DNA of 64,000 nucleotides from NCBI RefSeq assembly GCF_025961475.1, contig NZ_JAOQNS010000001.1, forward strand, positions 62,001 through 126,000. The letters run 5' to 3'. The position numbers were made by a program, and so were the translations under genes. This stretch comes from Rhodobium gokarnense. GTDB lineage: Bacteria; Pseudomonadota; Alphaproteobacteria; Rhizobiales; Rhodobiaceae. How positions within the stretch are numbered: position 1 is the stretch's first letter; the number at the start of each line of letters is the position of its first letter. The notes below the pieces were generated by a model, which did no database searches, was not told the origin of the DNA, and was given only the letters and a program-made list of their open reading frames with translations. This document shows positions 1 through 64,000 of the stretch, piece after piece.

Positions 1-854
1 GCCGCGGCAAGGGCCTCGAAATCCACATGGGCAGTGAGGTCGGCACGGCCCGGCTCGGCGAGCGGGTCGGCATAGGCATGGCCGCGGATGGCCTGGAAGG
101 TGTCGCCCGGCGCCGCGCGGAAATGGCCGTAGTCGATGGCGAGGGCGCCTCCCCCATCCTTTACGATGCGATCCGCGATGGCGGTCATGACGGCGGTGCT
201 TGCCGGCGAGGTTTCCAGGATGGCGCCAACCCCGGCGCTGCGACAGGAAGGCGGCACTGCGGCGTCGGGCAGGCGGGTCGGGCCGGTGACGAATGCAAGG
301 GCGCCGTCGCCGTCGAGGCCGACGAGGCGTTCCTGCCAGCCGGTCTCGGTGCGGACGAACTGATGGACCGGCAGGGCATCGAAGAATTCGTTGGCGACGA
401 CCAGCACCGGGCCATCGGGGATGTCTTCGAAGCGGTCGTGCCATTCGGGCATCAAGGGTGCGCCGTTCAGCGTCTCGGCCTGCCGGGCTTTCAGCGCCGG
501 GCTGATCTCCACGAGGTGCAGGGAGGCGGCCTTCAGGAAGGCCGCATCGAGGCTCGCAACGCGCAGGAAATCGGCCATCAGCGTGCCGCGTCCGGGACCG
601 AGTTCCACGAGGCGGATCGGGTCCGGCGCGCCGATCCTGTACCAGAGGGCAAGGGTCCAGGCGCCGATCAGTTCGCCGAACATCTGGCTCACTTCCGGGG
701 CGGTGACGAAGTCGCCGGCCGCGCCGAAGGGATCGCCACCCATGTAGTAGCCGTCGGCCGGGTCGGCGAGGCATTCGGCCATATAGGCGGCAACGGTGAT
801 CGGCCCGGTCTCGCGAATGCGGGCGATGAGCCTCTCGCGCAGCGGATTGGTCAT
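1..854 (-). CDS. MidA/NDUFAF7-type SAM-dependent methyltransferase (3' end cut off)
   Basis: The reading frame starts at 854 and runs off the left edge, so only the first 284 codons are visible. It shows the family's SAM-binding loop (ELGPGRGTL, about residue 82), the NEFFDALP motif and a DYGH motif. COG1565 proteins (eukaryotic NDUFAF7) are protein-arginine methyltransferases that help complex I assembly. That role is known for the family and only inferred here. The start ATG overlaps the lgt stop codon as ATGA, so the two genes are translationally coupled. This lgt-methyltransferase order is common in alphaproteobacteria. Confidence 0.88.
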   Translation of the reverse strand, partial: MTNPLRERLIARIRETGPITVAAYMAECLADPADGYYMGGDPFGAAGDFVTAPEVSQMFGELIGAWTLALWYRIGAPDPIRLVELGPGRGTLMADFLRVASLDAAFLKAASLHLVEISPALKARQAETLNGAPLMPEWHDRFEDIPDGPVLVVANEFFDALPVHQFVRTETGWQERLVGLDGDGALAFVTGPTRLPDAAVPPSCRSAGVGAILETSPASTAVMTAIADRIVKDGGGALAIDYGHFRAAPGDTFQAIRGHAYADPLAEPGRADLTAHVDFEALAA

Positions 855-1702
855 TCGCGCGGCGCCCCCGCGCCTTCGGCGTTGCCGCGCTTGCGCCGCG
901 CGGCCCAGACCATCACGCCGATGCCGGCCAGAATCATCGGCAGCGACAGGATCATACCCATGGTGAGGCCGCCGGCCAGGAAGCCGATATGGGCGTCGGG
1001 CATGCGGAAGAATTCGCCGATGACGCGCGTGCAGCCATAGAGCGCAGCGAAGGCGCCGGCGATGAAACCGGGCTTGTCGAGCACCTTGGCCTTGTGGGTG
1101 AGGAGGCGCAGCAGCAGGAAGATTACCACGCCCTCAAGGGCGGCCTCGTAGAGCTGGCTCGGGTGGCGCGGAAGCTGGAAATGGTCGGTCGGAAAGACCA
1201 TCGCCCAGGGCACGTCGGTCGGTCGGCCGAACAGCTCGGCATTGATGAAATTGGCGATGCGGCCAAAGAAGAGCCCGAAGGGAACGCTCGCGGCGATGAC
1301 GTCGAACAGGCTCCAGATGCGGATGCCGCGGTTGCGGGCGAACAGCACCATGGCGACGACGACGCCGAGGAAGCCGCCGTGGAACGCCATGCCACCCTGC
1401 CAGACCTGAAAGATCTCCAGCGGATTGGCGAGGTAGAAGGCGGGCTTGTAGAACAGCACGTAGCCGAGACGGCCGCCCAGCACGATGCCGAGAGTCGCCC
1501 AGACGACGAAATCGTCGATGTCGGTCGGCGTCATCGCCGGCCTGCCGCGCCACAGCTCCTCGCGCGCCACCAGCCGGCGGGCATACCACCAGCCGAGCAG
1601 GATGCCGGCGATATAGGCGAGGGCGTACCAGCGGATCGCGAACGGGCCGATGGAGATCAGCACCGGGTCGATGGCCGGATAGGGAAGGATAAGGGTCGGC
1701 AT
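851..1702 (-). CDS. lgt: Prolipoprotein diacylglyceryl transferase
   Basis: Transfers diacylglycerol from phosphatidylglycerol to the lipobox cysteine of prolipoproteins in the inner membrane. At 283 aa it is of normal length. Visible signatures are the Lgt box GRIANFINAELFGRPT, the FHGG motif, HPSQLYEA and a C-terminal ARRKRG positive tail, with about seven hydrophobic segments. The start at 1702 is chosen because the open frame further upstream has no Lgt-like sequence and the family begins with a short MPTLILPYPxIDP segment. It is coupled by ATGA overlap to the methyltransferase gene downstream. A 235-bp divergent region separates it from ubiK. Confidence 0.97.
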   Translation of the reverse strand: MPTLILPYPAIDPVLISIGPFAIRWYALAYIAGILLGWWYARRLVAREELWRGRPAMTPTDIDDFVVWATLGIVLGGRLGYVLFYKPAFYLANPLEIFQVWQGGMAFHGGFLGVVVAMVLFARNRGIRIWSLFDVIAASVPFGLFFGRIANFINAELFGRPTDVPWAMVFPTDHFQLPRHPSQLYEAALEGVVIFLLLRLLTHKAKVLDKPGFIAGAFAALYGCTRVIGEFFRMPDAHIGFLAGGLTMGMILSLPMILAGIGVMVWAARRKRGNAEGAGAPRE

Positions 1703-1937
1703 GCGGGGCCTTTTTGCGGTCGGCGTCGGCGCAGCCTTGCCGGGCGATGGCGGCAACGTCAAGCGCGGCGGGCACTCGGCCACGATGCCATGGCAGGAAG
1801 ATGACGCGGGTGTTCTCCGACGTCTGGCTCCGCCATGCGGCAATGCGCGGGGTTGGCCCGGCGCAGTTGAAACCGCATGCAAACCCGCTTACCTGATAGG
1901 ACAGCAGAAACGCCGTGGTGCGCAAGGAATCCCGACA

Positions 1938-2258
1938 ATGACGCAGACCAACAACAAGCTTTTCGACGAATTCGCCAAGCTGATGACCGACGCCTCCGGC
2001 GTTGCCCAGGGCATGCGCCGCGAGGTCGAGACCATGGTGCGCGGCCAGGCCGAGCGGTTCCTCGCCGACATGGACATCGTCAAGCGCGAGGATTTCGATG
2101 CGGCGATGGAGCTTGCCGCCAATGCCCGCAAGGAGGCCGACGGCCTCGCCGAGCGGGTGAGCGCGCTGGAAGCCCGGGTTGCCGAGCTGGAAGGCTCGGG
2201 CGCGGCACCCAAGAAGCCCGCGAAAAAGCCGGCCGCAAAGCCCGCAAGCAAGGCCTGA
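1938..2258 (+). CDS. ubiK: UbiK-type ubiquinone accessory factor (BMFP domain)
   Basis: A 106-aa protein of the BMFP/DUF526 family, known in Escherichia coli as UbiK, which assists the late hydroxylation steps of ubiquinone synthesis and associates with membranes. The N-terminal half (TNNKLFDEFAKLMTDASGVAQGMRREVE) is an amphipathic helix. Residues about 55-90 form a coiled coil (LAERVSALEARVAELE), and the tail is a Lys/Pro/Ala-rich disordered segment with repeated KKPAxKP. The ATG at 1938 is preferred over upstream in-frame starts because only from here does the sequence match the family. Confidence 0.85.
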   Translation: MTQTNNKLFDEFAKLMTDASGVAQGMRREVETMVRGQAERFLADMDIVKREDFDAAMELAANARKEADGLAERVSALEARVAELEGSGAAPKKPAKKPAAKPASKA

Positions 2259-2611
2259 CGACCTTACATCCACGAGAAACGGCCGTTTCGGCGTGCACCC
2301 GCATGGGTGGCGCCGTCGGTGACAGGTGCATTGTGTGCGCCGCGGCATGGCGGGCGGATACCGGAAATACCGCTAATCCACAGATGGCTTCGGCCCCACG
2401 GACGCAGGGCCTTTCAATATACACATCGGGGCATCTATACTGATTCTCAAAGGGGATTCGTGGCGGGCGTCACAGTGGTGACGCAATCGGTACCCACGAT
2501 CCCGCCGGGTGCCCGTTCGAGTCGGTCGTTTTCGGGGCAGATCGGATCGTTCTTATTGGCGTCGGCGTTTTGCGGTGCCAAACGGGTTCTTTTCATACGT
2601 GCGAGGTCGCC
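2259..2611. other. Gap between ubiK and the YbjN gene
   Basis: 353 bp with no convincing gene. A short palindrome (AAACGGCCGTTT, near 2278) follows ubiK but has no T-run. The second half is less GC-rich and holds the candidate promoter listed separately. Confidence 0.5.
2412..2441 (+). promoter_or_regulatory. Candidate promoter for the ybjN-like/proC pair
   Basis: TATACT at 2436-2441 is a good -10 hexamer. The spaced -35 candidate TTTCAA (2412-2417, 18-bp spacer) is weak. It lies about 170 bp before the YbjN start in a locally AT-richer stretch. The call rests only on hexamer match. Confidence 0.3.
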
Positions 2612-3112
2612 ATGAGCCTCATCGATTTCGAGATCGAACGCCACAACAACCCCGTCGACATGATCGAGCAGATTGCCTCGTTCCACGACTGGGCCTTCGA
2701 GCGTTCCGGCGACGATGAAATTACCATCTCAATTTCCGGGCAGTGGTGCGACTACCACGTCTCGTTCTCCTGGCTGGAGGACATCGAGGCGCTGCACCTG
2801 GCCTGCGCGTTCGACCTGAAGGTCACCGAGCAGCGCAAGATCGAGGTCATGCGTCTCCTGGCGCTGGTCAACGAACAGCTCTGGATGGGCCATTTCGACC
2901 TGTGGAACCAGGAAGGCTTCGTCATGTTCCGCCAGTCGCTGCTGCTTGCCGGCGGCGCGGAGGCGACCAGCCAGCAGGTCGAGGGCATGCTCGGCAACGC
3001 GCTCGAATCTTGCGAGCGCTACTACCAGGCCTTCCAGTTCGTCGTCTGGGCCGGCCGCAGCGCCAACGAGGCGCTCGACACCGCGCTGTTCGAGACGGCA
3101 GGCGAGGCATGA
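2612..3112 (+). CDS. YbjN domain-containing protein
   Basis: A 166-aa cytosolic protein of the YbjN family (PF10722), whose fold resembles type III secretion chaperones and whose molecular role is poorly defined. Typical features are the early FEIERHNNPVDMIEQIA helix, the Trp-rich DWAFERS and SFSWLED segments, and a C-terminal helical region ending in SANEALDTAL. The ATG at 2612 is preceded by GAGG at good spacing. The stop overlaps the proC start as ATGA, an arrangement seen in many rhizobial genomes, so the two are probably one transcript. Confidence 0.85.
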   Translation: MSLIDFEIERHNNPVDMIEQIASFHDWAFERSGDDEITISISGQWCDYHVSFSWLEDIEALHLACAFDLKVTEQRKIEVMRLLALVNEQLWMGHFDLWNQEGFVMFRQSLLLAGGAEATSQQVEGMLGNALESCERYYQAFQFVVWAGRSANEALDTALFETAGEA

Positions 3113-3918
3113 GCCTTGCCGCGGCAACGCCGCTCGTTCTTGCCGGCGCCGGCAAGATGGGCGGGGCGCTGCTCGCCGGCTGGCTCGACAGGGGGCTCGA
3201 TCCGGCGGGCGTCACGGTCATCGATCCGGGGCCGCCGCCGGAGATTTCCGAAAAGGGCATCCGGGCCGAGGCCTCGGTGCCGCCCGACGTCACCGCTGCT
3301 GTCCTCCTTATTGCCGTCAAGCCGCAGATGATGGGCGGCGTGCTGCCAACTCTCCGTCCGGTCGTTGGACCGGAGACCGTCGTCGTCTCCGTCGCCGCCG
3401 GGACGACCATCGCAACGCTTTCGGACGGCCTAGGCACCGACAGCGTCGTGCGCTCCATTCCCAACACGCCGGCCCAGGTCGGCCGCGGCATGACCGTTGC
3501 GGTTGCCACCGGCAGGGTGGGCGAGGCGCAGCGGGCGGTCGTCACCGACCTCCTTGCCGCCGTCGGCAAGGTCGGCTGGGTCGACGATGAGGCGCTGATC
3601 GATGCCGCCACCGGCGTTTCCGGCTCCGGCCCGGCCTATGTGTTCTTCCTTGTCGAGGCCCTTGCGGAGGCCGGGCGCGCGGCCGGGCTCGATGCCGATC
3701 TCGCCATGACGCTTGCCCGCCAGACCGTGACCGGGGCGGGCGAACTGCTGCACCGCTCCGATCTCGATGCCGCAACGCTGCGGCAGAACGTCACGTCTCC
3801 GGGCGGGACGACCGCCGCCGCGCTGAACGTGCTGATGGCCGAGGAGGGCGGGCTTGCCGGGCTGATGCGCGAGGCGGTTGCGGCTGCAACGAAGCGCTCG
3901 CGCGAGCTTGCCGGCTAG
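3109..3918 (+). CDS. proC: Pyrroline-5-carboxylate reductase
   Basis: Catalyses the last step of proline synthesis, NAD(P)H-dependent reduction of 1-pyrroline-5-carboxylate. The 269-aa length is normal. The Rossmann start VLAGAGKMGGALLAGW, the IAVKPQ segment, SIPNTPAQVGRGM, and the family signature running through GSGPAYVFFLVEALAEAG and VTSPGGTTAAAL are all present. The start is fixed by the ATGA overlap with the upstream YbjN gene. The stop is followed by an 83-bp gap before a TetR gene on the same strand. Confidence 0.97.
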   Translation: MSLAAATPLVLAGAGKMGGALLAGWLDRGLDPAGVTVIDPGPPPEISEKGIRAEASVPPDVTAAVLLIAVKPQMMGGVLPTLRPVVGPETVVVSVAAGTTIATLSDGLGTDSVVRSIPNTPAQVGRGMTVAVATGRVGEAQRAVVTDLLAAVGKVGWVDDEALIDAATGVSGSGPAYVFFLVEALAEAGRAAGLDADLAMTLARQTVTGAGELLHRSDLDAATLRQNVTSPGGTTAAALNVLMAEEGGLAGLMREAVAAATKRSRELAG

Positions 3919-4001
3919 CGCCGGCAGGAAAACCCGCCACCCGTCTACCCTTTTTCCCGCGGCCGCGGCGTCCTATCTTGGCGGCAAAGGAGAGGTGATC
4001 C

Positions 4002-4658
4002 ATGGCTACGGACCGCAATCGCAAGAAAATCATCGATGCCTTCATGTCGCTGGCCGAGACCCGCGACTTCGAAGAGATCTCGCTCGTCGCCATCGCCGAA
4101 GAGGCGAAGGTAGACCTCGCTACCCTGCGCGATGCCTATGACGGCAAGTTGGCGATCCTCGCCGACTTCTTCCGCCGTATCGACATGGCGGTGCTGAAGG
4201 GCGAGGAGGAGGGCGCGGCCGACGAGACGCCGCGCGACCGGCTGTTCGACGTCGTCATGCGACGCTTCGATGCGCTGGCGCCGTACAAGGGCGCGCTCGC
4301 CTCGCTGCGCCATTCGGCACGGCGCGACCCGTTCCTGACGCTGGCGCTGGCACGGCTGTCCTCCGTCTCCCAGAACTGGATGCTGACGGGGGCCGGGATC
4401 GACACCTCGGGCATCGTTGGCCTTGCCAAGGTCAAGGGCATGGTCCTGACCTATGCCAAGGTGTTCCGCACCTGGCTGAAGGACGACGACCCGGGGCTCG
4501 CCCGCACCATGTCGGCGCTGGACAAGGAGCTTCGGCGCGGCGAGAAGGTCGTCTCCCGGCTCGACCGGGTGTCCCGGCGCTGCGGTCGGCGTCCCGTTCG
4601 CCACGACGATCATCTGAAGGACTTCCCCCCAGAGGGCGCCGACGCAACGGCCGCCTGA
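4002..4658 (+). CDS. TetR/AcrR family regulator
   Basis: A 218-aa TetR-like protein. The N-terminal helix-turn-helix (about residues 8-50: [11 protein letters not shown] through [32 protein letters not shown]) is clear, followed by a helical ligand/dimer domain. The C-terminal 30 residues become Arg/His-rich and poorly ordered, which is unusual. A single-base shift would give a different, hydrophobic ending (see rejected items). It is followed 25 bp later by csaA, so the two may be co-transcribed. The ligand and targets are unknown. Confidence 0.85.
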
Positions 4659-4683
4659 CCGGCACATTCCGAAAGGTTTTTCC

Positions 4684-5040
4684 ATGAGCGACGGTGCCCC
4701 GGCGCAAGAAATCACGTTCGACGATTTCCTGAAGGTCGATATCCGCGTCGGCACCATCGTTGCGGCCGAGCCCTATCCGGAAGCGCGCAAGCCCGCCTAC
4801 AAGCTGAAGATCGATTTCGGCCCGGACATCGGCATCAAGAAATCCTCCGCGCAGATCACCGTCAACTACACGCTCGACGACCTCGTCGGCCGGCAGGTGA
4901 TGGCGGTCGTCAACTTCCCGCCGCGCCAGATCGGCAAGTTCATGTCCGAGGTGCTGACCATGGGCTTTCCCGACGAGAACGGCGAAGTGGTGCTGGCGGC
5001 CGTCGAGCGGCCGGTGGCAAATGGCGGCCGGCTTTATTGA
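4684..5040 (+). CDS. csaA: CsaA-type tRNA-binding/chaperone protein
   Basis: A 118-aa protein made of one OB-fold tRNA-binding domain like the C-terminal domain of MetRS and the Bacillus CsaA export chaperone. The family pattern is nearly complete: [46 protein letters not shown] and FxSEVLxLG (here FMSEVLTMG). It acts in the cytosol as a dimer. A substrate role in protein export is known for Bacillus and not established in alphaproteobacteria. Confidence 0.93.
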
Positions 5041-5143
5041 GTGGGTGGGGCATTCTTGTTGCTCCGGACCCGATGACCGCCGGACCAGTCCCATCGGGTC
5101 GACACACGCGACTCTGCCACTCCCGCTTGACCCAAACACTGTC

Positions 5144-5312
5144 GTCACCCCGGGCTTGACCCGGGGCCTATTGCCCCTCTCCAAACGGTATGTCGGGTGT
5201 TGAGGGAACAAAGCGTTTGCGCGGATGTCGACCGTGCCACGATCCGCGACGGGCTACCGCATCGAGGTGGGCAATAGGCCCCGGCTCTCCGCTTCGCTCC
5301 GGCCGGGGTGAC
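5144..5312. repeat. Family A inverted repeat, copy 1
   Basis: A long inverted element. The left arm reads GTCACCCCGGGC... GGGGCCTATTGCCC (5144-5176) and the right arm is its complement (GGGCAATAGGCCCCGG... GGGGTGAC, 5269-5312), separated by about 90 bp of non-repeated DNA. Matching copies lie at 24950-25126 and 48029-48202. One-armed relics lie near 32110 and 35091. Confidence 0.85.
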
Positions 5313-5353
5313 GGGAGAGGGAGGCTCGTCGTATAGCATCCACGAAACGCCGC

Positions 5354-5444
5354 TCTGGATCGCTTCGCTTCGCTCGCGATGATGGAATCTCCTATGATTC
5401 CAATGTCGTTGCGAGGAGGCCGCTAGGCCGACGCGGCAATCCAG
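5354..5444. repeat. Family B repeat, copy 1
   Basis: CTGGATCGCTTCGCTTCGCTCGCGATGA followed by CGTTGCGAGGAGGCC...GCGGCAATCCAG. This is the common rhizobial unit resembling CTGGATTGCTTCGCTGCGCTCGCAATGAC, with a second unit in inverted order. Other copies are at 5552, 12487, 48263 and 59838. Confidence 0.85.
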
Positions 5445-5551
5445 CGAACGGTCGCGGCGGTCTGTCGTGTTGCGTTGGGCACGAGGCCCGGCTCTTGTCG
5501 TCGGATGAGGGCAGAGAAAAGCTCTCCGCATCGATTGCACGCGTCGCTGCT

Positions 5552-5609
5552 CTGGATTGCTTCGCTGCGCTCGCAATGACGAATTCCTCGACAACTCCAA
5601 CGCCATTGC
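5552..5609. repeat. Family B repeat, copy 2
   Basis: A near-perfect copy of the family B unit (CTGGATTGCTTCGCTGCGCT, then CGCAATGAC), followed by a short AT-richer spacer and CCATTGC. It ends just before the stop codon of the minus-strand histidine kinase gene. Confidence 0.85.
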
Positions 5610-5622
5610 ACGTTCCTGCCCC

Positions 5623-7020
5623 TCAAATCGGAATCCTTATCGTCGCCCTGAGGCCGCCCAGCGGGGAGCGGGAGAGGCTGATCTCACCGCCATGGGCGCG
5701 GGCGATGTCGCGGACGATGGCGAGGCCGAGGCCGGTGCCGGCGCGGTCCTGGTTGCGGGAGGTGTCGAGGCGGTAGAACGGCCGGAACACCGTCTCCAGC
5801 TCCTCCTCGGGGATGCCCGGACCGTTGTCGTCGATGACCAGCACGACGGCGTTGCCGGCGTTGCGGGCGGCGATCTCCACGTGGTCGGCGTGACCGGCGG
5901 CGTTCGTTACCAGGTTCAGCAGCATCCGCTTGAAGGCGTTGGGCTTCACCGCCACGTCGCTGGCCAGTTCGATGCGCGAGGTGACCGTGGCGCCGAGCGC
6001 CTCGGCCTCGATCTCAAGATCCTCGACGATCGCCGCCAGGTCGGTGGGGGTGACGGTCTCGTCGCCGTCGCCGCGCACGAAGGTGAGGTAGGTTTCCAGC
6101 ATCGCCTGCATCTCGTCGACGTCCCGCTTCAGGGCGTCGATCTCCGGGCCTTCGCCGATCAGCTCCAGTTCCAGGCGGAACCGCGTGAGGACGGTCCTCA
6201 GGTCGTGGCTGACGCCGGCGAGCATGACCGTGCGCTGCTCGATATGGCGGGCGATGCGGTTGCGCATTTCCAGGAATGCCTCGGTCGCCAGCCGTACTTC
6301 GCGCGAGCCGCGCGGTCTGAGGTCCGCCACCTCGTGGCCGCGGCCGAGGCTTTCGGCGGCGTTGGCGAGCTGCTGGATCGGCCGGATCTGGTTGCGCAGG
6401 AACAGGATGGCGATGATGATCAGCACCAGCGAGGTGGAGACCATCCAGATGACGAAGATGTAGGAGTTGGAGGCGTAGGTGTGGCTGCGCTTGGCGAAGA
6501 TGCGCATGATCGAATGGTCGAGCTGGACGCGGATCTCCACAAGGTCCGAGCGGCCGACGGTGTCGATCCAGAACGGCTTGCCGACCTGCCGGGAAATCTT
6601 GCGGCTGAGCGCCCGGTCGAGCAGCGAGAAGAAGGGTTTCGGCGCCGGCGGCGGCAAGGGACCCGGCGGCATCATCACCATGATGATCTGGAGGTCGTCG
6701 CGGGCGATCTCGGAGAGCTTTTCGTAGTTGTCGTCCTGGGGATAGCGCTCGGCGATGGAAATCAGCGCGGCGATGTCGCGCACGGTGGCGTCGGACAGGC
6801 GGTTGGTGACCGTCTCCCAGTGGCGCTCCATGAAGACGAAGGCGAGCACCGACTGCAGCAGCACCATCGGCGCGACGATGATGATGAGGGCGCGGCCGTA
6901 GAGCCCCTTCGGCATGTAGTTGTGGAGGGTGCCGGTGATGAGGTTGTAGCCGCCGCGGACGAGCCGCCAGAGGCGGGCGAGGCGGGAGCGGACGGCCGGA
7001 GAGGTGTCGCTGGTCGCCAT
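5623..7020 (-). CDS. Sensor histidine kinase paired with PetR
   Basis: A 465-aa EnvZ-like membrane kinase. TM1 is at about residues 43-63 and TM2 at about 188-208, enclosing a periplasmic sensor loop, followed by HAMP (212-262). The phospho-acceptor is H272 in VSHDLRTVLTR, where the usual Pro after RT is Val. The HATPase domain has N, DNGPGIP and GTGLGLAI boxes. Ten bp separate it from petR upstream, so the two form an operon. The signal is unknown. The start at 7020 is the first ATG and gives a conventional cytosolic N-terminus. Confidence 0.93.
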   Translation of the reverse strand: MATSDTSPAVRSRLARLWRLVRGGYNLITGTLHNYMPKGLYGRALIIIVAPMVLLQSVLAFVFMERHWETVTNRLSDATVRDIAALISIAERYPQDDNYEKLSEIARDDLQIIMVMMPPGPLPPPAPKPFFSLLDRALSRKISRQVGKPFWIDTVGRSDLVEIRVQLDHSIMRIFAKRSHTYASNSYIFVIWMVSTSLVLIIIAILFLRNQIRPIQQLANAAESLGRGHEVADLRPRGSREVRLATEAFLEMRNRIARHIEQRTVMLAGVSHDLRTVLTRFRLELELIGEGPEIDALKRDVDEMQAMLETYLTFVRGDGDETVTPTDLAAIVEDLEIEAEALGATVTSRIELASDVAVKPNAFKRMLLNLVTNAAGHADHVEIAARNAGNAVVLVIDDNGPGIPEEELETVFRPFYRLDTSRNQDRAGTGLGLAIVRDIARAHGGEISLSRSPLGGLRATIRIPI

Positions 7021-7030
7021 CGCCGGCCTG

Positions 7031-7735
7031 TCAGTCGCACATCAGCCGATAGCCGACGCCGCGCACCGTCTGCAGGTAGATCGGGTTGGTCGGGTCGGGC
7101 TCCAGCTTGCGGCGCAGGCGGTTGATCTGGACGTCGGCGGTGCGCTCGCCGAGATTGCCGTCGCCGCCGATGAGGAGGTGGCGGGGGACCGTCTCGCCGG
7201 GCTTTTCGGCAAAGATGCGCAGGAGGCCGCGTTCCCGGTCGGTGAGGCGGATGAGGTCGTCGCCCTTCTTCAGCTCGCGCCGGTCAAGGTGGAAGGTGAA
7301 GGGGCCGAAGCGGACCTCCGTCGGCATGCCGATGGGCTTGGCGTCGCCGCGCTTCAGAAGATTGCCGAGGCGCAGCAGGAGTTCGCGCGGCTCGAACGGC
7401 TTCGACAGATAGTCGTCGGCGCCGACTTCCAGGCCCGCGATGCGGTCCTCGACCTCGGTGCGGGCGGTCAGCATCAGGATCGGCACGTCGGAGGCCTCGC
7501 GCAGGGCCGAGGTCAGCTCCAGGCCGCTTTCGCCGGGCATCATGACGTCGACGACGAGGGCGTCGAAGGTCAGCGCCTCCAGCTTGCGCCGCGCCGCGGC
7601 GGCGGAATCGGCGACCGTGACGCGGAAGCCGTGATTGCCGAGATAGCGCGACAGCAGGTCGCGGATGCGGCTGTCGTCGTCGATCACCAGAAGGTGCGGG
7701 GCATCGTCCGGCGGGTGAACTGCCTGGGTCTCCAT
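7031..7735 (-). CDS. petR: OmpR-type response regulator PetR
   Basis: A 234-aa response regulator with an N-terminal receiver (acid pair D19/D20, phospho-acceptor D63 in VVDVMMPG, K112 in YLSKPF) and a C-terminal winged-helix DNA-binding domain (RLTDRERGLLRIF ... VQINRLRRKLEPDPTNPIYLQTVRGVGYRL). Together with the MarR-type gene upstream it matches the petP-petR pair described in Rhodobacter, and the same arrangement recurs in Hyphomicrobiales. In Rhodobacter PetR is needed for growth. Its targets here are not known. It is co-transcribed with the downstream kinase. Confidence 0.92.
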   Translation of the reverse strand: METQAVHPPDDAPHLLVIDDDSRIRDLLSRYLGNHGFRVTVADSAAAARRKLEALTFDALVVDVMMPGESGLELTSALREASDVPILMLTARTEVEDRIAGLEVGADDYLSKPFEPRELLLRLGNLLKRGDAKPIGMPTEVRFGPFTFHLDRRELKKGDDLIRLTDRERGLLRIFAEKPGETVPRHLLIGGDGNLGERTADVQINRLRRKLEPDPTNPIYLQTVRGVGYRLMCD

Positions 7736-7769
7736 GGGGTCTTCATTCCACGCGCGGATGCAGCGCGTT

Positions 7770-8303
7770 CTAGCGTTTCGCCGTCAGCCGCCGGACCTCG
7801 GCGCGTTCGGTGTCGTTGACGAGTTGCAGGAGGAAGTCGCGGGCGGCGGCCTCGCTCCCGGCCGGGAGTTTCTCTAGTGCGGCAAGAATACGGTGCGATT
7901 GCGGCGCGGCAAGGCGGATCGCCAGCTCGTGGCCGGCCGTCGTCGCGAAGAGGAGGCGCTGGCGGCGGTCGAAGGACCCGGTCTGCTGCTCGATGAAGCC
8001 GCTTTCCACGAGCTGCTTCAGGACCCGGCCGAGGCTCTGCTTGGTGATCTTCAGGATATCGAGGAGCTCGGTGACGGTGATGCCGGGATTCCGGTTGACG
8101 AAATGCAGCACCCGGTGATGGGCGCGCCCGAAGCCGTATTCGGCAAGGATGGTGTCCGGATCGCTGACGAAGTCGCGATAGGCAAAGAACAAAAGTTCGA
8201 TCAGTTCGAAGTCGAGATCGGGTTCGCGGACGCCGTCGGCGGCGCCGGCGCCATCCTGTCCAGCCGTGCGTATTTTCGCGGAGGAAGAATTTATGTCAGC
8301 CAT
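7770..8303 (-). CDS. petP: MarR family regulator PetP
   Basis: A 177-aa MarR-type winged-helix protein. About 30 variable N-terminal residues precede the core LIELLFFAYRDFVSDPD, the recognition part ITVTELLDILKITKQSLGRVLKQLVESGFIE, and the wing DRRQRLLFATTAGHELA. The petP symbol is given because a MarR gene directly upstream of petR (34-bp gap, same strand) is the Rhodobacter petPR arrangement. The gene is divergent from the branched-chain aminotransferase with a 247-bp shared upstream region, which it might control. Confidence 0.88.
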   Translation of the reverse strand: MADINSSSAKIRTAGQDGAGAADGVREPDLDFELIELLFFAYRDFVSDPDTILAEYGFGRAHHRVLHFVNRNPGITVTELLDILKITKQSLGRVLKQLVESGFIEQQTGSFDRRQRLLFATTAGHELAIRLAAPQSHRILAALEKLPAGSEAAARDFLLQLVNDTERAEVRRLTAKR

Positions 8304-8311
8304 ATTGACTT

Positions 8312-8353
8312 ATTTCGTGCCGATTGTTACCCATATGCCCGTCGAAACGAAAT
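8312..8353. promoter_or_regulatory. Inverted ATTTCGT/ACGAAAT half-sites in the petP-ilvE divergent region
   Basis: ATTTCGT (8312-8318) and its exact complement ACGAAAT (8347-8353) flank the centre of the divergent region, and a third ATTTCG occurs near 8374. MarR proteins bind inverted repeats, but usually with shorter spacing, so an operator role is a guess. Confidence 0.25.
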
Positions 8354-8550
8354 GATCGGTCGCAAGGCCCCATTTCGAGGCATACGAACTTGCGTGGCAG
8401 GTCCGTTCCCGGCGGTGTGCACGATATCGATTGTTTTATCGCGACGCAAAAGCCACCGGCCCCTTTCCCGGGGGACAACCCGGCGGCCCGCGGACGGTCG
8501 GCGACGCAGCAACAAGAAAGGCGCGAGAGCAAGCGCCAGTGGAGAAAATT

Positions 8551-9453
8551 ATGGCGGGAATTCCTTTCGATCAGCGCGATGGCGAGATCTGGTATGACGG
8601 GGCCTATGTCCCCTGGGCCGACGCCAAGGTGCATGTGCTGACGCACGGGCTGCATTACGCCAGCGCCGTGTTCGAAGGTGAGCGGGCCTATGGCGGCGCC
8701 ATCTTCAAGCTGGAAGAGCACACTGACCGGTTGATCGAGTCGGCCCGCGTACTCGGCTTTTCGATTCCCTATTCGGCCGAGGTGATCAACAACGCCTGCA
8801 ACGACCTGCTGGTCCGGGCGAACCTCTCCGACGCCTATGTGCGGCCGATCTCCTGGCGCGGCAGCGAGATGATGGGCGTGTCGGCGCAGGCCAACACCAT
8901 CCATCTGGCGATCGCGGTGTGGCCGTGGCCGAGCTACTTCAAGCCGGAAGAGCGGCTGAAGGGCATCCGCCTCGACATCGCTGAATATTGCCGGCCGGAT
9001 CCGCGCACGGCGCCGTCGAAGTCGAAGGCGGCCGGGCTCTACATGATCTGCACGATCTCCAAGCACGCGGCCGAGGCCAAGGGCTATGCCGATGCCCTGA
9101 TGCTCGACTGGCGCGGCCAGGTCGCCGAGGCGACCGGCGCCAACGTGTTCTTCGTCAAGGACGGCGTCATCCATACGCCGAAGCCGGACTGCTTCCTCGA
9201 CGGTATCACGCGGCGCACGGTCATCGGCCTTGCGAAGGCGCGCGGCATCGAGGTGGTGGAGCGGGCGATCATGCCGGAGGAGATGGCAAGCTTCGAGCAG
9301 TGCTTCCTGACCGGCACGGCGGCCGAGGTCACCCCGGTCTCCGAGATCGGCCCCTACAGCTTTGCCGTCGGCGACATCACCAAGACGCTGATGGAAGACT
9401 ACATGGCGGCGGTGCTGCCGCAGGAGCCGGCAAAGGTCGCCGCGGTCGGCTGA
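8551..9453 (+). CDS. ilvE: Branched-chain amino acid aminotransferase
   Basis: A fold-type IV PLP enzyme of 300 aa that interconverts Leu, Ile and Val with their 2-oxo acids using glutamate. Features are the start IWYDGAYVPWADAKVHVLTHGLHYASAVFEGERAY, the catalytic Lys in PSKSKAAGLYM, EATGANVFFVKDG, and FLTGTAAEVTPV. The ATG at 8551 is chosen because GGAG lies at 8541-8544 and the in-frame sequence upstream lacks family similarity. It is transcribed away from petP and followed by a strong terminator at 9483. D-amino-acid or aminodeoxychorismate activity is the alternative within fold IV but fits the length and motifs less well. Confidence 0.93.
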   Translation: MAGIPFDQRDGEIWYDGAYVPWADAKVHVLTHGLHYASAVFEGERAYGGAIFKLEEHTDRLIESARVLGFSIPYSAEVINNACNDLLVRANLSDAYVRPISWRGSEMMGVSAQANTIHLAIAVWPWPSYFKPEERLKGIRLDIAEYCRPDPRTAPSKSKAAGLYMICTISKHAAEAKGYADALMLDWRGQVAEATGANVFFVKDGVIHTPKPDCFLDGITRRTVIGLAKARGIEVVERAIMPEEMASFEQCFLTGTAAEVTPVSEIGPYSFAVGDITKTLMEDYMAAVLPQEPAKVAAVG

Positions 9454-9482
9454 GCCGGCGCGTTACCTCCTGAAATTATCAG

Positions 9483-9512
9483 CGGCCGGGAGAGCGATCT
9501 CCCGGCCGTTTT
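9483..9512 (+). terminator. Rho-independent terminator after ilvE
   Basis: A perfect 11-bp stem, CGGCCGGGAGA (9483-9493) with TCTCCCGGCCG (9498-9508), closed by a GCGA tetraloop and followed by TTTT. Confidence 0.9.
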
Positions 9513-9673
9513 GCGTGCGTGGCTCGGCGGGGCGCAACGGGCCGAGTTGTCCGTGTGGCGGGATTGCGCGCGCAAAACGAGATGCTTCGTAGAATTAAAA
9601 TGTTTGATTGTCGGTAATATTTTATGCAATTGATTACCAGTATCAAAAATCGGAAGCAAAACAGGAGGGGACA

Positions 9674-10285
9674 ATGAGGGCATTTCTGGCATCGGCAATC
9701 GGGGCTTTGTGTTTGTCGGCGGTCGCGGCGGCGCCGGGTCTTGCGAAGGAATCGACGCACCAGCGCCATATCGTCCAGGTGAACTGCGATCACAGCAAGA
9801 TCGACAACGAAGAGACCAAGAACACGGTCACGGTCGAATTCTGGCGCGACGACCTGAAGCTCTACGAGACGACCGCTAATTACGCCACCGAAACCGCCAT
9901 AGTCTGGAGCGCCTTCAAAGCCATTTTCAAATATCCGGAATTCACGGAGGGCCCGCCGAAATGCGATTCCAATCAATGGGCCGTCTACATTTCCGATCCC
10001 AACCAGTTCCCCGCCGGCGGCGGCTACGAAGCGGGCAAGGAGCGCAATCCGACCCATTTCATCATGCGCACCAGCGGCAAGGATGGCTTCTTCATGGACG
10101 AGGTCGAATACCACGACGAGGAAAACAAGGGGAACCGGGTCGACTTCGGTGCCTCCAACGGCAAGGGCTATTGCCTGTCGAAGGACAGCGGCGACGCCAA
10201 GCGGAGCTGGAAGAAATACGTCGACGGCTGCTATCCGGCGCTGAAATTCGTCCTGAAGAGCGGCAAGGTCTATCCCGCGGACTGA
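9674..10285 (+). CDS. Secreted protein of unknown function
   Basis: A 203-aa protein with a clear signal peptide (MRAFLASAIGALCLSAVAAAPGLA, cleavage after about residue 24). The mature part is hydrophilic with at least four Cys, in VNCDHSK, PPKCDSN, KGYCLSK and DGCYPAL, suggesting two disulfides in the periplasm or outside the cell. A strong GGAGG Shine-Dalgarno sits 5 bp before the ATG. I do not recognise the family. It is a single-gene unit: a terminator precedes it, and a long hairpin separates it from the convergent LysR gene. Upstream DNA (9580-9660) is clearly AT-richer than average. Confidence 0.75.
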   Translation: MRAFLASAIGALCLSAVAAAPGLAKESTHQRHIVQVNCDHSKIDNEETKNTVTVEFWRDDLKLYETTANYATETAIVWSAFKAIFKYPEFTEGPPKCDSNQWAVYISDPNQFPAGGGYEAGKERNPTHFIMRTSGKDGFFMDEVEYHDEENKGNRVDFGASNGKGYCLSKDSGDAKRSWKKYVDGCYPALKFVLKSGKVYPAD

Positions 10286-10306
10286 CCGGGACCGGCTTTC
10301 AAGGAT

Positions 10307-10357
10307 GGACATGACATGGCCGGCCGGGGGAGCGATCCCCTGGCCGCTGTCATGTCC
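10307..10357. terminator. Hairpin between convergent genes (possible bidirectional terminator)
   Basis: A 10-bp outer stem GGACATGACA (10307-10316) / TGTCATGTCC (10348-10357) encloses a second GC stem (GGCC-GGGGA with TCCCC-TGGCC) and a GCGA loop. It has no T-run. It overlaps the last codons of the LysR gene. Confidence 0.6.
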
Positions 10358-11210
10358 GCCGGTCGGGCAGGTCTTCGGCAAGGGCCGCGCCGAGGCGCCG
10401 GGCGGCGTCGCCGGCGTCTGGCCGCATGCGGATGGAATATTCCGCCTTCGGCAAGGCCGGCAGGTCGAGGGAGGCGGGCGCGGGCGCAAGATCCCCTGCG
10501 GCCCAGCGCGGCGTGCGGGCGGTGACGGCAACGCCCGCCGCGACGGCGGCGAGGCAGCCGGCCAGCGACGGGCTGGTGGCGGCGATCCGGTAGCTGCGGT
10601 TCGCCGCATCGAGCGCCGAAAGGGCCGCGGCCCGGAACGCGCAGGGCGGATCGATCAGGGCGAGCGGCAGGTCTTTCTGGTCCGCGGCCGCGAGGCCGCC
10701 CGGCGCGGCGAGCCAGCACATCGGTTCGGCAAAGACGGCGACCTCGTCGGGCTCCACGGCGTTTCTCAAGACGACCAGGAGGTCGACCTGGCCGCTCCGG
10801 TAGGCCTCGGAAAGATCGGCCGTGCCGCCGACGCGCAGGTCGAGCCGCACGCGCGGGTGGGTGCGGGCGAAGCGGGAGAGCACCTCCGTCAGGGGGCCCC
10901 TGGCAAAATCCTGGGTGATGCCAAGGCCGACCCGGCCGTCGACGGCGGCGCCGGCAACGCTCATCAGCGCCTCGCGGTTGGCAGCGAGGATACGCCGCGC
11001 ATGGGCGACGAGGCGCGATCCGGCATCGGTCAGCACCTTGCGCCTTCCGTCGTCCCTCAGCAGCGGCACGCCGGCCGCCGCCTCCAGCCGCTGCATCTGG
11101 GCGGTGACGGCAGATGGCGTGCGGCCGACAATATCGGCGGCTCGGGCGAGCGTGCCGGCATCGGCAAAGGCGACGAGGGCCTGCAGCAGGGTCGGATCGA
11201 ACGGCTTCAT
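10350..11210 (-). CDS. LysR family regulator
   Basis: A 286-aa LysR-type regulator. The N-terminal winged HTH (FDPTLLQALVAFADAGTLARAADIVGRTPSAVTAQMQRLEAAAGVPLLRDDGRRKVLTDAG, residues 4-64) leads into a substrate-binding domain with the usual DLRVGGTADLSEAYRSGQVDLLVVL segment. It is divergent from a tautomerase gene, 107 bp away, and that gene is its most likely target. Inducer unknown. Confidence 0.92.
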   Translation of the reverse strand: MKPFDPTLLQALVAFADAGTLARAADIVGRTPSAVTAQMQRLEAAAGVPLLRDDGRRKVLTDAGSRLVAHARRILAANREALMSVAGAAVDGRVGLGITQDFARGPLTEVLSRFARTHPRVRLDLRVGGTADLSEAYRSGQVDLLVVLRNAVEPDEVAVFAEPMCWLAAPGGLAAADQKDLPLALIDPPCAFRAAALSALDAANRSYRIAATSPSLAGCLAAVAAGVAVTARTPRWAAGDLAPAPASLDLPALPKAEYSIRMRPDAGDAARRLGAALAEDLPDRRT

Positions 11211-11317
11211 GATTCAATACTATCGAATCTTTTATGAAGAACAATTCGATTTTATCAAATCAATTCGTCGCGCATGGTCAGGGCATCGCTTCTCCTCACT
11301 GCAAGGAAATTTGTCCC

Positions 11318-11752
11318 ATGCCGCTGCTGACGCTTTCCCTTTCCGCCGCGCCGGACCGCACCCGCGCCGGCAAGGCCGCCCGGATCCTCACCGATCTCAC
11401 CGCCCGCCATCTCGGCAAGGCGCCGGAGGTCACCGCCGTCCTCGTCAACGAGCACGATCCCGCCCGCTGGTACATCGGCGCCCGGCCGCTCGCCGATGAC
11501 GCCGGCGCGCGGGCCAGCTTCGCCCTCGACGTCAAGGTGACGGCCGGCACCAACACCAAGGCGGAGATCTCGGCCTATATCGATGCGGTGTTCGCTGCGA
11601 TGGGCGCGCTCACCGGCGCGGTGCGCACGGAAAGCTACATCGTCGTCGACGAGGTCCCGGCGCCGAACTGGGGCTTCGGCGGACGAACCCAGGAGCACCG
11701 CTTCATCGCCGGCCGGCGGGTCGAGCCGGCCACCGAACTGACAGCGCCGTGA
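11318..11752 (+). CDS. Tautomerase family protein
   Basis: A 144-aa 4-oxalocrotonate tautomerase-like protein. Translation from 11318 places Pro directly after the initiator Met (MPLLTLSLS), which after Met removal gives the N-terminal Pro-1 that is the catalytic base of this superfamily. This decides the start against upstream in-frame ATGs such as 11234. The double-length 144 residues suggest a fused two-unit tautomerase, as in the MIF-like or Tautomerase_2 groups. It is probably controlled by the divergent LysR gene. Substrate unknown. Confidence 0.82.
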   Translation: MPLLTLSLSAAPDRTRAGKAARILTDLTARHLGKAPEVTAVLVNEHDPARWYIGARPLADDAGARASFALDVKVTAGTNTKAEISAYIDAVFAAMGALTGAVRTESYIVVDEVPAPNWGFGGRTQEHRFIAGRRVEPATELTAP

Positions 11753-11831
11753 GCCCGATGGATATCTTGATAGGCGTGTCGCCGGAGCGCATAGTGCCGC
11801 GCGAAAAATGATCCCTGCCGGATGAGCCGCC

Positions 11832-12455
11832 ATGAGCCCGGAATTCCTCGTCACCTCCTTCGTCGTCGTGCTGGCGCCGGGCACCGGCGTGCTCTTCACC
11901 CTGGCGATGGGGCTGTCGAAGGGGGTGAGGGCCAGCATTGCCGCCGCCTTCGGCTGCACGCTCGGCATCGTGCCGCATATGGCGGCGGCGATCCTCGGGC
12001 TGGCGGCGCTGCTGCATGCCAGCGCCACGGCCTTCCAGATGCTGAAGATCGCCGGAGTGATCTACCTGCTCTATCTCGCCTGGACGATGCTGAAGGAGCG
12101 CGGCGCGCTGTCCGTGCCGCCGGAGGAGGAGGCGCGCGAAGAGGCCGCGCGGCATGGCGGGATCGTCGTCAAGGCGATCCTCATCAACATCCTCAACCCG
12201 AAGCTCTCGATCTTCTTCCTCGCCTTCCTGCCGCAGTTCATCGATCCGGATGCCGCCGGCGCAACCGCGTCGATGGTGTTCCTCAGCGCCATCTTCATGG
12301 CGATGACCTTCGTCGTCTTCGTCGGTTACGGGGTTTTTGCGGCCACGGTGCGCCGCCACGTCATCTCAAGGCCATCGGTGATGGCCTGGATGCGGCGGGC
12401 ATTCGCCGGCTCGTTCGTGCTGCTCGGGGGCCGGCTGTTGCTTGCGGAGCAGTAG
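11832..12455 (+). CDS. LysE family amino acid exporter
   Basis: A 207-aa inner-membrane protein with about six hydrophobic segments. It has LysE/RhtB family landmarks: the early PGTGVLFTLAMGLSKGVRASIAAAFGCTLG loop and the central KAILINILNPKLSIFFLAFLPQFI. Transporters of this family export Lys, Arg, homoserine, threonine or related compounds. The substrate cannot be told from sequence. It stands alone, 79 bp after the tautomerase gene. Confidence 0.9.
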   Translation: MSPEFLVTSFVVVLAPGTGVLFTLAMGLSKGVRASIAAAFGCTLGIVPHMAAAILGLAALLHASATAFQMLKIAGVIYLLYLAWTMLKERGALSVPPEEEAREEAARHGGIVVKAILINILNPKLSIFFLAFLPQFIDPDAAGATASMVFLSAIFMAMTFVVFVGYGVFAATVRRHVISRPSVMAWMRRAFAGSFVLLGGRLLLAEQ

Positions 12456-12486
12456 GGGCGAGGGTGTTGCGGGTCGAACCGCTGTT

Positions 12487-12574
12487 CTGGATTGCTTCGC
12501 TGCGCTCGCAATGACGGATTTGCCAACAGTTTCAACGTCATTGCGAGGAGGCTGCTAGGTCGACGCGGCAATCG
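12487..12574. repeat. Family B repeat, copy 3
   Basis: A CTGGATTGCTTCGCTGCGCT unit and CGCAATGAC, then about 20 bp of spacer and TCATTGCGAGGAGGC...GCGGCAATC in inverted order. It fills the gap between the LysE gene and the convergent moaE. Confidence 0.85.
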
Positions 12575-12612
12575 AGGGGGCGTTGGCGGTAGGAGGCCGA
12601 CCTTGGAACTCC

Positions 12613-13071
12613 CTACTCCTCCCAGCGCAGCAGCGCGCTGTCGTCGGCGTCCTTGGCCTCGACCCAGCCGCCGGTCGTGCCGTCCTTCAGATGTTCCTTC
12701 TTCCAGAACGGTGCGCGGGTCTTCAGGTAATCCATCATAAATTCGGCCGCCTCGAAGGCGGCGCGGCGGTGGGAGGCGGCGGCGATGACCAGCACGATGG
12801 GGTCGCCCGGAGCGAGCTTGCCGTAGCGGTGGATGGCGGTCAGGCCGAGGAGCTCCCAGCGCGCTTCCGCCTTTGCCGCGACACGGCCGATCTCGTCCTC
12901 GGCCATGCCCGGATAGTGCTCCAGTTCCAAGGCCGAGAGCCGCCCGTCCTCGTCGCGGACATAGCCGGTGAAGCTGGCGAGCGCGCCGATATCGGCCCGG
13001 CCTTCGAGCAGCTTTTCGCTCTCGGCGGCAAGGTCGAAGGGCTCGGCCTGGATACGGATCGTAGCAGCCAT
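12613..13071 (-). CDS. moaE: Molybdopterin synthase large subunit
   Basis: A 152-aa catalytic subunit that, with thiocarboxylated MoaD, converts precursor Z to molybdopterin. It shows the family segments ALASFTGYVRDEDG, LELEHYPGMAE, RYGKLAPGDPIVLVIAAASHRRAAFEAAEFMMDYLKTRAPFWKKEH, including the catalytic Lys pair near KTRAPFWKKE. It lies 6 bp downstream of moaD in the operon pgsA-moaD-moaE. Confidence 0.96.
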   Translation of the reverse strand: MAATIRIQAEPFDLAAESEKLLEGRADIGALASFTGYVRDEDGRLSALELEHYPGMAEDEIGRVAAKAEARWELLGLTAIHRYGKLAPGDPIVLVIAAASHRRAAFEAAEFMMDYLKTRAPFWKKEHLKDGTTGGWVEAKDADDSALLRWEE

Positions 13072-13077
13072 TGAGGC

Positions 13078-13329
13078 TCAGCCGCCGGTCATCGGCGGGA
13101 ACATGGCGATCTCGCGGGCGCCGGTGATCGCCGCCTCGTGCTCGACATGGACCCGGTCGACGGCGACGCGGATCAGTTCGGGCGCCTCGAAGGCGTATTC
13201 GAACTCCTCGCCGCGGCCTTTCAGCCAGGCGATCAGGTCGGCGACGGTGGCGACGTCGGCCGGCGGGTCGATTTCTTCCTCGGGCTTGCCGACGCGCTCA
13301 CGGAGCCAGGCGAAATAGAGAAGCTTCAC
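13078..13329 (-). CDS. moaD: Molybdopterin synthase sulfur carrier subunit
   Basis: An 83-aa ubiquitin-fold protein ending in the essential Gly-Gly (PPMTGG), whose C-terminus is thiocarboxylated to deliver sulfur to MoaE. The WLRERVGKPEEEID and ISEF-type helix region fit the MoaD family. The ATG overlaps the pgsA stop by 4 bp (ATGA), and moaE follows after 6 bp. Confidence 0.95.
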   Translation of the reverse strand: MKLLYFAWLRERVGKPEEEIDPPADVATVADLIAWLKGRGEEFEYAFEAPELIRVAVDRVHVEHEAAITGAREIAMFPPMTGG

Positions 13330-13919
13330 GATTCGTCCTCAAACAGGTGGCCGATACCGGCGCGGAAATAATCGTAGCCGGTATAAAGGGTAACGAGTGC
13401 CGCGCTCCACAGAAGCGTCAGGCCGATCAGCGTCGTGCCCGGCAGGTAGCGCTCGCCGGCGGGGCCGGCGAGAAGAAAGCCGATGGCGACGAGCTGCACC
13501 GTGGTCTTCCACTTGGCGAGCCGGGTGACGGGCACGCTGACCTTCAACTCGGCAAGATATTCGCGCAAGCCCGAGACCAGGATCTCGCGGCACAATATGA
13601 CGATGGCGGCCCACAGCGACCAGCCCGCGATGGTACCATCGGCGGCCAGCAGCAACAGGCAGGCCGCGACCAGCAGCTTGTCGGCGATCGGATCGAGCAT
13701 GCGGCCGATGGACGACTGCTGGTCCCAGGCACGGGCGAGGTAGCCGTCGAGGAAATCGGTGATGCTGGCGATCAGGAACAGGAACACCGCCGTCCAGCGG
13801 GCGGCGTCGCTGCCGGAGAATTTCCCCTCGCCGAAAAAGCAGACGACGACCATCGGGACCGCGGCGATGCGGCCATAGGTGAGGATATTCGGAAGGCTGT
13901 AGGCGTGTGATCGCGGCAT
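13326..13919 (-). CDS. pgsA: CDP-diacylglycerol-glycerol-3-phosphate 3-phosphatidyltransferase
   Basis: A 197-aa inner-membrane enzyme that makes phosphatidylglycerophosphate, the committed step to phosphatidylglycerol and cardiolipin. The CDP-alcohol phosphotransferase signature DG-x2-AR-x8-G-x3-D-x3-D is intact in FLDGYLARAWDQQSSIGRMLDPIADK. Several hydrophobic helices follow. The pgsA-moaD-moaE operon order is common in rhizobia and links two unrelated pathways. Confidence 0.96.
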   Translation of the reverse strand: MPRSHAYSLPNILTYGRIAAVPMVVVCFFGEGKFSGSDAARWTAVFLFLIASITDFLDGYLARAWDQQSSIGRMLDPIADKLLVAACLLLLAADGTIAGWSLWAAIVILCREILVSGLREYLAELKVSVPVTRLAKWKTTVQLVAIGFLLAGPAGERYLPGTTLIGLTLLWSAALVTLYTGYDYFRAGIGHLFEDES

Positions 13920-14310
13920 GAGGCTCTGGGCGCGGCTTAAGGCTTGGGATGCTGCCTTTGCGGTGCGACAACACCATGCCCGGCTTTTCGGGTCAATGCG
14001 GGAACGCGACCGAAACGCGGCGGCAAGGTCGCGCAGGCGAAATCCCGCAACGGGTTTCTCGTTTGCCGGGTAAGCCTAAGGCCTGTTTGTGACAGCGCGG
14101 TTGCTGGGCCTGTTGGAAGGGGCATTGACCGCAACCGTGGTGTCCTTGGACAAGCCTCGCATTCCAAATCCTCCATGCATTTGGACGCGAAGGTCGTCAA
14201 TGCCCGTTGGGCCTTGCGGCAGGGGTGGGCTTGTCCGTTATCGGGTGTCGGCGGATGCGCGCGGGCTCTACAATCGCGGCGTCAGGGATGAAGGCGTATC
14301 GGGGGATCAT
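13920..14310. other. Intergenic region with interlocking inverted repeats
   Basis: 391 bp without a convincing gene. It contains two perfect 9-bp inverted pairs that cross each other: GGGCATTGA (14120-14128) with TCAATGCCC (14197-14205), and GGACAAGCC (14148-14156) with GGCTTGTCC (14228-14236). A smaller hairpin (TCCAAAT/ATTTGGA, 14163-14185) lies inside. As RNA this would be a pseudoknot-like fold. Confidence 0.4.
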
Positions 14311-14868
14311 ATGGCGGAAGGTTCGGGTCGGTCGGGAATGGCTATCGGCTATGGCTGGGTGCCGGGCATCGTCGGCGAGATCGTCCGCGCCCATGCCGTC
14401 TACTATGCGCGGGAATGGGATTTCGGGCCGGTGTTCGAGGCGAAGGTCGCAGGCGGGCTGGCCGCGTTCCTGGAGCGCTACGACCCTGTTCGCGACCGGC
14501 TGGTGCACGCCCATGGCGGGGACACCTTTCTCGGCTCCGTCGCCATCGACGGCAGCGATCCGGAGCTGGCTCCGGGGAGGGCGCATCTGCGCTGGTTCGT
14601 CGTCACGGACGCTGCGCGCGGCCGCGGGCTCGGGCGCCGGCTGATGGACGAGGCCGTCCGGTTCGTCAGATCCTCGGGCGCCACCTCCTGCTATCTCGAC
14701 ACCTTTGCGGGGCTCGATGCCGCCCGGCATCTCTACGAAGCCGCAGGCTTCCGTCTGACCGAGGAGCACGAGGCGACGAGCTGGGGCACGCCGGTCACCG
14801 AGCAGCGCTTCGTGCTGGATGTTGGCGCTACTGCCGTCGATACCCCTCCATCGCTTACTCGCGATTGA
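14311..14868 (+). CDS. GNAT family N-acetyltransferase
   Basis: A 185-aa GCN5-related acetyltransferase. The acetyl-CoA loop is RGRGLGRRLMDEAV (Q/RxxGxG/A), preceded by the beta strand HLRWFVVTDAA and followed by CYLDTFAGLDAARHLYEAAGFR, the usual motif B. The start at 14311 follows a GGGGG run. The open frame upstream has no similarity. The 3' end overlaps the convergent TIMP-like gene by 14 bp. Substrate unknown. Confidence 0.85.
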   Translation: MAEGSGRSGMAIGYGWVPGIVGEIVRAHAVYYAREWDFGPVFEAKVAGGLAAFLERYDPVRDRLVHAHGGDTFLGSVAIDGSDPELAPGRAHLRWFVVTDAARGRGLGRRLMDEAVRFVRSSGATSCYLDTFAGLDAARHLYEAAGFRLTEEHEATSWGTPVTEQRFVLDVGATAVDTPPSLTRD

Positions 14869-15241
14869 CGTTCCACATCAGGCAGGAATTGGTGCGGTAG
14901 CTGCCGTCGTCGCCCCGTTTTGCCGCGATCAACGGGCCGTAATTGCTCTCTCCGAAATCGACGCCGCAGGTCGCCGACTGCCGGTTGGTGACGATCCGCA
15001 CGGTGCCGCCGACCTCGCCCTTGACGACGCGGTCGACGCGGAACGTGGTCTCGCGCTTGCGGCCGCCGACGAGGCGCGCATCAGTGACCTCGCCCTCAAA
15101 GACGATGTCGGCAGCGGCCATGGCGTCGGCCTGGCTGACGCGGCGGCAGGAGCAGGCGTCGGCCTTAAGAGTGGTCGCGGCGAGCATCGATGTGGCGACA
15201 AGGCCGGAAAGGAGGATCGCATTGATTTTGCCGTTGCGCAT
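14855..15241 (-). CDS. Secreted TIMP/NTR-like protein 1
   Basis: A 128-aa protein with a signal peptide (cleavage just before the Cys, after LKADA). The mature N-terminus begins CSCRR, followed by an ADIVFEGEVTDA strand, FRVDRVVKGEVGGTVRIVT, and a late TNSCLMWN Cys. A free N-terminal C-x-C followed by a beta-barrel pattern is the arrangement of tissue-inhibitor-of-metalloproteinase (NTR/OB-like) domains, which also occur in bacterial secreted proteins of unknown role. A paralogue lies immediately upstream on the same strand. Confidence 0.7.
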   Translation of the reverse strand: MRNGKINAILLSGLVATSMLAATTLKADACSCRRVSQADAMAAADIVFEGEVTDARLVGGRKRETTFRVDRVVKGEVGGTVRIVTNRQSATCGVDFGESNYGPLIAAKRGDDGSYRTNSCLMWNVNRE

Positions 15242-15262
15242 GGCCGTCTCCTGATGTCGCCG

Positions 15263-15652
15263 CTACTGCTTGCGGGAGATGTTCAGCATGATGCAGCTAT
15301 TGGTGATCAGCCGGCCCTTGTCGTCAAGAAAGGCGGCGACGGTGAACGGGCCTGTGCCGGGCTTGAAGCGCACGGCGCAGACCGAGGGCGGGATGGAAAT
15401 CTCCGCGCCGTTGGCGTCGCCCTGCCGGCCCTTCAGCCATTTGTCGACGGCAAAGATCGTGGTCTCCCATTGAACGCCGTCCTCGTCGGCCTTGGAGACC
15501 TTGGTCGGCTTGCCCACGAAGACCACGTCGGCCTCCTTCAGGATCGTCTCGCGCGGCTCCTTCAGGCAGATGCAGCCGCCGCCCTGGGCCATGGCCGGGC
15601 CGGCCGGCACAAGGGCAAGGACGACAAGCGCCAGAATGAGGCGGTGGACCAT
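15263..15652 (-). CDS. Secreted TIMP/NTR-like protein 2
   Basis: A 129-aa secreted paralogue of the neighbouring gene. After the signal peptide (ending PAMAQ) comes GGGCICLKEPRETILKEADVVFVGKPTKV, then a WETTIFAVDKWLKG strand, CAVRF and a C-terminal TNSCIMLNI that closely matches TNSCLMWNV of the neighbour. The C-x-C is preceded by three Gly, so the amino-terminal Cys is not at the very end unless cleavage is later. Spacing to the next gene is 21 bp, so the two form a tandem operon. Confidence 0.7.
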   Translation of the reverse strand: MVHRLILALVVLALVPAGPAMAQGGGCICLKEPRETILKEADVVFVGKPTKVSKADEDGVQWETTIFAVDKWLKGRQGDANGAEISIPPSVCAVRFKPGTGPFTVAAFLDDKGRLITNSCIMLNISRKQ

Positions 15653-15693
15653 GGCAGCCGAAACACCAGGAAACGGATGACGCCTTGCCTAGC

Positions 15694-17619
15694 CTATCCG
15701 GCGCCCTCATGGAAGAAGTCGTAGACGATCTGGGCGATGCTTTCGGAGATGCCGGGCACGGCCCGCAGATCGTCGATGCCGGCGCGGCTGACCGCCTTGG
15801 CAGTGCCGAAATGGCGCAGCAGCGCGCGCTTGCGGCCGGGGCCGACGCCGCGGATTTCGTCGAGCGGGTTCTTGGTCAGGTCCTTCTTGCGCCGGGCCCG
15901 GTGCGAGCCGATGGCGAAGCGGTGGGCCTCGTCGCGCAGGCGCTGGATGAAATAGAGCACCGGATCGCGGGTCGGCAGCATGAAGCTGTCGCGCTCCGGC
16001 AGATAAAAGGTCTCGCGGCCCGCATTGCGCTCCGGGCCCTTGGCGACGCCGACCAGCGGCAGATCCTCGATGCCGAGTTCGGCGAGCGTCTCGCGCACCG
16101 CATTGAGCTGGCCACGGCCGCCGTCGATCAGGACGAGATCCGGCCACGCGCCGACGGTGTCGCGGTCTTCCTCGCCATCTCCGTTGCCGCCGCGCGGGCC
16201 GGCCTCCTTCAGCAGGCGCGAGAAACGGCGCGTCATCACCTCGCGCATCATGCCGAAGTCGTCGCCCGGCGTGATGTCGTCCGACTTGATGTTGAATTTT
16301 CGATATTGCCCCTTCACGAATCCTTCCGGCCCGGCGACGATCATGCCGCCGACGGCATTGGTGCCCATGATGTGGGAGTTGTCGTAGACCTCGATGCGCC
16401 GGGGCATGGCCTCAAGGCCGAAGACCTCGCCGACGCCTTCCAGCAGCCGCGCCTGGGACGAGGATTCCGCGAGCCGGCGGCCGAGCGCCTCGCGGGCGTT
16501 GGCATGGGCGTGGTCGACCAGCTCCTTCTTCTCGCCGCGCTGGGGCACGGAGATTTCCACCTTGCGGCCGGTCTTTTCGGTGAGGGCCGTTGCCAGAAGC
16601 TCGCGCTCGGCGAAATCGTGGGAGAGAAGGATCTGCTTCGGGCAGGGCTTGTCGTCGTAGAACTGTGCGAGAAAACTCTCCAGCACCGCGTCGGCCTCAA
16701 GGGTCTTGTCGGCCTTGGGGTAGTAGCAGCGGTTGCCCCAGTTCTGGCCGGTGCGGAAGAAGAACACTTCTATTGCCGTCTGGCCGCCCTCCTGGTGCAG
16801 CGCGAAGACGTCGGCCTCGCTGACGGTCTGCGGGTTGATGCCCTGGTGCGACTGGACGTGGGAGAGGGCCGCCAGGCGGTCGCGGTAGACGGCGGCCTGC
16901 TCGAAGTCGAGCCGGTCCGAGGCCGTCTCCATGGCGCTGGCTAATTCCGCCTTCACCGTCTTGCTCTTGCCGGAGAGGAACGCCGTGGCCTCCTTCACCA
17001 GGCGGTCGTAGCCTTCGGCGTCGATCTCGCCGGTGCAGGGGCCGGCGCAGCGCTTGATCTGGTAGAGCAGGCACGGCCGGGTGCGGCTGTCATAGACCGC
17101 ATCGGAGCAGCTTCGGATCAGGAACGCCTTCTGCAGCGCGTTGATGGTGCGGTTGACGGCGCCGGCCGAGGCGAAGGGGCCGAAATACTTGCCCTTCCGC
17201 TTCTGGGCGCCGCGATGCTTGACGATCTGCGCGGCCTCGTGGTCGCCGGTGAGGAGGATATAGGGAAACGACTTGTCGTCGCGCAGGAGCACGTTGAAGC
17301 GCGGCCTGAGGCGCTTGATGAGGTTGGCCTCAAGCAGCAGCGCCTCGGTCTCGGTCCGCGTGGTGACGAACTCCATCGTCACCGTCGCCTGGATCATCCG
17401 GGCGATGCGGTTCGACTGGCCCGCGAGCTTGGTATAGCTCGTCACCCGCTTCTTCAGGTTCCGCGCCTTGCCCACATAGAGCACATCGCCGTCGCCATTG
17501 ATCATCCGATAGACGCCCGGCGCATTCGGCAGGCGCTTCACGAAATCGGCGATCACCTCCACGCCGCGGGGGGCGGGGGCCTCGGTCTCTTGCGGCTGCT
17601 GTTCGGCTTGCTGGGTCAC
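15694..17619 (-). CDS. uvrC: Excinuclease ABC subunit C
   Basis: A 641-aa nucleotide-excision repair endonuclease that cuts on both sides of UvrB-bound lesions. It has the GIY-YIG domain ([27 protein letters not shown]), the Cys-rich [13 protein letters not shown] segment, a UVR motif ([20 protein letters not shown]), the RNase H-like C-terminal nuclease ([11 protein letters not shown] ... [12 protein letters not shown]) and a terminal double helix-hairpin-helix. The start is taken as GTG at 17619 because the frame further upstream is antisense to a better-supported small gene. No clear Shine-Dalgarno was seen, so the exact start is uncertain. Confidence 0.95.
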
Positions 17620-17782
17620 GTGGCTTTTGGTCTGGCGATTCGGTTCGGTGCTGTTGCTTGCCCCAGATATAGGACATTTCCGGCGCGAAGGAGGAGGGCG
17701 GCGGTGGAAGGCGTTTGGCGCGTCAACGTTCGAGCGGGAAAATCGGGCGCAATCGTGTGGGGCATTTGCTAAAATCACCACC

Positions 17783-18013
17783 ATGAACGAGCGCCTCAAA
17801 AAACTGGTCGACGCGGCCAAGGAGCTTTCGCCCGAAGAGCGGGTGGAACTCGTCGAAGGCGTGCTCGAAAGCCTCGATGCGACGGACCCGCGCCTCGATG
17901 CCCTGTGGGCCGAAGAATCGAATGACCGGTTGACCGCGTATCGTCGCGGCGAGATCGCGTATGCTGATTTCGACGCCGTGGTCGCGAAACATCGGCGTCC
18001 CTCGGATCGGTGA
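17783..18013 (+). CDS. Orphan antitoxin of the putative addiction module family
   Basis: A 76-aa protein with the typical [19 protein letters not shown] core and [10 protein letters not shown] tail of the TIGR02574/PF09720 unstable antitoxins. These normally precede a RelE/ParE toxin gene on the same strand. Here no toxin follows. Instead a ParE-type gene comes from the opposite strand, 34 bp away. It therefore looks like a solitary antitoxin or the remains of a second module. The ATG at 17783 begins the family-like sequence. Confidence 0.75.
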
Positions 18014-18047
18014 AGCACGCTCGATTGCTTTTCACAGGCCTTCGCGC

Positions 18048-18335
18048 TTATTCCCAAGGGTCGGCGATCAGCGGTCCATAGATGATCCGCTCGACAACAA
18101 TCATGCCGGCGTGGACGCGGTAGTAAATTATGTGGGTACCGTGAACGAAGCGGCGGCGATCACCCGTGCCCGGGTCTCGTGACCTCCCGATTTCCGGCAG
18201 GAATGCGATGAGCTCGAATATTCGCGTGAGCGATTCTTGGTATTTCTGCGCTTGTCGTTCGCCAAAGGTGAGAATGCCTTCGAGGAAAATATCCTCCAGG
18301 TCGACTGCAGCCCGTTCGGTTAGCCTATACGGCAT
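18048..18335 (-). CDS. ParE/RelE-superfamily toxin
   Basis: A 95-aa type II toxin. The pattern [54 protein letters not shown] ... [26 protein letters not shown] is that of ParE proteins, which act on DNA gyrase in studied cases. The start overlaps the antitoxin gene upstream by 11 bp, the standard translational coupling of such modules. Confidence 0.88.
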
Positions 18336-18546
18336 TGGCCCGTTTAATGGCTTTCGCCCGAGCGCTTTCGAAAATCTGGTCGGCGGTCTTGCCGCTCGGC
18401 GGTGATTTGGCCCCGCGCTCGATCGCCTCTGCGATGAGCGCCTTGCGGTCCTCCTCGGAAAGCGCGCGCAGTTTTTCCAGATCCGCCGCCGTCGGTGCGG
18501 CGAGGGAAGACACCGTGATCCTGCCGTTCAGAAACGTCTCCGTCAT
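18325..18546 (-). CDS. ParD-like antitoxin of the ParE-type module
   Basis: A 73-aa partner antitoxin just upstream of and overlapping the toxin gene. It has a short N-terminal segment (TFLNGRITVSSL), the helix LEKLRALSEEDRKALIAEAIERGAKS, and a basic C-terminal helix [10 protein letters not shown] likely to wrap the toxin. Such antitoxins usually repress their own promoter in complex with the toxin. No clear operator was recognised. Confidence 0.78.
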   Translation of the reverse strand: MTETFLNGRITVSSLAAPTAADLEKLRALSEEDRKALIAEAIERGAKSPPSGKTADQIFESARAKAIKRANAV

Positions 18547-18710
18547 CGCGCCATCCTAGCAGTTTTTTCCCACAGGGACATGTCTGCAGCGGCCGGCGCG
18601 TTGTTTGACGTTGATGTCTCGTTTCGAAAACCCAAAAAAACGGCGGAGCACTTTGGCTCCGCCGGGCAGTCGGGAGGAAGAACGGGCGGCGGGCACACCG
18701 CGGAAGTCGG

Positions 18711-20855
18711 TCAGGCGGCGGCGACGCCGTCTAGGAAGCGGTCGACGGCGACGCGCAGTTCCTCGGCCTGGTCGGCGGCGCTGCGCGAGGTGTCGGCGAC
18801 GCTGTCGGCCGACTCGGAGGTCTTGGAGACGGCTGTGGTGACGCCGGAGACGTTGGCGGCGACCTCGCGGGTGCCGGCCGCGGCCTCCTGGACGTTGCGG
18901 GAGATGTCGCCGGTGGCGGCGCCCTGCTGCTCGACCGCGGCGGCAATGGCGCTGGTGTAGCCGTTGACCCGCTCCATGATTTCCGAAATCGACTGGATGG
19001 CGCCGACGGCCTCGTCGGTGGAGCCCTGGATCTCGCCGATCTGCTGGGCGATCTGCTCGGTCGCCTTGCTGGTCTGGGAGGCCAGCGTCTTCACCTCGGA
19101 GGCGACGACCGCAAAGCCCTTGCCCATCTCGCCCGCGCGTGCCGCCTCGATGGTGGCGTTGAGCGCCAGCAGATTGGTCTGGGCGGCGATGTCCTGGATC
19201 AGATTGACCACCTCGCCGATCCGCTGGGCCGCATCGGCAAGGCCGGAAATGCGCTCGTTGGCGGTGCGGGTGGTGGTGCTGGCCTCCTGGACGACGGCGG
19301 TCGTCTCGCCGACCTGGCGGGCGATCTCGGCAATCGAGGCGTCGAGCTCCTCGGCGGCGCTGGCCACCGTCTGGACGTTGACCGAGGCCTCCTCAGAGGA
19401 CGCGGCGGCACCGGTCGCCTTCTCGGACGTCTCCTCGGCGACGGAGGACAGGACCCGGGCCGTTTCCTGCATGTCGCCCATGCGGCCGGAGAGCGCGCCG
19501 AGGATCGTCTGCGAGTGCTCGCGGAAATCGCCGATCAGCCCCTCGATCCGGGCCTGGCGTTCGGCGCGCTCGGCCTGCTCGACCTTGCGCGTGGCGCGGT
19601 TGCGTTCGCGTTCCACCGCGTTTTCCTTGAAGACGACGACGGCCTCGGACATCTCCCGGATCTCGTCCCTGGTCTCGTAGTCCGGCACCTCGACCTCAAG
19701 GTCGTTGTCGGCGAGCCGGCGCATGGTGCCGGCAATCCGGGTGATCTTGCGGGTGATGGAGCGCGCGGCCAGGAACGCGACCGCAAGGACGACGAGGAAC
19801 AGGGGAATGCAGACCATCAGCAGCATGCGGCCAAGCGCGGTGACCGGCGCGGCCGCCTCGCCGCTGCCCTGCAGGGCGGCGAGCGCCCACTTGGTGCCAT
19901 GGAAGGCGATCGGCGTTGCGACCGCGAGGAACTCCATGTCGCGATAGCCGTCGAGCGTCCCTTCGGACCGTTCGCCGGCAACCGCCTCGCTGATGACCGG
20001 ACCCTCAAGCCGGGTCGTCAGAATGTCGTTGGTGTCGGCGGTCCGCGTGGAATCGTTGCGCATCAGGCCGTTGGGGCCGACCAGGACGGTCTCGCCGGTC
20101 TTGCCGAGGCCTTCCTGGTCGCCCAGGATCGCGTTGAGCTTGTCGATCGGCATCTGGAAAACGAGGACGCCGATGGTGTTGCCGTCGGCGACGATGGGCG
20201 CGGACAGGAACGCGGCCGGAGCGTCATTGCTCGGCGCATAGGGCCGGAAGTCGAAGAAGGTGACACCGTCCGCCGGCGCGCCGAAGCCGCTGCGGAAGGC
20301 ATTTCCGAGGTCGGTGTCCTTCCAGGCGCCGGTGTTCAGGTTGGTCGCGTAGTCGAGTTCCTTGAACACCGTGTAGACGAGATTGCCCTCGGCATCGAAC
20401 AGGAAGATGTCGTAGTAGCCGCGGGCGCGCAGGAACTTGCGGAACCAGGGGTGATAGGCCGCGTGGACGCCGTCATAGGAGGTCGTTCCGGCGCTGTCCA
20501 ATTCGTCCTTCTTGCCGGTCGGGTGCGGATTGTCCTCGATATAGGCCTTCTGCAGGGCCGCCGTCTGGTCCGCAGCGATCTCCTGCCAGCCCTTGGCGAA
20601 GGCCTGCAGGGCGTCGATCGTCATCGGGCTTGCCGCCAGCGTCTTCAGATCCTCGTCGACGGCCTCAAGATAGTGGGTCAGCTCCGCCTTGCGCGAGCCG
20701 GCAACGGCGTCGAGCCGTTCCATCGTCATGTCGTGGGCGTTGGTCGAGGCAGCCCAATAGCTCGCCGTGCCGACGGCGACGGTGAGAATGAGGGCAGAGA
20801 CCGCAACGAGGGCGGGAATCCGGAAAGCCAGACGCTGGAAGGATGTCGGTATCAA
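18711..20855 (-). CDS. Methyl-accepting chemotaxis protein
   Basis: A transmembrane chemoreceptor of about 714 aa. TM1 ([25 protein letters not shown]) is followed by a long periplasmic double-Cache-like sensor domain ([16 protein letters not shown] ... DILTTRLEG), TM2 ([21 protein letters not shown]), HAMP and the signalling hairpin with the conserved tip [43 protein letters not shown]. The start is taken as TTG at 20855 because GGAG lies 8 bp before it and the protein then begins just before TM1. A second in-frame TTG at 20936 would add 27 residues. No other chemotaxis genes are nearby. Confidence 0.93.
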
Positions 20856-20920
20856 CGCATATACTCCAGACCGAACGCAGGATTGCGCGTCTTTTTCCGG
20901 CAATATTGTTGTCGAACCCT

Positions 20921-21017
20921 TTAACAGACAGTTCAAATGCGCTTCTATTCGGATTCAAATTGAGAAAAACAGAATCTATACTATTTATACAAATATGGCT
21001 GGTGAATCTTTATTTAA
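20921..21017. promoter_or_regulatory. Two TTAA-N7-TTCA sites upstream of the chemoreceptor gene
   Basis: TTAA-N7-TTCA occurs at 20921-20935 and, in opposite orientation, at 21003-21017, within an AT-rich upstream region. The alphaproteobacterial CtrA box is TTAA-N7-TTAA, so each has one mismatch. CtrA often controls motility genes, but this is only a motif match. Confidence 0.3.
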
Positions 21018-21108
21018 CGAGCACGCTTGCTGTCGCGCGCTGGCAACGGCGTTGAAACCCCGGGAGCTTGTCTTCGAGAGCCTGCCGCGTGCAATGGACG
21101 CCAATCCC

Positions 21109-21474
21109 TCAGCGCCGGGCGTCCATCCGGCAGCCGACCGACTTGCAGTCCGGATAGACGTCGAGCTTCCTCGTCGACACGGTGGCGGCCAGCACCTCGG
21201 GCCGCGAGAACAGCATCGCCAGGATGTCCCGGCAGAGCGTTTCCTGGAGGTTGTAGCGACGGCTCTCGACGAGGCCGTGGATGCCGCCCCGGATGAAGTC
21301 GTAGTCGAGCACGTGGTCGATCTCGTCGCCCCTGGTGCCGTCGACGACGGCGTCGACCTCGATATCGACGTTGATCAGCACCCGCTGGGGCGTGCCGATC
21401 TCGTGGTCGTGGATGCCGATGTCGATGGTGACCTCGAAGTCTTCCAGGAAGAGCATCACGCGGGGCGTGGTCAT
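21109..21474 (-). CDS. folB: Dihydroneopterin aldolase-like protein (FolB)
   Basis: A 121-aa protein of the FolB/FolX fold, which splits 7,8-dihydroneopterin in folate synthesis. It shows the early IDIGIHDHEIGTPQRVLINVDIEVD strand pair and DYDFIRGGIHGLVESRRYNLQETLCRDI helix with the conserved Tyr and Glu. The active-site Lys region near the C-terminus reads STRKLDVYPDCKSVG, longer and more divergent than in classical FolB. It lies beside a FolM-like reductase gene on the same strand, supporting a pterin role. Confidence 0.85.
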   Translation of the reverse strand: MTTPRVMLFLEDFEVTIDIGIHDHEIGTPQRVLINVDIEVDAVVDGTRGDEIDHVLDYDFIRGGIHGLVESRRYNLQETLCRDILAMLFSRPEVLAATVSTRKLDVYPDCKSVGCRMDARR

Positions 21475-21484
21475 TTGTTATGTC

Positions 21485-21626
21485 TCACGGCTGTTCCTCG
21501 CTTGCGCTCGGGCCTCCGACGGGGCGGCGCAAAGGCGCCGGCGGGCGGTCGCCCTTGCGAGCCCTTCGGGCTCGGGTTTTCGCTCGCGGCCGAGCGCTCG
21601 CATTCGCTCGCTGGCCTGCGTGGGCT
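21485..21626. repeat. Family D GC-rich repeat, copy 1
   Basis: GGGGCGGCGCAAAGGCGCCGG, CGGTCGCCCTTGCGAGCCCTTCGGGCTCGGGTTTTCGCTCGC and flanks match a second copy at 24727-24826. It contains internal hairpins (GGCGCaaaGGCGCC, GAGCCCttcGGGCTC). It separates the SDR gene from folB. Confidence 0.75.
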
Positions 21627-21635
21627 CGGGCGCGC

Positions 21636-22424
21636 TCATTTCTGCCGCTCGGTCATGAAGGCGACGTCGCGCTCCAGCTTCATCAGCTTCTGGCCGCCGT
21701 CGACGGTGATGATCTCGCCGTTGAGGGTGCGCGATTCCACGATGAAGCGCGCGGTGCGGCAGATGTCCTCCACCTCGATCGCCCGTTTCAAGGGGTTCAT
21801 CGCCCTGGTCTCCTCAAAGTCGTCGTCGCTCTGGACGCCGGAGACGAAGGTGACGCCCGGGGCGATGCCGCAGACGCGGACATGGGGGGCAAGGGCCATG
21901 GCCATCAGCTCGGTCGCGCCCATCAGCCCGTATTTGGAGATCGAATAGGAGAAATAGTCCGGGTTGGGCGCGAACACCTTGTTGTCCAGCATGTTGACGA
22001 TGACGCCTTCGCCGCCGCGCTCGCGGACCAGTTCGGCGAAGCGGCGCGACAGCAGGATCGGGGCGGCGGCATTGACGTGGAAATGCTTTTCCAGCGTTGC
22101 CGGCTCCGACGTCCAGGCCTCGTCATATTCGAACATGGAGGCGTTGTTGATGAGCGCGGTGAGCGGCGGGCTGTCTGCCACGAGCTTTTCGAAGAACGCG
22201 TCGTAGGCGGTAAAGTCGGTGAGGTCGAGGGCGAGGATACGGCCGTCGCCGCCGGCCTTCTTCACCTCTTCCAGCGTATCCGCGGCCTCGCCGAGCGAGG
22301 TGTTGACGTGGATGGTGACGAACCAGCCGGCCGCAGCGAAGGTCTTTGCGAAGGCCCGGCCCATGCGCTTGGCGGCGCCGGTGATCAGGATATGGCCGGG
22401 CGCCCTTGCGTCTTCTGCCATCAA
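21636..22424 (-). CDS. FolM-like short-chain dehydrogenase/reductase
   Basis: A 262-aa classical SDR. It has the NADP-binding ITGAAKRMGRAFAKTFAAAG start, LINNASMF, a catalytic YSISK (Tyr-x3-Lys) and IAPG, with a terminal IITVDGGQKL. The replacement of the usual TGGxxGIG by TGAAKRMG resembles pteridine and dihydromonapterin reductases, and the neighbour is folB. The likely role is therefore reduction of a dihydropterin or dihydrofolate. Substrate is inferred from context. Confidence 0.82.
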   Translation of the reverse strand: MMAEDARAPGHILITGAAKRMGRAFAKTFAAAGWFVTIHVNTSLGEAADTLEEVKKAGGDGRILALDLTDFTAYDAFFEKLVADSPPLTALINNASMFEYDEAWTSEPATLEKHFHVNAAAPILLSRRFAELVRERGGEGVIVNMLDNKVFAPNPDYFSYSISKYGLMGATELMAMALAPHVRVCGIAPGVTFVSGVQSDDDFEETRAMNPLKRAIEVEDICRTARFIVESRTLNGEIITVDGGQKLMKLERDVAFMTERQK

Positions 22425-22500
22425 GCGGTTCCCCCCGTTCGTGTTCGAGGGCTCTAAAATAAGGGGCGTGCCGGGTTAATCAATCGCCCGGCATGGACGC

Positions 22501-23469
22501 TCAGGCGGCGCCGATCTGGAAGACGATGAAGATGTAGAGCGCGTAGCCGGCCGTCATGGCGATGCCGGTGATGCGGCCGATGGTGACCGACAGGGCGGCG
22601 AACAGGAGGATCAGCACGGACGTCGCCAGCATCGCCCAGATGTCGAAGCTGACGATCTCGGCCGGCACGGCGATCGGCGCAATGAGCGCGGTGGCGCCGA
22701 TGATCGCCAGGAGATTGAAGATGTTGGAGCCGACGATGTTGCCGACGGCAACGCCGGTGTGGCCGCGCACGGCCGACATCAGCGTGGTGGCGAGTTCCGG
22801 CAGCGAGGTGCCGAGCGCGACGATGGTGAGCGCGATGGCGGTGTCGGAGACGTGCCAGGCGCGGGCGATGGAGACGGCGCCGTTGATCGTCAGTTGCGCG
22901 CCGACGGGCAGCGCCGCAAGGCCGGCAACGAGGAAGAAGGCGGCAATGGCAAGCCGGCTCGGCACGCCGCCGACGTCGTCGTCGATGGCATCTATCTCGT
23001 TCTGGCGCCTGTCGCGCCGGGCCTTTCGGGCGACCCGGACCGAGGCGGTAAGGAAAACGACCAGCAGGGCGAGGAGCATGACGCCGGCTGCCCGGTCGAT
23101 GACGCCGAAATAGCAGAACAGCGCGAACACCAGCGACACCGCGATCATGAAGACGGCGCTGCGGGTGACGCCCTCGTCGCCGCAATAGGTGGCGGCGAGG
23201 ATCGACGGCAGGCCGAGGACGAGGAGCACGTTGGCGACATTGGAGCCGACCACGTTGCCGATGGCGATGCCGCCGGCGCCGTCGAGGGCGGCGCGGACCG
23301 AAATGACGAATTCCGGCGCCGAGGTGCCGAAGGCGACGATGGTCAGGCCGATGATCAGGGATGGAATGCCGAGACGCTGTGCCAGGCTGACGGAGCCGCG
23401 AACGAGGACGTCGCCGGCGATCAGGAGGATAGCGAGACCGCCGAAGAGACTGGCAAGATCGAGGAGCAT
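22501..23469 (-). CDS. Calcium/sodium antiporter (YrbG family)
   Basis: A 322-aa inner-membrane cation exchanger with the two inverted alpha repeats of the CaCA superfamily: GLTIVAFGTSAPEFVISVRAALDG...GNVVGSNVANVLLVLG in the first half and ALTIVALGTSLPELATTLMSAVRG...GNIVGSNIFNLLAIIG in the second. Both carry the G-T-S-x-P-E and G-N-x-V-G-S-N signatures whose Glu and Asn bind the ions. The start at 23469 is chosen because the frame upstream is not membrane-like. Confidence 0.94.
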   Translation of the reverse strand: MLLDLASLFGGLAILLIAGDVLVRGSVSLAQRLGIPSLIIGLTIVAFGTSAPEFVISVRAALDGAGGIAIGNVVGSNVANVLLVLGLPSILAATYCGDEGVTRSAVFMIAVSLVFALFCYFGVIDRAAGVMLLALLVVFLTASVRVARKARRDRRQNEIDAIDDDVGGVPSRLAIAAFFLVAGLAALPVGAQLTINGAVSIARAWHVSDTAIALTIVALGTSLPELATTLMSAVRGHTGVAVGNIVGSNIFNLLAIIGATALIAPIAVPAEIVSFDIWAMLATSVLILLFAALSVTIGRITGIAMTAGYALYIFIVFQIGAA

Positions 23470-23708
23470 CAAACCCGTTCGAGCTGTCGCCCCGCATCGG
23501 GTCCTGATGGATGCCGGAGAGGGTGCGTTGCGTGGATGGCCTGTGCGGCCTGATTGATGGCCTATATAGGCGTCGCGGTGGCCGATAGAAACCACCCCGG
23601 CTTCGGTTTCCCGTGCCGGACTGCCCTGCAACCGCAAAGCGGGGCCGGGCGTCGTCGGCGGCGCGCCGGTGCTGTCGCGGCGATCGGGCCTGTGCTATCG
23701 CCATTGCC

Positions 23709-24716
23709 ATGACGGCAAGAATTCTTTTCCTCAGCGATTCCCGGCCGGGCCACTATCACCAGAGCGAGGGCGCGATCCGGGCGCTGCAGCGGCTGGCGCC
23801 GGTTTCGGTCGAGCGCATTCAGGTGAAAAGCCCCGGCTGGCTGCGCGGGCGGCGCCAGCGGCAACTGGTGTCATTGCTGTCGTTTTCGCCAGCGCTTGCC
23901 CTCAGGCTCGCCCACGGGCTCGACCTTGCCGCGATCGCGCGGCCCGACATCATCGTCTCGGCCGGGGCGGAGACGATGGCCGCCAATGCGCTGCTCGCCC
24001 GCCATTTCGGCTGCAAGAACATTTTCATCGGCTCGCTTCGGGAGATGAAGGAGGACCGGTTTTCGGCGGTGCTCGCCATCTATCCGAGCGAGGCGGTGCG
24101 GGCGAACCACATCCTCACCCTGAAGCCGCCGCCCTTCGAGCCCGACGATCTTCCCGCGCCGACGCGGCCGCAGGGGACGGATCTCTCCGGGCTCACGGCG
24201 GCGCTGTTCGTCGGCGGGCCCTCGGGCAGCCATTCCTGGGGGCCGGCCGACTGGGAGCGGCTGGACTCCCTCGTGCGGGAAACGGGCAGGGCCGGGCTCT
24301 CCTGGACGCTGACCAATTCGCGGCGCACGCCCGATGCGGCATCGGACAGGCTCCAGCGGCTTGCCGCCGAGGAGCCGTCCGTTGCCGGCTTCGTCGACAT
24401 CCGCGCGGCGGGGGCCGGCTCGGCGCACGAGCTCTTCGGCGCTGATATCCTTGCCGTGACGGAGGATTCGGCAACCATGCTGATGGAAGCGGTGGCGGCG
24501 CGCCGGCCGGTCATCGCGCTGGTGCCGGAGCATCGCGGCAAAACCCGCGACGACGAGGCGATCGATGCCCTTGAAGGCGCGCGGCGCCTGGTGCGCCTGC
24601 CGATTGCCGAGGCGGACAGGGCGCGGTTCGGGGACGCGGTCCATGCCGCCGAGCCGCTTGCGGACAATCCGCTCGATGCGCTGGCGGAGAAGTTGCGGCC
24701 GGTGCTGGCGCTTTGA
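23709..24716 (+). CDS. ELM1/DUF1022 family protein (glycosyltransferase-like), copy 1
   Basis: A 335-aa protein of the DUF1022 family, whose plant members include ELM1, needed for mitochondrial fission. Bacterial members resemble GT-B glycosyltransferases. Seen here are ILFLSDSRPGHYHQSEG at the N-terminus, VSAGAETMAANALLAR, VGGPSGSHSW, LSWTLTNSRRTPD and the C-terminal donor-site-like TEDSATMLMEAVAARRPVIALVPEHRGKT. Function in bacteria is unproven. A second family member lies at 60634-61611. Confidence 0.85.
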   Translation: MTARILFLSDSRPGHYHQSEGAIRALQRLAPVSVERIQVKSPGWLRGRRQRQLVSLLSFSPALALRLAHGLDLAAIARPDIIVSAGAETMAANALLARHFGCKNIFIGSLREMKEDRFSAVLAIYPSEAVRANHILTLKPPPFEPDDLPAPTRPQGTDLSGLTAALFVGGPSGSHSWGPADWERLDSLVRETGRAGLSWTLTNSRRTPDAASDRLQRLAAEEPSVAGFVDIRAAGAGSAHELFGADILAVTEDSATMLMEAVAARRPVIALVPEHRGKTRDDEAIDALEGARRLVRLPIAEADRARFGDAVHAAEPLADNPLDALAEKLRPVLAL

Positions 24717-24726
24717 TGGGTTTGAG

Positions 24727-24826
24727 TGTCGCTCACGGCTCTGCGGGGGCGGCGCAACAGCGCCGGCGGCCGGTCGGCCTTGCGAAGCCTTGCGGCTTCG
24801 ATGGTTCTCGCTTGCTGCTCACACTG
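24727..24826. repeat. Family D GC-rich repeat, copy 2
   Basis: GGGGGCGGCGCAACAGCGCCGG, CGGTCGGCCTTGCGAAGCCTTGCGGCTTCG and TTCTCGCTTGC correspond to the copy at 21485-21626, with changes on both sides of its hairpins. Confidence 0.7.
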
Positions 24827-24930
24827 AGCATTTCATGCGATTACGGAATCGCCCGAAATGCTCTAGATTGTTGTTTTTGTGCGTATTCTTATCCGAAAAC
24901 CGGTTTCCACTTTTCGGGAATACGCTCTAC
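24826..24930. repeat. Family C structured repeat, copy 1
   Basis: About 105 bp with three stems: GAGCATTTC/GAAATGCTC, GCGATT-ACGG-AATCGC nested inside it, and CCGAAAA/TTTTCGG. It aligns end to end with 42889-42992, which keeps the stems through paired changes. Confidence 0.85.
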
Positions 24931-24949
24931 CTATTGCCGTTTCACTCTG

Positions 24950-25126
24950 TCGTCATCCCGGGCGGAGCGAAGCGGAGACCCGGGATCCATTGCCCTTATC
25001 GACACGGTATGCCGTCGAGGTTCGGCGGCGCGGCCGACATGCGCACGAAAGCATAGTTTACTCAATAAACGGCGTACCGTTTAGACAGGGGCAATAGGCC
25101 CCGGCTCGGGGGCCGGGGTGACGACC
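24950..25126. repeat. Family A inverted repeat, copy 2
   Basis: The left arm starts CGTCATCCCGGGCGGAGCGAAGCGG; the right arm GGGGCAATAGGCCCCGG...GGGGTGACGA. The two arms enclose about 90 bp of unique DNA. Same design as 5144-5312 and 48029-48202. Confidence 0.85.
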
Positions 25127-25188
25127 GAGTGTGTGACTGCCGTCGTCCGCCGGTCCATCGGCCGGAGTGAGGGCGACAGTGGCTGCCC

Positions 25189-26028
25189 CTACTCCGTCCG
25201 GCCGGCAAGATTGTCGACGAGGTCGGGGTCGAGGTCGAAGATGTTGTTGGCTTCCAGCAGCGTCTTCTGGTCGAGCGGGCGGGGGCCGAGTTCGACGCCC
25301 CTGGAGAGCTCCTTGCAGATCGTGGAAATGATCTCGATCCGCGCATAGCGCTTGTCGTTGGCCGGGACCAGGTGCCAGGGCGCTATCTTGGTCGAGGTCT
25401 TATCCAGCATCTCCTCGATGGCCTCGATATATTCCGGCCAGCGCTTGCGGTTGCGGAAGTCCTCGTAGCCGAGCTTCCAGCGCTTGATCGGATCGCGCAG
25501 GCGCTCCTCGAAGCGGCGGAGCTGCTCCTCCGGCGTGATGTGGAGGAAGAATTTCAGCACCCTGGTGCCGTCCTCGACCAGAAGCCGCTCGAAATCGTTG
25601 ATCTCGTCGAAGGCGCGCTGCCATTCCGTGGTGGTGGCGAAGCCCTCGATGCGCTCGACCATCACCCGGCCGTACCAGGAGCGGTCGAAGATCGAGATCG
25701 TGCCCTTCGGCGGCAAGCGTTCCCAGAAGCGGGTCAGGTAGTGGCGCTCGCGGTAGTAGTCGCGCGGCGCGGCGATCGGCCAGACCTTGACACCGCGCGG
25801 GTCGAGCAGGGCCATCATGCGGCGGATCGTGCCGCCCTTGCCGGCGGCGTCCCAGCCCTCAAAGACGATGACGGCGGCGTCGCCGGAAAACAGGTACGCC
25901 TGCTGGATCTGCCGCAGCTCTTCCTGAAGCTTGCCGAGCTTGTGGTGGTATTTCTTCTTCTTGATCGTCTTCGTCATGTCGAGGGACGCAAGATGTCCCT
26001 TGCCGCCGCTGTTCTTCCTGGTCGCCAT
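25189..26028 (-). CDS. Polyphosphate kinase 2 family protein
   Basis: A 279-aa PPK2 enzyme, which moves phosphate between polyphosphate and nucleoside di- or monophosphates. Walker A is GWDAAGKGG (residues 58-66), Walker B-like IFDRSWYGR, and the lid region KFFLHITPEEQLRRFEERL is present. The 279-aa length and single domain fit class I/III. Which nucleotide is used cannot be decided. The start at 26028 is the first ATG giving a PPK2-like N-terminus (basic KKKKYHHKLGKLQEEL helix). Confidence 0.93.
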   Translation of the reverse strand: MATRKNSGGKGHLASLDMTKTIKKKKYHHKLGKLQEELRQIQQAYLFSGDAAVIVFEGWDAAGKGGTIRRMMALLDPRGVKVWPIAAPRDYYRERHYLTRFWERLPPKGTISIFDRSWYGRVMVERIEGFATTTEWQRAFDEINDFERLLVEDGTRVLKFFLHITPEEQLRRFEERLRDPIKRWKLGYEDFRNRKRWPEYIEAIEEMLDKTSTKIAPWHLVPANDKRYARIEIISTICKELSRGVELGPRPLDQKTLLEANNIFDLDPDLVDNLAGRTE

Positions 26029-26108
26029 CGTCGCTTCGTTTCGCCCCCGGATATCTGTGTGGTCGGCAAAATCATCGGGACATTTTGCGCGGGGCGCAAG
26101 GGCGTCCG

Positions 26109-27161
26109 TCACTTTGCCGGATAAACCACGGGCCAGTCCTTGGCGCTGCCGCCGCCGGTGCAGCGGCCCGGGGCGGAAAACCGCTCCATGGCGAAGGCGT
26201 AGTTCTTCCACACCCAGGTGCCGGAATGGCCGCAATCGCTGCCGCCGCGGCCTGCATAGAGGCTGGTCAGCCTTTTCGTCTGTTCGTTGAAGGCGATGTT
26301 GAAGAGCGTGTCGGTGCCGACCCAGCCGTAGTCGCGGTTGAAGACCGAGAAGTAGAGCGGCTCGATGCCGCCGATCTCGCCGGTTTCCACGATGTAAAGC
26401 CGGTAGCCGACATTGTCGCCGCTGGTGGTGCAGGCGAGCGCGTAGAGGGTTGCGGTCTTCGACACGGCGCCGATGAGCGGGTCGAAGTCGCTCATATGCT
26501 CGGAGTTCGGGTCCTCGCAGGTGCTCGCCGCGCGATGGCGGGCGAGGAGGTGCGGCGGCACGCCGAGGCGGGCGATGGCGGCGGCGTTGTCGATCTTGGG
26601 CGCCGGCTGCAGGTGGTTCGGCGGACCGGCAACGAGCGGACTGCCGAGCCTCCCTTGCGCCTCGTCGATCCAGACCAGGGCGGCGGACATGCCGGTCAGC
26701 GGGAAATCCACGTCATGGGGCGTCCCGGAGACGTCGAGGAACGTGAAGCGCAGGCTCTCGCCGGCGAGCATCTGGCCGATCAGGATGTTGAGCGTCCCGT
26801 CGTCGACGATGAAGAAGTCGTTGACCGTGCCGAAGGGCGCATAGCCGCGCTCGGGCTTCAGGGTCAGCGGCGGGTTGTCGTCGACGCGGACCTCCGCCGG
26901 GCGGTCGCGGTCGGCGAGGACGGCGATGGTGGAGATGGAGATCGTCCAGGCCGATTCCGCCTTGGCGGTGCGGCCGATCCGGAGGGCGAAGCGGGCGTCG
27001 TAGCCGCCGCTCGCCTTGCCGACGAGGCTGGAGGCGATGCAGCCGTCCTCGTCCTCACAGACGACCGACCAGTCGTCGAAGTCGCGCTCCTCGGCGCTTG
27101 CGGGGGAGGCGGCGGTGTAGATCAGCGCTGCAACGGCAGCGGCAAAAAAAGTCCTGGTCAT
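26109..27161 (-). CDS. DUF1176 domain secreted protein
   Basis: A 350-aa protein with a signal peptide (MTRTFFAAAVAALIYTAASPASA) and the DUF1176 pattern: FDDWSVVCEDEDGCIASS near the N-terminus, repeated strand-rich segments, and a Cys/Trp-rich end (SDCGHSGTWVWKNYAFAMERFSAPGRCTGG). Function unknown; it is probably periplasmic. AGGAC lies before the ATG at 27161. It is followed upstream on the same strand by RNase T2 and another secreted protein, so three exported proteins are clustered. Confidence 0.85.
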   Translation of the reverse strand: MTRTFFAAAVAALIYTAASPASAEERDFDDWSVVCEDEDGCIASSLVGKASGGYDARFALRIGRTAKAESAWTISISTIAVLADRDRPAEVRVDDNPPLTLKPERGYAPFGTVNDFFIVDDGTLNILIGQMLAGESLRFTFLDVSGTPHDVDFPLTGMSAALVWIDEAQGRLGSPLVAGPPNHLQPAPKIDNAAAIARLGVPPHLLARHRAASTCEDPNSEHMSDFDPLIGAVSKTATLYALACTTSGDNVGYRLYIVETGEIGGIEPLYFSVFNRDYGWVGTDTLFNIAFNEQTKRLTSLYAGRGGSDCGHSGTWVWKNYAFAMERFSAPGRCTGGGSAKDWPVVYPAK

Positions 27162-27209
27162 CGGGAGTCCTCCCCTTCGTTTGGCGTCCGGCACAACGTT
27201 CCGGACGGC

Positions 27210-27884
27210 TCAACGGTTGCGTCCGGTCCGCCGCGAGGGCGGCATCACCACCCGGTCGCGCCGGCAGGCGCGGCGGTCGACGGCACGGCAGGGCCGGAAG
27301 TCCAGCTCGCGGGTCATGCAGATGCGGACCTCGCGCAGCCGGCGCCGGTCGCAGGTCACGGCGATGGCGTCGGCCTGGAGCCCGGGATTGGCGGCGCGAA
27401 AGGCCTTTTCCACCAGATCCGGATCGACCATGCGGTAGTCGTCCAGATGGGTGAGGGCCGGCGGCACGACGACCCGCTTTGCGGCCGCGCGCATGCGCTC
27501 CAGGTAGCCGACGGGCGAGAGGCCCGAGCAGGTGCCGTGCTTCTTCCATTCGTGGCGGACGAGGTCGCGGCTCGGCATGATGTCGAGCATGCCGGTCACC
27601 TCGCGCTCCGTCAGGCGCCGGAAATTCCTCATGTGGCAGTAGTCCGGCCAGCCGCGCTCGAATTGCGGCCAGAGGCCGTGGACGACGAAGGCATAGGGGC
27701 GGTCGGAGCCGCACTGGAAGCGGTTGGCGCGGGCGCCTTCGGCCTCGCAGTAGCTCGGCGACCAGGACAGCGACAGCACATAGTAGTCGAAGACGCCAGG
27801 CCGGCCGTCGGCGAGCGACGGTGCCGGCCGCAGCGCCAGGACGGCGACGGCGGCGAGAATGGCGGCCGAAAGGGCGCGACACAT
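27210..27884 (-). CDS. Secreted ribonuclease T2
   Basis: A 224-aa exported RNase of the T2 family that cleaves single-stranded RNA through a 2',3'-cyclic intermediate. Signal peptide about 1-25. Both catalytic segments are intact: CAS I FVVHGLWPQ (H69) and CAS II HEWKKHGTC (H111, E112, H116). Several Cys would form disulfides in the periplasm. The C-terminus is unusually basic (CRRDRVVMPPSRRTGRNR). The preceding gene ends 8 bp before this start. Confidence 0.93.
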   Translation of the reverse strand: MCRALSAAILAAVAVLALRPAPSLADGRPGVFDYYVLSLSWSPSYCEAEGARANRFQCGSDRPYAFVVHGLWPQFERGWPDYCHMRNFRRLTEREVTGMLDIMPSRDLVRHEWKKHGTCSGLSPVGYLERMRAAAKRVVVPPALTHLDDYRMVDPDLVEKAFRAANPGLQADAIAVTCDRRRLREVRICMTRELDFRPCRAVDRRACRRDRVVMPPSRRTGRNR

Positions 27885-27892
27885 GGGAAGCG

Positions 27893-28330
27893 TTATGGCC
27901 GCACCGTGCGGCACTTGGCGTCGTGCACGTACCAGGGATCGAGGCCGCTTATGCAGAACTCCACGCCGCGCCACAAAGCGACGAAGCCGGCCTCCTCCTC
28001 GATCATGTAGTACATCTTCCGGTGACTGAGGTCGGAGAGGCGCACGCGGGCACGGCAATAGCGGCGCACCAGCGGGCTCGGCCGGTTGGCAACGAGGGCG
28101 AGCTGCTGCACCTCGTCGATCTCTTCGATCGACTGGATATTGCTGTAGAGCTCGCGGTCGGCATGGGCGAAGCGATGGGTGATGGAGCGGAAGACGCCGG
28201 GGCTGTCGCAGGCCGGCACGTGGCGGTCCGGATCGGGATCGTCCGAGTGGTTCCAGAAGAAGGCCGAGGCCGGAAGGGCGCCGAGCGCAAGGAGCGCGGC
28301 GGCAAGGACAAGGCGGGCGATACGGCTCAT
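27893..28330 (-). CDS. Secreted protein of unknown function
   Basis: A 145-aa protein with a signal peptide ending at ALPASA. The mature region starts FFWNHSDDPDPDRHVPACDSPGV, has a long helix HADRELYSNIQSIEEIDEVQQ and then four-Cys-spaced segments RYCRARV, EFCISGLDPWYVHDAKCRTVRP. It resembles small conserved exported proteins found widely in Hyphomicrobiales. I do not know a function. It is the first gene of the run leading to RNase T2. Confidence 0.75.
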   Translation of the reverse strand: MSRIARLVLAAALLALGALPASAFFWNHSDDPDPDRHVPACDSPGVFRSITHRFAHADRELYSNIQSIEEIDEVQQLALVANRPSPLVRRYCRARVRLSDLSHRKMYYMIEEEAGFVALWRGVEFCISGLDPWYVHDAKCRTVRP

Positions 28331-28439
28331 GACGGGCCCCTGGCAACGTTTCTGCAGAGTTTGGGGCGACGATGGGCCAGCGGCCGTGCGGCGTCAAGCC
28401 GAAGGGGGGATGCGGGCGCCAAATGGCCGGATGGTGTGG

Positions 28440-29288
28440 CTATTCGGGAACGAGCCAGTCGAGGCGATGGCCGGCACCGGGTCCGGCGGACAGCGTCTTC
28501 TGCAGCCAGGGCAGAAGCAGCTTCAACTCGTCGGCGAGCGTATAGGGCGGATTGACGATCAGAAGCCCGCAGCCGGTGAGCGGGCCGTCCTTGTCACCGC
28601 TTGCGACCTGGAACTCCACGCGCAGGATCCGGCGGATGCCGGAGGCTTTGATGTCCTCGTGGAAATGGCGGACCTTCGTTGCATCCTTGATCGGGTACCA
28701 GAGCAAATAGATGCCGGTCGACCAGCGGTGGTGGGCCTTTGCGAGGCCGTCGGCGAGCGTTGCGAACTCGTCTGTCTCCTCGAACGCCGGATCGACCAGG
28801 ACGAGGCCGCGCTTTTCCTTCGGCGGCACGAAGGAGCCCAGCGCCAGCCAGCCGTCCAGTTCCACCGTTTTGATGCGCCGGTCGCCGGAATAGAGCGCAA
28901 ACAGCGCCTCGTAGTCGCGCGTGTGCAGTTCAACGAGGGTGAGGCGGTCGTTGCGGCGGGTGAGGCGCCGGGCGATCTCCGGCGAGCCGGGATAGGCGGC
29001 AACGGCATCGTCGCTATTGAGGTCGCGGATCGTCTCGAAATAGGGCTCCAGCAGCGCGGCGATATTTTCCGGAATCTCGGCTTCGATCAGCCGGCCGATG
29101 CCGCCCTGCCATTCGCCGGTGCGAAGGGCCTCGTCGGACGAAAGGTCGTAGACGCCGAGGCCGGCATGGGTGTCGATGACCCTGAACGCTGCCGGCTTCT
29201 TCTTCAGATAGTCGAGGATGCGGGCGAGCGTTGCGTGCTTGACGACGTCGGCGAAGTTGCCGGCGTGGAAGGCGTGGCGGTAGTTCAT
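28440..29288 (-). CDS. rlmJ: 23S rRNA (adenine-2030-N6)-methyltransferase RlmJ
   Basis: A 282-aa SAM-dependent enzyme that methylates A2030 of 23S rRNA. Family features are the start MNYRHAFHAGNFADVVKHATL, the SAM site FRVIDTHAGLGVYDL, and the long helical insertion. The catalytic motif IV, usually DPPY or DPPF, reads VDPAFEE here, with Ala in place of the second Pro. This is a notable change in an otherwise well-conserved protein. It stands alone between two gaps. Confidence 0.93.
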   Translation of the reverse strand: MNYRHAFHAGNFADVVKHATLARILDYLKKKPAAFRVIDTHAGLGVYDLSSDEALRTGEWQGGIGRLIEAEIPENIAALLEPYFETIRDLNSDDAVAAYPGSPEIARRLTRRNDRLTLVELHTRDYEALFALYSGDRRIKTVELDGWLALGSFVPPKEKRGLVLVDPAFEETDEFATLADGLAKAHHRWSTGIYLLWYPIKDATKVRHFHEDIKASGIRRILRVEFQVASGDKDGPLTGCGLLIVNPPYTLADELKLLLPWLQKTLSAGPGAGHRLDWLVPE

Positions 29289-29379
29289 GAAGGGGCCTTT
29301 AGCTGCGGCGCTCCGGTGCCGCGATCCGCCCCTACCTGCCGCGCCGCGGCGGCAAATGCAAGCCGCGCTCTCGGTCGGC

Positions 29380-29661
29380 TCAGTCTTCCAGCTTCAGCCC
29401 GACGGCCTTGGGGCCGCGGCCGCGCCGGTCCGGCTCGGTCTCGAAGGAGATGCGCTGGCCGGAATCGATGGTGCCGAGGCCGGAGCGCTCCACCGCGGAG
29501 ATGTGGACGAAGATGTCGGCCTCGCCCATGTCCGGCTTGATGAAGCCGAAGCCCTTGTCCGCCTTGAAGAATTTCACCGTGCCGTATTGCCGCGGGCCGC
29601 GTTCCTCCGGGCCGTCGTCCTGGCGGCGCGACATGCGCTCGCTGAATCCGTAGTCGCTCAT
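29380..29661 (-). CDS. Cold-shock domain protein
   Basis: A 93-aa protein with one cold-shock domain binding single-stranded RNA/DNA. RNP1 is KGFGFIK and RNP2 is DIFVHIS. A 25-residue charged N-terminal extension (RRQDDGPEERGPRQ) distinguishes it from the 66-70 aa CspA type and is common in alphaproteobacteria. It is divergent from a metallo-beta-lactamase-fold gene. Confidence 0.93.
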   Translation of the reverse strand: MSDYGFSERMSRRQDDGPEERGPRQYGTVKFFKADKGFGFIKPDMGEADIFVHISAVERSGLGTIDSGQRISFETEPDRRGRGPKAVGLKLED

Positions 29662-29909
29662 TGTGCTTGTCGCCGTCTTTCCTGTCGGCCGCCGGATGCG
29701 GCCGGACTTCCTCTCCCGCGGATGCCTCCTGCCGCGGGCAATGCGACTTCAAAGGATAACGGCGCTCTATGACCGTTTGGTGAGACCTTGATGGCGTCAT
29801 TGGGGCGGGCGGTCCGCAGGCGGCTGGTGCATCCGGCCCCGCATTGTGTATCGTGGCGCCGCCGAGGCGCCTCCGATCCGCCCGGCCTGATCTCCCGAAA
29901 GGACCCGTC

Positions 29910-30551
29910 ATGCAGCCCATGAACGCCATCGTCGTGCCCGTCACCGCCTTCCAGCAGAACTGCACGATCCTGTGGTGTACCGCGACGATGAAGGCGGCGA
30001 TCGTCGATCCGGGCGGCGACGTGGAGGGCCTGAAGCAGGTGATCGCGGACAAGGGCGTGACGCCGGAAAAGGTGCTCCTCACCCACGGACATCTCGACCA
30101 TGCCGGCGGTGCGGCGGAGCTGGCCGAAGCCTATGGCGTTCCGATCGAGGGGCCGCATGTGGACGACACCTTCCTCCTGGAAAGCCTCGCGACGCAGGGC
30201 CGCGACTTCGGCGTGCCGGCGGAAGGGCGCAACGTCACCCCGGACCGCTGGCTTGCCGAGGGCGACACGGTCAGCGTCGGCGAGCTGACCTTCAAGGTGC
30301 TGCACTGCCCGGGCCATACGCCGGGCCATGTGGTGTTCTTCCTGGAACCCGTGCGGCTGCTGATCGCCGGCGACGTTCTCTTCCAGGGCTCGATCGGACG
30401 CACCGATTTTCCGCGCGGCGACCATCCGGCGCTGATTTCCTCGATCAAGGACAAGCTCTTTCCGCTCGGCGACGACGTTTCCGTCCTGCCCGGCCACGGG
30501 CCGATGACGACCATCGACGAGGAGCGCAAGACCAACCCGTTCCTGCAATAG
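29910..30551 (+). CDS. Metallo-beta-lactamase fold hydrolase (glyoxalase II-like)
   Basis: A 213-aa YcbL-like protein. Metal ligands are in [10 protein letters not shown] (H59, H61, D63, H64), [17 protein letters not shown] and VLPGHGPMT. This set fits thiolester hydrolases related to glyoxalase II, but the C-terminal substrate domain of true GloB is missing, as in YcbL. The start at 29910 follows AAAGGA. Confidence 0.93.
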
Positions 30552-30648
30552 GGGCCGCCCCGGGGTGGTTTGGCATGGCCGGTTAGGCGTGGCGCCGGCG
30601 GCGATCGGCGCTATAGTACCTGTCGGCAACGGACGAAAAGGGCTGGGC

Positions 30649-31365
30649 ATGGCAGGCCGGGCGAAAAGGATCGCAATCGGGATCGCAGCCGTCGCAGTGC
30701 TGGCGATGCCTGCCGGTGCGGCCCCGGTCGCGGGCAAAACCGTCTACAAGCACTACGCGGTGCGCGGCGAGACGCCGGCGGAGATCATCGTCGACATCTG
30801 GCGCCAGCGGCGGGTCAATCGCGGCGACTTTTCCATCGCCAGCATCCAGACCTCGGTCGAGCCGAGCGGCCACTTGCAGTCCGGAAAGACGTGCAGGGTC
30901 AAGGATTTCTCGGTCAAGACGACCTATGTCGTGACGCTGCCGCGGCATGTGGGCGAGCGCCGGCTGAAGCCCCGCACGCGCCGGCTCTACCGCTCCTTCG
31001 TCAAGAACGCGCGCCAGCACGAACTCACCCACCGGGCGATCTACCAGAAATGCATGCAGCGGTTCGTGCGCTCGGTCCGGCAGATGACGCCGCAGCGCTC
31101 CTGCGCGGCCGCGCGGCGGGTGATCACGCGGATCGCCAAGCTGGAGAGCCTGCGTTGCCGGGCGGAGAACCTTGCCTTCGACAAGCGCGAATACGCCAAG
31201 TCGGCGCGGCTGCCGCTGCTGCGCCAGGCACTCGCCGACACCGAGGCGCTGAAGGCCGCGCGGCTGTCGACCGGCCGCATCAACGTCTTTGCCGGTGACG
31301 CCGGGGCGTTCTCCTCCTCCGCCGTGCTGCTGCGCCGTCACAACAGGGCGATGGAGAACAAGTAG
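30649..31365 (+). CDS. DUF922 secreted Zn-dependent protease-like protein
   Basis: A 238-aa protein with a signal peptide (about residues 1-25). The DUF922 pattern includes YKHYAVRGETPAEI, the metal site ARQHELTHRAIYQKC (H-E-x2-H) and a C-terminal helical part with two more Cys. The HExxH makes a metalloprotease role plausible, but no substrate is known for the family. The start at 30649 gives a good signal peptide. Confidence 0.82.
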   Translation: MAGRAKRIAIGIAAVAVLAMPAGAAPVAGKTVYKHYAVRGETPAEIIVDIWRQRRVNRGDFSIASIQTSVEPSGHLQSGKTCRVKDFSVKTTYVVTLPRHVGERRLKPRTRRLYRSFVKNARQHELTHRAIYQKCMQRFVRSVRQMTPQRSCAAARRVITRIAKLESLRCRAENLAFDKREYAKSARLPLLRQALADTEALKAARLSTGRINVFAGDAGAFSSSAVLLRRHNRAMENK

Positions 31366-31388
31366 GCGGCTGCTTGGTGGCTGCCCGA

Positions 31389-31760
31389 CTACTTGCTGGC
31401 GGCGGCGCGGGCGACGACGCCCATGCGCAGGCGCACGGATTTCGGCACCTTCATGTCTTTCAGGAACTGGTCGGTGCGGGTGAAACCGCACAGGTCTCGC
31501 TGGATGACGGTGTACCAGAGCGTCTCGCCGGCGGCGTCGATCAACGCCGCATGCTCCTGCCGGCGCGGGTCGTCCTCGGCAAGGTGGGGGGCGGGCAGCT
31601 CCGCCTCGAAGTCCTTGAGTCGCTTCAGGCGCTTTTCCAGCTCGCGCAGCAGCCGCCCGAGCGTGCCGGCCTTTTCCTCCATCACCTCCCGGTCGATCGA
31701 CGCGGTCAGCGGATCGGTCAGGCCCCTCGGGGCGTAGAGGGAGGGCGGGCGGACGGACAT
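31389..31760 (-). CDS. DUF6665-like protein of unknown function
   Basis: A 123-aa helical cytosolic protein: TASIDREVMEEKAGTLGRLLRELEKRLKRLKDFE forms a probable coiled coil, followed by HAALIDAAGETLWYTVIQRDLCGFTRTDQFLKDMKVPKSVRLRMGVV. It resembles the short DUF6665 family of Hyphomicrobiales. No function is known. It converges on the DUF922 gene. Confidence 0.7.
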   Translation of the reverse strand: MSVRPPSLYAPRGLTDPLTASIDREVMEEKAGTLGRLLRELEKRLKRLKDFEAELPAPHLAEDDPRRQEHAALIDAAGETLWYTVIQRDLCGFTRTDQFLKDMKVPKSVRLRMGVVARAAASK

Positions 31761-32109
31761 GGGAGGAGGATCGGGGGTGGGGGAGGTGAGGTCAAGGGGG
31801 CGTGTGGGGAGATGGGCAAGTCATCCGGCGGCCAGTGCCGTCGCCGTTGTGCCGTGCTGGAATGAAACTGCCGCTCCCGGCATGCCGGCATCGGCTGTTC
31901 CGGTTGGGCTCGCGGCTTCTGGCTCCGCTGTCCCCCAGCCTCCGCATCACCACCGTGCTCGACACGGTGGTCCATGATGCCTAGCGGTCATCTGCAATGG
32001 GAGCGATTGGAACGACCGCCACATGGATTGCCGTGTCAAGCACGGCAATGACGCCGGGGAGGGTGGCATCGCCAGAGGTCGTGCCGCCCCCGTTCCGAGC
32101 TCCTGCTCC

Positions 32110-32143
32110 CGTCATGCCGGGCGAAGACCCGGCATCCAATGCC
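32110..32143. repeat. Family A single arm (relic)
   Basis: CGTCATGCCGGGCGAAG, then ACCCGGCATCCAATGCCC, corresponding to the left arm of the family A elements. No right arm is found nearby. Confidence 0.65.
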
Positions 32144-32265
32144 CTTGCCAAGCGGTGTGCCGGTGGCGGGCGCGAAGACTGTTGCTCGACTAAGTCGCTG
32201 CGCTCGCAATGGCGGGAAGGGAAAGCGCTGCCTGCGCGCCCGGCAATCGGGCACCGCGCGCCTCA

Positions 32266-32296
32266 TTGACAAATTCAGGCGCGCACGCACTATCGC
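32266..32296 (+). promoter_or_regulatory. Candidate promoter of the voltage-sensor gene
   Basis: A perfect TTGACA (32266-32271) followed after 18-19 bp by CTATCG/TATCGC near 32290-32296, about 30 bp before the chosen start codon. The -35 is consensus and the -10 weak. Confidence 0.35.
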
Positions 32297-32327
32297 CAAA
32301 GTTCTAATTCTGGTCGAAGCCTTTGGC

Positions 32328-33431
32328 ATGCTGCGTTTTTTCGACAGGGCTCTCAACAGGCAAGGAAGCCGGGAATATGTCGTCTTCAACTACGTTCTTC
32401 TCTTCCTGATATTCCTTTCGATTTTCCTTCTCGTCGTCGAAGTTCGCTACAAGGAAGATATCGGCCCGCAGATGGCGATGTTCGTCGACGTGGCGGATTA
32501 CGTGATCATCGCTATTTTTGCAGTCGAATACATTTTTCGGGTCGTTCTTGCGGAGAATCCGAGAAAGTACGTTTTCAGCTTCTATGGGGCCGTCGATTTT
32601 CTTGCTGTCTTTCCGTCCCTATTGATCTTTGCCTTCGGTGGGGCTGTCAGCGCCGGATTCTTCCGGGTCATGCGGTTGTTTCGCCTGTTTCGGATTTTGA
32701 AGATCGTGCGTTTCCGGCGCGAGCAGGATCCCTTCTGGAAGGGCGTCCTGGCGCAGACGGCGCCCTACATGGCGATCGGCATGGCCTTGAAGATCGTCGT
32801 GTTTGCGTTCGAGGATCAACAATGGGTTCCGGAGATCGGAAACCTCGGCACAGTGATCGCCGTGGTCGGCTTCTCCATAGGGGTTCTGCTCGGATCGAAG
32901 CTCGGCGTTGCGCAGACCCGTCTGCACAAATTCGAAGACAGCCTGATCGAAACCATCGGCCTGTTGGAGAGCATCCAGACGACCGTCGACAGGAGCTTGA
33001 TCCGGGAATGGACCGCGCAGTTGGAGACCTATTTCCGGACGGGTGAAAACCCAGATGGTTTCTGGGATGTGCACGATCGGCTGATCCTGAAGATGCAGGA
33101 GGCGAATATCGGGGCGCCGATCCGGGCATCGATCAATCAGAAGGTCTCTTACATCGTCTTTCGCATGAAGACCGAAACACCGCGCATTTACGATGAGTTC
33201 CTGCAGCGAATTCTGATCTTCTACGCCTTGGCCGTGATCATTTCGATCCCAGGCTTTTTCGGTTTTCTCAGCATCATCCTGATCTGTTATGTGCTTGGCG
33301 GCATGTATTTCGTGATCTGCGATATCGACCAGCCGATATCGCATAGCCGGACGGCGCAGATCGATGCGGATATCTCGCCGTTGCGCGACTACATGAAGCG
33401 ACTTGGCGTGGAGCTAGGGGGCGCGGCCTGA
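32328..33431 (+). CDS. Voltage-sensor domain protein with bestrophin-like C-terminal half
   Basis: A 367-aa membrane protein. Residues 19-130 form a voltage-sensor domain: S1 (19-39), S2 with the charge-transfer motif F64-x2-E67-x3-R71, S3 with D90 and P96, and S4 with R113, R116, R119, R122, K125, R128 at every third position. No TVGYG-type K+ pore follows. The rest has a fifth helix (about 146-161), a helix leading into a long soluble helical segment (172-290), two more membrane helices (293-331) and an ending CDIDQPIS...SPLRDYMKRL. This resembles bestrophin/DUF4239-type channels, which carry anions. That resemblance is by eye. The start at 32328 lacks a good Shine-Dalgarno. The gene is clearly AT-richer than the window (42% GC in the row 32401-32460). 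Confidence 0.7.
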   Translation: MLRFFDRALNRQGSREYVVFNYVLLFLIFLSIFLLVVEVRYKEDIGPQMAMFVDVADYVIIAIFAVEYIFRVVLAENPRKYVFSFYGAVDFLAVFPSLLIFAFGGAVSAGFFRVMRLFRLFRILKIVRFRREQDPFWKGVLAQTAPYMAIGMALKIVVFAFEDQQWVPEIGNLGTVIAVVGFSIGVLLGSKLGVAQTRLHKFEDSLIETIGLLESIQTTVDRSLIREWTAQLETYFRTGENPDGFWDVHDRLILKMQEANIGAPIRASINQKVSYIVFRMKTETPRIYDEFLQRILIFYALAVIISIPGFFGFLSIILICYVLGGMYFVICDIDQPISHSRTAQIDADISPLRDYMKRLGVELGGAA

Positions 33432-33509
33432 GGATTGGCTGTCGCGTTGCGGATCCAACGGTGCGATCGCGTCGGCCTCGCGACCGGAAAACATCCGGGT
33501 GGTTGGAAC

Positions 33510-34319
33510 TCACAACCTCTCCGAAAACGCGTGCTGGCATTGTTGGAAAGTCATAATGCTCGTAAGAAAAACGATGTAGTCCTGGTTAAAAGCTATATCC
33601 CATCGGTCGTAAGGTAGAAATGGAAAAATCAAAAAGAACGCATAAATAAAGATCATCGTTGCGCGAAGCCAGGATTCAAGCCGCGCGTAGGAAAGGGTGA
33701 ACTGAAACAGAGACAGGGCTATTGCCGCCATCTGAAAATAGAAAAAATGCGAACTATCATCGTATTTATACAGCCACATCATTCCTATAACGAACATACC
33801 GAGAAACAGTATGCCGCTATGTTCGACCAGCTCTTTTCTTGTGTATATGGGGGGAGGCTCTTGGGTCTGGCTCCCGGAGGTCGGTTGCTTCGGTTTCTCG
33901 TCGTTTGATACAAGCTGAGAGAACCGTTTCTCAAAATAAAATACATCCAATAAGACGAAAAGAAACGCACCGGCAACGAAAACAATGAATCTCCATTTTA
34001 AAGAATAGGGCGAACTATCATAGTGATAGTATGGAATCACCATGCAAATGGAAAATGTCAAATATCCGAGAATTACGAATCCTCGGGATAGGTTTGGCAG
34101 CTCTGAAAATACCAATATGAACCGGACAATAGATAGTACAAGCAATACCAAACTAAGAAGCGAAAATACCGAATCGAAGAAATTGTCTGCCGACTTTGCG
34201 AAAGTCGTAGCGGCGATGATCGCCAAGAAGATCGGGAGAAAAAATAGACCTCCCGTCGTTGATCCGAACCTTTTCCTTAAATAGCGCAGGGAATTCTCGC
34301 TGACTCGCGCTTCATTCAT
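33510..34319 (-). CDS. Novel membrane protein with two 4-helix units
   Basis: A 269-aa protein with about eight hydrophobic helices in two halves, joined by a hydrophilic linker (NDEKPKQPTSGSQTQEPPP). Each half carries the same pattern: a helix with LSIVRFILVFSEL (half 1) or LSLFQFTLSYARL (half 2), two further helices, and an ending DVFYFEKRF or QHAFSERL. The separate 136-aa protein at 34449 is one such unit. No family was recognised. AAGGGA precedes the ATG. GC content is low (43% in the row 34081-34140). It converges on the voltage-sensor gene, 78 bp away. Confidence 0.7.
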   Translation of the reverse strand: MNEARVSENSLRYLRKRFGSTTGGLFFLPIFLAIIAATTFAKSADNFFDSVFSLLSLVLLVLSIVRFILVFSELPNLSRGFVILGYLTFSICMVIPYYHYDSSPYSLKWRFIVFVAGAFLFVLLDVFYFEKRFSQLVSNDEKPKQPTSGSQTQEPPPIYTRKELVEHSGILFLGMFVIGMMWLYKYDDSSHFFYFQMAAIALSLFQFTLSYARLESWLRATMIFIYAFFLIFPFLPYDRWDIAFNQDYIVFLTSIMTFQQCQHAFSERL

Positions 34320-34448
34320 GGGTCGTCCCTTACAAACAATTCCTTCTGCCGGCAGGTGCTGAAAACTGCCCGTCTCTCCGGTAACATCCTTGCTCCCTAC
34401 CGTGGTTGGTCAATTGCCCTGTTCCTCGAACCGGCGTCCCGGCGCTGT

Positions 34449-34859
34449 TCAGCATTTCTCCAAATAAAATTCATCGAGCGATACGAAGTAGATCACGCCA
34501 CCAAAAAAAACAAAAAAGTCCAGATTATCTAGAAAGAAACTTGATCTGCTGAAGTCGAAAAACAGGTTTGTTAACACCGCGCAGGCAATGAATATGATGT
34601 AAATCGCGCTGATGACGATGCGGGGGCGGGGTTTCAAACGTGGGTAGACGAATGCGAACCGCAGAAGCGACAAGGCCGCGAACAGAAAACTGAGATATAA
34701 GATTATCGATTCACCTATATCGTTTGGAGCGACGCCGAAAACTGCGTAATTTAAGTTCAGTGCAATCATTATTAGGACCATTATGATCGCGGTATTTGAT
34801 GCGATCTTTCGTCCGAAGTGTAGAAGCGAAACTTTTCTGATCCATCCCTCGGTCATCAT
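34449..34859 (-). CDS. Novel membrane protein with one 4-helix unit
   Basis: A 136-aa, four-helix protein. Its second helix reads LSFLFAALSLLRFAFVYPRL and its end SLDEFYLEKC, matching both halves of the 269-aa protein encoded next on the same strand (LSIVRFILVF, DVFYFEKRF). Function unknown. Two adjacent ATGs (34859, 34856) are possible starts. GC content is low (45% in the row 34561-34620), unlike the roughly 75% of rows in the neighbouring uvrB. Confidence 0.65.
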   Translation of the reverse strand: MMTEGWIRKVSLLHFGRKIASNTAIIMVLIMIALNLNYAVFGVAPNDIGESIILYLSFLFAALSLLRFAFVYPRLKPRPRIVISAIYIIFIACAVLTNLFFDFSRSSFFLDNLDFFVFFGGVIYFVSLDEFYLEKC

Positions 34860-35169
34860 TCGCCCAGTGAGTCAACGATTGCGTATTGTGCGCGGATGTC
34901 GCCAACGATCACGGCGCTCCCGCCCCGGGAAAGGCAATCCGTTTGGCTTAATCCGTTTCAAATGGCTCGCGATCGTCCCGCCCGCCGCGCGCCCTGTCAA
35001 TCAGGAAGTGTGGCTGCGGCAACCGGGCGCAACTTTGAATTGGCGTCGGCGGTTCCCGGATTGCGCCGAGCCGAGGCGGTCCGACGGCAGGAGATCCCGG
35101 GTCTGCGCTTCGCTCCGCCCGGGATGACCGCGGGGTGGTGGCTGCCTAGGCCGGAGGGGGGCAAGGCCC
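34860..35169. other. Gap at the right edge of the membrane-protein island
   Basis: 310 bp without a convincing gene. Base composition returns to high GC after about 34900. It contains a single family A arm at 35091-35129. Confidence 0.5.
35091..35129. repeat. Family A single arm (relic)
   Basis: GAGATCCCGGGTCTGCGCTT, then CGCTCCGCCCGGGATGACC, is the complement of the family A left arm found at 24950. It marks the right boundary of the AT-rich island. Confidence 0.7.
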
Positions 35170-37758
35170 CTACTTCCGAGGCTTCTCCGTCCGGCCCACG
35201 GTCATCTCGTCCAGCGTATTCTTCCGAACCCGCGACCCCGATCCCTTGCCGGGCCTTTGCGCGCGGCCGTGCTTGCGGTCGCCCTTGTAGCCGCCGGCCT
35301 TGCCTTCGACGTCCGACTGGCGGGCCAGCGGGTCGTCGGCGACGGCGAGTTCGGTTTCCTGGAGGCGCTTGATTTCGTCGCGGAGGCGCGCGGCGGTCTC
35401 GAATTCCAGGTCCGCGGCGGCGTCGCGCATTTTCTTTTCCAGGTCCGCGATGTGGGCCTGGAGGTTGTGGCCCATGGGGGCGTCTTCGGAGAAGCCCTTG
35501 TCGACGGTGACGTGGTCCTGCTCGTAGACGGAGTCGAGGATGTCGCCGATGGCCTTCCTGACCGATTCCGGCGTGATGCCGTTTTCCTCGTTGAAAGTAA
35601 CCTGCTTGGCGCGGCGGCGGTCGGTCTCGCCGATGGCGCGCTCCATGGAGCCGGTGATGTGGTCGGCATAGAGGATGACGCGGCCGTCGACGTTGCGCGC
35701 GGCGCGGCCGATGGTCTGGATCAGCGAGGTCTCGGACCGCAAAAACCCTTCCTTGTCGGCATCGAGGATGGCGACGAGCCCGCATTCCGGGATGTCGAGG
35801 CCCTCGCGCAACAGGTTGATGCCGACCAGCACGTCGAAGGCGCCGAGGCGCAGGTCGCGGATGATCTCGATCCGCTCCAGCGTGTCGATGTCGGAATGCA
35901 TGTAGCGCACACGCACGCCCTGCTCGTGCAGGTATTCCGTCAGGTCCTCGGCCATCCGCTTGGTCAGGACAGTGACCAGGGAACGGTAGCCCTTTTGCGC
36001 GACCTCGCGGACCTCGCCGAGGAGGTCGTCGACCTGGGTGGAGGCGGGGCGCACCTCGACCGGCGGGTCGGTGAGGCCGGTCGGGCGGATGACCTGTTCG
36101 ACGAAGACGCCGCCGGCCTCCTCCATCTCCCAGCCGCCGGGGGTGGCCGAGACGCAGGTGGTCTGCGGCCGCATGGCGTTCCATTCCTCGAACCGCAGCG
36201 GCCGGTTGTCCATGCAGGAGGGCAGCCTGAAGCCATACTCGGCCAATGTCGCCTTGCGGCGGAAGTCGCCCCGGTACATGGCGCCGAGCTGGCCGATGGT
36301 GACGTGGCTCTCGTCGACGAAGACCAGCGCGTTGTCGGGCAGGTACTCGAACAGGGTCGGCGGCGGCTCGCCCGGCTTGCGGCCGGTGAGGTAGCGCGAA
36401 TAGTTCTCGATGCCGGCGCAGGAGCCGGTCGCCTCGATCATCTCCAGGTCGAAGCGGGTGCGCTGCTCCAGCCGCTGGGCTTCCAGCAGGCGGCCGGCGG
36501 CTTCCAGTTCGGCCAGGCGGTGCTTCAGCTCTTCCTTGATCGATTTCGTCGCCTGCTGCAGCGTCGGCTTCGGCGTCACATAGTGGGAGTTCGCATAGAC
36601 CTTGACCGACTGCAGCTCGCCGGATTTCCGGCCGGTCAGCGGGTCGAACTCGGTGATCGCCTCGACCTCGTCGCCGAAGAGGGAAATGCGCCAGGCGCGA
36701 TCCTCCAGGTGGGCCGGAAAGATCTCGATGGTGTCGCCGCGCACCCGGAAGGTGCCGCGCACAAAATTGGCGTCGGAGCGGCGGTATTGCAGGGCGACCA
36801 GATCAGCGAGCAGTTGCCGCTGGTCGAGCCGGTCGCCGATCTCGATGGCGAAGGTCATCGCCGTATAGGTCTCGACCGAACCGATACCGTAGATGCAGGA
36901 CACCGAGGCGACGATGATGACGTCGTCGCGTTCGAGCAGGGCGCGGGTCGCCGAGTGGCGCATCCGGTCGATCTGCTCGTTGATGGAGGATTCCTTCTCG
37001 ATATAGGTGTCGGTGCGCGGGACGTAGGCCTCCGGCTGGTAGTAGTCGTAGTAGGAGACGAAATACTCCACCGCGTTGTCGGGGAAGAACGAGCGGAACT
37101 CGCCGTAGAGCTGGGCCGCCAGCGTCTTGTTGGGGGCCAGGATCAGCGCCGGCCGCTGGGTCGCCTCGATCACCTTGGCCATGGTGAAGGTCTTGCCGGA
37201 GCCGGTGACGCCGAGCAGCACCTGGCAGTCGTCGTCGTTGTTGATGCCCTCGACCAGTTCCTTGATCGCTTCCGGCTGGTCGCCGCGCGGCTCGAACTCG
37301 GAGACGATCTTCAGCGGGATGCCGCCCTCGGATTTCTCCGGCCGCGGCGGGCGGTGCGGCGTCCAGACGTCGCCGGCGAATTCCGGACGGCCGTGCTCGA
37401 TCAGCTTTGAGAGCGCGTCGACGGTGGCGGTGACGCCCGAGTCGGTGAGGCCGGCGGCATCTTCCAGCGAGATGTCGAGGCCGGCGACCGGGTTGAGGCC
37501 GCCCCTGGCGCGCTCGGCCGCCGTCGCCTTGCCGCCCATGGAGGTGCCGCGGGCGGTTTTTGACGGCTTTTCGGCCTTTTTCCGTTTTTTGGGGCTTTTT
37601 GTCGCAGGTTTTGCAGTCTCGGCGTCGGCGGCCTCTGAGATTTCCTTCGCCCAGTCGCTGACGGAGCCGGAAAGCGGGGTGCCTTCCAGCGGCGCCTGGG
37701 GGGCCTCGGCAAAGCCATCCTGCCGGGTTTTATCGGTTTTTTTGGAAGATCGGGGCAT
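35170..37758 (-). CDS. uvrB: Excinuclease ABC subunit B
   Basis: An 862-aa DNA damage-binding helicase of nucleotide excision repair. The core matches UvrB: Walker [12 protein letters not shown], the beta-hairpin [51 protein letters not shown]-like [43 protein letters not shown], and a UVR domain ([28 protein letters not shown]). It is about 190 aa longer than the E. coli protein through a Lys/Ala-rich N-terminal extension of about 150 aa and a basic tail, both usual in Hyphomicrobiales. No LexA-type GTTC-N7-GTTC was seen upstream. Confidence 0.97.
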
Positions 37759-37979
37759 GAGTCGGACTATGGAAGAAACGCGTCGGGAGGCCAAGTCACA
37801 TTGTCGACGGCACCCGTCCACGGAGGGTTGCACTGTATTCGATTTATTCACTTAGACCGATTATAAGGGGCGGGAATCCGGCTCCGGTGTCCGGGTTCGG
37901 GTCCCCGGACCCCAAATAGTGTTCCGCAAGGTATTTGCACGAGGTGCTCGTTGGGAGCCGAGCAATTCGAAAGGGACAA

Positions 37980-38876
37980 ATGGAAATTCTACTGGCGGAA
38001 ACGTCTCGACTGGGGCGGCGCGTGATTGCGGAGATGCTGGAAAGGCGCGGTGACGTCGTGCATTGCTGCGGCGACGGCCACGAGGCGTTGCGGGAGCTGC
38101 ACGAAAACCCCGACATCGACGTGCTGCTGACGAGCATCGAACTGCCCGGCGTGTGCGGCCTGGAACTGTGCTGGGATGCACGGATCCTGGCCGAGACGAG
38201 GGCACCCATCTACATCATCATCATGTCGTCGAGCCGCGAGCGCTCGATGCTGGTGGAGGTGCTCGACAGCGGCGCCAACGACTTTTTCCGCAAGCCGCCG
38301 CTTGAGGGTGAGTTGCACGCGCGCATGCGCTCGGCCGAACGGCTGTTGAAGGCACAGCGCGACGTGCTCTGGCTGTCGCAGACCGACTCTCTGACCGGCG
38401 TTGCGAACCGGCGGCGCTTCTTCAGCCTGCTGCGCGAGGAGATCGAGCGTCTCAGCGGCGACCCGCTGTCCCTGGTCATGCTCGACATCGACCGCTTCAA
38501 GGGCATCAACGACCGCTACGGCCACGATATCGGCGACAAGGTGATCCAGGCGCTGGCAGCGCATTTCACCGGCCGCACCGGCATTTTCGGGCGGGTTGGC
38601 GGTGAGGAGTTCTGCTGGGCGTTGCCCGGCTGCCCACTGTCGCTGGCGGTCGACATGGCCGAGGAGGTTCGCCTCGCCATCGAGGCCGGCGAGGTGCCGA
38701 GCCCGCTGGGGCCGATCCGTTTCACCAGCAGCCTCGGGGTCGCCCAGCACCATGCCGGCGATACGGTCGAGGACCTGTCGCGGCGCGCCGACGAGGCGCT
38801 CTACGACGCCAAGGAGTCCGGCCGCAACCGGGTCAGCACACGCCTGGCAAAGCCGCCGCAGCTTTTGACGGCATAG
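37980..38876 (+). CDS. Diguanylate cyclase with degenerate receiver domain
   Basis: A 298-aa protein: receiver-like domain (1-118) and GGDEF domain (130-290). The cyclase site GGEEF (207-211) and the substrate loop DIDRFKGINDRYGHDIGD are intact, so c-di-GMP synthesis is likely. No RxxD inhibitory site precedes GGEEF. In the receiver the phospho-acceptor position is Ser (S52 in LLTSIELPG) and the acidic pair is AE rather than DD, while K105 (RKP) is kept, so classical phosphorylation is not expected. AAAGGGA precedes the ATG. No kinase gene is adjacent. Confidence 0.92.
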   Translation: MEILLAETSRLGRRVIAEMLERRGDVVHCCGDGHEALRELHENPDIDVLLTSIELPGVCGLELCWDARILAETRAPIYIIIMSSSRERSMLVEVLDSGANDFFRKPPLEGELHARMRSAERLLKAQRDVLWLSQTDSLTGVANRRRFFSLLREEIERLSGDPLSLVMLDIDRFKGINDRYGHDIGDKVIQALAAHFTGRTGIFGRVGGEEFCWALPGCPLSLAVDMAEEVRLAIEAGEVPSPLGPIRFTSSLGVAQHHAGDTVEDLSRRADEALYDAKESGRNRVSTRLAKPPQLLTA

Positions 38877-38882
38877 CGGCCG

Positions 38883-40379
38883 TCACTCCGCCTCGGCCAT
38901 TTCCGCCTGGATCTGGCGGCGCTGGAACAGCCAGTATTTGGTGTTGGATTCCACATAGTTCTGCTTGTCGCAGGCGGCGTCGAGGCCGTGGATCGCCGGT
39001 GCGAGGCGGTTGTCGAGACGCTCGATGGCGGCCATCCAGTCGCCGTCCGCCTTCAGGGCGCGCACCGCTTCCTGTTCGTCGCGGATGAAGTTCTGCCAGG
39101 CAAGGCACGGATAGGTTTTTTGGTCGCGGATGAGGCGCGTGCGGGCGAAGCGCTGCGCGGACGTCATGCGGCGCTCGGTGAGCGTGGAACAGGCGGGCGC
39201 GAATGCCTCAAGGGCCCAGAATCGGGCCTCTTCCACCGCCAGCATGGCGCGATAGCGCTTGTCATTGAGATAGCCGGCGATTGCGCCGTCGAGGGCCTCC
39301 GTCTCCTCAAAGACGATATGGCAGGCCTCCAGGCCGGAGGCCGCGACGGCGGCGGCCGCCGCGTCGGGCATCTCCGCCGGCGCGCCGCCGCAGACCGCTT
39401 CGGTAAGCTTGATGTCGGCGGCGATGCGGACGGCGAGCCGGGTGGTCTCGCCAAGGGTCTTGGCCTCCCCAAGAGCGGCGATGTTCTGCGCGCGCGCGGC
39501 CAGCCGTTCGGCGCAAGCCTCTTCGGGCAATCCGCCGGGGACAAAGCCGAGAACGTCCTCGGCGGTCTTGCCGATCGGCAGCGGCGGCAGCGCGGTCAGC
39601 ACGACGAGCGCCTGGCGCGGTCGGCCGGTCGTCGGGTCCGCCGCCGGGCTGGTGGCGACCGGCGTCGCCGGAACGTCGGGGGCATCGCCGGTCAAGAAGC
39701 CGGCGCGGTCCGTGCCGGCGGGGCCGAACCTGGCAAGGCCGTCGGCACAGAACGTCTCCGTCGCCGAGCGGCCGCGCGCCATGGAGGCGGCGAAGGTGCC
39801 GGCGCTGCATTCGGGCTCGAAGTAGCTGCCCTCGGCGCGCAGATCGACGCCGGTCTGGCCGGCCAGGCGGGCGTCCAGGCCGTCCGTCAGGGCGAAGCCG
39901 GAGCAGCTTTTTGCGACCTGATCGGCATAGCAGAGGTCGCTGGCGATGGCTGCGACCTCGTCTTCCGGAAGCATCAGCTTCGGTTTGTCGCGGGGCGCAA
40001 GAAGCCCGGCGCGGCGACCGCCGTCCGGGCCGAAGAGGGCCAGAACGCCGTTGCAGGCCTCGTCGCGGCCGAGCCGGCCTAAATCGGCGAAGAACGCTGC
40101 ATAGCCGGCGCTGCAGGCGGCCTTGGTCGGCGAGGCGTCGCCGCGCAGCCGGGCGCCGGCCTCGTCAGTGAGCCGTGCTTCCGTGCCGTCCGGCATGGTG
40201 ACGGCCTTGCGGCAGCGCGAGGCGGCGGCAACGGCGTGGCAGAAATCCCGGGCGATTACGCCCGGATCGGGGGCTTCCGGCGCTGCGGGCTCGGCCGGAG
40301 CGGTCTCCTGTTGGGCCGCAGCATCGAGGGGCGCCGCGAGGGCGACGACAAGCGCAAGGGCGATCGACAGACGGGTCAC
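38883..40379 (-). CDS. Secreted protein with duplicated Cys-rich modules
   Basis: A 498-aa exported protein of unknown function. A GTG start at 40379 gives a clean signal peptide (TRLSIALALVVALAAPLDAAA). Two modules of about 87 residues (41-127 and 142-229) are repeats of each other: each has an early DFCHA/DLCYA, an SRCRK/KSCSG, an AACSAG/PECSAG, a late EACNG/TFCAD and a closing ARFGP...RAGFL-type end. The second half (from about 270) is helical with further Cys. Probably periplasmic, with disulfides. It is convergent with, and only 6 bp from, the diguanylate cyclase gene. Confidence 0.7.
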   Translation of the reverse strand: MTRLSIALALVVALAAPLDAAAQQETAPAEPAAPEAPDPGVIARDFCHAVAAASRCRKAVTMPDGTEARLTDEAGARLRGDASPTKAACSAGYAAFFADLGRLGRDEACNGVLALFGPDGGRRAGLLAPRDKPKLMLPEDEVAAIASDLCYADQVAKSCSGFALTDGLDARLAGQTGVDLRAEGSYFEPECSAGTFAASMARGRSATETFCADGLARFGPAGTDRAGFLTGDAPDVPATPVATSPAADPTTGRPRQALVVLTALPPLPIGKTAEDVLGFVPGGLPEEACAERLAARAQNIAALGEAKTLGETTRLAVRIAADIKLTEAVCGGAPAEMPDAAAAAVAASGLEACHIVFEETEALDGAIAGYLNDKRYRAMLAVEEARFWALEAFAPACSTLTERRMTSAQRFARTRLIRDQKTYPCLAWQNFIRDEQEAVRALKADGDWMAAIERLDNRLAPAIHGLDAACDKQNYVESNTKYWLFQRRQIQAEMAEAE

Positions 40380-40491
40380 GGCCGGGCTCCAAGGGTCAAA
40401 ACGCAGGACGTCAAAGCCTAAAGGCAGGACTGCGCGCTGCAACCGGCACGCTCGCCCGGGCGTTCACGTGTCCGTGAGGCGAGGGGCCGCG

Positions 40492-42714
40492 TCAGCCGCC
40501 GAAGAGCTGTTCCAGAAGGCCGGGCCCGCGCTGCTTTTGCGGAAGAACTTCCTCGCGCCCACCGGGCCGGCGACGGGGAGCGTCGTTGCCCCAGCCATTG
40601 CCGTCCATGGCGACGGCCTCGGGCAGCGGTTCCGGCTCCGGCCGGTAGTTGCCGGGCAGGTCGACGACGGCGAGCCCCTCATTGGCGGTCTGCATGGTGC
40701 GGGCCCAGATCCTGGCCGGCAGGTTGCCGCCGGTGGCGCGCCGGGTCGGTGAATTGTCGTCGTTGCCGAGCCAGACGCCGGCGGTGAAATAGCTGGTGTA
40801 GCCGATGAACCAGGCGTCGCGGAAATCCTGGCTGGTGCCGGTCTTGCCGCCGGCCGGCCGGTCGCCGAGGGAGGCCTTGCGGCCGGTGCCGCTCAGCACC
40901 GTCTCGCGCAGCATGTGGTTCATCATGCCGACGTCCGCATCGGAGATCACCCGGCCGGGGCCGGAGCCCTTGCGCTCGTAGAGCAGCTTGTTGCTGGCCG
41001 TGTGGATGCGCTTGATGACGTGGGGCACGACGCCGAAGCCGCCATTGGAGAACGGCACATAGGCGGCGGTCAGCTCCAGCGGCGTCACCTCGGAGGTGCC
41101 GAGCGCGATCGACGGGTTGGCCTTCAGCTTTGAGGTGATGCCGAGCCGGTTGGCGGTTCTTGCCACGCGCTTCGGGCCGACCTCGTAGGCGAGGCGGGCG
41201 GCGACCGTGTTCAGCGACTTTGAGAGCGCGCGGGTCAGCGACACCGGGCCGCGATATTCCTTGGAGTAGTTCTTCGGCCGCCAGCCCTTGATGGAGACCG
41301 GCTCGTCGACGCGGATGGTCTCCGGCGTCATGCCGCGCTCCAGCGCCGTCAGGTAGACGAAGGGCTTGAAGGCGGAGCCGGGCTGGCGATGGGCGGCGAT
41401 CGCCCGGTTGAACTGGCTCTTGCCGTAGTCGCGGCCGCCGACCAGCGCCTTGACCGCGCCCGAGGCGTCGAGCACCACGACCGCTCCTTGCGTGACGCGG
41501 TATTTCTTGCCGTCCTCGGCGAGCGTCTGGCGCAACGACTCCTCGGCGGCGTGCTGCAGGTTCACGTCGATGGCGGTGTCGACGACGATGTCCTCGTCAA
41601 GCGAGCCGATATAGCTCGGCAACTGGTCCATGACCCAGTCGGCGACGTAGTTCTCGCTCGCCGAATTGTGCCGGCTGACGACGGCGGTCGGCGTGGCGAT
41701 CGCGACCTTGGCTTCCTGGTCGGTGATGAAGCCGGCATCGCGCATGGCCATCAGCACGGTGTGGGCGCGCCGCTCGGCGCGCTTGGGATGGCGGTTCGGG
41801 GCGTAGCGCGACGGCGCCTTCAGGAGGCCGGCGAGGATCGCCGCCTCGGCGAGCGTCACCTTGCGCGCCGACTTGCCGAAATAGCGCCTGGCGGCGGCAT
41901 CGACGCCATAGGCGCCGGCGCCGAAATAGACGCGGTTGAGGTACATCTCCAGAATCTGATCCTTGGAGAATTTCGCCTCAAGCCAGAAGGAGAGCACCAC
42001 CTCCTGCATCTTGCGCCGGAACGTGCGCTCCGGCTCCAGGAAGAGGTTCTTGGCGAGCTGCTGGGTCAGCGTCGAGCCACCCTGGACGAGGCCGCCGGCA
42101 TAGAGATTGGTGGCGATGGCGCGGGCAAGGCCGATCGGGTCGATGCCGAAGTGGTAGTAGAAGCGCCGGTCCTCGATCGCCATCACCGCCTCGGGCAGGT
42201 GCGGGGGCAATTGTTCCAGGCGCACCGATTCGCCGCCGGTGTCGCCGCGATTGGCCAGAAGGCTGCCGTCGGCGGCGACGATCTTGACGTTGGGCGGGCG
42301 CTGGGGCACGGCCCATTCGGAGGTCGGCGGCAGGTGCGCGGCGTAGTAGCCGAGGAGGCCGACGAAGGCGATGGAGCCCCAGATGCCGGCAACGAGGGTC
42401 CAGTAGACGCCGCGGCGCAGGAACCGGGTGAGGCCGCCTCCGCTGCCGCCGTTGCCGCCGCCGCGCGAACTCTTGCGGCGACCCTTGCCGCGCCGGCCGG
42501 AGGCCGGCTTCTTGGCCGCCGTGCCGCGGGCCGCGGGCGCCTTGGCCTTCGTGCCCTTGTTGCTGTTGGCGGCTTTCTTCTTGGGACGGGAGCGCGGTTT
42601 CGCCGCGCCGCTGGCGGCCGCGCGGTCGCTCTCGTCGAGGCGCAGGTCGAGCGCCGACGCCTGCTCGACATCGTCGAATTTCGGTTCGATGCGCCTGGCG
42701 CGCCGAGTGGCCAT
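40492..42714 (-). CDS. Class A penicillin-binding protein (PBP1A type)
   Basis: A 740-aa bifunctional peptidoglycan synthase. A basic Lys/Arg-rich cytosolic tail (about 1-100) precedes one membrane helix (102-125). The GT51 transglycosylase domain has catalytic E181 in IEDRRFYYH and GGSTLTQQLAKNLFL. The transpeptidase has S447-x2-K450 (GSAFKP), S500-L-N and K624-T-G. The C-terminus ends in a Pro/Arg-rich tail. It would polymerise and cross-link cell-wall strands in the periplasm. Confidence 0.95.
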   Translation of the reverse strand: MATRRARRIEPKFDDVEQASALDLRLDESDRAAASGAAKPRSRPKKKAANSNKGTKAKAPAARGTAAKKPASGRRGKGRRKSSRGGGNGGSGGGLTRFLRRGVYWTLVAGIWGSIAFVGLLGYYAAHLPPTSEWAVPQRPPNVKIVAADGSLLANRGDTGGESVRLEQLPPHLPEAVMAIEDRRFYYHFGIDPIGLARAIATNLYAGGLVQGGSTLTQQLAKNLFLEPERTFRRKMQEVVLSFWLEAKFSKDQILEMYLNRVYFGAGAYGVDAAARRYFGKSARKVTLAEAAILAGLLKAPSRYAPNRHPKRAERRAHTVLMAMRDAGFITDQEAKVAIATPTAVVSRHNSASENYVADWVMDQLPSYIGSLDEDIVVDTAIDVNLQHAAEESLRQTLAEDGKKYRVTQGAVVVLDASGAVKALVGGRDYGKSQFNRAIAAHRQPGSAFKPFVYLTALERGMTPETIRVDEPVSIKGWRPKNYSKEYRGPVSLTRALSKSLNTVAARLAYEVGPKRVARTANRLGITSKLKANPSIALGTSEVTPLELTAAYVPFSNGGFGVVPHVIKRIHTASNKLLYERKGSGPGRVISDADVGMMNHMLRETVLSGTGRKASLGDRPAGGKTGTSQDFRDAWFIGYTSYFTAGVWLGNDDNSPTRRATGGNLPARIWARTMQTANEGLAVVDLPGNYRPEPEPLPEAVAMDGNGWGNDAPRRRPGGREEVLPQKQRGPGLLEQLFGG

Positions 42715-42888
42715 AGTGATCTTACCCGCGTCCCGGCCGGAGGTCCTCTCCGGCACCGACTCCCTCGTTGCAGGCTAATTGCGGCAATTTAAGAGGTGGT
42801 AAAGGATTGCGCCCTGCATTCAGCGTTTGCAGCCTATAAGGCGCAAAATGCGGCAGCTTTTCGGCGCGGCACGGGTTTTTGCCGGCCT

Positions 42889-42992
42889 AGAGCCGTTCAC
42901 GCGATTACGGAATCGCGCCGAACGCTCCAACTTTTGTTTTGACGCGTATTCTTATCCGCAAACCGGTGCCCACTTTGCGGGAATACGCTCTA
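42889..42992. repeat. Family C structured repeat, copy 2
   Basis: It aligns over its full length with 24826-24930. The inner stem GCGATT-ACGG-AATCGC is identical, the outer stem changes from ATTTC/GAAAT to GTTC/GAAC, and the third from CCGAAAA/TTTTCGG to CCGCAAA/TTTGCGG, so pairing is kept. Its right end reaches the last codon of the following minus-strand gene. Confidence 0.85.
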
Positions 42993-43286
42993 GCGGCCGG
43001 TGCCGAGCGCGGAGGCGCAGCGATAGCCAACCGGGCATTCGGGGTCGTCCGACGTCGGCACGAAGGCCGGATGCGTCACCTGTTCGCGCAGGCACTGGGC
43101 CTGGCTGGAGACGAACCGGTAGTAGAGGAAGGTGGAGGTGGCGAGCACCACGGCGCCGCTGCCGGCGACGAGCGCCTGCGCTTCGGCGCAGGTCATGGTC
43201 GTCGTGTTGGCGCGCGGCGCGGCGGCGGCGCCTGACGCGGCAAGGCACGAGAGAAACCCGATCGCGACCGCAACACCGTTCCGCAT
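42990..43286 (-). CDS. Small secreted four-Cys protein 1
   Basis: A 98-aa protein with a signal peptide (cleavage near AASGAAAA). The mature part has four Cys in the pattern TTMTCAEAQALV ... AQCLREQ ... DDPECPVGYRC. This matches the neighbour at 43296 and a small exported family common in Hyphomicrobiales. Function unknown. Confidence 0.75.
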   Translation of the reverse strand: MRNGVAVAIGFLSCLAASGAAAAPRANTTTMTCAEAQALVAGSGAVVLATSTFLYYRFVSSQAQCLREQVTHPAFVPTSDDPECPVGYRCASALGTGR

Positions 43287-43295
43287 CCCGTCCTC

Positions 43296-43646
43296 CTAGA
43301 ACCGTCCGGGAAAGCGCATGCGGCGCTCGCAGCGATAGCCGACGAAGCAGGACGGCTCGTCGCGCGTCGGCAGGTATTCCGGAGCGATCCCTTCCAGGCG
43401 CTCGCAATATCCGCGATGGATGACGAGCCGTTTGTAGAGCCGGGGACCGTAATAGACGATGGCGGCGCCGGCGGCCTCAACGGCGCCGGACGCCTCGGCG
43501 CAGCTCATCGTGGTGATGTCGATGCGCGGATCGGCGGCGGCAGCGCCCGATAGGGCGAGGAAGAGGGCAAGCGCGCCAAAGATGGCGGGGCACGCGCGGG
43601 AGGCCTTACTGGCCGTGATCCACCGCTGCCGCGCTCCGGTCGCCAT
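43296..43646 (-). CDS. Small secreted four-Cys protein 2
   Basis: A 116-aa paralogue of the adjacent gene: TTMSCAEASGAVEAAGAAIVYYG ... HRGYCERLEG ... DEPSCFVGYRC aligns with TTMTCAEAQALVAGSGAVVLATS ... DDPECPVGYRC. The signal peptide follows a short basic N-terminus (MATGARQRWITASK). It starts immediately next to the stop of the DUF3775 gene, and the paralogue follows after 9 bp, suggesting one transcript. Confidence 0.75.
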   Translation of the reverse strand: MATGARQRWITASKASRACPAIFGALALFLALSGAAAADPRIDITTMSCAEASGAVEAAGAAIVYYGPRLYKRLVIHRGYCERLEGIAPEYLPTRDEPSCFVGYRCERRMRFPGRF

Positions 43647-43647
43647 G

Positions 43648-44058
43648 CTAGGCGCCGATGGCTTCGAGGCCCTCGTCGAGATAATCGGCGAGCATCGACA
43701 TGCCGAGGAGATAGCGCGCGGTGGAGCCGACGGCGCGGCCGCGGGCCATGTCGACGGCGTTGTCCCAGTCGGCGACGTCGTAATCGCCGCGCCCGACCCA
43801 GGCGATGGCGACGAGTTCGGCAGATTCGTCGACATTGAGGTCCTCGATCAGCGCTTTCAGCTCGTCGCGCGTCATGTTGTCGGCCTCTTCCTCCTGCAGG
43901 CCCTCATGGGCATGGGAGTCCGACAGCGATTCGGGATCGAACTCGACGTCGTGCTCGTGGCCGTCCTCGAAGGAGTCATCGACGGAGGACTCGATCAGCC
44001 GCGCCTTCTGGGCGAAAAGCCGGACCGTGTCCGGATCGATGTTCAGCTCAACGGCCAT
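43648..44058 (-). CDS. DUF3775 domain protein
   Basis: A 136-aa acidic cytosolic protein. After a variable acidic and His-containing segment (EDGHEHDVEFDPESLSDSHAHEG) comes the DUF3775 core DELKALIEDLNVDESAELVAIAWVGRGDYDVADWDNAVDMAR and YLLGMSMLADYLDEGLEAIG. The family is widespread in alphaproteobacteria without assigned function. The ATG at 44058 starts the family-like sequence. Confidence 0.8.
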   Translation of the reverse strand: MAVELNIDPDTVRLFAQKARLIESSVDDSFEDGHEHDVEFDPESLSDSHAHEGLQEEEADNMTRDELKALIEDLNVDESAELVAIAWVGRGDYDVADWDNAVDMARGRAVGSTARYLLGMSMLADYLDEGLEAIGA

Positions 44059-44543
44059 CTCACAGCTCCTTATCTTTCTCGTTCGGCGGGCTGTTCTGTC
44101 GACGTCAGGGTGAGATGTGCCGATGGCAAATCCCGCTCCCGCGCTAATTTTTTGCTCAAGCATCGGATCTTTTCGAAAACCGGTTCCCACCTTTCACTCC
44201 CGCGGTGCTTCGGTTCGGTTCGACGCTCTCGTGCCTGCGGTCTCAAGAATAACGCGAATCCTCTCCTGTGCCTGTTTTTTAGTACGGTTTCCCCGGCTTT
44301 TGAAAGTGCCCAGACGTCGCGACGAAATTCCGTCCCAATCGTGAAGAAGACTTTGCCGACAAGGCCCGGTATGCGCCATATGACAGCGACGGGGGACGGG
44401 GGCGCAACCGCATGGCGGCCCGCCCCGGCGAAGGGCCCTGAACCGAAACCGACACCGGCATTCATCGCCGGTTCAGTGGCCCCCGGGCATCAACGGCGCG
44501 ATTGCCGGTCCAATCCGGCGAAAAGGACTGATCTGGAGCACCG
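44059..44543. other. Gap before the DUF1800 gene
   Basis: 485 bp without a convincing gene. It contains a degenerate family C unit (CGAAAACCGGTTCCCAC, 44156-44195) and, near the DUF1800 start, an 8-bp inverted pair CTGAACCG (44438-44445) / CGGTTCAG (44469-44476) with a competing inner ACCGGC/GCCGGT pair. A regulatory role is possible but unproven. Confidence 0.4.
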
Positions 44544-45917
44544 ATGATTTCGAAAGACGCAATCACGGCACTGAAAAGATTCGGCTACGGTTCGCGCCGC
44601 GGCGAGGCAGCCGGGCTCGCCAGCCCGCGCGACTGGCTGGTGGCGCAGCTCGATCGCCCCGATGCGGCGCGGATCGACGATGCCGGCCTGCCGTCTTCCA
44701 TTGAGGCGCAGCGCGACCACATCGCCTATCGCCAGGAGCGCAAGCGACAGCTTCGCCGCCTCGATCGCGAAAACAAGGAGCAGATGGACGATCTGAAGCA
44801 GATGATGGGGCCGCGGCCCGCGCTTGACTACTACAGCGGCGAGATCAACGCCCGGACCCGTCACGCCATCAACACCGACGCGCCGCTGGTGGAGCGGCTG
44901 GTCGGCTTCTGGTCGAACCATTTCTGCATCTCGGCCGCCAAGAACGGCCGGGTGCGGGCGATGGCCGGGGCCTATGAGCGCGAGGCCATCCGGCCCTACG
45001 TGCTCGGCCGGTTCCGCGACATGCTGTTCGCCAGCGCCCAGCATCCGGCGATGCTGCTCTATCTCGACAATCAGAAATCCACCGGCCCGAACTCGCCGGT
45101 CGGGCGCCGGCGGCAGCGCGGCCTCAACGAGAATCTCGCCCGCGAAATCATGGAGCTGCATACGCTCGGCGTGCATGGCGGCTACACCCAGGAGGACGTG
45201 ACCAATTTCGCCCGGGTCCTGACCGGCTGGTCCGTCGGCAAGGTGGATTCGGAGCGCGGCGGCGTCTTTGTGTTCCACCGCAGGGTCCACGAGCCGGGGT
45301 CCTTCACCATTCTCGGCCGGCGCTATGGCGGGCGCGGCGTCGACCAGGGCGAGGCGGTGCTGGAGGACCTGGCGCGCCATCCCGCCACGGCCCGGTTCGT
45401 CGCCGGCAAATTCGCGCGCCATTTCGTCGGCGACAGCGCGTCCGATGCATTGATCCGGCGCCTTGCCGCCACCTTCCGCGAGACCGACGGCGATCTGCGC
45501 GAGTTGACCTACGACCTGATCGCCTCCGACGAGGCCTGGGAGGCGCCGGCCGAGAAGCTGCTGCCGCCCTATGACTTCATCGTCGCGACGGCGCGCGCGA
45601 CCGGCTGGCGGCCTGAGGAGCGGCAGATGATGAAGGCGCTGAACGCGCTCGGCCACAAGATGTGGGCGCCGCCGTCGCCGGCCGGCTGGCCGGACGAGGA
45701 CGACGCCTGGGTCTCGCCGGACGCCATGCTCGAGCGGCTGGACTGGGCGCAGCGCATCGCCCGGCGCCGGGCACCGCGCGAGCCAGTCGACCGGGTGGCC
45801 GAGGATCTTCTGGGTCCCGCCCTCGACGAACATTCGCGCCAGGTCATCGCGCGCGCCGAAAACAAGGGCCAGGCCCTGGCTCTCCTTCTCATGACCCCGG
45901 GCTTCCAGCGGAGATAG
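44544..45917 (+). CDS. DUF1800 domain protein
   Basis: A 457-aa protein of the DUF1800 family, almost always encoded next to a DUF1501 gene. Landmarks are ALKRFGYGSRRGE, VERLVGFWSNHFCIS, MLLYLDNQKSTGPNSP, GLNENLAREIMELHTLGVHGGYTQEDVTNFARVLTGWS and FVAGKFARHFVGD. The protein has no obvious signal peptide in this start choice. Biochemical role unknown; the pair is thought to act on or outside the envelope. It is followed by the DUF1501 gene after 4 bp. Confidence 0.93.
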   Translation: MISKDAITALKRFGYGSRRGEAAGLASPRDWLVAQLDRPDAARIDDAGLPSSIEAQRDHIAYRQERKRQLRRLDRENKEQMDDLKQMMGPRPALDYYSGEINARTRHAINTDAPLVERLVGFWSNHFCISAAKNGRVRAMAGAYEREAIRPYVLGRFRDMLFASAQHPAMLLYLDNQKSTGPNSPVGRRRQRGLNENLAREIMELHTLGVHGGYTQEDVTNFARVLTGWSVGKVDSERGGVFVFHRRVHEPGSFTILGRRYGGRGVDQGEAVLEDLARHPATARFVAGKFARHFVGDSASDALIRRLAATFRETDGDLRELTYDLIASDEAWEAPAEKLLPPYDFIVATARATGWRPEERQMMKALNALGHKMWAPPSPAGWPDEDDAWVSPDAMLERLDWAQRIARRRAPREPVDRVAEDLLGPALDEHSRQVIARAENKGQALALLLMTPGFQRR

Positions 45918-45921
45918 TTCC

Positions 45922-47151
45922 ATGGCCATCAGCGATCTTTCCCGGCGCCAGTTCCTGGCCGTCAGCGGCGGCCTGGCCGTCTCGCCGTTCCTTCCCGGCA
46001 TCGCCGCTGCCTCCGGCCGTGATCCGCGGTTCCTCACCGGCATCCTGCGCGGCGGCGTCGACGGGCTCGCCGTCGTCGCTCCGGTCGGCGACCCGGACTA
46101 CCAGAATGTGCGCGAGGGCCTTGCCTTTGCGCGCTCCGGCCCGAATTCCGGGCTGCCGCTCGACGGCTTCTTTGCGCTCAATCCGAACATGAAGCAGCTT
46201 GCCGAACTCTATCGCAACGGCGAGGCGCTGTTCGTCCATGCGGTGGCGACGCCCTATCGCGAGCGCTCCCATTTCGACGGTCAGGACGTGCTGGAAAGCG
46301 GCCTGACACGCTCCGGCCGCGGCGACAGCGGCTGGCTCAACCGGGCGCTGGAAATCGCGGCGGCAAAGAAGACGATCGACGGGCGCGGCTTTGCCATGGG
46401 CGCGCAGTTGCCGCTGGTGATGCGCGGCTCGGCGCCGGTGCTGTCCTGGATGCCGCCGGGCTTTGCAACGGCGAGCGCCGATACCCGCCTCCGTCTCCTC
46501 GACATCTACACCCACGCCGATCCGACGCTGGCAGCGGCGATTGCCGAGGGCATGGAGCTCGACGATCTGGTCGGCGGCGAGGACTCCGCCCGCGAGGTGA
46601 TGCGGCAGTCGCGCGAGATGGGCGGCGGCGGCAAGGTGCGCTCCTATCGGATGACCGGCACCGTCGCCGGCAAGGTGATGTCGGATGCCGACGGCCCGCG
46701 CGTCGGCGCCTTCAGCCTCAATGGCTGGGACACCCACGCCAACGAGCGGCCGTTCAAGGGCCGGCTCGGGCGCCAGCTCGAAGCGCTCGATGCCACGATC
46801 GGCGCGCTCAAGAGCGAAATGGCGCCGGTCTGGAAGGATACGGTCGTCGCGCTCGTCACCGAGTTCGGGCGGACCGCGCGCATGAACGGAACGTCGGGCA
46901 CCGACCACGGCACCGCGACCCTTGCCATCCTCGTCGGCGGTGCGGTCAACGGCGGGCGGGTGATCGCCGACTGGCCGGGGCTTTCCGACCGCGCCCTTTA
47001 CGACGGACGCGACCTTGCCCCGACGACGGATCTGAGGGCGATCCTGAAGGGCGTCATCGGCGACCATCTGGGGGTCTCGGAAGCCGCGCTTGGCGAAAAA
47101 GTGTTCCCGGGAAGCCGCGATGTACGGCCCATGCGCGACCTCATCGCTTGA
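45922..47151 (+). CDS. DUF1501 domain protein with Tat signal
   Basis: A 409-aa protein with a twin-arginine signal (SRRQFLAVSGGLAVSPFLPGIAAA), so it should be exported folded. DUF1501 proteins have an alkaline-phosphatase/sulfatase-like fold. Here the segments GVDGLAVVAPVGDPDY, SHFDGQDVLESG and GWDTHANE...VVALVTEFGRTARMNGTSGTDHGTATLAILVGG carry the conserved Asp/His residues. It forms an operon with the DUF1800 gene. Function unknown. Confidence 0.93.
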   Translation: MAISDLSRRQFLAVSGGLAVSPFLPGIAAASGRDPRFLTGILRGGVDGLAVVAPVGDPDYQNVREGLAFARSGPNSGLPLDGFFALNPNMKQLAELYRNGEALFVHAVATPYRERSHFDGQDVLESGLTRSGRGDSGWLNRALEIAAAKKTIDGRGFAMGAQLPLVMRGSAPVLSWMPPGFATASADTRLRLLDIYTHADPTLAAAIAEGMELDDLVGGEDSAREVMRQSREMGGGGKVRSYRMTGTVAGKVMSDADGPRVGAFSLNGWDTHANERPFKGRLGRQLEALDATIGALKSEMAPVWKDTVVALVTEFGRTARMNGTSGTDHGTATLAILVGGAVNGGRVIADWPGLSDRALYDGRDLAPTTDLRAILKGVIGDHLGVSEAALGEKVFPGSRDVRPMRDLIA

Positions 47152-47256
47152 ATTGGCTTGCGAAGTTCCGATATCGGAAGGAGTCGCCGCATTCAGAGCC
47201 GGAGAAACCGGACGTGGCGGCATCCGATATCCGGAGCAACGAGGGGAAGTTCTAAG

Positions 47257-47862
47257 ATGACAGCGCGATTTGGCCTTGTGGCGGCCGCAGCCCTTGCGGC
47301 CGGCCTGGCAATGATGGTGCTCGGCGCCCCGGCGCGGGCCGCCGATGGCGGCGGTCCCGCGGGACCGTCGAGCTGCGGGCCCGGCATGGCATGGGATCCG
47401 GTCTCGCGGGTCTGCATCAAGGCCAAGGGCGCCTGCAAGCGCGGCACGGTGCGCGACCGCAAGACCGGCAAGTGCATCGAGGTGAAGGCCTTCAACGGCG
47501 ATTCGGAGACCCGCTACCAGGTGGCGCGGTTCTTCGCCTATGACGGGCGTTATGAAGACGCCATCGCGTTGCTCGACCCGATCGCCTATGAGCGCGATCC
47601 GCGGGTCCTCAACATGCTCGGCTATTCCAACCGCAAGCTCGGCCATTTCGACACCGGCCTGGCCTATTATCGGCGCGCGCTCGCCATCGATCCCTCCTTC
47701 GACCTCGCCCGCGAATATCTCGGCGAGGGCTATGTGGCGATCGGCCGGGTCGACCTGGCCCGGGAACAGCTTGGCCATATCGCCCGGAGCTGCGGGACGG
47801 GTTGCGAGGAATACCGCGCGCTCGACACGGTGATCAAAGGGGCTCTTGCAGCCAAGGGCTGA
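47257..47862 (+). CDS. Secreted tetratricopeptide repeat protein
   Basis: A 201-aa exported protein: signal peptide to about AAD, a four-Cys stretch (SSCGPGMAWDPVSRVCIKAKGACKRGTVRDRKTGKCIEV), then TPR-like helices (SETRYQVARFFAYDGRYEDAIALLDPIAYERDPRVLNMLGYSNRKLGHFDTGLAYYRRALAIDPSFDLAREYLGEGY). It lies 105 bp after DUF1501 and is probably part of the same system. A good terminator follows. Confidence 0.85.
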   Translation: MTARFGLVAAAALAAGLAMMVLGAPARAADGGGPAGPSSCGPGMAWDPVSRVCIKAKGACKRGTVRDRKTGKCIEVKAFNGDSETRYQVARFFAYDGRYEDAIALLDPIAYERDPRVLNMLGYSNRKLGHFDTGLAYYRRALAIDPSFDLAREYLGEGYVAIGRVDLAREQLGHIARSCGTGCEEYRALDTVIKGALAAKG

Positions 47863-47887
47863 GCGGGAGCTTTTTCGGAAAGACAAG

Positions 47888-47920
47888 CGGCCGGGTGCAC
47901 GACGCCCGGCCGTTTTGTTT
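47888..47920 (+). terminator. Rho-independent terminator after the TPR gene
   Basis: 8-bp stem CGGCCGGG (47888-47895) / CCCGGCCG (47905-47912), 9-nt loop, followed by TTTTGTTT. Confidence 0.88.
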
Positions 47921-48028
47921 GTGCTTTTCACATGATTGCCCGGTGTGATCGATGCGTTTCGATTGGCGGAAGCGATCCGTCGGTGGGACGCACGCGGCTT
48001 GCGCACTCACTTTGCCATCACACTCTCC

Positions 48029-48202
48029 CGTCACCCCGGGCGCAGCGAAGCGGAGACCCGGGGCCTATTGCCCGCATCGATACGGTAGCCCACATCGGGT
48101 CCCGGCACGGCCCGTCCCCGGGCCGCCTCTTCGCTACACCAACGGACGGCATACCGTGCGGTGACGGGCAATAGGCCCCGGCTCGGGGGCCGGGGTGACG
48201 GC
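48029..48202. repeat. Family A inverted repeat, copy 3
   Basis: Left arm CGTCACCCCGGGCGCAGCG...GGGGCCTATTGCCC; right arm GGGCAATAGGCCCCGG...GGGGTGACGG at 48166-48202. About 90 bp lie between the arms. Closest in sequence to 5144-5312. Confidence 0.85.
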
Positions 48203-48262
48203 TGAGGATCGGGCGGGCGGAAGTGCGTTCCCGGATTGGCCCGTCGTGCCGCCGATGCCGCA

Positions 48263-48360
48263 TGGATTGCCGCGTCGGCCTAACGGCCTCCTCGCAATGA
48301 CGTTGAAATTATTTGGAAAATCCTAAACATCGTCATTGCGAGCGGAGCGAAGCAATCCAG
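48263..48360. repeat. Family B repeat, copy 4
   Basis: TGGATTGCCGCGTCGGCC...CCTCCTCGCAATGACG, a 30-bp AT-rich spacer and CGTCATTGCGAGCGGAGCGA ending AGCAATCCAG. It is in the opposite orientation to copies 1 and 3. With family A copy 3 it fills most of the 620-bp gap between the TPR and sugar dehydrogenase genes. Confidence 0.85.
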
Positions 48361-48482
48361 TTTCGGCGTTTAGGATTCACGCCGCGATGCCGTTTTGAGC
48401 CGGGTATTCGACGCCGCATTTGGTCGTCTGCCGCCCGAGATCACGTCAAAGGGGTGCAACGCCGTGCGACTTCGAACCTGCC

Positions 48483-49649
48483 CTACTCCGCGGGCGCGAC
48501 CCGCAAAAGCTGGCCGTTGGCCTCATCGGTGAGCAGCCAGATCGCGCCGTCGGGGCCGCTGCGGACGTCGCGGATGCGGCCGAACGCCCCTTCGAACATG
48601 CGCTCCTCGCTGGCGACCCTGCCGTCCTCCACATCGAGGCGGGAGAGCAACTGGAACTTCAGCGCGCCGACGAAGAGATCGCCCTTCCATTCCGGAAAGA
48701 GGTCGCCGTCGTAGAAGGCGGCGCCGGAGGGGGCGATCGAGGGGTCCCAGTAATAGACCGGCTGCTCCATCCCCTCCTTGTGGGTGCCGACGCCGATTTT
48801 CTGGCCGGAATAGTGGCGGCCGTAGGAGATAACGGGCCAGCCGTAATTGCGGCCCGCCTTGGGGATGTTGACCTCGTCGCCGCCGCGGGCACCATGGGCC
48901 ACGGTCCAGAGCTCGCCGGTCTCGGGGTTAAGGGCCGCGCCTTGCGGGTTGCGGTGGCCGTAGGACCAGATTTCCGGGCGGGCGCCCGCCGTCCCGACAA
49001 ACGGATTGTCGTCCGGCACGCTGCCGTCCGGGACGATGCGCACGACTTTGCCGTTATGGGTGGAAAGGTCCTGGGCGAGCGGGCGCTGGCCGCGCTCGCC
49101 GAGGGTGACGAAGAGCATTCCATCGGGCGCAAAGACGAGGCGCGAGCCGAAGTGGCGGCTGGTGGTGGTCTTGGGCTGCTGTCGGAAGATCACTTCGACG
49201 TCTTCCAGCCGCGCCGACATCCCCTCGCGCACCAGCCGGGCGCGGGCAACCGCCGTGCCGGCGCCGCCGTCACCGCGTTCGGCATAGCTCAGAAAGATCA
49301 GGTTGCTGTCGGCAAAGTCGGGCGCGGGGACGACGTCGAGGAGGCCGCCCTGGCCGCTGGCATAGACGTCCGGCACCCCGGAGACCGGGGCATCGACGAG
49401 CGTTCTATCGACCACAAGGCGCAGCCGGCCGGGCCGTTCGGTGACCAGCATGGTTCCATCCGGCAGGAAGGCGAGCGACCAGGGATGCTCCAGGCCGGAG
49501 GCGACGGTCGAAACGTCGACGGTGTAGTCGTCGGTCCGAAACGTCTCGGCCGCCGCCGGCGCTGCACCGGTGATGAGTGCGAGGGCGGTGAGGATGGCCC
49601 CGGAGCGCCGTCCTCGGGGACGGACATCGGTTGCGGGAAGGTCAGTCAT
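48483..49649 (-). CDS. PQQ-dependent aldose sugar dehydrogenase-like protein
   Basis: A 388-aa exported six-bladed beta-propeller protein of the soluble glucose/aldose dehydrogenase (YliI) family. Signal peptide near residues 12-38. Propeller landmarks are GLEHPWSLAFLPDGTMLVTERPGRLRLV, the His-containing GYGHRNPQ, HGARGGDEVNIPKAGRNYGWPVISYG and SGAAFYDGDLFPEWKGDLFVGAL. Such enzymes oxidise sugars in the periplasm with PQQ. No PQQ synthesis genes are in the window. Confidence 0.92.
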   Translation of the reverse strand: MTDLPATDVRPRGRRSGAILTALALITGAAPAAAETFRTDDYTVDVSTVASGLEHPWSLAFLPDGTMLVTERPGRLRLVVDRTLVDAPVSGVPDVYASGQGGLLDVVPAPDFADSNLIFLSYAERGDGGAGTAVARARLVREGMSARLEDVEVIFRQQPKTTTSRHFGSRLVFAPDGMLFVTLGERGQRPLAQDLSTHNGKVVRIVPDGSVPDDNPFVGTAGARPEIWSYGHRNPQGAALNPETGELWTVAHGARGGDEVNIPKAGRNYGWPVISYGRHYSGQKIGVGTHKEGMEQPVYYWDPSIAPSGAAFYDGDLFPEWKGDLFVGALKFQLLSRLDVEDGRVASEERMFEGAFGRIRDVRSGPDGAIWLLTDEANGQLLRVAPAE

Positions 49650-49791
49650 CGGTCGGTCTCCGCGTTGTGCCGGCCGTTGGCGGCAAATGGGTTCTCGACC
49701 GTTCAGATAGGCAATGGATGCGGCAAGGCGAGAGCCGCACCGGCCTGGCGCGGCTCACAATCGTGACATCGAAAGGGAGAACGGCGTTGTC

Positions 49792-49992
49792 TTAGAACGC
49801 CGCGCCGGGGGTGACGCCGAAGCGCTTCAGGATCATCGCCAGCGGGCAGAAGCCGGTGAAGGCCGACTGCAGGAGGTTGGCGCCGACGAAGGCCGTCAGC
49901 CACAGGAAATAGGGGCTCACATAGAGCGCGAGCAGCAGCGAGACGAGGATGACGATGCCGGCGAAGGCGAGCACCATGCGGTCGATGGACAT
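49792..49992 (-). CDS. DUF2892 (YgaP-like) membrane protein
   Basis: A 66-aa inner-membrane protein with two helices and the pattern [17 protein letters not shown] ... [31 protein letters not shown] typical of DUF2892, in which the GFCP Cys is conserved. Family members are often fused or linked to rhodanese domains and sulfide-responsive BigR-type repressors. A long palindrome lies directly upstream (50004-50029). GGAG precedes the start. Confidence 0.9.
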
Positions 49993-50003
49993 GGGGGATC
50001 TCC

Positions 50004-50029
50004 ATTACATTAGTTTTGTCTAATTTAAT
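50004..50029. promoter_or_regulatory. 26-bp palindromic operator upstream of the DUF2892 gene
   Basis: ATTAG (50009-50013) and CTAAT (50020-50024) are separated by six bases. The symmetry extends outward, past one mismatch, to ATTA (50004-50007) and TAAT (50026-50029). It lies 12-37 bp upstream of the start codon in an AT-rich island. This is the form of an ArsR/BigR-type operator. Confidence 0.6.
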
Positions 50030-50205
50030 GGCCAATCTACAGATTGGGCCTCTCGTGCGCAAGGGGCCGTAAACCAAGTGTTTAGAAGTGTTAACGCCGT
50101 CACATTCTCGCCCAGAAATGACTTGGCCATTGCCCAAAAGGAAGCAAACCCCCGTCGAATTTGTCCGGCTCTATCGTGCTTAACGAAAACGGGGACTTGC
50201 GGGAC

Positions 50206-50658
50206 ATGATTGAACGGATTTCACAACGGTCTGATAAGCATTGGCGCACCGACAAGCCGATGCCGTCGACCACCTGGCGCCGCCGCAGCGGCTGGTTGAG
50301 GGCCGCGGTCCTTGCCGTCCTGCTGTCGGTGTCCGCCGTGCCGGTCGCCGGCTCCGTGATCGCCGAGGCCTCGCCGCAGATCGCGGCCGAGACGCTTCAG
50401 GGCCCGGCGGCGCTGGCGCTGGCGCCCTCCGTCGTCATCGGCCCCGTCCTCAACGGGACGTCCGGCACGGCGCCGGGCCGCATTGCGGCGATCCCCAAAT
50501 CCGACCGTCTGCCGCTGACCAAGCCGGAGCAGAAGATCGTCACCGGGCTCAATGCGATCCTGTTTTCGGCCATGCTGTTCGTCGTCCTCGTCATGTGGCG
50601 CCACCTGGCGCGCTCGTTCAACCGCGACCGCCGCTCGACCTGGGAGGACTGGCAATGA
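50206..50658 (+). CDS. Membrane protein of unknown function
   Basis: About 150 aa. It has an N-terminal hydrophobic segment ([24 protein letters not shown]), a Pro/Ala-rich middle and a C-terminal helix NAILFSAMLFVVLVMWRHLARSF with basic end. Starts at 50161 (TTG), 50206 and 50260 are all possible. 50206 has GGGGA 10 bp upstream. It overlaps the next gene as ATGA. I do not recognise it. Confidence 0.6.
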   Translation: MIERISQRSDKHWRTDKPMPSTTWRRRSGWLRAAVLAVLLSVSAVPVAGSVIAEASPQIAAETLQGPAALALAPSVVIGPVLNGTSGTAPGRIAAIPKSDRLPLTKPEQKIVTGLNAILFSAMLFVVLVMWRHLARSFNRDRRSTWEDWQ

Positions 50659-50897
50659 CCGGACCGAACAACGATTTCCGCGAACGGGCCGTGCTGGAGC
50701 GGATGGCGATCGTCGCCGTCGTGCTGTCGGCGCTGGCCGGCGTCGGCCTGATCAGCCAGGGCCTTTTCCTGCAGGCGGGCGCGACCCTCGGCGACATGCT
50801 GGGCGCTGCCGCCCCGGCGCCGGTGGAGCAGATCATCGAGCCCGTCTCTGGCGATGCCCGGATTTCGGTTCCGCCATCGCTCGACCGGCCCTCTTGA
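50655..50897 (+). CDS. Small single-helix membrane protein
   Basis: An 80-aa protein with one membrane helix (RMAIVAVVLSALAGVGLISQGLFL) and a Pro/Ala-rich outer part (AAPAPVEQIIEPVSGD). It overlaps the upstream membrane protein gene by ATGA, so the two are coupled. A c-type cytochrome gene follows after 109 bp with its own strong ribosome-binding site. No known family. Confidence 0.6.
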   Translation: MTGPNNDFRERAVLERMAIVAVVLSALAGVGLISQGLFLQAGATLGDMLGAAAPAPVEQIIEPVSGDARISVPPSLDRPS

Positions 50898-51006
50898 GGT
50901 CTTTCGACGAGCCGGCGAAATCGTCGCAAGTTCTTGGTTGGGCGGCAGGAAATCCCCATTTCTGTGGTGTTGAAACTGACCACGGAAATTGCGGGAGGAA
51001 CCGAAA

Positions 51007-51330
51007 ATGCTTCGCCGTCTCGCCGCGCTTCTGGCCTTTCTGCTGCTCGCCGTGCCGCCGGCCGCGGGCGCCAATGGCGACGAGGTGAAGGGCCTCATCG
51101 CCGACCGCTGCGCCGACTGCCACCTGATCGCCGGCTATGAGCGAAAGGCCGCCGATGTCGGCGCGCCGAGCTTTGCCGCCATCGCCGCCGACAAGGCGAC
51201 CTACACGGAGGGGCGCCTGCGCGCCTATCTGCAGGATCCGCACTGGCCGATGGAGCAGTTCGTGCTGTCGCGCTCGGACATCGACCACATCGTCGCCTAT
51301 TTCGCCGCACGCGGGACTCCCGCCGAATAG
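51007..51330 (+). CDS. Small soluble c-type cytochrome
   Basis: A 107-aa protein with a signal peptide (to about GAN) and one haem c site, C35-A-D-C38-H39. The C-terminal helix HIVAYFAARG is class I-like. The WPMEQF Met is a candidate axial ligand. GGAGGA lies 7 bp before the ATG. Periplasmic electron carrier; partner unknown. Confidence 0.9.
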   Translation: MLRRLAALLAFLLLAVPPAAGANGDEVKGLIADRCADCHLIAGYERKAADVGAPSFAAIAADKATYTEGRLRAYLQDPHWPMEQFVLSRSDIDHIVAYFAARGTPAE

Positions 51331-52653
<1,323 letters not shown>

Positions 52654-52705
52654 GGCCGCGTTTGCCGCGCCCTTTCTGCATACGATTTATCCGTCAAACA
52701 CCGTT

Positions 52706-52733
52706 GCCGCCGGGTCCGAAAGGGTCCGGCGGC
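52706..52733 (+). terminator. Hairpin after aatA
   Basis: 8-bp stem GCCGCCGG (52706-52713) / CCGGCGGC (52726-52733) with a 12-nt loop. The following sequence GGTCGTTTCGG has only a weak T-run. Confidence 0.6.
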
Positions 52734-52937
52734 GGTCGTTTCGGCGCGGTTTGACATGGCTCATCCCGGAGCTCCGCGAAATGTCGGAAAATGCGTGAAG
52801 TTTTTGCGCTGCGGCAGTTGATTCCCTTGCGTCGCGCCGTTGGTGCTGAGACGATGCAAAGTTAAACGGCGCCCTGCGCCACAACCGCGACCCGTCCGGC
52901 GATCGCGGGAAAACCAGCCTAAAACAGGAGAGTCATC

Positions 52938-54989
52938 ATGGGAGACGGCAACGGCAGAGAAACGGGGCCCCGGTGCATCGCGCTGGTCGGCCCGTTCGGA
53001 AGCGGCAAAACCACTCTGTTCGAGGCCATTCTCGCGCGCACGGGGGCCATTGACCGGCAGGGAACGGTGGCCGAGGGCAATACGGTGGGCGATGCCTCGC
53101 CGGAGGCCCGCGCCCACGCCATGAGCGTGGAGGCGAACGTCGCCGAACTGAGCTTCATGGATGAAAGCTTCACGCTGATCGACTGCCCGGGCTCGGTGGA
53201 GTTCCTGCACGAGACCGACGCCATCCTTCCGGGCATCGACCTGGCCATCGTCGTCGCCGAGCCGGACGAGAAGAAGGTGCCAGCGCTGCAGCTCATCTTG
53301 AAGGCGCTGGAAGATCGCGGCGTGCCGCGCGTGCTGTTCGTCAACAAGCTCGACAAGGCCGAGGGCTCGGTCCGCGAGAACCTCAACTACCTGCAGACGG
53401 CGAGCTCCGTGCCGCTGGTGCTGCGCCAGATCCCGATCCGCACGGACGGCGCCGTTTCCGGCTTCATCGATCTCGCGCTGGAACGCGCCTACATCTACCA
53501 CGACCACGCGCCGAGCGAGCTCATCGAGATCCCGGACGACGACCGCGCCCGCGAGGTCGAGGCCCGCTTCTCCATGCTGGAAAAGATCGCCGACTATGAC
53601 GACGATCTGATGGAGCAGCTCCTTGAGGACGTGGAGCCGAAGCGCGACACCGTCTTCCACGATCTCGTCCAGGAACTGCAGGACGGCGTCATCTGTCCCG
53701 TCTTCATCGGCTCGGCCGAGGGCGGCAACGGCATCTTCCGGCTCCTGAAGGCGCTGCGCCACGAGGCGCCGGGGATCGATGCGACCTGCCAGCGGCTCGG
53801 CGTCGAGCCGGGCGCCAATGCGGTGCTGCAGGTCATGAAGACCGTCCACACGCCCCATGGCGGCAAGATGTCGGTGGCGCGGGTGCTGTCCGGCTCTGTC
53901 GCCGACGGCGGCGTCATCTACCGGGGCGACGGCACCGACGACCGCATCTCGGCGGTCTACACGATGATGGGCGCGCAGACGACTAAGCATCCGAAGGCGG
54001 TGCGCGGCGAGACCGTGGCGCTCGGCAAGGTCGACATGGCCAAGACCGGCGACACGCTGACCGACGCCAAGGGCGGCATGGCCAATCTCGTCACCCTGGA
54101 AGCGGCCGATCCTGTGCTGGCGATCGCCATCCGGCCGACCGAGCACAAGGACGACGTCAAGCTCTCCGCATCGCTCGCCAAGATCGCCGAGGAAGACCCG
54201 TCGCTGAAGGTCTCGCACAACCAGGACACCGGCGAGACGCTGCTGGAAGGCCAGGGCGAGATGCACCTTCGCGTCGTCATCGAGCGCCTGACCGCGAAAT
54301 ACGGCATTTCGGTCGAGCGGCTCGATCCGGAGATTCCCTACAAGGAGACGATTCGCGGCTCGGTCACCCAGCGCGGCCGGCACAAGAAGCAGTCCGGCGG
54401 CCACGGCCAGTTCGGCGACGTCGTGCTCGACATCAAGCCGCTGCCGCGCGGCGAAGGCTTCGTCTTTGCCGACACCATCACCGGCGGCGTCGTGCCGAAG
54501 CAGTACATCCCCTCGGTGCAGGCGGGCGTGGAGGAATATCTCGTCTCCGGACCGCTCGGTTTTCCGGTCGTCGATGTGGCGGTCACGCTGACGGACGGCT
54601 CCTACCACACGGTGGATTCCTCCGACCAGGCGTTCAAGATGGCGGCCCAGATCGGCATGCGCGAGGGCATGGCCGAGTGCAAGCCGGTGCTTTTGGAACC
54701 GATCCTGGAAGTGTCCATCGTCTGCCCGTCGGATGCGACGGCGAAGGTCAACGCCATCGTCTCCGGGCGCAGAGGCCAGCTCCTCGGCTTCGATGCGCGG
54801 CCGGGCTGGCCGGGCTGGGACGAGGTCAAGGCGATGATGCCCCAGGCCGAGATCCAGGACCTGATCATCGAGCTGAGGTCGGCGACCCAGGGCGTCGCCA
54901 GCTACACGGCCCGCTTCGACCACCTGCAGGAGCTGACCGGCCGGCTCGCCGAGCAGGTGCTGGAACGGCACGGCAAGCAGGCGGCCTGA
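52938..54989 (+). CDS. Elongation factor G paralogue (EF-G-like GTPase)
   Basis: A 683-aa translational GTPase with the domain order of EF-G: P-loop GPFGSGKT (18-25), NKLD (136-139), domain II from about 260, domain IV (GRHKKQSGGHGQFGDVVLDIKPL) and domain V. It differs from canonical EF-G at G3, where DTPGH reads DCPGS (82-86), so the catalytic His is Ser. Such FusA2-like paralogues are known in many bacteria, with weaker or unknown activity. It stands alone, away from rps/tuf genes, and ends at a strong terminator. Confidence 0.9.
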   Translation: MGDGNGRETGPRCIALVGPFGSGKTTLFEAILARTGAIDRQGTVAEGNTVGDASPEARAHAMSVEANVAELSFMDESFTLIDCPGSVEFLHETDAILPGIDLAIVVAEPDEKKVPALQLILKALEDRGVPRVLFVNKLDKAEGSVRENLNYLQTASSVPLVLRQIPIRTDGAVSGFIDLALERAYIYHDHAPSELIEIPDDDRAREVEARFSMLEKIADYDDDLMEQLLEDVEPKRDTVFHDLVQELQDGVICPVFIGSAEGGNGIFRLLKALRHEAPGIDATCQRLGVEPGANAVLQVMKTVHTPHGGKMSVARVLSGSVADGGVIYRGDGTDDRISAVYTMMGAQTTKHPKAVRGETVALGKVDMAKTGDTLTDAKGGMANLVTLEAADPVLAIAIRPTEHKDDVKLSASLAKIAEEDPSLKVSHNQDTGETLLEGQGEMHLRVVIERLTAKYGISVERLDPEIPYKETIRGSVTQRGRHKKQSGGHGQFGDVVLDIKPLPRGEGFVFADTITGGVVPKQYIPSVQAGVEEYLVSGPLGFPVVDVAVTLTDGSYHTVDSSDQAFKMAAQIGMREGMAECKPVLLEPILEVSIVCPSDATAKVNAIVSGRRGQLLGFDARPGWPGWDEVKAMMPQAEIQDLIIELRSATQGVASYTARFDHLQELTGRLAEQVLERHGKQAA

Positions 54990-55029
54990 TCGACGGGGCG
55001 TCTCCCGGCTCATCGGCGCATGAATTGGG

Positions 55030-55063
55030 CCGGCGGCAGCGATGCCGCCGGTTTTCTTTTCTT
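55030..55063 (+). terminator. Rho-independent terminator after the EF-G paralogue
   Basis: 9-bp stem CCGGCGGCA (55030-55038) / TGCCGCCGG (55043-55051) with GCGA loop, then TTTTCTTTTCTT. Confidence 0.95.
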
Positions 55064-55214
55064 GCTTTGTAAGGCAGCGATGTCCGCTCCGATGCGCCTT
55101 GCCTCACGGGCGGCACACCCGGCTGTGATTTGATTTTGTACGGGCGCCTCGCCCACAGTCGCGCGCAAGGGCCTTCATCGGGCCTCCTGACAGAATGCGA
55201 CCAAAGGCAAGCCC

Positions 55215-56207
55215 ATGCTCATCAAACGCACGCGCTCCTGGGACCTCCCGGAATCCCTGGTGACGCCGGAAAAGATATTCCTCAACCGCCGCAAGTTCCT
55301 CGTCTCCTCCGGCCTGTTGATGGCGACGGCGGCGCTCGGCGGCTGCGAGGAGAGCGAGGAAGTGGTCGGCCTTGCCGGCAAGGGCAAGGCTGCCGGCGAC
55401 GACCCGAGCGCGGGCCGCTATCCGGTGGACCGCAACGAGGCGTTCACGGTCGAGCGGCCGATGACGCCGGAAAAGACAGCGTCGAGCTACAACAACTTCT
55501 ATGAATTCGGCTCGCACAAGAGCATCGCCTCGGCGGCGCAGGCGCTGCCGATCCGGCCCTGGGAGATCACCATCGACGGCGAGGTGGAAAAGCCGCTCAC
55601 CTTCGACATCGACGACCTCCTTGCCCGCGTGCCGCTGGAGGAGCGCATCTACCGGCTGCGCTGCGTGGAGGCCTGGGCGATGGTCATTCCCTGGACCGGT
55701 TTTCCCCTGAAGGCGCTGGTCGACTACGCCAAGCCGACATCCAAGGCGAAATACCTCCGCATGGAGACCTTCCTCGACCCGGACGTGGCGACCGGCCAGA
55801 AGCAGAGCTGGTATCCCTGGCCCTATGTGGAGGGGCTGTCGATGGTCGAGGCGACCAACGAGCTCGCCTTCATGGTCACCGGCGCCTATGGCAAGCCGCT
55901 CCTGAAGCAGTACGGCGCGCCGCTGAGGCTGGCGACGCCCTGGAAATACGGCTTCAAGTCGATCAAGTCGATCGTCCGCTTCTCGTTCGTTGCCGAGCGC
56001 CCGGTCAGCTTCTGGGAAAAGATCAATCCGAATGAGTACGGCTTCTGGGCCAACGTCAATCCGGAGGTCCCGCACCCGCGCTGGTCGCAGGCGACGGAAA
56101 AGCTGCTGCCGTCGGGGGAGGTCTATCCGACGACACTCTACAACGGCTATGGCGATGAGGTCGCCGGCATCTATGCCGGCCTCACGAACGAGAAGCTGTT
56201 CATGTGA
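55215..56207 (+). CDS. msrP: Protein-methionine-sulfoxide reductase catalytic subunit MsrP
   Basis: A 330-aa periplasmic molybdoenzyme (YedY) that repairs oxidised methionines in envelope proteins. It has a Tat signal (R25-R-K-F-L-V-S-S), the start of the cofactor domain (PWEITIDGEVEKP) and the Mo ligand C150 in YRLRCVEAW, then the RLATPWKYGFKSIKSIVRF segment. The usual haem-membrane partner MsrQ is not encoded next to it. The pgsA-moaDE operon upstream in the window supplies part of the cofactor pathway. Confidence 0.95.
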   Translation: MLIKRTRSWDLPESLVTPEKIFLNRRKFLVSSGLLMATAALGGCEESEEVVGLAGKGKAAGDDPSAGRYPVDRNEAFTVERPMTPEKTASSYNNFYEFGSHKSIASAAQALPIRPWEITIDGEVEKPLTFDIDDLLARVPLEERIYRLRCVEAWAMVIPWTGFPLKALVDYAKPTSKAKYLRMETFLDPDVATGQKQSWYPWPYVEGLSMVEATNELAFMVTGAYGKPLLKQYGAPLRLATPWKYGFKSIKSIVRFSFVAERPVSFWEKINPNEYGFWANVNPEVPHPRWSQATEKLLPSGEVYPTTLYNGYGDEVAGIYAGLTNEKLFM

Positions 56208-56351
56208 GGTGCCTGCCGTTCGGGCCGTTTCCGCCGCGCGGCGCAGCCCGCAGTCGGTTGCAAGTCGTTCGCAATAATGCTTTAAATGGAGTCGATCACT
56301 TTCCGGTTGGAGGCCACCTGAGGACTCCCGGAACGGATCGGATTCTTTGGC

Positions 56352-56391
56352 CGGAAAAGAAAAATGCCGGACCCGGGTTACGGGTCCGGCA
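56352..56391 (-). terminator. Strong minus-strand terminator
   Basis: A perfect 11-bp stem TGCCGGACCCG (56365-56375) / CGGGTCCGGCA (56381-56391), 5-nt loop. Read on the minus strand it is followed by TTTTTCTTTT. No protein gene ends just before it, which points to a non-coding transcript. Confidence 0.88.
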
Positions 56392-56490
56392 GTTATCCAT
56401 CACGTTGTCGGACGCGATGAAATCACCTTCCAGAGGGGAACAGCTGCACGCAAAAGGATCACGGGGAGGTGTGAGCTCGATTGCCATCAG
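56352..56490 (-). ncRNA. Candidate trans-acting small RNA of AbcR (alpha-r15) type
   Basis: The minus strand from about 56490 to the terminator at 56352 has no credible ORF ending before the stem. It contains a hairpin UCAC-ACCUCCCC-GUGA (56459-56474) exposing a CUCCC anti-Shine-Dalgarno loop, and a second hairpin UUCC-CCUCU-GGAA (about 56430-56442) with another pyrimidine loop, then the terminator. A TATAAG -10-like element lies at about 56498-56503. AbcR sRNAs of rhizobia, Agrobacterium and Brucella have this design (about 120 nt, two CU-rich loops, terminator). They are controlled by VtlR/LsrB, whose gene is adjacent. The family assignment is inferred. Confidence 0.5.
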
Positions 56491-56852
56491 CTGATTGCTT
56501 ATATGACCGATGGGAGATGCCTTTTCTATAGGCAGTGCGGCATGCCAGTTATGCGGAATTCGCATGATTAATATTCAGACCATGCAGAACTCTGCTAAAA
56601 AAATGGGCGGCAGGTCGGAAAAGCGCTGTCTTGTCAATGGGTGAATAATACCGCGACAGGCGATGCACCGGAATCCGGTTTATTTCTCAGCCGGGGCCGG
56701 GCAGGGTGCGCCACAATGCTGCGACAGAATGGCCAAAGAAAAGCCTTGATCTGAACCGCGTTTTCCGGCCGGCTACATTGGTATTTGTGCCAAAAGACAG
56801 TGCCGTCTTTCCACTTTTGAAGGCTGGTTACCGTGATTCGGTTTCCCAGAAT

Positions 56853-56894
56853 CAGTAAATCCAGATCGGTAAATCCGGATCAGTAGATCCAGCG
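56853..56894. repeat. Three 14-bp tandem repeats at the 3' end of the LysR gene
   Basis: CAGTAAATCCAGAT, CGGTAAATCCGGAT and CAGTAGATCCAGCG lie head to tail. The third covers the final codons and stop of the LsrB/VtlR gene, so the others look like duplications of its coding end. Confidence 0.75.
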
Positions 56895-57770
56895 CTCCGC
56901 CTTGGTCAGCAGGAAGTCCCGGAAGGCGGTGATGCGGGCCGTGTTGCGCAGCTCGGACGGGTAGACGAAATAGGTGTCGAAGGTCGGCACGTCGGCGCCC
57001 GGGATGAGCTGCACCAGCCGCGATTCCGCCTCGATCACGTAATCCGGCAGCATGGCGATGCCGATGCCGTACTGCACGGCGCGCTTCATGGCGAAGATGT
57101 TGTTGATCCGGAGTGCCGGCGTGCGCGGATTGTCGGGCGAGCGGCCGGCCGTCTCCAGCCAGTTGACGTCGCGCAGATAGGTCGGCGGCCGCGAGCCGAA
57201 GGTGATGATCCGGTGGTGGTCGAGATCGGTGATGGTCTTGGGACTGCCGAAGCGTTCCAGATAGGCCTTGGAGGCGTAGAGGTGGAAGTGCACCGTGAAC
57301 AGCTTGCGCTGGATCAGGTCCGGTTGCACGGGCTGGCGCAGGCGGATGGCGACGTCGGCCTCGCGCATGGACAGGTCCAGCTCGGTGTCCGACAGCATGA
57401 TGTCGAGCTCGATCTCCGGATAGTGGTCGACGAACTCGTTGAGCCGGGCCGCGAGCCAGGTCGAGCCGAGGCCGACCGTGGTGGTCACGCGCAAGGTGCC
57501 GGACGGGCGCTGCTTGGTGTCGGACAGGCGCGACTTGGCCGCCTCCAGCTTCATGTAGACGTCGCGGGCGGTGCGGAACAGGTGCTCGCCCTGCTCGGTC
57601 AGGATCAGGCCGCGGGCATGGCGGTGGAACAGCGCGATGCCGAGTTCGGCCTCCAGCGCGGAGACCTGCCGGCTGACCGCCGACTGGCTCATGTTGAGCT
57701 CTTCGCCGGCGTGGGTGAAGCTGCCGGCGCTGGCGGCGGCGTGGAATATCCGAAGCTTGTCCCAGTCCAT
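56880..57770 (-). CDS. lsrB: LysR regulator of the LsrB/VtlR type
   Basis: A 296-aa LysR protein beginning MDWDKLRIFHAAASAGSFTHAGEELNMSQSAVSRQVSALE, with the HTH at 3-60, LFHRHARGLILTEQGEHLFRTA, RPSGTLRVTTTVGLGSTWLA and IRLRQPVQPDLIQRKLFTVHFHLYAS. These stretches match LsrB of Sinorhizobium and VtlR of Brucella/Agrobacterium, and the trxB neighbour is the same as in Sinorhizobium. LsrB/VtlR controls redox, envelope and AbcR small RNA genes there. It is 126 bp downstream of trxB on the same strand. I use lsrB. vtlR is the synonym. Confidence 0.88.
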   Translation of the reverse strand: MDWDKLRIFHAAASAGSFTHAGEELNMSQSAVSRQVSALEAELGIALFHRHARGLILTEQGEHLFRTARDVYMKLEAAKSRLSDTKQRPSGTLRVTTTVGLGSTWLAARLNEFVDHYPEIELDIMLSDTELDLSMREADVAIRLRQPVQPDLIQRKLFTVHFHLYASKAYLERFGSPKTITDLDHHRIITFGSRPPTYLRDVNWLETAGRSPDNPRTPALRINNIFAMKRAVQYGIGIAMLPDYVIEAESRLVQLIPGADVPTFDTYFVYPSELRNTARITAFRDFLLTKAERWIY

Positions 57771-57896
57771 CGCGCTCTCAGCGTCCTTCCATCCGGGGCG
57801 GGACCCCTGCCTCCGGCAGCGGCGGTCGCGGGCAGGGCGGCTTGCTGGCCCGTAAGGCCGCCGCCCGATTGAAACCTAATACAAACGCAAGAAGGG

Positions 57897-58859
57897 TTAC
57901 TGGGCGGCTTCCACGGCCGGCAGCGCCGCCAGATGCCGTTCGGCCTCCAGCGCCGCCATGCACCCCATGCCGGCCGCGGTGACGGCCTGGCGGAAGATGT
58001 CGTCGGTGACGTCGCCGGCGGCGAAGACGCCGGGCACGCTCGTCTCGGTGGAATCGGGGGCGGTCCAGATATAGCCGTTCGGCTTCAGCTTGACCTGTTC
58101 GCGGAACACCTCCACGGCGGGGGCATGGCCGATGGCGATGAAGATGCCGTCGACGGGGAAATCGGTGATCTCGCCGGTCTTGACGTTCTTCAGGCGGGCG
58201 CCGTTGGCCGAGGGCGGGAAGCCCTCCGTGCCGGTGACCTCGTCGAGCACGGTGTCCCAGATGACGTCGATCTTGTCGTGGGCGAGCAGGCGCTGTTCCA
58301 GGATCTTTTCGCAGCGGAAGGCATCGCGGCGGTGGACGATGGTGACGCGGTCGGCGTGGTGGGTAAGGTAGAGCGCTTCCTCGACGGCCGAGTTGCCGCC
58401 GCCGACGACGAGCACGTGCTTGCCGCGGTAGAAGAAGCCGTCGCAGGTGGCGCAGGCGGAGACGCCGAAGCCCTTGAACTTTTCTTCCGAGGGAAGCCCG
58501 AGCCACTTGGCCTGTGCGCCGGTGGCGATGATGATGGTGTCGCCGGCATAGGTGTCGCCGCTGTCGCCGACGAGCGTGAAGGGGCGACGCGAGAGGTCCG
58601 CGGAGACGATGTGGTCGCTGATCATCGTCGTGCCGACGTTCTCGGCCTGCTTGCGCATCTCCTCCATCAGCCACGGGCCCTGCACCGGATCGGCAAAGCC
58701 CGGATAGTTCTCCACGTCGGTGGTGATGGTGAGCTGGCCGCCCGGCTGGATGCCGGCGACGAGGATCGGTTCCAGCATGGCGCGCGCGGCATAGATCGCC
58801 GCCGTGTAACCGGCCGGTCCCGAACCGACGATCAGAACCTTGCTGCTGTGCGTTGCCAT
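57897..58859 (-). CDS. trxB: Thioredoxin-disulfide reductase
   Basis: A 320-aa flavoprotein that reduces thioredoxin with NADPH. The FAD site is VLIVGSGPAGYTAAIYAARA, the redox pair C136-A-T-C139, the NADPH site VLVVGGGNSAVEEALYL with HRRDAFR, and the C-terminal FAD motif GVFAAGDVTDDIFRQAVTAAGMGCMAALEAERHLA. GAGGAGAAGG precedes the ATG at 58859. Confidence 0.97.
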   Translation of the reverse strand: MATHSSKVLIVGSGPAGYTAAIYAARAMLEPILVAGIQPGGQLTITTDVENYPGFADPVQGPWLMEEMRKQAENVGTTMISDHIVSADLSRRPFTLVGDSGDTYAGDTIIIATGAQAKWLGLPSEEKFKGFGVSACATCDGFFYRGKHVLVVGGGNSAVEEALYLTHHADRVTIVHRRDAFRCEKILEQRLLAHDKIDVIWDTVLDEVTGTEGFPPSANGARLKNVKTGEITDFPVDGIFIAIGHAPAVEVFREQVKLKPNGYIWTAPDSTETSVPGVFAAGDVTDDIFRQAVTAAGMGCMAALEAERHLAALPAVEAAQ

Positions 58860-59039
58860 TCCCTTCTCCTCGGCGTCTTTTCGTCCTAGGTTTATCCCAA
58901 TCGGCACGGTGATGCCAATATCGGCGGCCGCGCCCTGGCGGCTCGACAGGCGCCGCGCCATGGCGTAAGAGGCCGCAATCGAAACCCTGCGGCGTAACCG
59001 CAAGGGCGAGCGCAATGGATCGGCGTCGCGCCGATCAGG

Positions 59040-59717
59040 ATGCGAGCGACACCCCATATGGCCATTCCGGAAAGCACCGAAAAGACCCTGATTCCGGCAA
59101 TTCGTGCCGCGGAGCGCCATGCCGCACCCTATCCGCACTGGTACGTCGACGGTCTCTTCGACGACGCGGCGCTGGCGGCGCTGCAATCCCTGCCGTTTCC
59201 CGCCCCGGACCTCGGTGGTGTCTCCGGCACCCGTGAGGCGCACAATGCGACCCGGGTCTATTTCGATGTGGAAAACCAGACCGAGCACCCCGTGTGCCGC
59301 GCGGTGGCGGACGCTTTCCAGGCGCCGGAGACGGTAAGGACAATCACAGATGTGTTCGGCGCCGACCTGGACGGCACCTATCTTCGAATCGAATACGGCC
59401 AGGACACGGACGGCTTCTGGCTCGGCCCGCACACCGACATCGGCGTGAAACGCTTCACGATGCTCGCCTATCTCTCCGACGTTGCCGGCCACGATGCGCT
59501 CGGCACGGACATCTATGCCGACAAGCAGACCTGGGCGAAGCGGACGCCGTTCCGGCCGAATTTCGCGATGGTGTTCGTGCCGTCGGACCGGAGCTGGCAC
59601 GGCTTCGAGCCGCGTCCGATCCCGGGCGTGCGCAAGTCGCTGATCATCAATTTCGTCACCGACGACTGGCGCGCGCGGGAGCAACTCGCGTTCCCCGATG
59701 CGCCGGTGCGGGTCTGA
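59040..59717 (+). CDS. 2OG-Fe(II) oxygenase-like protein 1
   Basis: A 225-aa double-stranded beta-helix protein. Metal ligands H-x-D in GPHTDIGVKRFTMLAYL and the distal His in SWHGFEP, with the 2-oxoglutarate Arg in VRKSLIINFV, fit the prolyl-hydroxylase-like branch. The N-terminal part is AERHAAPYPHWYVDGLFDD. The start may instead be 59058 (MAIPES). The substrate is unknown. A second, distinct 2OG oxygenase and an ELM1-type gene lie just downstream on the other strand. Confidence 0.8.
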   Translation: MRATPHMAIPESTEKTLIPAIRAAERHAAPYPHWYVDGLFDDAALAALQSLPFPAPDLGGVSGTREAHNATRVYFDVENQTEHPVCRAVADAFQAPETVRTITDVFGADLDGTYLRIEYGQDTDGFWLGPHTDIGVKRFTMLAYLSDVAGHDALGTDIYADKQTWAKRTPFRPNFAMVFVPSDRSWHGFEPRPIPGVRKSLIINFVTDDWRAREQLAFPDAPVRV

Positions 59718-59837
59718 AGTACGGCGATACCAGATCGTCGTAATCGCGAGGGTCCGCAGGACGGGGAGCGGCGCGTGACGCGAGCCTGGTAAGGCCGACG
59801 TGGCGATCCAGAGCGGCTTGCTCGCAGCGCGTGGCCC

Positions 59838-59949
59838 CTGGATTGCCGCGCTCGCTTCGCTCGCTCGCAATGACAGCGGAGGGCGGGGTGGCCGTTGGTG
59901 CCTGTTCTCAGATGTCGAACTGGATCGCTTCGCTGCGCTCGCGATGACG
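59838..59949. repeat. Family B repeat, copy 5 (two units)
   Basis: CTGGATTGCCGCGCTCGCTTCG, then CTCGCTCGCAATGAC at 59838-59874, and CTGGATCGCTTCGCTGCGCT, then CGCGATGAC at 59919-59949. Both are in the same orientation. Confidence 0.8.
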
Positions 59950-59986
59950 ATAGATCGTGGTTCGCGTCTGCCTACAAGATGCGGCT

Positions 59987-60619
59987 CTACCCCGCCGGCT
60001 GGAACGGGTTCAGCTTCTTCAATCTCGTGGAAAAGCGGTGGCGGCGCTGTTCGTGGGCGACGACGGCGGCGTCGGTCACCCAGTTCATCTGGATGGCGCG
60101 CCGGCGACCTTCAAAGGGCTCGTGGCCGTGCCAGGAGGTGTCGGAGCGGCGGAAGGCGAGCAGGGTGCCGCCATGGGGCGGGACCTCGGCGGCGACGGCG
60201 TTGAGGTCGGTGTCGCTCCTGAGGAGCCGCAGCCGGCCGCCCTCTTCCTCCCATTCCTCGTTGAGGTAGACGAGGACGGTGATGATCTTGGTTTTGGAGT
60301 CCGGGTGGATGTTGCCGTCCTTCAGGCGGCAGAAGCCGCGGACCGTGAACATGGTCGGCCGGCCGGCAAGGTCGATGGCGAATTTTTCTTCGACGGCCCG
60401 GCGGAACGGTTCGGCGTCCATTTCCGACAAAAGGTCGGCGAATGCGCCCTTGATCTTCAAGAGGCTGGGCGGATGCGAGCCCGGTCCCGGGACGGCGGGG
60501 AAGTCTTCGATGATGTCGGCGAGCCTTTCCGGCGGCACGAAATGCGGCACCACCAGGTAGTCGAAGGGATCGGTCTCAAGCGGCGTTTCGCGGAACGCCC
60601 CAAGGTCGATCGTGCTCAT
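59987..60619 (-). CDS. 2OG-Fe(II) oxygenase-like protein 2
   Basis: A 210-aa protein with the beta-helix core: IHPDSKTKIITVLVYLNEEWEEEGGRLRLLRS carries the H-x-D, SWHGHEPFEG the distal His, and RRRAIQMNWV the 2OG-binding Arg. It begins DPFDYLVVPHFVPPERLADIIEDFP. It follows the ELM1 gene (14-bp gap) on the minus strand, so the two are an operon. Substrate unknown. Confidence 0.85.
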   Translation of the reverse strand: MSTIDLGAFRETPLETDPFDYLVVPHFVPPERLADIIEDFPAVPGPGSHPPSLLKIKGAFADLLSEMDAEPFRRAVEEKFAIDLAGRPTMFTVRGFCRLKDGNIHPDSKTKIITVLVYLNEEWEEEGGRLRLLRSDTDLNAVAAEVPPHGGTLLAFRRSDTSWHGHEPFEGRRRAIQMNWVTDAAVVAHEQRRHRFSTRLKKLNPFQPAG

Positions 60620-60633
60620 CCGGTTGTCCTTCC

Positions 60634-61611
60634 CTATTCGATCGATCTTCTGCCGTTTCTTTCCATGTAACGCGAAATGATCTCGTCGGCCACATAGCGG
60701 GTGGCATCGAGGGGGGCGTAGTCCCAGGTCTCGCAGGTGCCGTCGAACCAGCGGATGGCGCCGTGGGCGATCAGGTCCTTGTGGAAGGCGCCGATCTTGT
60801 CGCTGGTGCCGGGCAGGCGCCAGGCATGGATCGGCTTGGCCGTATAGGCGGCTTCTCCGAGCATGTTGACCGAATCGCAGGTGACCACCAGCCGCTCGGC
60901 GATGCCGAGAATGCCGAAATAGGGATTGTCGCCGGTGCCGTCCCAGACCCAGGAGGGGACGCCGGAAAGCTTGTCGCGGACGATGTCGGTGTTTGCCTTG
61001 CCGGTGCGCCGCGACGGCGTGACGGCGACGGAAAAGCCGTGCTCCGTGGCGAATTTCGCCAGTGCCTCGCCGAGGGCTTCGGCTTCCACGGCGCGGAAAT
61101 GGTAGAACCGGCTGGAGCCGCCGATGACGACGCCGAGCACCCGGTCGGTCAGCACCGGGGTGTGGGTGCGCAGGGCGGCGGCGCCGTCCTTCAGCCGGGC
61201 GACGTTGACCCGGTTCGGCGTGGTGACGGTGCGGATGACGTTGTCGCCGCAAAGCGCGTCGTGCTCGTTGACCCAGACGAGGTCGAAGCCCTTGATACCG
61301 GCGACCGGGTTCTGCAGGACGGCGGTGAAGGTGCGTCCGCCGGAGCGTTTGCGGATGGCGCGGGCGTAGGGAATGCTCTGGCGGCCGGAGACCAGGACGA
61401 CGTCCGGCCAGGGCGGGGCGATCTTGGGGTGGCGCGCGGCCGGGCCGTAGGGGGCCAGAAAGCGGAACGGCGCGCCGGGCGCCACGCGGATCACCTTCGG
61501 CCGGATGCCCATCGCCTCAAAGACGCCGATCGCCGGCTCCTGGTGGCCGGCATGGCCGCTGGTCACCACCCAGCCGGTTTCGGGGATCCTGATGTTCTCG
61601 GCTCGGGTCAT
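60634..61611 (-). CDS. ELM1/DUF1022 family protein, copy 2
   Basis: A 325-aa relative of the protein at 23709, with the DUF1022 pattern: TGWVVTSGHAGHQEPAIGVFEAMG at the start, DVVLVSGRQSIPYARAIRK, VLGVVIGGSSRFYHF, VAVTPSRRTG and the end VVTCDSVNMLGEAAYTAKPIHAWRLPGTSDKIGAFH. It is likely glycosyltransferase-like (GT-B). The start is uncertain between 61659, 61620 and 61611. 61611 gives an 11-nt spacing to AAGGA. It leads the operon with a 2OG oxygenase. Confidence 0.82.
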   Translation of the reverse strand: MTRAENIRIPETGWVVTSGHAGHQEPAIGVFEAMGIRPKVIRVAPGAPFRFLAPYGPAARHPKIAPPWPDVVLVSGRQSIPYARAIRKRSGGRTFTAVLQNPVAGIKGFDLVWVNEHDALCGDNVIRTVTTPNRVNVARLKDGAAALRTHTPVLTDRVLGVVIGGSSRFYHFRAVEAEALGEALAKFATEHGFSVAVTPSRRTGKANTDIVRDKLSGVPSWVWDGTGDNPYFGILGIAERLVVTCDSVNMLGEAAYTAKPIHAWRLPGTSDKIGAFHKDLIAHGAIRWFDGTCETWDYAPLDATRYVADEIISRYMERNGRRSIE

Positions 61612-61700
61612 GTCGGCCATTTTCCTTGCATGCGCCGCGTCCGCCGCTTCCTGATGCACGTTGCGTTTTGTCCGAACGGCGTAACATGCGTCAGGTATTG

Positions 61701-61753
61701 TTCTAACGCGATTTCCTATCCAAAAAGTCTGTCACTTTTTGGGGAAAGCGCTT
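61701..61753. repeat. Family C-related hairpin
   Basis: A CCAAAAAGT (61720-61728) / ACTTTTTGG (61734-61742) perfect 9-bp stem inside flanking TTCC/GGAA. The layout matches stem III of the family C repeats at 24826 and 42889, but the sequence differs. Confidence 0.65.
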
Positions 61754-61866
61754 CGGTGCGGCAACGCGTGAGGCGTACGATTCCTGCTCATTTCGATTAT
61801 TTTATTGCGAAATTGGGCATTTATTGTACGCAAGAGACGGTTGCGTCCCTTGCTGGAGAGTTCGCG

Positions 61867-62340
61867 GTGAAATTACGGTTGGACGACGTCGATTGGAAGA
61901 TCCTGTCGGAGCTGCAGGCGGACGGTCGCATCACCAATGTGGAGCTGGCGCGCCGGGTCGGCATCTCCGCGCCGCCGTGCCTGCGCCGCGTCCGGGCGCT
62001 GGAACAGGCCGGCGTCATCCGCGGATATCGGACGCTTCTGGAGGAAAAGACGCTCGGCTTCGACGTCACGGCGTTCGCCATGGTCGGGCTCGCCTCCCAG
62101 GCGGAAGCCGATCTCGTCGCGTTCGAAGATCTGGTGCGCGGCTGGGGCATCGTGCGCGACTGCTGGATGCTGTCGGGCGAGATCGACTTCATGCTGCTAT
62201 GCGTCGCGCCGGACCTGCAGTCGTTCCAGAACTTCATCATCGGCGAGTTGACCAAGGCGCCGCAGGTCGACAGCGTGCGCACCGCGCTCACCATCCGCCA
62301 CAGCAAGGACGCCGGCGGCGCGCCGCTGGAGCTGCTGTAG
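61867..62340 (+). CDS. Lrp/AsnC family regulator
   Basis: A 157-aa Lrp-type regulator: HTH (DVDWKILSELQADGRITNVELARRVGISAPPCLRRVRALEQAGVIRGYRTLL, residues 6-58) and a RAM/ligand domain (VTAFAMVGLASQAEADLVAFEDLV ... GEIDFMLLCVAPDLQSFQNFI). The start is GTG at 61867, preceded by GGAGAG at 6 bp. Ligand and targets are unknown. It converges on greA. Confidence 0.93.
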   Translation: MKLRLDDVDWKILSELQADGRITNVELARRVGISAPPCLRRVRALEQAGVIRGYRTLLEEKTLGFDVTAFAMVGLASQAEADLVAFEDLVRGWGIVRDCWMLSGEIDFMLLCVAPDLQSFQNFIIGELTKAPQVDSVRTALTIRHSKDAGGAPLELL

Positions 62341-62370
62341 CCCTGGCGGCGGCCGGAGACGGCTCGTTTT

Positions 62371-62844
62371 CTAGACGAACTTGACCGCGAGGATCTCGTA
62401 GGCGCGGGCGCCGCCCGGGGCCGCGACCTCGATCGAATCGCCGACGCTCTTGCCGATCATGGCGCGGGCGATCGGCGAGGAAATGGAAATCTTGCCCGAC
62501 TTCACGTCGGCCTCGATGTCGCCGACGATCTTGTAGGTCTTTTCCTCGTCGGTGTCCTCGTCGACGATCGTCACCGTGGCGCCGAACTTGACGGTGTCGC
62601 CGCCGAGCTTCGTCGGATCGATGATGTTGGCGCGCGAGAGCTGGTCCTCGATCTCGGCGATGCGGCCCTCATTGTGGCTCTGCTGTTCCTTGGCCGCATG
62701 GTATTCCGCGTTTTCCGACAGGTCACCATGGGCGCGGGCTTCAGAAATCGCCTGGATGATGCGCGGACGCTCCTCAACGGTGCGCCGTTTGAACTCCGCC
62801 TCGAGTGCCTGATGCCCCTCGATGGTCATCGGAATCTTATCCAT
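62371..62844 (-). CDS. greA: Transcription elongation factor GreA
   Basis: A 157-aa factor that rescues backtracked RNA polymerase by stimulating transcript cleavage. The N-terminal coiled coil carries [29 protein letters not shown] with the acidic tip residues, and the C-terminal FKBP-like domain ends [15 protein letters not shown]. Position next to carB is conserved in alphaproteobacteria. Confidence 0.97.
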
Positions 62845-62971
62845 GGGTCAACGACCTCTTCATGTCTTCAATGCGGCCTTGTATATCGCGCATCCCGGCG
62901 CGAAACCGCACACAGATGAACCCCCGCTCGGATACCGCGGCCATTTGCGCGGAGCCGGAACAGGCGGAAAA

Positions 62972-64000
<1,029 letters not shown>

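Follow-up and report, generated by a model that had tools for sequence, protein, structure and literature searches.

A gene in the window, the stretch of 64,000 nucleotides of the Rhodobium gokarnense genome analysed here, encodes a voltage-sensor domain (VSD) joined to a body of bestrophin-like type. The VSD, the bestrophin-type order of motifs, a gap-free join between S4 and the first helix of the body (TM1) and the presence of the fusion in two orders together identify it as a conserved fusion of a VSD with a member of the bestrophin superfamily. The architecture is well supported, and the fusion can be read, with moderate confidence, as most likely a voltage-gated anion channel. Channel activity, anion selectivity and a pentameric state of the fusion protein are predictions from its sequence. 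Each half is of a known kind; their join is a new architecture.

The gene and its relatives

The coding sequence lies on the plus strand (window positions 32328..33431), begins with ATG and specifies 367 aa followed by a stop, exactly the open reading frame given in an earlier note on this DNA. A longer frame of 430 aa can be read from 32139. In a comparison with Rhodobium orientis, the DNA upstream of 32328 aligns poorly and with gaps and conservation restarts near the ATG, which makes the 430-aa reading unlikely.

The strain R. orientis DSM 11290 (genome G001) carries an orthologue with 94% identity. A distant homologue of 384 aa, 37% identical overall, is encoded in genome G729 (L087:7641-8795, minus strand), which belongs to the same class as Rhodobium and to another order, and which stands alone in its family and order among the genomes available. 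This protein shares its VSD and body with the window protein, retains the six S4 charges and has an intact frame. Because the fusion recurs in another order, it is no artefact of a single genome; the earlier note had asked for conservation of the fusion across homologues, which the same join at 37% identity provides, and had listed as a refutation that the two halves are joined here by error, which did not turn out to be the case.

Matches at the level of the VSD were obtained in 53 of 297 genomes in a scan of the order and in 90 of 398 in a scan of the phylum. Full-length matches, judged by the listed ranges, occurred in two of the 297 genomes of the order, R. gokarnense and R. orientis, in agreement with a query using the C-terminal half, and in scans of the phylum in one genome each (1/398 and 1/249), the query's own. 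At class level, eight of 289 genomes matched at E <= 0.1, with strong matches in the own genome and G729 and six weak ones (E 0.0028 to 0.086), and five of 367 matched at E <= 0.01, the same two and three weak ones (E 6e-4 to 0.0034). The scans overlap, their counts are not additive, and they cover a small part of 97,973 genomes. Among the genomes sampled the fusion is rare, being found in R. gokarnense, R. orientis and one other. In a third genome of the genus (G002, 99% complete) nothing matched the fusion protein, which means either a loss of the gene in that genome or its acquisition by the other two.

Those of the weak matches to the C-terminal half that were opened proved, from their translations, to be unrelated proteins, namely ABC permeases (L039, L080), elongation factor Ts (L071), SecA (L081), an ABC exporter-type ATPase (L034) and an ATP-synthase b-like subunit (L074). 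The frames inspected at L079 contained no relative. Searches of viral contigs, plasmids and phages returned no relative of the fusion protein, and a search of viral contigs with one PF14023 protein returned none either.

The voltage-sensor half

Residues 19-131 (32382..32720, plus strand) have the sequence of a textbook voltage-sensor domain with helices S1-S4. The Pfam family PF00520 (Ion_trans) matches residues 19-161 of the window protein with an E value of 2.3e-14 and 53.6 bits (cut-off 25) and the distant homologue with 59.1 bits, and the N-terminal halves of the three fusions align in hhalign to a profile of 34 VSD sequences with E 1.7e-28, so that the VSD expected in the first half was indeed recovered. 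In a PDB sequence search, the top matches of the window protein were to the voltage sensors of T-type calcium and Kv4 channels, with E values from 3.5e-11.

The features from which the earlier note had recognised the sensor can all be read in the sequence. The S4 helix (residues 111-130, 32658..32717, plus strand) bears a positive charge at every third residue, R113, R116, R119, R122, K125 and R128, invariant in the three homologues; S2 contains the F-x2-E-x3-R motif as F64-x2-E67-x3-R71, and S3 the Asp and Pro as D90 and P96. These residues of S2 and S3, the six S4 charges and E38 are unchanged in the 37%-identical homologue. Alignment to the same homologue defines the linker from S4 to TM1 (residues 129-139, 32712..32744, plus strand) and is gap-free from R113 to the end of TM1. 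The core of S1 (residues 19-37) holds no Asp or Glu, and S31 occupies the site that, counted from E38, corresponds to Asp112 of Hv1, the acidic residue in the middle of S1.

Absence of a tetrameric cation pore

Reading of the sequence after S4 revealed no K+ filter of the TVGYG type in the window protein. For comparison, 37 loci with a VSD match were opened, and 34 of them gave a frame that aligned to the query at E <= 1e-3 (L022, L024 and L031 gave none and were left out of the filter count). A filter of the TVGYG, TTGFG or TTGYG type lies downstream in 33 of the 34, and the remaining one (L020) resembles a Na+/Ca2+ channel by eye. Against a profile of 36 K+ pore sequences the C-terminal half scored 17.0, much like an unrelated PF14023 control (16.8), versus 35.5 against PF14023. 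The pore signature that the earlier note had described as absent is therefore lacking as far as K+ channels are concerned, and with this pore-profile score the second half did not prove to be an ordinary S5-S6 unit. The label 'pore-less' that the note had attached to it holds in the sense that there is no tetrameric P-loop pore, but means nothing beyond that.

It is scarcely credible that the protein is a standard cation channel of six helices whose pore has diverged, or that it arose from an accidental gene join. The Ion_trans match does extend beyond S4, to residue 161, but the K+ pore score is low, about 100 mostly polar residues separate the two pairs of body helices, and the fusion is found again in another order.

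Layout of the body

The bestrophin-superfamily-like body (residues 136-351, 32733..33380, plus strand), supported by hhalign, by the Pfam matches of the homologue and by dN/dS, consists of membrane helices that flank a cytosolic helical segment. Of the C-terminal layout described in the earlier note, the soluble helical segment and the CDIDQPIS sequence (residues 331-338) stand, but the two membrane helices become four: low-confidence AlphaFold models place a pair on either side of the soluble helices, in the expected order TM1, a long TM2 with a cytosolic extension, two cytosolic helices, a long TM3 and TM4. A simple hydropathy scan of the second half shows three helices only (140-158, 170-188 and 301-319), since the final hydrophobic stretch (about 291-331) has no break; its length would accommodate two helices, and the models split it at P308-G309.

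Both single-chain models are poor (mean pLDDT 46 and 52), their confidence being too low because only two sequences were supplied. A Foldseek comparison of the models with the PDB gave nothing at E <= 0.001, and the bestrophin 7ek1 (VCCN1) appeared at rank 20 with E 4.3, which is noise. The monomer prediction suggested in the earlier note thus failed to reveal a bestrophin fold.

Similarity of the body to PF14023 and bestrophins

In Pfam, the C-terminal half of the window protein matches no family, PF14023 and PF25539 included. Searches of Pfam and NCBIfam with the window protein named the VSD only, the NCBIfam match having an E value of 1.6. The body of the distant homologue, searched alone against 24,736 Pfam models, matches PF14023 ('Bestrophin-like') first, with E 3.4e-4 and 20.7 bits, under the curated cut-off of 32, and PF25539 ('Bestrophin_2') second, with E 0.055 and 13.4 bits, under the cut-off of 27. 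The third match, PhyH, has a nearly equal E value of 0.059, is below cut-off and covers helical cytosolic residues only; it was taken as chance. PF01062 was matched nowhere, a result that is uninformative since the 14 controls gave no match either. A profile of the three bodies found no match in the PDB, and two chains of Cas proteins in the PDB sequence search (E 0.97, residues 166-238) were taken as chance.

Profile comparison used two alignments, one of 12 PF14023 sequences built from relatives and one of seven sequences from plasmid records annotated as bestrophins. Against PF14023, the three fusion bodies reached in hhalign a score of 35.5 (single-comparison E 1.6e-4, probability 50%); the default settings aligned 49 columns, and a relaxed posterior cut-off extended this to 217, all collinear. 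Against the bestrophins the score was 27.8 (E 0.0035, probability 9%), over 60 columns by default and 226 collinear columns at the relaxed cut-off. The two reference profiles match each other with a score of 40.9 and a probability of 65%. An earlier comparison of the two Rhodobium bodies with eight PF14023 rows, one of them misframed, was not significant (E 0.024, probability 2%) and is superseded by the 12-row alignment.

Two nulls were used for calibration. The first comprised 57 membrane-like ORFs from the window and from 300 kb of its genome, of which 56 are independent and the last is the long reading of the window protein itself (24.3 against PF14023, 21.0 against bestrophins); the maxima of the 56 were 27.6 and 23.1, respectively. 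The second, 200 block-permuted body alignments, gave maxima of 28.6 and 26.1; the ORF null is the weaker one because its members are single sequences and not profiles of three rows, and the permutations are the fairer test. The fusion bodies exceed all 256 null comparisons, by a clear margin for PF14023 and a narrow one for bestrophins, and the bestrophin match that the earlier note had proposed for the second half is to this extent found. Scored singly, the Rhodobium bodies fall within the nulls (25.3 and 25.2 for PF14023; 21.8 and 21.7 for bestrophins), and the body of the distant homologue carries most of the signal (37.1 and 29.9).

A relationship to proton-motive-force motors of the MotA/TolQ/ZorA type instead of bestrophins appears very unlikely. 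ZorA is the only NCBIfam match of the distant homologue's body (E 0.13), but it is far weaker than the PF14023 match of the same body and limited to residues 60-128 of the fragment, that is the long helix and the part just after it, whereas the match to bestrophins is centred on TM3, TM4 and the D-x-D-x-P tail.

In the joint alignment, residues 168-215 (32829..32972, plus strand), which comprise TM2 and the long cytosolic helix of the low-confidence models and form the core of the PF14023 match, align gap-free to bestrophin TM2, where '...GVLLGSKLGVAQTRLH' coincides with '...SLFLGFRNNAAYDRWW'; this segment, from TM2 onward, is the presumed pore-lining helix. The putative neck positions F182, V186 and S190, followed by K191 (32871..32897, plus strand), were placed by the same alignment, starting from the neck positions of the Klebsiella pneumoniae bestrophin, located on its chain sequence. 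The first two are hydrophobic and the third is Ser/Thr (Thr in the distant homologue), and K191 sits where the aligned bestrophins carry Arg. At the start of TM3, P285-x2-Y288 (33180..33191, plus strand) corresponds to P-x2-Y in six of the seven bestrophins. TM4 and the YVLGGMY...D-x-D-x-P motif (residues 310-336, 33255..33335, plus strand) are aligned to YVFFGLQ...E-L-E-L-P of bestrophins, YVLGGMYFVICDIDQP coinciding with YVFFGLQAVTNELELP. A motif written post hoc is present in all three fusions and in four of the seven bestrophins, and among 727,936 translated residues (window and 300 kb) only in the window protein; as it was fitted after seeing the alignment, it serves as an illustration and not as a test.

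Selection on the two halves

Selection was estimated with a Nei-Gojobori-type script on one pair, the two Rhodobium genes. The dN/dS ratio is 0.073 for the whole gene, 0.135 for residues 1-132, 0.005 for residues 133-352 (one nonsynonymous and 50 synonymous changes) and 0.54 for the C-terminal 15 residues. Every change within the cytosolic stretch 191-292 is synonymous. The body is under extreme constraint, and the whole-gene ratio, together with the presence of the same residues in the 37%-identical homologue, puts the features described above beyond chance.

The faster evolution of the VSD relative to the body would fit an anion channel in which this domain is structural or senses something other than voltage. 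Such a channel is nevertheless unlikely, given that the six S4 charges and the conserved residues of S1 to S3 (E38, F64, E67, R71, D90 and P96) are invariant at 37% identity.

A more serious, if still doubtful, alternative accepts the architecture but supposes that the PF14023-like body does not serve as an ion pore. The VSD would then control a non-conducting oligomer that acts, for example, as a scaffold or in signalling through its cytosolic helices, by analogy with Ci-VSP, in which a VSD controls a phosphatase. The unchanged cytosolic stretch and the polar third neck position are in keeping with this, and no functional paper on PF14023 was found, DUF4239 (the older name of the family) surfacing only in papers that are, by title, on other topics. 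Against it, the PF14023 and bestrophin profiles match in the same segment order, the presumed pore-lining TM2 included, and no credible enzyme family was matched, PhyH being confined to the cytosolic helices.

Proposed mechanism

In bestrophins and VCCN1, five subunits set TM2 around one anion pore with a neck. The bestrophin neck is described in a section of PMC9076864 as three hydrophobic residues on TM2. For the fusion protein, the favoured reading, a voltage-gated anion channel, could be realised as follows. With four helices in the sensor, the body would begin on the cytosolic side, which is what a bestrophin requires. Five bodies would assemble with their TM2 helices lining one central pore and the five VSDs placed around the outside of the pore body. 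As the sensor occupies the N-terminal position and S4 runs gap-free into TM1, the simplest reading is that S4 acts on the TM2 neck by way of the linker and TM1: its movement would be passed on to TM1 and TM2 and open the neck near F182, V186 and S190. There is a slightly better than even chance that the protein represents a new class, a pentameric bestrophin-type anion channel gated by five canonical S4 voltage sensors.

Comparison with known systems

VSDs occur as parts of tetrameric cation channels and of a phosphatase, and some form proton channels by themselves; all channels so far known to have an S4 sensor as their gate conduct cations or protons. No report of a VSD joined to a bestrophin was found in the open-access collection searched, judged by titles and the openings of abstracts. 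With Kv, Nav and Cav channels (Ion_trans) the fusion shares an S1-S4 sensor with canonical residues, but it has a bestrophin-like body in place of S5-P-loop-S6, for which the K+ pore profile only was compared. Hv1 and Ci-VSP likewise have a VSD without a tetrameric cation pore; unlike in these, the VSD of the fusion is joined to a putative pore body with no enzyme domain named, and unlike Hv1 it has no acidic residue in S1.

PF14023 proteins are collinear with the body over the 217 columns of the relaxed cut-off, with TM2 and the long cytosolic helix, and have by eye a Pro just after TM4 in all 12 aligned members. They differ in that the aligned proteins have no VSD in the part used, and the window protein itself has no Pfam match to the family while its distant homologue remains under the cut-off. 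Bacterial bestrophins (KpBest, PDB 4wd8 type; PF25539) share the segment order, the '...LG-x-[RK]...' of TM2, P-x2-Y before TM3 (6/7) and Y-[VT]-x-x-G-[ML]...[DE]-x-[DE]-x-P (4/7), but the seven compared lack a VSD, the cytosolic part of the fusion is shorter and the similarity is barely above the nulls. VCCN1, a bestrophin-family Cl- channel of plant thylakoids, is portrayed in parts of PMC9076864 and PMC4890181 as a bestrophin-type, voltage-controlled protein of a photosynthetic membrane with an N-terminal regulatory part, features that the fusion would share.

If channel activity holds true, the fusion would define a new class of voltage-gated channel, in which the sensor is a module able to drive an unrelated and quite different pore, and would offer a small bacterial model for the opening of a non-tetrameric channel by S4. 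It would also be a voltage-dependent bestrophin with a recognisable sensor, which is absent in plant VCCN1. Were it to act in a phototrophic membrane, bacteria would have an equivalent of the thylakoid control over the electrical part of the proton motive force.

Possible role and genomic surroundings

The protein would probably provide an anion conductance that limits or reshapes the membrane potential, as VCCN1 does in thylakoids, where according to PMC4890181 it tunes the proton motive force through anion movement. R. orientis is described in part of PMC6030561 as a phototroph with bacteriochlorophyll membranes, and a VCCN1-like role is therefore plausible. For Methylobacterium, PMC4271186 connects bacterial bestrophins with the export of chloride, without direct proof of a channel there. 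As the gene in G729 adjoins a likely anti-phage gene, another role is possible.

In G729, 127 bp separate the fusion gene from a convergent gene (L087:2940-7513) for a strong relative of the anti-phage protein PD-T7-4 (E 4.4e-82; DUF4145), and a weaker PDC-S11-like gene (E 5.4e-7) is found nearby, possibly forming a defence island. In the window, the minus strand upstream of the fusion gene encodes a small DUF6665 protein (E 5.7e-7; 31389-31760). Directly 3' of the fusion gene, about 1.5 kb (33467-34953) have no aligned counterpart in R. orientis, where some 0.5 kb stand in their place; this segment of the window has a G+C content of 44-49%, compared to 56-69% in its flanks, and contains two ORFs on the minus strand (33510-34319 and 34449-34859) for membrane proteins without a family name.
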